From Nitrospirae bacterium CG2_30_53_67 (GTDB lineage Bacteria; CG2-30-53-67), in contig MNYV01000079.1 in the NCBI GenBank assembly GCA_001873285.1, positions 1 to 15,125 of the forward strand: a DNA stretch of 15,125 bases, read 5' to 3'. Below, in pieces: positions 1 through 15,125 of the stretch (positions are counted from its first letter, which is position 1; the number at the start of each line of letters is the position of its first letter). The translations under genes and the position numbers were made by a program. Under the pieces are notes generated by a model that made no database searches, was not told the DNA's origin, and saw only the letters and a program-made list of their open reading frames with translations.

Positions 1-1254
1 GGGCAGAACGCTTTAAAGCTGCTCCGGGAACAGTCTTTTGATCTGGTCCTGACCGACTTGAGGATGGAGAAGGTGGACGGCATACAGATCCTGCAGAAAT
101 GCCGTGAACTCTGCCCGGATACCGAGGTCATCATGATCACGGGTTTTGCCACACTGGAATCCGCCGTCGAGACCATGAAACACGGGGCGTTCTACTATAT
201 CGCAAAACCGTTTAAACTGGACGAAGTCCGCAAAGTCGTCAAAGAGGCCCTGGAGAAGGTCAGGCTGAAGAAAGAAAATATCCAGCTCAGGGAACAGATC
301 GAAAAATTTCAGGGAAAGGTCAGGATCATCACACAGGACCCCGAAATGCAGCGCCTGCTGGACACGGCAAAACAGATCGCCCCGACGGATTGCAACATCC
401 TGATCAGCGGGGAAAGCGGCACGGGCAAAGAGTTATTCGCCAGATTCGTCCATTTTCACAGCCATCGCTCTCCCGGCCCTTTTTCCGCCATCAACTGCGG
501 CGCATTCACCGAAGAGCTTCTCGCCAATGAACTTTTCGGCCATGAAAAAGGGGCCTTCACCGGGGCCTCGGCTGCGAAGAAAGGATTGATCGAGACGGCA
601 TCGGGGGGAACGCTCTTCCTGGATGAGATGACCGAGATGCCTCCATCCATGCAGGTGAAGCTCCTGAGGGTGATCCAGGAAAAGGAAGTCCTGAGAGTCG
701 GCAGCACGGAACCATCTAAAGTCGATGTGCGCTTCATCGCCGCCACGAACCGTGACACCCAGGAGGCTGTCAAGAGCGGCCATCTCAGGCAGGACCTGTA
801 CTTCCGTTTGAACGTGGTCTCTTTACATATTCCTCCCCTCTCGGAGAGAAAGGATGACCTCCCCCTTTTAAGCCATTATTTCCTGAAAAAATATGCCGTC
901 CTGATGAAGAAAAGCGTCACGGAGATCTCAGAGGACGTCATCGCCCTCCTCATGGATTATGGGTTTCCCGGCAACGTGAGGGAACTCGAGAACCTCGTCG
1001 AACGGGGGGTCGCGCTCTGCAACGGGAATACCATAGAGATCGCCCACCTCCCTGAGGACCTCAAGGAGCTGAACATCAAGACCTTCCGCAAGAAGCATGG
1101 GAAGATCCCGTCCCTGGATGAACAGGAGAAGGCGTATATCCAATGGGTCCTGAAAGATGTCAATGGGAATAAAACACTGGCGGCCCAGATCCTCGGCATA
1201 GACCGGGTTTCCCTGTGGAGGAAACTGAAGCGATACGGGATCGAGAACGAGTAG
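1..1254 (+). CDS. NtrC-family sigma54-dependent response regulator (5' end outside window)
   Basis: Bacterial enhancer-binding protein that uses ATP hydrolysis to open sigma54 promoters when its receiver is phosphorylated. The reading frame is open from base 1, so the N-terminus lies outside the window. Receiver: the phospho-acceptor Asp is the GAC at 55-57 in LVLTDLRM, with the conserved Thr in MITG and Lys in AKPFK. AAA+ domain: Walker A GESGTGKE (409-432), the sigma54-contacting GAFTGA loop (550-567), Walker B LFLDEM with Asp-Glu at 622-627, and an arginine-finger stretch LRQDLYFRL after 784. C-terminus: a Fis-type helix-turn-helix (NKTLAAQILGIDRVSLWRKL, about 1168-1230). All catalytic parts are intact. 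It stops at 1252-1254, immediately before two tandem dyad sites and a -24/-12 promoter, so those are its probable targets. The cognate kinase may be upstream of the window or be the kinase at 5970. Confidence 0.97.
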   Translation, partial: GQNALKLLREQSFDLVLTDLRMEKVDGIQILQKCRELCPDTEVIMITGFATLESAVETMKHGAFYYIAKPFKLDEVRKVVKEALEKVRLKKENIQLREQIEKFQGKVRIITQDPEMQRLLDTAKQIAPTDCNILISGESGTGKELFARFVHFHSHRSPGPFSAINCGAFTEELLANELFGHEKGAFTGASAAKKGLIETASGGTLFLDEMTEMPPSMQVKLLRVIQEKEVLRVGSTEPSKVDVRFIAATNRDTQEAVKSGHLRQDLYFRLNVVSLHIPPLSERKDDLPLLSHYFLKKYAVLMKKSVTEISEDVIALLMDYGFPGNVRELENLVERGVALCNGNTIEIAHLPEDLKELNIKTFRKKHGKIPSLDEQEKAYIQWVLKDVNGNKTLAAQILGIDRVSLWRKLKRYGIENE

Positions 1255-1290
1255 TGTTGCACAAAACAATCTTCTGTTGCATATTGCAAT
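1255..1290 (+). promoter_or_regulatory. Tandem activator-binding sites (UAS) for the sigma54 promoter
   Basis: Two related 16-nt elements start at 1255 (TGTTGCACAAAACAAT) and 1275 (TGTTGCATATTGCAAT), 20 bp apart, roughly two helical turns. The second contains a perfect dyad, TTGCA-TAT-TGCAA. The first is a weaker copy sharing TGTTGCA and the terminal CAAT. They lie about 100 and 120 bp upstream of the predicted start site, the usual position for NtrC-type activators. The dyad also fits the TTGCA-W3-TGCAA consensus that I recall for the NtrC-family regulator LuxO, so a related DNA-binding domain is plausible. Binding by the adjacent regulator is inferred. Confidence 0.7.
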
Positions 1291-1356
1291 AACCCTATCC
1301 GGCATAAATCCCGCCATTTCCAAGCATATCTCTTAAATATCAACAGCTTACCTCCT

Positions 1357-1372
1357 TGGCATCATCCTTGCA
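1357..1372 (+). promoter_or_regulatory. Sigma54 (-24/-12) promoter
   Basis: TGGCAT, then CATCC, then TTGCA gives the invariant GG (1358-1359) and GC (1370-1371) separated by exactly 10 nt, a near-consensus RpoN promoter. Transcription should start near 1383, leaving a leader of about 37 nt before the ATG at 1420. The promoter follows an NtrC-type activator gene and its tandem sites, so activation by that regulator is likely. Confidence 0.88.
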
Positions 1373-1419
1373 TAAACATACAAGTAGGCATATTAAAAAA
1401 CATAAGCGAGGTGAGCATC

Positions 1420-2196
1420 ATGAAAAATATTTTTAAAGTGTTGAAGGATTCCATGGAAGCCGCCGCCTTTGCAGAGGCAGGCGAATTCGAGACCGCACGG
1501 AGCATGGCGGCATCCGGCAAAAAAGAAGAGCAAAAAGTCGTGGACATCAAAAAGACCATGGCAGGGTCCCTGTCGAGACTCGATACCATTGAAGAGGCCA
1601 TCACCTTTGCCGAGGCAGGCGAGATCGACACGGCCCGCCGCATCATGAAGCAGTTGAAGGGCCGCAGTTCCGTAAAAAAGGTTCATGCCGACAGCGAAAA
1701 ACAGGCGCCTTTATCGGTCCTGGATAAGATGTCTGAGGCCGTGACCTTTGCCGAGGCAGGGGAACAGGAATACGCCAGGGAGCTGATCGGCAAAAAAGAG
1801 ACTAAACGGCAGAAGATCCTGGTGGTCGGGGGCGACGACGGCTTCTCGGAAACGCTCATGAACTACGCCGTTGGCATGGCAGGACGGATGAACTATGAGA
1901 TTGTCGCCCTCAGTGTAATTCCCGTCGGGAAACGCATCTTAAATCTCCTGAACGAGAAAAAAGTCGCCGCCGAACTTAAGACCCAGACCCATCAGATGGC
2001 CGAGGCTTTCAGAGCCAAGGCAGAGGGAAAAAAGATACCCTTCACGCACATCGTGAAGTTCGGTCCTTTCGACAGGGTGGTCAAAGAAACGCATAAAGAG
2101 GTGAAGAGAATCGCCTTTGTGCTGGCGGAACCGGATCAGGTTTGTGATGGCGCCACAGGTTCCGTCCCCGTGTTCTGTCTTGCATCCGGAGAATGA
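1420..2196 (+). CDS. Three FAEAGE-motif repeats plus degenerate universal-stress-protein-like domain
   Basis: Soluble 258-aa protein of unknown function. The ATG at 1420 is preferred over an in-frame GTG at 1411 because GAGGTG (1408-1413) lies 6 nt before it and would overlap the GTG. Residues 14-29, 60-75 and 107-122 carry three copies of a motif whose core reads FAEAGE-x-[ED]-x-AR, spaced 46-47 residues apart and separated by charged, Lys-rich linkers. The pattern (small residues, central Gly, Ala four to five residues later) recalls a half-TPR helical hairpin. Residues from about 131 onward (QKILVVGGDD, then an alternating strand/helix pattern) resemble a UspA-like fold, but the GxxGx9G(S/T) nucleotide-binding signature is not visible, so ATP binding is doubtful. 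It is driven by the sigma54 promoter just upstream. The same motif ends the response regulator at 8887-9342, suggesting a shared partner. Role unknown; a regulatory or adaptor function for the transporters nearby is inference. Confidence 0.85.
   Translation: MKNIFKVLKDSMEAAAFAEAGEFETARSMAASGKKEEQKVVDIKKTMAGSLSRLDTIEEAITFAEAGEIDTARRIMKQLKGRSSVKKVHADSEKQAPLSVLDKMSEAVTFAEAGEQEYARELIGKKETKRQKILVVGGDDGFSETLMNYAVGMAGRMNYEIVALSVIPVGKRILNLLNEKKVAAELKTQTHQMAEAFRAKAEGKKIPFTHIVKFGPFDRVVKETHKEVKRIAFVLAEPDQVCDGATGSVPVFCLASGE
1459..1785 (+). repeat. Three coding repeats of a FAEAGE helical motif
   Basis: The three units lie at about 1459-1506, 1597-1644 and 1738-1785. At protein level they read AAFAEAGEFETARSM, AITFAEAGEIDTARRIM and AVTFAEAGEQEYARELI. 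The DNA is also similar (tttgc-gaggcagg cores) but diverged at third positions, so these are old protein repeats rather than recent DNA duplications. A fourth copy is encoded at 9271-9321 in a response regulator. Confidence 0.85.
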
Positions 2197-2476
2197 AGTC
2201 TTTGAAATCATCGCTTCTCATGGTATATTAGCCCACCGAGGATCGGCCGGAGAGGCCCTGAACGTCGGGTTTCAAATCCCTGATACGAATAGGGCCGCTT
2301 AGACTGCTCCGGCTCATCTTTGCCAGATTCATCCCCGAGGAACTGCGGGCCGGAAACTCCCCTTTCACACACGGAGGAACACACTCAGAGGAGGGGGACC
2401 TTCAGGCCTTTTCCTTTTTACAACTTGAGAAACAAACGTATTTCATCGGCGCACATCTAAATAGGAGAACGGATCC

Positions 2477-4282
2477 ATGCTGACAACCGATATGATGCTT
2501 GTGATGGCTGTGATCGCAGCCGCTGTATTTCTTTTCGTTGTGGAATGGGTCAGGGTTGACGTGGTTGCGATCATCGTGATGGTCTCCCTCCCCCTCCTGG
2601 GCCTGGTGACCGGGCAGGAGGCCTTCATGGGGTTCAGCAGTAACGCCGTCATCTCCATTATTGCCGTGATCATCATCGGGGCGGGACTGGACGGGACAGG
2701 GATCATGAATAAGGTGGCCAAACCCATCACGCGCCTTGCCGGGAACAGCGAGGCCAGGCTGATTGCCCTGGTGTCCGGCACCGTGGCCCTGATCTCTTCC
2801 TGCATGCAGAATATCGGCGCCGTGGCCCTCTTCCTTCCCGCAACGCAGCGGGTCTGCAAAAAGCTCGGCATCGCTCCCTCAAGGGTCTTGATCCCCCTCG
2901 GGTTTCTCGGCATTATCGGCGGGTGCCTGACCCTGGTAGGTTCCAGTCCGCTGATCCTCCTGAACGACCTCATGGCCACAAAAAATCTGAAACCTTTCGG
3001 GCTTTTCGATGTGACTCCCGTCGGCGCCGCCCTGGTGATCGCCGCCCTCGCCTATTTCGCCTTCTTCGGAAAATTGGTCTTGCCGAGCACGAGCGGTAAA
3101 ACCGCGCCCTCACAGACCATTGATTTCGGCAAGATCTACTCTTCCGCAAATGAGCTGATCGAGCTCAAATTCCCAAAGGAGTGTGACTGCGAAAAAACCC
3201 TGGAACAGATGGCCATCCGTCCCAACTATCTCGTCACCGTGGTTGCGGTTGCCAAACAGGGGGGAAAGAAAAAGATCATGGCCCCCACCTGGGAGACGAT
3301 CATCAGCCCGAATGACGACATCGCTGTGGTCGGGTCCAGAGAAAACGTCATGCGATTTGCCGAGGATTACAGCATGACGATCAAAGACAAACTCGAGATC
3401 TTCGAAGATGAGCTCTCATCGAGCAGTTCGGGGATGGTCGAGACCATTGTCCCCCCGATGTCCAAGCTCGAGGGAAAGTCCATGAAGGAGGTCCATTTCA
3501 GAGCGAAATACCAGGTCAACCCGATCGCCGTCAAAAGGCAGGACAAGGTCTATTACGGAGGCATCTCCAACATCATCCTTCGGCAGGGGGACGTCCTGCT
3601 CCTTCAGGGGATCTTCGAGAAGTTTGCCATTCTCAAGGAAACCAAAGACCTGGCCTTTCTCACACCCATCGAGACTGAAGTGATGAAAACACAAAAGTCC
3701 GGAATGGCCCTTTTATGCTTTGCCGTCGCCCTTCTCCTCGTCTTATCCGGAAAGGTCAAGCTCTCCCTCGCCCTGATGACCGGCGCTCTCGGGATGATCT
3801 TAACGGGAGTGATCAACATTGATGAGGCCTATCGTGCCGTAGACTGGAGAACGGTTTTCCTGCTGGCAGGACTGATCCCATTGGGTGTGGCCACGGAAAA
3901 GAGCGGAACCGCCGCCTATATCGCAAATCATATCCTAAAAATGATCGGAGACGTCTCTCCGATCGTCCTTCTGACGGTCATCGGACTGCTCACCTCAGCG
4001 TTTACCCTTGTCGTCTCCAACGTGGGCGCTACGGTCCTCCTCGTCCCTCTGGCCATCAACATGGCCTTGGGCGCCGGAGCGGACCCGAGGATGGCGGCCT
4101 TGACCGTGGCCGTGGCCGCATCCAACGCTTTTGTCCTTCCCACGCATCAGGTCAACGCCTATATCATGGGGCCGGGCGGGTACAGGACCATGGATTACAT
4201 CAAGGCGGGATCAATTATGACCTTCTTATATCTTGCAGTGATGATCGGCGCCATCTATATCTTCTACGGCATATCCGCTTAA
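2477..4282 (+). CDS. SLC13/DASS-family anion permease with two internal TrkA_C domains
   Basis: Inner-membrane transporter of 601 aa, probably a Na+-coupled importer of sulfate, dicarboxylate or a similar anion; substrate cannot be read from sequence. N-terminal half: hydrophobic helices from residue 7, and the family loop GFSSNAVISI with a following GLDGTGI segment. Two soluble RCK_C/TrkA_C-type domains follow at about residues 222-300 and 315-395, typical of the large YfbS-like subgroup. C-terminal half: helices from about 402, with paired half-site signatures SSCMQNIGA and VVSNVGATVL, where the family usually has Ser-Asn-Thr, and a typical end NAFVLPTHQVNAYIMGPGGY. AGGAG at 2463-2467 supports the ATG at 2477. 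The 280-nt stretch before it (2197-2476) shows no convincing promoter or terminator, so readthrough from the sigma54 transcript is possible. The TrkA_C pair suggests control by a ligand or nucleotide. Confidence 0.9.
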   Translation: MLTTDMMLVMAVIAAAVFLFVVEWVRVDVVAIIVMVSLPLLGLVTGQEAFMGFSSNAVISIIAVIIIGAGLDGTGIMNKVAKPITRLAGNSEARLIALVSGTVALISSCMQNIGAVALFLPATQRVCKKLGIAPSRVLIPLGFLGIIGGCLTLVGSSPLILLNDLMATKNLKPFGLFDVTPVGAALVIAALAYFAFFGKLVLPSTSGKTAPSQTIDFGKIYSSANELIELKFPKECDCEKTLEQMAIRPNYLVTVVAVAKQGGKKKIMAPTWETIISPNDDIAVVGSRENVMRFAEDYSMTIKDKLEIFEDELSSSSSGMVETIVPPMSKLEGKSMKEVHFRAKYQVNPIAVKRQDKVYYGGISNIILRQGDVLLLQGIFEKFAILKETKDLAFLTPIETEVMKTQKSGMALLCFAVALLLVLSGKVKLSLALMTGALGMILTGVINIDEAYRAVDWRTVFLLAGLIPLGVATEKSGTAAYIANHILKMIGDVSPIVLLTVIGLLTSAFTLVVSNVGATVLLVPLAINMALGAGADPRMAALTVAVAASNAFVLPTHQVNAYIMGPGGYRTMDYIKAGSIMTFLYLAVMIGAIYIFYGISA

Positions 4283-4284
4283 AA

Positions 4285-4698
4285 TTAGTGCCCCCCGGTC
4301 TTCAGAACACCGGAGGCTGCCAAGACCAGCACCAGCACCTCGATGATGGCGATCACCGCATAAACCGTGTCCTTCTTTCGGAAGAGAATCGGTATGATCC
4401 TGATGTAACAGACGATGGTCACACCTGCAAGAAAGACAATGCCCACAAAGTTGAGGAAATCCCCATGACCGATTAATCCCACCCAGGACCACCCATGAGG
4501 AATCCCTGTCTTTGCAAGATAGTCATGGACCGGCATGCCCCAGTAGTTCGGGAGATCCCTTACCGGAAGATAAGGGGTAAGGATCCCCGTAAGATAAACG
4601 GTAAAAGTCACCATAAGCATCAGCAGTCCGAATTTCATCCCCTTGTCCAGAATCGCGGCATAGGCAAGCTGTTCTTCCGTGGCCTTTATCTTTTTCAT
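4285..4698 (-). CDS. Small membrane protein, DUF1634-like, partner of TauE/SafE
   Basis: Predicted 137-aa inner-membrane protein with about three hydrophobic helices: near the N-terminus (GLLMLMVTFTVYLTGIL), in the middle (FLNFVGIVFLAGVTIVCYI) and at the end (VYAVIAIIEVLVLVLAASG). The pattern of an N-terminal helix, a central loop, then GI-FLAG-T-ending in a basic RKKD loop and a last helix resembles DUF1634, a family often encoded beside TauE/SafE exporters. Start: ATG at 4698 with GAGGGG (complement of 4708-4713) 9 nt upstream; an in-frame TTG at 4722 would be less well placed. It lies 27 nt downstream of the TauE gene on the same strand, so they are one operon. Its stop is 2 nt from the stop of the convergent permease. 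A role as accessory subunit or stabiliser of the exporter is inferred. Confidence 0.75.
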   Translation of the reverse strand: MKKIKATEEQLAYAAILDKGMKFGLLMLMVTFTVYLTGILTPYLPVRDLPNYWGMPVHDYLAKTGIPHGWSWVGLIGHGDFLNFVGIVFLAGVTIVCYIRIIPILFRKKDTVYAVIAIIEVLVLVLAASGVLKTGGH

Positions 4699-4725
4699 TT
4701 TGATTTTCCCCTCTTTCAGCAAAAG

Positions 4726-5691
4726 TTAATTCCAGATACCCAGCCCTTTCAACAAGGCACGAAGCCCGGCAAAAGAGAGCATGGTGATGACGATGTATTT
4801 AACGGCAGCCGGTTTTGTCCTCGTAAGGATCTGGACCCCGACGATGGAGCCGAACATGATCCCGATGATGGAAGGGACCACGATCATGGGGAGCACGGCC
4901 CCGTTGTTCACATAGATCCATGCCGCTGAAGTGTCCGTGATGGAGAGCAGGAATTTACTGGTCGCAACAGAGACCTTGAGCGGGGCCCCCATCATCAGGT
5001 TCAGGACCGGCACATTGGCCCAGCCGGCGCCGAGACCAAACATTCCTGCCATAATGCCGACAAGGACAAAGGTGGCAAGGGCCTGGGGGGTCCTGTGTAC
5101 CTGCCAGTTGATCTCCTGATCGGATGAGACCTCATAATAGATCCCGTTGATTCTGAGCGCCGTGGAAAGGGCGTCCGGTTCCTTCACCTCCGGGAACTCG
5201 GACTTCTTGGCCATCAACATGATGACCACGATCCCGAGAATGGTGGCGCCCAGAGCGGTTTGAACGACGTTCGTGGGCAGCGCAAGACCGATCATCGCGC
5301 CCACAATGGCACAGGCCGAGGCAATCACCGCCACGGGGATGACCAGTCTCAGATCCGCAAGCCCTTTTTTCAGAAGCCCGGGACCCGCGGCAAGGGCGCC
5401 TGCCAGGGCGACCAGGAGTCCGGCCCCTCTGACAAAATCAAGGTGAAACGGGAAGAAGCCTCCGATAATCGGCACAAAGAGCACGCCCCCTCCAACCCCG
5501 CCGAGAACGGCCAGAATCCCGAGGATGAAAGTGACGACAAAGAGGATCAACGGCCACGCCCACCAGGGGAGGCTTGATTGCTGGGCTGCGGCCTCCATGG
5601 CATGTTCCCCGCCAAAGGCGATCCCCGACAGGCTCAACCCGATCACTGCGGCTATGGCAAACCATAAAGAACCCCGTCTCCAACCACCCAT
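4726..5691 (-). CDS. TauE/SafE-family sulfite/anion exporter
   Basis: Polytopic inner-membrane protein of 321 aa in the TauE/SafE (DUF81) family, whose members export sulfite, sulfoacetate or related organosulfur anions; exact substrate not deducible. The N-terminus (basic GGWRRGS then a hydrophobic run to GIAFGG) looks like a signal peptide or first helix. Family hallmarks occur twice, as expected for an internal repeat: LGGVGGGVLFVPII in the first half and GLGAGWANVPVLNLMMGAPL in the second, each followed by a Lys/Ser-containing helix. A soluble loop of about 45 residues (SEFPEVKEPDALS to HRTPQ) separates the halves. Start: ATG at 5691, with a perfect AAGGAGG (complement of 5700-5706) 8 nt upstream; a longer frame to 5736 would run through the operator and lacks such a site. 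Expressed from the sigma70-type promoter at 5766-5794 with the palindrome at 5722-5738 in its leader. Co-transcribed with the DUF1634-like gene. Confidence 0.92.
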   Translation of the reverse strand: MGGWRRGSLWFAIAAVIGLSLSGIAFGGEHAMEAAAQQSSLPWWAWPLILFVVTFILGILAVLGGVGGGVLFVPIIGGFFPFHLDFVRGAGLLVALAGALAAGPGLLKKGLADLRLVIPVAVIASACAIVGAMIGLALPTNVVQTALGATILGIVVIMLMAKKSEFPEVKEPDALSTALRINGIYYEVSSDQEINWQVHRTPQALATFVLVGIMAGMFGLGAGWANVPVLNLMMGAPLKVSVATSKFLLSITDTSAAWIYVNNGAVLPMIVVPSIIGIMFGSIVGVQILTRTKPAAVKYIVITMLSFAGLRALLKGLGIWN

Positions 5692-5721
5692 TTCAATGGC
5701 CTCCTTATTCAGATGCTTTCT

Positions 5722-5738
5722 TGTTGTACATTGCAACA
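5722..5738. promoter_or_regulatory. Palindromic operator upstream of the TauE/SafE operon
   Basis: TGTTGTACATTGCAACA is a 17-nt imperfect dyad with TGTTG/CAACA arms. It differs at only three positions from TGTTGCATATTGCAATA at 1275-1291, giving a common pattern TGTTGYAYATTGCAAYA. A weaker TGTTACAAATCAAA begins 21 nt away at 5743, echoing the tandem arrangement at 1255-1290. The site is centred about 30 nt downstream of the predicted TauE start of transcription, a position that favours repression. Confidence 0.65.
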
Positions 5739-5765
5739 GGGATGTTACAAATCAAAAATCGGCAT

Positions 5766-5794
5766 ATATTAATATGTTTTATTTTTATTGTCAA
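5766..5794 (-). promoter_or_regulatory. Sigma70-type promoter for the TauE/SafE operon
   Basis: Reading the minus strand, a perfect TTGACA (complement of 5789-5794) is followed after 17 nt by TAATAT (complement of 5766-5771) in very AT-rich DNA. Transcription would start near 5759, about 68 nt before the ATG at 5691. No -24/-12 element is present in this gap. Confidence 0.7.
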
Positions 5795-5969
5795 TAAACT
5801 TTAATCTGTTTCATTAATGCTTGAATTCATGCCTTTTTTTTATTATACTCCCCCATCATCTGATATATATTCATTCAACGCTTCAATGACCGGAAAGGAC
5901 ATATTCCCTTCAACCTATTATAGCCCGGTTTGATTCGGATATTCCGGGAAAGGGGCATGGAAAGAACCC

Positions 5970-7700
5970 GTGCAAAAGATCATTCATTATCTAAAAGACC
6001 TTCTTTTTTTCCGGCCCTGTGATACCCTGAGCTACTCAGGCAAAATCCGGGACAGGCGTTTAAGAATCAGACTGATATTAATGATTGCGCCCCTTTCTCT
6101 GTTCCCGCTCTTCATCGTGATGACCGTAAGCTACTTCTGGCTGCAAAACCTCCTGAAAGAAGATTTCCAGAACCAGTTGAGATGGGATCTTGAGAACACG
6201 AAGAACTCGATTGAGTTTTTCGTAAACGTGAAGCTCTCGGCTCTCAGGTTTCTTGCCTCCGGCCATCGGTACGAACAACTATCGAATCAGAAGATACTGG
6301 CCGACGTCTTTACCGCCTTCAAACAGGAATTCGGTCAGGTGGTTGACCTTGGCCTGATTGACGCAGAAGGTATCCAGCAATCCTATGCCGGCCCTTATCA
6401 TCTGAAAGGCAAGGACTATTCCAATCAGGAATGGTTCCATCAAGCGGTTGCCCGTGGGATCTACGTCAGCGACGTCTTTATGGGTTATCGAAAAGTCCCT
6501 CATTTTGCGATCGCTGTAAAGAAAGAAGTTCCTGAAGAAGGAAGCTTCTGGATTATCCGTGCGACCATTAATATGGAAACCCTCAACAGTTTTGTATCCT
6601 CCATCAATCTCAACAGTGAGGATGACGCCTTTATCATCAATGAGAGCGGCATCCTGCAGACCCCTTCCCGCTTCTATGGAAATGTTCTGGAACAGTACCC
6701 GTTACGGAACACACTCAATCAACGGGGCGTCTCGGTGTTGAATACAAAGCAGGCGAATGGGAAACCTGCCATGTTCGGATATGCCTATATCAAGGACTCA
6801 CCCTGGATCTTATGCACAGTCATCAAATCAAGACCGGATACAAAAATAGCAAGGTTGTTCCAGGGAGAATTCTTTGCGATCCTGATAGGGAGCTTATTAT
6901 TTGTCATCCTGATGGCCATGCGCATGGCCCAGATCATGGTCAACTGGATCAAAGACTGCGATCAGAAAAGAGAAGCCGCGCTTTCCGAAGCGGAACATGC
7001 CAGTAAACTGGCATCCGTGGGCCGCCTTGCCGCCGGCGTCGCTCACGAAATAAACAACCCGCTGGCGATCATCAACGAAAAGGCCGGCTTGATAAAAGAT
7101 ATTCTTGCCATGAGCGGGGACGTCTCTGCACACAGGGAAAAGATCCTGAACTCCGTCAAGGGCATACTCGACAGCGTGAACCGCTCCAGCGCCATTACCC
7201 ACCGTCTCCTGGGATTCTCCCGCCGTATGGACGTGACCCCGGAGCTTTTTGATGTCAATGACGTGATCAAAGAGGTTCTCGGTTTCCTCGAAAAAGAGAT
7301 CCTGTTCAGAGACATCCGTCTGATACAGGATCTCAAAGAAGGTCTCCCGATCATTCAGAGCAACAGGGGGCGGCTGCAGCAGGTATTCCTGAACATTATC
7401 AATAATGCCATTGATGCGGTGAATACCGGCGGCTGCATTGATATAGCCTCAAAGGTCAAAGACGAGAATACAATTTATGTGGTCGTCAAAGACAACGGCA
7501 AGGGAATACCCAAAGCGGCGCTCAAGCATATCTTTGAGCCCTTCTTTACCACAAAAGAAAAAGAGAAGGGGACCGGGCTCGGCCTTTTCATATCATACGG
7601 GATTATTAAACAATTAGGAGGGAATATCCTTGTTGAAAGCGAAGTCAAGAAGGGGACCGTCTTTACCATTGAACTCCCTCTGATATCTGCCGCAGGTTAA
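5970..7700 (+). CDS. Membrane sensor histidine kinase with periplasmic Cache-like sensor region
   Basis: Class I histidine kinase of 576 aa. TM1 lies at about residues 32-57 (LILMIAPLSLFPLFIVMTV), then a periplasmic region of about 240 residues that looks like a double Cache sensor (KDYSNQEWFHQAV and FIINESG are typical), then TM2 near 300-320. The DHp helix has GRLAAGVAHEINNPLAII with phospho-acceptor His359. The ATP-binding domain has the N box IINNAIDAV (about 476), G1 DNGKGIP (Asp508), F box FEPFFTTK and G2 GTGLGLF (about 534), so it should be an active NtrB-like kinase. No HAMP domain is obvious. Start: GTG at 5970 with GGAAAG about 7 nt before; no in-frame ATG lies upstream of TM1. It opens a co-directional set with the response regulator at 7715 and the HPt-like protein at 8096. 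The ligand is unknown, though Cache domains commonly bind small anions or amino acids. The 278-nt gap upstream, shared with the divergent TauE gene, holds that gene's control sites. Confidence 0.92.
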   Translation: MQKIIHYLKDLLFFRPCDTLSYSGKIRDRRLRIRLILMIAPLSLFPLFIVMTVSYFWLQNLLKEDFQNQLRWDLENTKNSIEFFVNVKLSALRFLASGHRYEQLSNQKILADVFTAFKQEFGQVVDLGLIDAEGIQQSYAGPYHLKGKDYSNQEWFHQAVARGIYVSDVFMGYRKVPHFAIAVKKEVPEEGSFWIIRATINMETLNSFVSSINLNSEDDAFIINESGILQTPSRFYGNVLEQYPLRNTLNQRGVSVLNTKQANGKPAMFGYAYIKDSPWILCTVIKSRPDTKIARLFQGEFFAILIGSLLFVILMAMRMAQIMVNWIKDCDQKREAALSEAEHASKLASVGRLAAGVAHEINNPLAIINEKAGLIKDILAMSGDVSAHREKILNSVKGILDSVNRSSAITHRLLGFSRRMDVTPELFDVNDVIKEVLGFLEKEILFRDIRLIQDLKEGLPIIQSNRGRLQQVFLNIINNAIDAVNTGGCIDIASKVKDENTIYVVVKDNGKGIPKAALKHIFEPFFTTKEKEKGTGLGLFISYGIIKQLGGNILVESEVKKGTVFTIELPLISAAG

Positions 7701-7714
7701 GTGGAGATTCACCG

Positions 7715-8092
7715 ATGCCGCGCACCAAAGTGCTTCTAATTGATGATGAAGCGGAATTTGTAACAGCGCTTGCAGAACGGCTGCAGTTACGCAATTACGA
7801 TGCGACCGCGGTATTCTGCGCCGATGATGCCTTCTCGGCTTTTCTCAAAAACCCTCCGGATGTGGTATTGCTGGACCTGAAAATGCCAGGAATGGACGGC
7901 ACGGAAGTGCTGAAGACCCTTAAACTGTATGACCCTTCCGTGGAGGTGATTATCCTGACCGGTCTCGGAGCGGAACAGAGCGGCAACGAAGGGATCAGGA
8001 GAGGTGCTTTTGATTATGTGGTGAAGCCGGTGGATATTGACGACCTCACCGTAAAAATCGACCAGGCCAAGAAAAAAAAGGATAAGGAATAA
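7715..8092 (+). CDS. Single-domain response regulator (CheY-like)
   Basis: Stand-alone receiver of 125 aa with no output domain. It has the acidic pair in LLIDDEAEF, phospho-acceptor Asp54 in VVLLDLKMPGMDG, a Thr in IILTGLG and Lys in VVKPVD, so it should be phosphorylatable. ATG at 7715 has GGAG 8 nt upstream and sits 14 nt after the kinase stop, which makes the kinase its likely phosphate donor. It probably passes phosphate on to the histidine protein encoded 3 nt downstream, or acts by protein contact. The C-terminus ends in a Lys-rich tail. Confidence 0.93.
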   Translation: MPRTKVLLIDDEAEFVTALAERLQLRNYDATAVFCADDAFSAFLKNPPDVVLLDLKMPGMDGTEVLKTLKLYDPSVEVIILTGLGAEQSGNEGIRRGAFDYVVKPVDIDDLTVKIDQAKKKKDKE

Positions 8093-8095
8093 TCT

Positions 8096-8764
8096 ATGCA
8101 CAATGAGACCGAACAGGCGTTAAGAAACCTGCAACGCCTCTTCATGGGAAAAATTCTTGCCGGTTTTACTCATGAGATGAAGAACTATCTTGCAATTATC
8201 AAGGAATCCTCCGGCCTGATGCAGGACCTGATCTCTATGGGAAAATCTTCATCGAAAAAGGATGCTCACCCTTTGGTACCGTCTCTTCAATTAATTGATG
8301 AGCAGGTTGACAGAAGCATCCATATACTGAATCACCTGAACCGCTTTGCACACCGGATGGACAGACCTTCTTCCAGTTTTCTTGTTCATGATATCCTGGA
8401 GGAACTTATGGTCCTCATGAGCCGGTTTGCAAACCAGAAAAAAATCATCCTTGAGAAAGATTTTCAAAAAAACATCCCCGCGATCATCTCTGATCCGGCA
8501 AGACTTCAATGCCTGATCTACTGCCTGATTGAAGAGAAGCTAAACAGGCTCGATGCCAACAGCAAAATTACCCTTCAAACATCCTCCTCAAAGGACAATA
8601 TACTGATCCGGCTGGTTCCAAAGGGGAATACCCTGAACAAGGAAAACGAAAATGGCCTGCCATCTCATGAAGTTCTGCAGGAGATCATACGGGATTTGCA
8701 TGGAGAACTTGCTCATGAGGAGAATGAAGCGATAACCATAAAACTCCCTTTGTCCCAAGAGTGA
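8096..8764 (+). CDS. Histidine-phosphotransfer-like protein: DHp domain with degenerate kinase ATPase domain
   Basis: Cytoplasmic protein of 222 aa, no membrane segment. Residues 12-45 form a DHp helix with a conserved phospho-acceptor motif, LAGFTHEMKNYLAII, His26. A second helix (about 60-85, LQLIDEQVDRSIHILNHLNRFAHRMD) completes the hairpin. The rest aligns in layout to a HATPase_c domain (LVHDILEELMVLM; IPAIISDPARLQCLIYCLIEEKLNRL), but the N-box Asn residues are replaced (CLIEEKLNRL), and no DxGxG or GxGLGL boxes can be seen. ATP-dependent autophosphorylation therefore seems unlikely, and the fold matches Spo0B/ChpT-type phosphotransferases or a pseudokinase. It starts 3 nt after the response-regulator stop, with AAGGAA about 7 nt before the ATG, so translation is tightly coupled. 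Likely relays phosphate between receivers encoded on both sides. Its stop lies in the terminator stem. Confidence 0.8.
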   Translation: MHNETEQALRNLQRLFMGKILAGFTHEMKNYLAIIKESSGLMQDLISMGKSSSKKDAHPLVPSLQLIDEQVDRSIHILNHLNRFAHRMDRPSSSFLVHDILEELMVLMSRFANQKKIILEKDFQKNIPAIISDPARLQCLIYCLIEEKLNRLDANSKITLQTSSSKDNILIRLVPKGNTLNKENENGLPSHEVLQEIIRDLHGELAHEENEAITIKLPLSQE

Positions 8765-8803
8765 TTCTACACCCGCTTGCCGGGTGGAAAATCACTTGTT
8801 TTT
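8760..8803 (+). terminator. Rho-independent terminator of the kinase operon
   Basis: AGTGATT (8760-8766) pairs with AATCACT (8790-8796), and inside it CACCCG (8770-8775) pairs with CGGGTG (8781-8786) around a 5-nt loop, with a 3x3 internal bulge between the two stems. TGTTTTT follows at 8797-8803. It overlaps the stop codon of the 8096 gene and separates the kinase operon from the next promoter. Confidence 0.88.
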
Positions 8804-8826
8804 ACCCCTTGGAAATCAGTATTTGC

Positions 8827-8856
8827 TTGACAAGATAGTGTTATTATATTTATTTT
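8827..8856 (+). promoter_or_regulatory. Sigma70-type promoter for the two-receiver operon
   Basis: A perfect TTGACA at 8827-8832 is followed, after 18 nt, by TATTTT (8851-8856), in an AT-rich stretch just past a terminator. An alternative -10, TATAAC at 8856-8861, is a better match but too far away. The leader to the ATG at 8887 would be about 25 nt. Confidence 0.6.
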
Positions 8857-8886
8857 ATAACCATCAGAATAATAAGGAGTCACCTT

Positions 8887-9342
8887 ATGAAAGATATTAA
8901 GGTATTGCTGGTGGACGACGAAGAGGCCTTCGTCAACACACTGGCTCAGCGGTTAAAGATGCGGGATCTGAAAGTGGAAACCGTGTATAACGGCGAAGAG
9001 GCCCTTTCTTATGTCAAGGAAAAGGAACCGGATGTCATGGTATTAGACCTGAAAATGCCGGGCCTACATGGCATGGATGTTCTGCGGAAGATCAGAAAGG
9101 CCTATCCAAACATCCAGGTGATTGTCTTGACCGGCCATGGTACGGAAAAAGATGAGATCGAGGCCAAAAGACTCGGCGGTTTCGACTTTCTCAAGAAACC
9201 GGCGGACATTGAGACCCTGGTCAGTAAAATCAGGGTGGCCTATAAGGAAAAACTGGAAAGGGCCATGACCGCCGTTGCTTTTGCCGAAAGCGGTGAGTTT
9301 GACACAGCACGGGAAATCATGAATGAAGAGGAAAACGATTAA
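8887..9342 (+). CDS. Single-domain response regulator with C-terminal FAEAGE-type motif
   Basis: Receiver protein of 151 aa. Receiver, residues 1-120: acidic pair in LLVDDEEAF, phospho-acceptor Asp54 in VMVLDLKMPG, Thr in VLTGHG, Lys in FLKKPAD. A short C-terminal extension, residues 121-151, replaces any DNA-binding domain and contains AVAFAESGEFDTAREIM (9271-9321). This matches the three repeats of the 1420-2196 protein almost residue for residue (FAE-[AS]-GE-F-[DE]-T-AR). AAGGAG at 8874-8879 lies 7 nt before the ATG. The extension may let the phosphorylated receiver bind the same partner as, or pack against, the repeat protein. It lies 21 nt upstream of another receiver gene, so they are co-transcribed. 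Confidence 0.93.
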   Translation: MKDIKVLLVDDEEAFVNTLAQRLKMRDLKVETVYNGEEALSYVKEKEPDVMVLDLKMPGLHGMDVLRKIRKAYPNIQVIVLTGHGTEKDEIEAKRLGGFDFLKKPADIETLVSKIRVAYKEKLERAMTAVAFAESGEFDTAREIMNEEEND

Positions 9343-9363
9343 ACTGCACAGGAGGAAATGGGG

Positions 9364-9804
9364 ATGTCCGAGGAAATAAAAGCCAATGTTCTATTAGTGG
9401 ACGATGAAGAGAAGTTTATAGAGGTCCTTTCTCAAAGACTTGAGGGACGGGGACTGAAAGTGGATATCTCGACCAGCGGTGAAAATGCCCTGAAGCGGGT
9501 GAAAGATAAAGACTTTGACGCGATTGTTCTGGATCTGGCCATGCCGGGACTCGACGGCATTGAGACCATCCGGCGCATGAGGAAGATGAATCCGGATCTT
9601 CAAATCATCATGCTCACAGGACATGCCACGGTGGAGAAGGGCGTCGCCGCCATCAAGGAAGGGGCCGCAGATCTTTTAGAGAAACCTGTGGATCTCAACA
9701 AGCTCCTCTTGAAGATCGAAGAAGCCAAACACAAAAAGATCCTCATCGTTGAAAAAGAACATGAGGAAAAAATTAAGGAAATATTAAAGACCAAAAGCTG
9801 GTAA
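9364..9804 (+). CDS. Single-domain response regulator
   Basis: Stand-alone receiver of 146 aa, closely similar in layout to the receivers at 7715 and 8887 but without the FAEAGE motif. Acidic pair in LLVDDEEKF, phospho-acceptor Asp57 in IVLDLAMPGLDG, Thr in MLTGHAT, Lys in LLEKPVD. The last 25 residues form a Lys/Glu-rich extension with a second short strand-like ILIVEKEHEEK. Start: the ATG at 9364 is preferred because AGGAGG (9350-9355) lies 8 nt before it; the ATG at 9358 would leave only 2 nt. No terminator was recognised after its stop. Confidence 0.92.
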   Translation: MSEEIKANVLLVDDEEKFIEVLSQRLEGRGLKVDISTSGENALKRVKDKDFDAIVLDLAMPGLDGIETIRRMRKMNPDLQIIMLTGHATVEKGVAAIKEGAADLLEKPVDLNKLLLKIEEAKHKKILIVEKEHEEKIKEILKTKSW

Positions 9805-9860
9805 GCTCCGTTGGAGAACAAAGCTCTCTATCCCCGTTATCTTCTCTGCCATACCCACGA

Positions 9861-10099
9861 CCAGAATTTCTTACTTTCCTTCCACAGCATGCGAAATTGG
9901 CCTTGACAAAAAAGTAAAGCAGATTGCCTTCCTCAAGGAAAACCCCCGCCGTCAATCCCTCAAAATTCACAAACTGGAAGGGTCGGACTTTTGGGAGTTC
10001 TATGTAGACGATTTTTACCGGTGCGTATTCCAGCAGGAGGGGAACGTGTACCGCCTCTATTTCGTCGGAACGCACAAACTGATCGACAGGTTCAAGTGA
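9861..10099 (+). pseudogene. Frameshifted RelE/HigB-like toxin remnant
   Basis: Homology-like signal is split across two frames. The first frame reads PEFLTFLPQHAKLAL up to 9905; the continuation in another frame reads DKKVKQIAFLKENPRRQSL, then KLEGSDFWEFYVDDFYRCVF and LYFVGTHKLIDRFK, stopping at 10097-10099. Joined, this is the ordinary layout of a RelE/ParE-superfamily cytotoxin (HigB/RelE-like mRNA interferase): LP-x3-KLAL-DKKV helices, ENPR, a GS-x-WE strand, then a Y-R strand and GTHK near the end. Loss of one G at 9903-9905 (TTG-GAC to TTGAC) would explain the break. No start codon or ribosome site is visible in the first frame, and the first several residues seem missing, so it is also 5'-truncated. 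No recognisable antitoxin adjoins it. Probably dead. Confidence 0.7.
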
Positions 10100-10187
10100 T
10101 GTTTGATTCATGGAAAATAACATTGCAGCTGGATTATAAAGGCTTTTTATGCTATCGTAACTTTTGATAAGAAAGGATAGCGGAGCC

Positions 10188-10442
10188 ATGAAAGACCATA
10201 TCACGAAATCGGAAGCCCGCGCTTTTAAGGCGCGCTGGACTTCCGTGAATCTCGCGGAGAAGAGAGAACTGCGCACAACTCCTTTCGAGCAAAAGGCGAA
10301 GCAGCTCGCTGCACTAATGGAATCGGCAGAGGGGATGGGCTGGAAAGAAACGCTTGCATCGGAGGAATCCATGGTACGGGATCAGATAGACATAGGCCGT
10401 GCAGATGATCACCGACTCGATCATGAGAAAAATCCCCCTTGA
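10188..10442 (+). CDS. Small hypothetical protein (84 aa)
   Basis: Soluble, helix-rich and basic. The N-terminal part (ITKSEARAFKARWTSVNLAE, then RELRTTPFEQKAKQLAALM and GWKETLASEESMVR) resembles a conserved family of small proteins of about 80-90 aa that I have seen near toxin-antitoxin or nucleotidyltransferase genes, but I cannot assign a function. The C-terminus, after VRD, does not show the Trp/Arg-rich end I would expect, so it may be altered. Start: ATG 10188; ribosome-binding evidence is modest (AAGGA 11 nt upstream, GGAG only 2 nt). An in-frame TTG exists at 10164. It sits between a dead toxin and a restriction-type gene. No pairing with the toxin remnant can be shown. Confidence 0.6.
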   Translation: MKDHITKSEARAFKARWTSVNLAEKRELRTTPFEQKAKQLAALMESAEGMGWKETLASEESMVRDQIDIGRADDHRLDHEKNPP

Positions 10443-10468
10443 ATTTCTTTGCCTAAACTGTTTATAAT
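10439..10468 (+). promoter_or_regulatory. Sigma70-type promoter for the methyltransferase gene
   Basis: TTGAAT (10439-10444) and a perfect TATAAT (10463-10468) are 18 nt apart, overlapping the stop of the preceding small gene. A second perfect TATAAT lies at 10492-10497 with only a poor -35 (CTTCCA). The start near 10475 would give a leader of about 49 nt. Confidence 0.55.
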
Positions 10469-10523
10469 CTTCCAGGTTTTCAAGATTTTTCTATAATTGA
10501 GATTTATTTACAGAGAGTGGAAA

Positions 10524-13500
10524 ATGACCACTGAAGACCTGGATTTAAGACCTGCCGATATTCAGCTTCTCTCCACCCCTGATGACATTGCCGCCTTTTT
10601 CGCCTCCCTCGGCTGGAACACGGACGAGAAGGCCGGTGCCCGTATCAAGCAGAGCGCCTCTGCGCTCGGCATCACACCTGAGTCAATCGCACGGACCATC
10701 AAACACGTCGAACGCCTTGCGGACCAGGAAAACGGCGGTCTCCAGGTTTACCTCTTTGAACTCACCTCGGTCACGGTCGCCGCCGTCAGGGCCTTATCTC
10801 GCACCTTCAGAGACCGGGCCGGGAAATATCTTCTTGTCCTCACGAGTGACTACGAAACTATCGATTTCGTCTTCCTCGAACGCATCCTTCCTCCAGCCAA
10901 AGGAGCGGGTATCACAATTAAGACCGTCGGCATCCGGCCCCATCCTCTGACCGTCAATCGCAGGAACCCCGACATCATTGCTCTACGGGTATTGAGGCGC
11001 TTCACCTATACAGAATCCGACGCCGACGCCCAGGCAGACAAGCTCCTCTCGGCCTTCGGTATTGCAGAATGGTCTGAACGGCTATTCAACAACCGCGCCC
11101 TTTTCTCGGACTATTACCTTCAGGAACGCCTGACCCAGTCTCCGGAATGGAGTGAGCCGATCAAACCGCTCCTGCTTAAATTCAGAGAGCTTTATACAAA
11201 CGTCCGGGAACGGTTCATCGGGCAGAAGGAAGGGGTCGTGAGATCACAGCTTCTCGAACCCGCCTTTGACCTGTTAGGCTTTAAACCCATTGAAGGTAAG
11301 TCCGGCGGAGACCCTGCTGCAAAACCGGACTACCGTCTTTACCCAAAAGATTCTGCTACGGGTAATCCACTTGCGGTCTGTCTTGCCTACACCTGGAACC
11401 GGTATCTCGACGGCAAGGATGAAACCAGAGACACCGAAACCTCTGATGAAAACCCAGGCGCCCACGTGGTGACGCTCCTTGAAGCAGGCGAGGCGTCGTG
11501 GGCCATCGTCACGAACGGAAAGATATGGCGTCTCTACTCGGCGAAGGCCCATTCGCGGGCAACGAACTACTACGAGATAGACCTTGAAGAAGTCCTTGCG
11601 ATGGCAGACCCGAAAGAAGCCTTCCAGTATTTCTATCTTTTCTTCCGCGCCCCGGCTTTTATTCCGAAAGAGGAACTTTACAAAGGTGAGAAACGGACCG
11701 TTGCATTTGTCGATAAGCTCATCGAAGAGAGCGAGACCTATGCCAAAGAACTCGGCGAAAAATTAAAGGCACGAGTATTCGATAAAATATTTCCGCACTT
11801 TTCCGAAGGCTTCATCGAGAATATGGGAGGCGCTGAATACGTCTTGTCCCTGCCCGAAAAAGAACGGGAGGAGAAGCTGCAAGACTGCTACCATGGAACG
11901 CTTACTTTCCTATACCGTCTTCTGTTCCTGCTCTACTCCGAATCCCGGAACCTCCTGCCCGTCACCGAGGTGAGAGGGTACTGGGAGATGAGCCTTACTC
12001 GTCTCAAGGCAGAGGTGGCGAAGCACGCCGGCACTATCCTGGATGAAGCGCCGGAAAAGATAAAGAAAGCCTATCACGGCAGCAGTACGGAACTCTACGA
12101 CCGGCTGTTCAAGTTGTTCAGCGTTATCGACAATGGTGATTCAGATGTGAACGTCCCGCTTTACAACGGCGGCCTGTTCATCACCAACCCTCCGAAGGAC
12201 GACGACTCCCCGGAAGTCAAGAACTCTCGCTTTCTCCGCAATCACAAGATACCCGATCGCTATCTTGCCCTTGGCCTGGACATGATGGCACGGGACATTG
12301 ATGACAAGACTCAGGCCCTCGTCTTCATAGATTACAAGTCCCTCGGCGTTCGGCACCTGGGCTCCATCTATGAAGGACTTCTTGAATTCAAGCTCCGTAT
12401 AGCCGAAGAAAAGATGGCCGTGGTCAAGGGCAAGAAGACCGAGGAGATCGTTTCCTATGCCGAGGCGAAAAAGGACAAACTGCGTATTCTCACCATCGGA
12501 CGCGGCAAGAACGCGGAGGAGCGGGTTCTCAAGAAAGGGACTGTTTATCTCGAAAACGACAAGCGCGAGCGCAAGGCCACCGGCTCTTACTACACACCGG
12601 ACTACATCGTCAAATACATCGTTGAGAACACCGTCGGTCCGGTTCTGGCTGAAAAGCTCGATGCTTTGCGTCCCAAGCTCCGCGAGGCACAGCAGACCCT
12701 CAAGAAAGAACGGGATAAATACAAGGCCCTCGGAGGCGCCGGCGACTCACCCGAGAACCAGACTTATCTCAGGCACCGCCATCTCGTGGATGAGCTCTTC
12801 GACATCAAGGTGCTCGATCCCGCCATGGGCAGCGGGCATTTTCTGGTCGAAGCCGTGGACTTCATCTCCGACAAGATTCTCGGCGATAGGGAAGGCTTCC
12901 TCCGCGCCTTTCCCTGGAACCCCATCACCGCGGAAATGGAAAAGACCCGCCAGACCATTCTGAGCGAAATGGAAAAGCAGGGTGTGAGCATAGACAGAAA
13001 CCGCCTAACCGACGTGAACCTTCTCAAGCGCCACATCCTCAAACGCTGCATCTACGGCGTGGACCTGAACCCCATGGCCGTGGAGCTTGCCAAAGTCTCC
13101 CTCTGGCTCGACTGCTTCACCCTCGGCGCGCCGCTCTCGTTCCTGGACCATCACCTCAAATGCGGAAACTCACTGATAGGAGCAAAGGTCGAAGAAGTGC
13201 GGGGAAAAGTTGAAACCGGCCAGTTGAGCCTTCTGGGTGGCACCCACTTCCAGGGGCTGATGCTCGCCACCGACCTCATGCGCCATATCGGTGAGCTTTC
13301 GGACGTGACCGCAGAGCAGGTCAGAAATTCCCGGTCAGAGTATAAAAAGGCCGTAGATGCTCTTGCGCCGTTCAAGCGTTACATGGACGTCTACACGAGC
13401 CAGTGGTTCGGAAATGAACCGAGGACTGTGGGTAAAGGCAAGAAAAAGACTGAATACAACCCTGCCCTGGAATTTCTCCGATCCAAAGAATCCGAGGAAT

Positions 13501-15005
13501 GGGCAAAGGCGCCGCACAAGGCCAAGCTCCCCGCAGAATGGAAGGGAATCGCCGCTACTACATTTGCTGCCGAGGAAGAGAAACATTTCTTTCACTGGGA
13601 GCTGGAGTTTCCCGAAGTTTTCTATGGCCCGCGTCCGGGAACTACACAGGTAATTGAACGAATCAAAGGGGCAGGCTTCGATGCGGTAATCGGCAATCCG
13701 CCCTATGATGTGCTTGCGAGTGAGGAGCTGGGTTATGAGATATCAAGAGATGTTGAATACTTCTTAGCATCTGATCTGTATAAACCGGCAGTTCGCGGTG
13801 CCCGTAATCTCAATAAGCTTTTCATTTGTCGTGGACTCAGCATAACAAAAGAGAATGGGACATTCTCTTTTATTGTTCCGATGTCGCTTCTTGGTGATGA
13901 GCAGGCAACCGGCATACGCAAAATGATGTTGGAGAAGACCGGGGTAATGTTAATTGAGGCTTTCCCGCAAAAAGATGATCCTCAAAATAGGGTTTTTGCA
14001 GAAGCCAAGCTGTCAACGGTCATTTTTGTTATACGTTCCGTACCTACGGGTAAAAAGTTCACAATACGGACTCATTCAGGGAAGCTGTTTGAAGATAGTG
14101 CTTCAATGTTAGCAGTTGCACCGGCAGATATTCTGACGTTTGATAAGGAAAATGCAACAATACCTTCTTGTACGCAACATGACTGGGATTTGATTGGGTT
14201 GATACGACAGGGCGCTATACAACCCATGGGTAATGTTGCAAAGTTATTTGAGGGAGAATTACATGCTCTGACGCATCGAGAGTTCATAAACGCCAACAAC
14301 AAGGGGCCGGTTATTATCCGTGGTTCAAATGTTACCTTATATGCCTTACGAGAAGCCTCTCAAGGCGAGGAATTAAGATTGGATGTGAGAGCATATCTGA
14401 AGGATAAATCAGAAAATAGCAGAGCCTTTGCACATCTCCATAAACGAATAGGTATTCAGCGGAGTGCTCCCCAAAACAATTTCAGAAGAATCATAGCTGC
14501 AATGTTGCCTGAAGGGGTATTTTGCTTCGATAAGCTTAAGTACATTCCTCCTGCAGCAAGTAAAATCGACCTCGATTTGCTGATCGCCGTTTTAAACTCA
14601 ATAATTCTGGATTGGTATTTCAGACTCATTAGCACGAACGCGATGATAAATGAATATCAGTTTAACTCCTTGCCAGCGCCGACATTCAGTGATGAAGGCC
14701 CGAGTGTTGATTGGCGATCGTTGGTAAAATCCGGGAAGTGGGCAGATGTTGGAAATATGCTGTGTTCGGTTTGCGTCGAGCCCGGCGTTATGCACAAGCC
14801 GGTGCAAGACGCCCTTACTGAAATGAGCCGACAAATCCAGAAGATCGAAGCCGCTCGTGTTCTTAAAAATAGATCCGAGCGCTCCCGACTCGCACCTGAA
14901 AGCCAGCCGATACAGAATACCATTGATAGGATCTTGTTCCGTTGCTATGGGCTTTCTGATGAAGAAGCTGAGTATATTTCAAAGCGGTTGCAGGAAATGC
15001 TTTAA
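10524..15005 (+). CDS. Eco57I-type (type IIG-like) DNA adenine-N6 methyltransferase, nuclease motif degenerate
   Basis: Very large protein, 1493 aa, from the ATG at 10524; a TTG at 10497 would add nine residues but leaves the GAGAGTGG site at 10513-10520 unused. Residues 1 to about 210 form an unassigned domain (VLTSDYETIDFVFLER is typical). About 225-370 matches the layout of the PD-(D/E)XK part of type IIG enzymes: KPDYRL with Asp269, then LAVCLAYTWNRYLD, then WAIVTNGKIWRLYS. The expected E-x-K is replaced by Leu287-x-Tyr289, so cleavage is doubtful. The methylase core has LGSIYEGLLEF (about 616), TGSYYTPDYIVKYIVENT (about 687), SAM-binding DPAMGSGHF (Asp765), GVDLNPMAVELAKVSLWL and catalytic NPPY (Asn1058): motif order of a gamma-class adenine methylase. 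Residues 1065-1420 should be the target-recognition region. No helicase domain. It may modify DNA alone or with a partner gene beyond the window, as in type II, BREX or DISARM loci; the window ends before that can be seen. Confidence 0.88.
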   Translation: MTTEDLDLRPADIQLLSTPDDIAAFFASLGWNTDEKAGARIKQSASALGITPESIARTIKHVERLADQENGGLQVYLFELTSVTVAAVRALSRTFRDRAGKYLLVLTSDYETIDFVFLERILPPAKGAGITIKTVGIRPHPLTVNRRNPDIIALRVLRRFTYTESDADAQADKLLSAFGIAEWSERLFNNRALFSDYYLQERLTQSPEWSEPIKPLLLKFRELYTNVRERFIGQKEGVVRSQLLEPAFDLLGFKPIEGKSGGDPAAKPDYRLYPKDSATGNPLAVCLAYTWNRYLDGKDETRDTETSDENPGAHVVTLLEAGEASWAIVTNGKIWRLYSAKAHSRATNYYEIDLEEVLAMADPKEAFQYFYLFFRAPAFIPKEELYKGEKRTVAFVDKLIEESETYAKELGEKLKARVFDKIFPHFSEGFIENMGGAEYVLSLPEKEREEKLQDCYHGTLTFLYRLLFLLYSESRNLLPVTEVRGYWEMSLTRLKAEVAKHAGTILDEAPEKIKKAYHGSSTELYDRLFKLFSVIDNGDSDVNVPLYNGGLFITNPPKDDDSPEVKNSRFLRNHKIPDRYLALGLDMMARDIDDKTQALVFIDYKSLGVRHLGSIYEGLLEFKLRIAEEKMAVVKGKKTEEIVSYAEAKKDKLRILTIGRGKNAEERVLKKGTVYLENDKRERKATGSYYTPDYIVKYIVENTVGPVLAEKLDALRPKLREAQQTLKKERDKYKALGGAGDSPENQTYLRHRHLVDELFDIKVLDPAMGSGHFLVEAVDFISDKILGDREGFLRAFPWNPITAEMEKTRQTILSEMEKQGVSIDRNRLTDVNLLKRHILKRCIYGVDLNPMAVELAKVSLWLDCFTLGAPLSFLDHHLKCGNSLIGAKVEEVRGKVETGQLSLLGGTHFQGLMLATDLMRHIGELSDVTAEQVRNSRSEYKKAVDALAPFKRYMDVYTSQWFGNEPRTVGKGKKKTEYNPALEFLRSKESEEWAKAPHKAKLPAEWKGIAATTFAAEEEKHFFHWELEFPEVFYGPRPGTTQVIERIKGAGFDAVIGNPPYDVLASEELGYEISRDVEYFLASDLYKPAVRGARNLNKLFICRGLSITKENGTFSFIVPMSLLGDEQATGIRKMMLEKTGVMLIEAFPQKDDPQNRVFAEAKLSTVIFVIRSVPTGKKFTIRTHSGKLFEDSASMLAVAPADILTFDKENATIPSCTQHDWDLIGLIRQGAIQPMGNVAKLFEGELHALTHREFINANNKGPVIIRGSNVTLYALREASQGEELRLDVRAYLKDKSENSRAFAHLHKRIGIQRSAPQNNFRRIIAAMLPEGVFCFDKLKYIPPAASKIDLDLLIAVLNSIILDWYFRLISTNAMINEYQFNSLPAPTFSDEGPSVDWRSLVKSGKWADVGNMLCSVCVEPGVMHKPVQDALTEMSRQIQKIEAARVLKNRSERSRLAPESQPIQNTIDRILFRCYGLSDEEAEYISKRLQEML

Positions 15006-15021
15006 CGTAATGATAAGGAGC

Positions 15022-15066
15022 AAAATAGGGACAGCGCCCATTTTACTTGACTGAACAAGTAAAGTG
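15022..15066 (+). repeat. GGGACAG sequence with long hairpin; possible REP/RAYT-type element edge
   Basis: AAAATAGGGACAG (15022-15034) is followed by an 11-bp hairpin: CATTTTACTTG (15039-15049) pairs with CAAGTAAAGTG (15056-15066), with one T-G wobble, around the loop ACTGAA. No T-run follows, so it is not a standard terminator. ATAGGGACAG-type ends are, as I recall, common beside IS200-like (Y1/RAYT) transposase genes in such bacteria; no transposase is within the window. The last 59 bases show nothing else. Confidence 0.4.
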
Positions 15067-15125
15067 AAACATGCGGTTGAGGTCTTTGATTTTGCTCTAT
15101 GAAATGTCAAGATTCAGGACCCTCG

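Follow-up and report, generated by a model that had tools for sequence, protein, structure and literature searches.

A mobile helical module shared by a receiver protein, Usp-type proteins and small proteins near TauE and SLC13 transporter genes

What does a response regulator do with a short tail in place of an output domain, and why does that tail recur in a repeat protein of the same gene neighbourhood? The question is raised by the gene at 8887-9342 in a stretch of 15,125 nucleotides from Nitrospirae bacterium CG2_30_53_67, called the window here.

The receiver tail and its counterparts in the repeat protein

The receiver gene and its surroundings hold the following features.

8827-8856, forward strand: sigma-70-like promoter match (TTGACA, 18, TATTTT) 5' of the tailed receiver, only suggestive; such matches are not above shuffled expectation
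8887-9342, forward strand: tailed receiver, 151 aa, PF00072 at E 2.4e-31 over residues 6-116, phospho-site residues kept
9244-9333, forward strand: its C-terminal module KEKLERAMTAVAFAESGEFDTAREIMNEEE, residues 120-149, by module profile

The product of 8887-9342 ends in KEKLERAMTAVAFAESGEFDTAREIMNEEEND. It scores 108.6 bits against PF00072, above the cut-off of 30.2, and the Pfam search gave no domain besides this single receiver, in agreement with the initial annotation, which had called the receiver otherwise output-less. The alignment places the acidic pair at D10 and D11, the phospho-Asp at D54, the Thr/Ser at T82 and the Lys at K104. The structure model is CheY-like and matches the NtrC1 receiver (E 3.7e-13), with a pLDDT of about 90 in the receiver and 49-55 in the tail; at this low confidence alpha5 is modelled as running on into the tail (helix 108-134), with an interruption at GE before a second helix (137-150). 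Helix 1 of the module has a hydrophobic core, which suggests a buried face on this helix. Between genera, 21-25 of 28 tail residues are kept with synonymous sites near saturation, and the tail is under purifying selection.

The counterparts of the tail lie near the other end of the window.

1357-1372, forward strand: exact match to a sigma-54 type promoter, TGGCATCATCCTTGCA, between the NtrC-family gene and the repeat gene, the only one in the window; putative promoter
1411-2196, forward strand: repeat protein, three modules followed by a Usp-like domain (module profile; PF00582 E 0.0015)
1432-1521, forward strand: module copy 1 of the repeat protein, residues 8-37
1570-1659, forward strand: module copy 2, residues 54-83
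1711-1800, forward strand: module copy 3, residues 101-130

Judged from the sequence, ATG at 1420 is probably the start of the repeat gene rather than GTG at 1411. The Usp-like domain matches PF00582 with 19.5 bits, below the cut-off of 24; the same family is matched at E up to 0.1 in 15 of 27 module proteins, relatives reach E 6.8e-8, and one relative scores 33.6 bits. The structure model of the repeat protein is poor (mean pLDDT 50.5).

The motif AVAFAESGEFDTAREIM at the receiver end had been said to match the repeats at 1459-1785, and this is confirmed by cross-profiles and genome-wide searches, with a shared element of 30 residues that is slightly longer than the motif first noted. An HMM built from 46 non-receiver modules outside the source genome's own phylum gives the receiver tail 49.5 bits, against 8 for the best shuffled control; conversely, a profile built from 10 foreign receiver tails gives repeats 1-3 scores of 29, 28 and 15 bits, repeat 3 being the least similar copy, and 200 shuffled copies of all window ORFs reach at most 8.7 bits. 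Since profiles that are foreign and trained on other carriers recognise both, the likeness of tail and repeats goes far beyond composition or chance. In the source genome (2.36 Mb, 95% complete) the module is confined to the tailed-receiver and repeat genes: a degenerate DNA pattern run over the whole genome found the four module sites and one out-of-frame chance match only, and a profile search at E up to 1 returned only the four copies (3e-14 to 4e-12). We therefore give almost no credence to a chance or convergent TPR-like helix consensus, against which both the cross-profile score and the restriction to one gene set speak, even though the G-x4-A spacing is as in TPR and TPR_4 is weakly matched (E 0.063). 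Module and TPR are both helical hairpins with this spacing; the module, however, occurs as single hairpins, unlike the tandem solenoids of TPR. Membership of the TPR family was considered and rejected (TPR_4 14.4 of 27 bits; hhalign to consensus TPR, 5.6% probability).

No model in Pfam or NCBIfam covers the module, a text search of 5.39 million open-access papers did not find the string FAEAGE, and solved structures gave chance-level module matches only, the best being an RHH antitoxin (E 1.1). That match pairs the GEFETAREI half of the module with a helix of the antitoxin (5ceg_A).

A probable phosphorelay around the tailed receiver

Further signalling genes flank the tailed receiver.

5970-7700, forward strand: dCache sensor histidine kinase with complete catalytic domains (PF02743, PF00512, PF02518)
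7715-8092, forward strand: receiver without module in a Spo0F-like relay position (PF00072; module profile negative)
8096-8764, forward strand: Spo0B-like histidine phosphotransferase (family alignment: H-box kept, ATP-binding boxes lost)
9358-9804, forward strand: further receiver without module (PF00072)

Spo0B itself has an H-box and has lost the ATP-binding boxes. In the alignment of the window's phosphotransferase family, H-[ED]-x-x-N is present in 15/15 clear members and the N, G1 and G2 boxes are absent. A kinase lies within 9 kb of all 29 tailed receivers and a phosphotransferase within 9 kb of 26 of them. On the strength of this proximity, of the kept H-box and of the lost ATP boxes, 5970-8764 and 8887-9342 look like a phosphorelay, probably of four steps, in which phosphate would pass from the histidine kinase to the lone receiver, the Spo0B-like phosphotransferase and finally the tailed receiver. 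The parts are those of a Spo0F-Spo0B type relay (kinase, lone receiver, ATP-box-less H-box phosphotransferase, terminal receiver), but the terminal receiver of the window ends in the module and not in a DNA-binding domain, and the order of transfer in the window is predicted. The phosphotransferase family is conserved in such clusters across phyla.

The module is a property of particular receivers. In a tree of 64 receiver-only proteins, the tailed ones make up one clade plus a sister paralogue clade, and the module is absent from the other receivers of these clusters; in a wider set, 29 of the 85 receiver-only proteins at module loci carry it.

Carriers and gene neighbourhoods of the module

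We surveyed about 780 genomes, 395 from the phylum of genome G030 (the second phylum below) and 386 across the domain, with absence of modules judged on draft genomes of limited completeness. Pattern matches occurred in 51 of the 395 genomes, about 33 of which are real as judged by sequence and context; among the 386, convincing copies were found only in the source genome's own family, G030, G685 and G660. From 62 strict copies the consensus is K-E-K-L-E-D-x-M-x-A-[AVI]-[AT]-F-A-E-A-G-E-[FHW]-[ED]-T-A-R-E-I-L. Receivers carry the module at their C-terminus, Usp-type proteins at the N-terminus or within (L201 3604-4116, L135 870-1349), and it is also found in small membrane proteins (L100, L114, L098) and, singly or in two copies, in small proteins, down to proteins of 52-61 aa in which the module stands alone. 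The module is thus a mobile, previously unnamed family of helical hairpins of about 30 residues.

Between the repeat gene and the kinase gene, and upstream of both, the window encodes a regulator and transport functions.

1-1254, forward strand: NtrC-family sigma-54 activator, cut by the window edge (PF00158 E 2.6e-69, HTH_8)
2477-4282, forward strand: SLC13-type transporter with TrkA_C domains (PF03600 5.2e-76, PF02080)
4285-4722, reverse strand: 145-aa membrane protein, no significant Pfam match, recurring directly beside TauE elsewhere
4726-5736, reverse strand: TauE/SafE-family transporter (PF01925 3.4e-36)

Shortly past the signalling genes, 10497-15005 encodes a 1502-aa Eco57I-type restriction-modification methylase (PF07669 E 2.5e-25).

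The initial annotation had held that the shared motif ties signalling and transport genes into one system, and had called for a genome survey of tailed receivers and their co-occurrences. The survey was positive, with clustering of the module with TauE and SLC13 genes, and the tie is well supported: the module joins signalling, Usp and transport genes, and a TauE or SLC13 gene lies within 10 kb of at least 40 of 46 module loci (32 genomes), where gene numbers and genome sizes predict 2.8 and locus positions were read by hand. At most six of the 46 loci have neither gene within 10 kb, some of these at contig ends.

Two settings recur. Setting A comprises a kinase, a receiver, a phosphotransferase, often a two-module small protein, and the tailed receiver, together with TauE or CBS plus SLC13. 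Setting B comprises a single-module small protein, a Usp-module protein, SLC13 with TrkA_C, a sigma-54 regulator and a kinase, and often includes a receiver-AAA-Lon protease. The window is setting A with most of B; G005 has only the B half (NtrC, Usp-module, SLC13, TauE), and G002 and G004, of the source genome's own family, have only the A half.

Small module genes often lie immediately 5' of the tailed receiver gene, and this order makes gene fusion an easy origin of the tail. That the tail is no more than a relic of such a fusion, now without function, is nevertheless very improbable given the purifying selection on it and its retention across phyla. The receiver-AAA-Lon protease of setting B raises another possibility, that the module marks proteins for this protease or delivers them to it. 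In its favour, 32 of 75 non-receiver module proteins have a receiver-Lon gene no more than 9 kb away, and DVU3303 of D. vulgaris is a receiver-Lon protein (PMC3333781); yet such a gene is near only 2 of 29 tailed receivers and none lies within the window, and we consider this role improbable. At L125 8619-10634 and 15 other loci, a receiver stands ahead of AAA-Lon, the design of DVU3303, beside single-module genes.

The module is almost confined to bacteria with dsrA, a gene of sulfate/sulfite respiration. Among genomes of the second phylum, 23 of the 25 that have at least two pattern copies also carry dsrA, compared with 167 of the other 370 (Fisher p 3e-6, kinship ignored). The two dsrA-negative exceptions are G141, which has chance-like matches only, and G353, which has real modules; G685 and G660 are dsrA-positive. 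The source genome's own phylum has dsrA in 8 of 8 genomes, and since three of these have no module at all, the relation runs one way. Together, the data suggest that the module may be a common docking part for a sulfur-anion transport system in dsrA carriers.

A proposed docking role, and comparable gene sets in Desulfovibrio

Occurrence of the same module in unrelated contexts (receiver C-terminus, Usp proteins, small membrane proteins, alone) points to a docking element. The explanation we prefer, and hold with about as much belief as doubt, is that in dsrA carriers the module serves as a protein-docking element, the output arm of the tailed receiver, within a regulon for sulfur-oxyanion transport and stress. 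The tail would then be one copy of a mobile helix-GE-helix module that docks proteins, and would take the place of a DNA-binding domain as output of the receiver that ends the relay (kinase 5970-7700, receiver 7715-8092, phosphotransferase 8096-8764, tailed receiver 8887-9342). Phosphorylation may alter the exposure of the long alpha5-module arm, whereupon the tailed receiver would bind or release a partner common to the Usp-module and small module proteins. The best candidate for this partner would be something encoded alongside the relay or in the TauE/SLC13 transporter gene sets. Except for kinases, no single gene adjoins nearly all module carriers, which counts against naming the partner by context; both the docking function and this choice of partner are inferred.

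A narrower idea came with the initial annotation, namely docking of the receiver to the repeat protein, or competition with it, in a phosphorylation-dependent way. It does not hold as a general rule: in G002 and G004 and in five genomes of family f25 (G197, G249, G294, G315, G431) the tailed receiver is the only recognisable module, and the persistence of the tail in such genomes weakens the idea. A shared partner whose gene belongs with those of the relay or transporter is the better fit. The same genomes, and G005 with its Usp-module protein in the absence of a tailed receiver, argue against a homotypic arrangement in which modules pair with one another, so that Usp-module or small module proteins would be what the tailed receiver docks to, with phosphorylation as the switch. 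We rate this arrangement as unlikely but worth keeping in view: several carriers usually coexist, and each of the 11 genomes fetched from the second phylum with a pattern-detected tailed receiver also encodes other module proteins; a small protein with two modules is often encoded ahead of the tailed receiver (L096, L102, L105, L056, L205); the hydrophobic core of the helix is in keeping with self-pairing; and diverged modules below detection could reconcile the arrangement with the tail-only genomes.

Extending the docking explanation, with somewhat more doubt than belief, the module might act as a regulon-wide docking tag, borne by the last receiver of the relay, by Usp-type and small membrane proteins, and by microproteins that have nothing else; jointly these would gate sulfur-oxyanion transport post-translationally in dsrA carriers. 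We know of no description of such gating by a shared docking tag for dissimilatory sulfate reduction. Little is known of how sulfate reducers govern the passage of sulfate, sulfite and toxic analogues into and out of the cell, and the module points to an undescribed gene set of tailed receivers, Usp-module proteins and module proteins of 52-125 aa.

Gene sets of comparable content exist in D. vulgaris. There, Usp and membrane genes are under the control of DVU3303-3305, a three-component system of receiver-Lon protein, kinase and sigma-54 regulator (PMC3333781). Its chlorate phenotype may run via the anion transporter DVU3299, and DVU0539-0545 has molybdate phenotypes (PMC10102598). DVU3298-3305 resembles setting B in gene content (kinase, sigma-54 regulator, receiver-Lon, Usp, membrane and anion-transporter genes). 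The window differs in having no receiver-Lon, and the likeness is one of gene content alone, the shared module being absent from the published description as available. DVU0539-0545 resembles the window in its kinase, sigma-54 regulator, Usp-like proteins, sulfate-exporter-family transporter and 133-aa membrane protein; the portion of its description at hand mentions no tailed receiver, relay or module (PMC10102598). The effects of these gene sets on chlorate and molybdate fitness count in favour of the docking explanation (PMC10102598). Desulfovibrio is genetically tractable, and with such phenotypes already on record for operons of similar make-up it offers a test bed for the module genes and the relay.

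Two minor observations concern the range of forms that the module takes. Proteins of about 56 aa, encoded beside Usp and SLC13 genes (L125 8192-8359, L127 8168-8335, L119 7909-8073), consist of one module followed by a basic tail with an end resembling RPRxRxYRT. A related relay in G013 (L058 11143-12054) carries a degenerate module, KDDFQKGMAAAALAEGGIPEVAAEIMEKVE, which scores 10.4 bits and is possibly an intermediate or decayed form.
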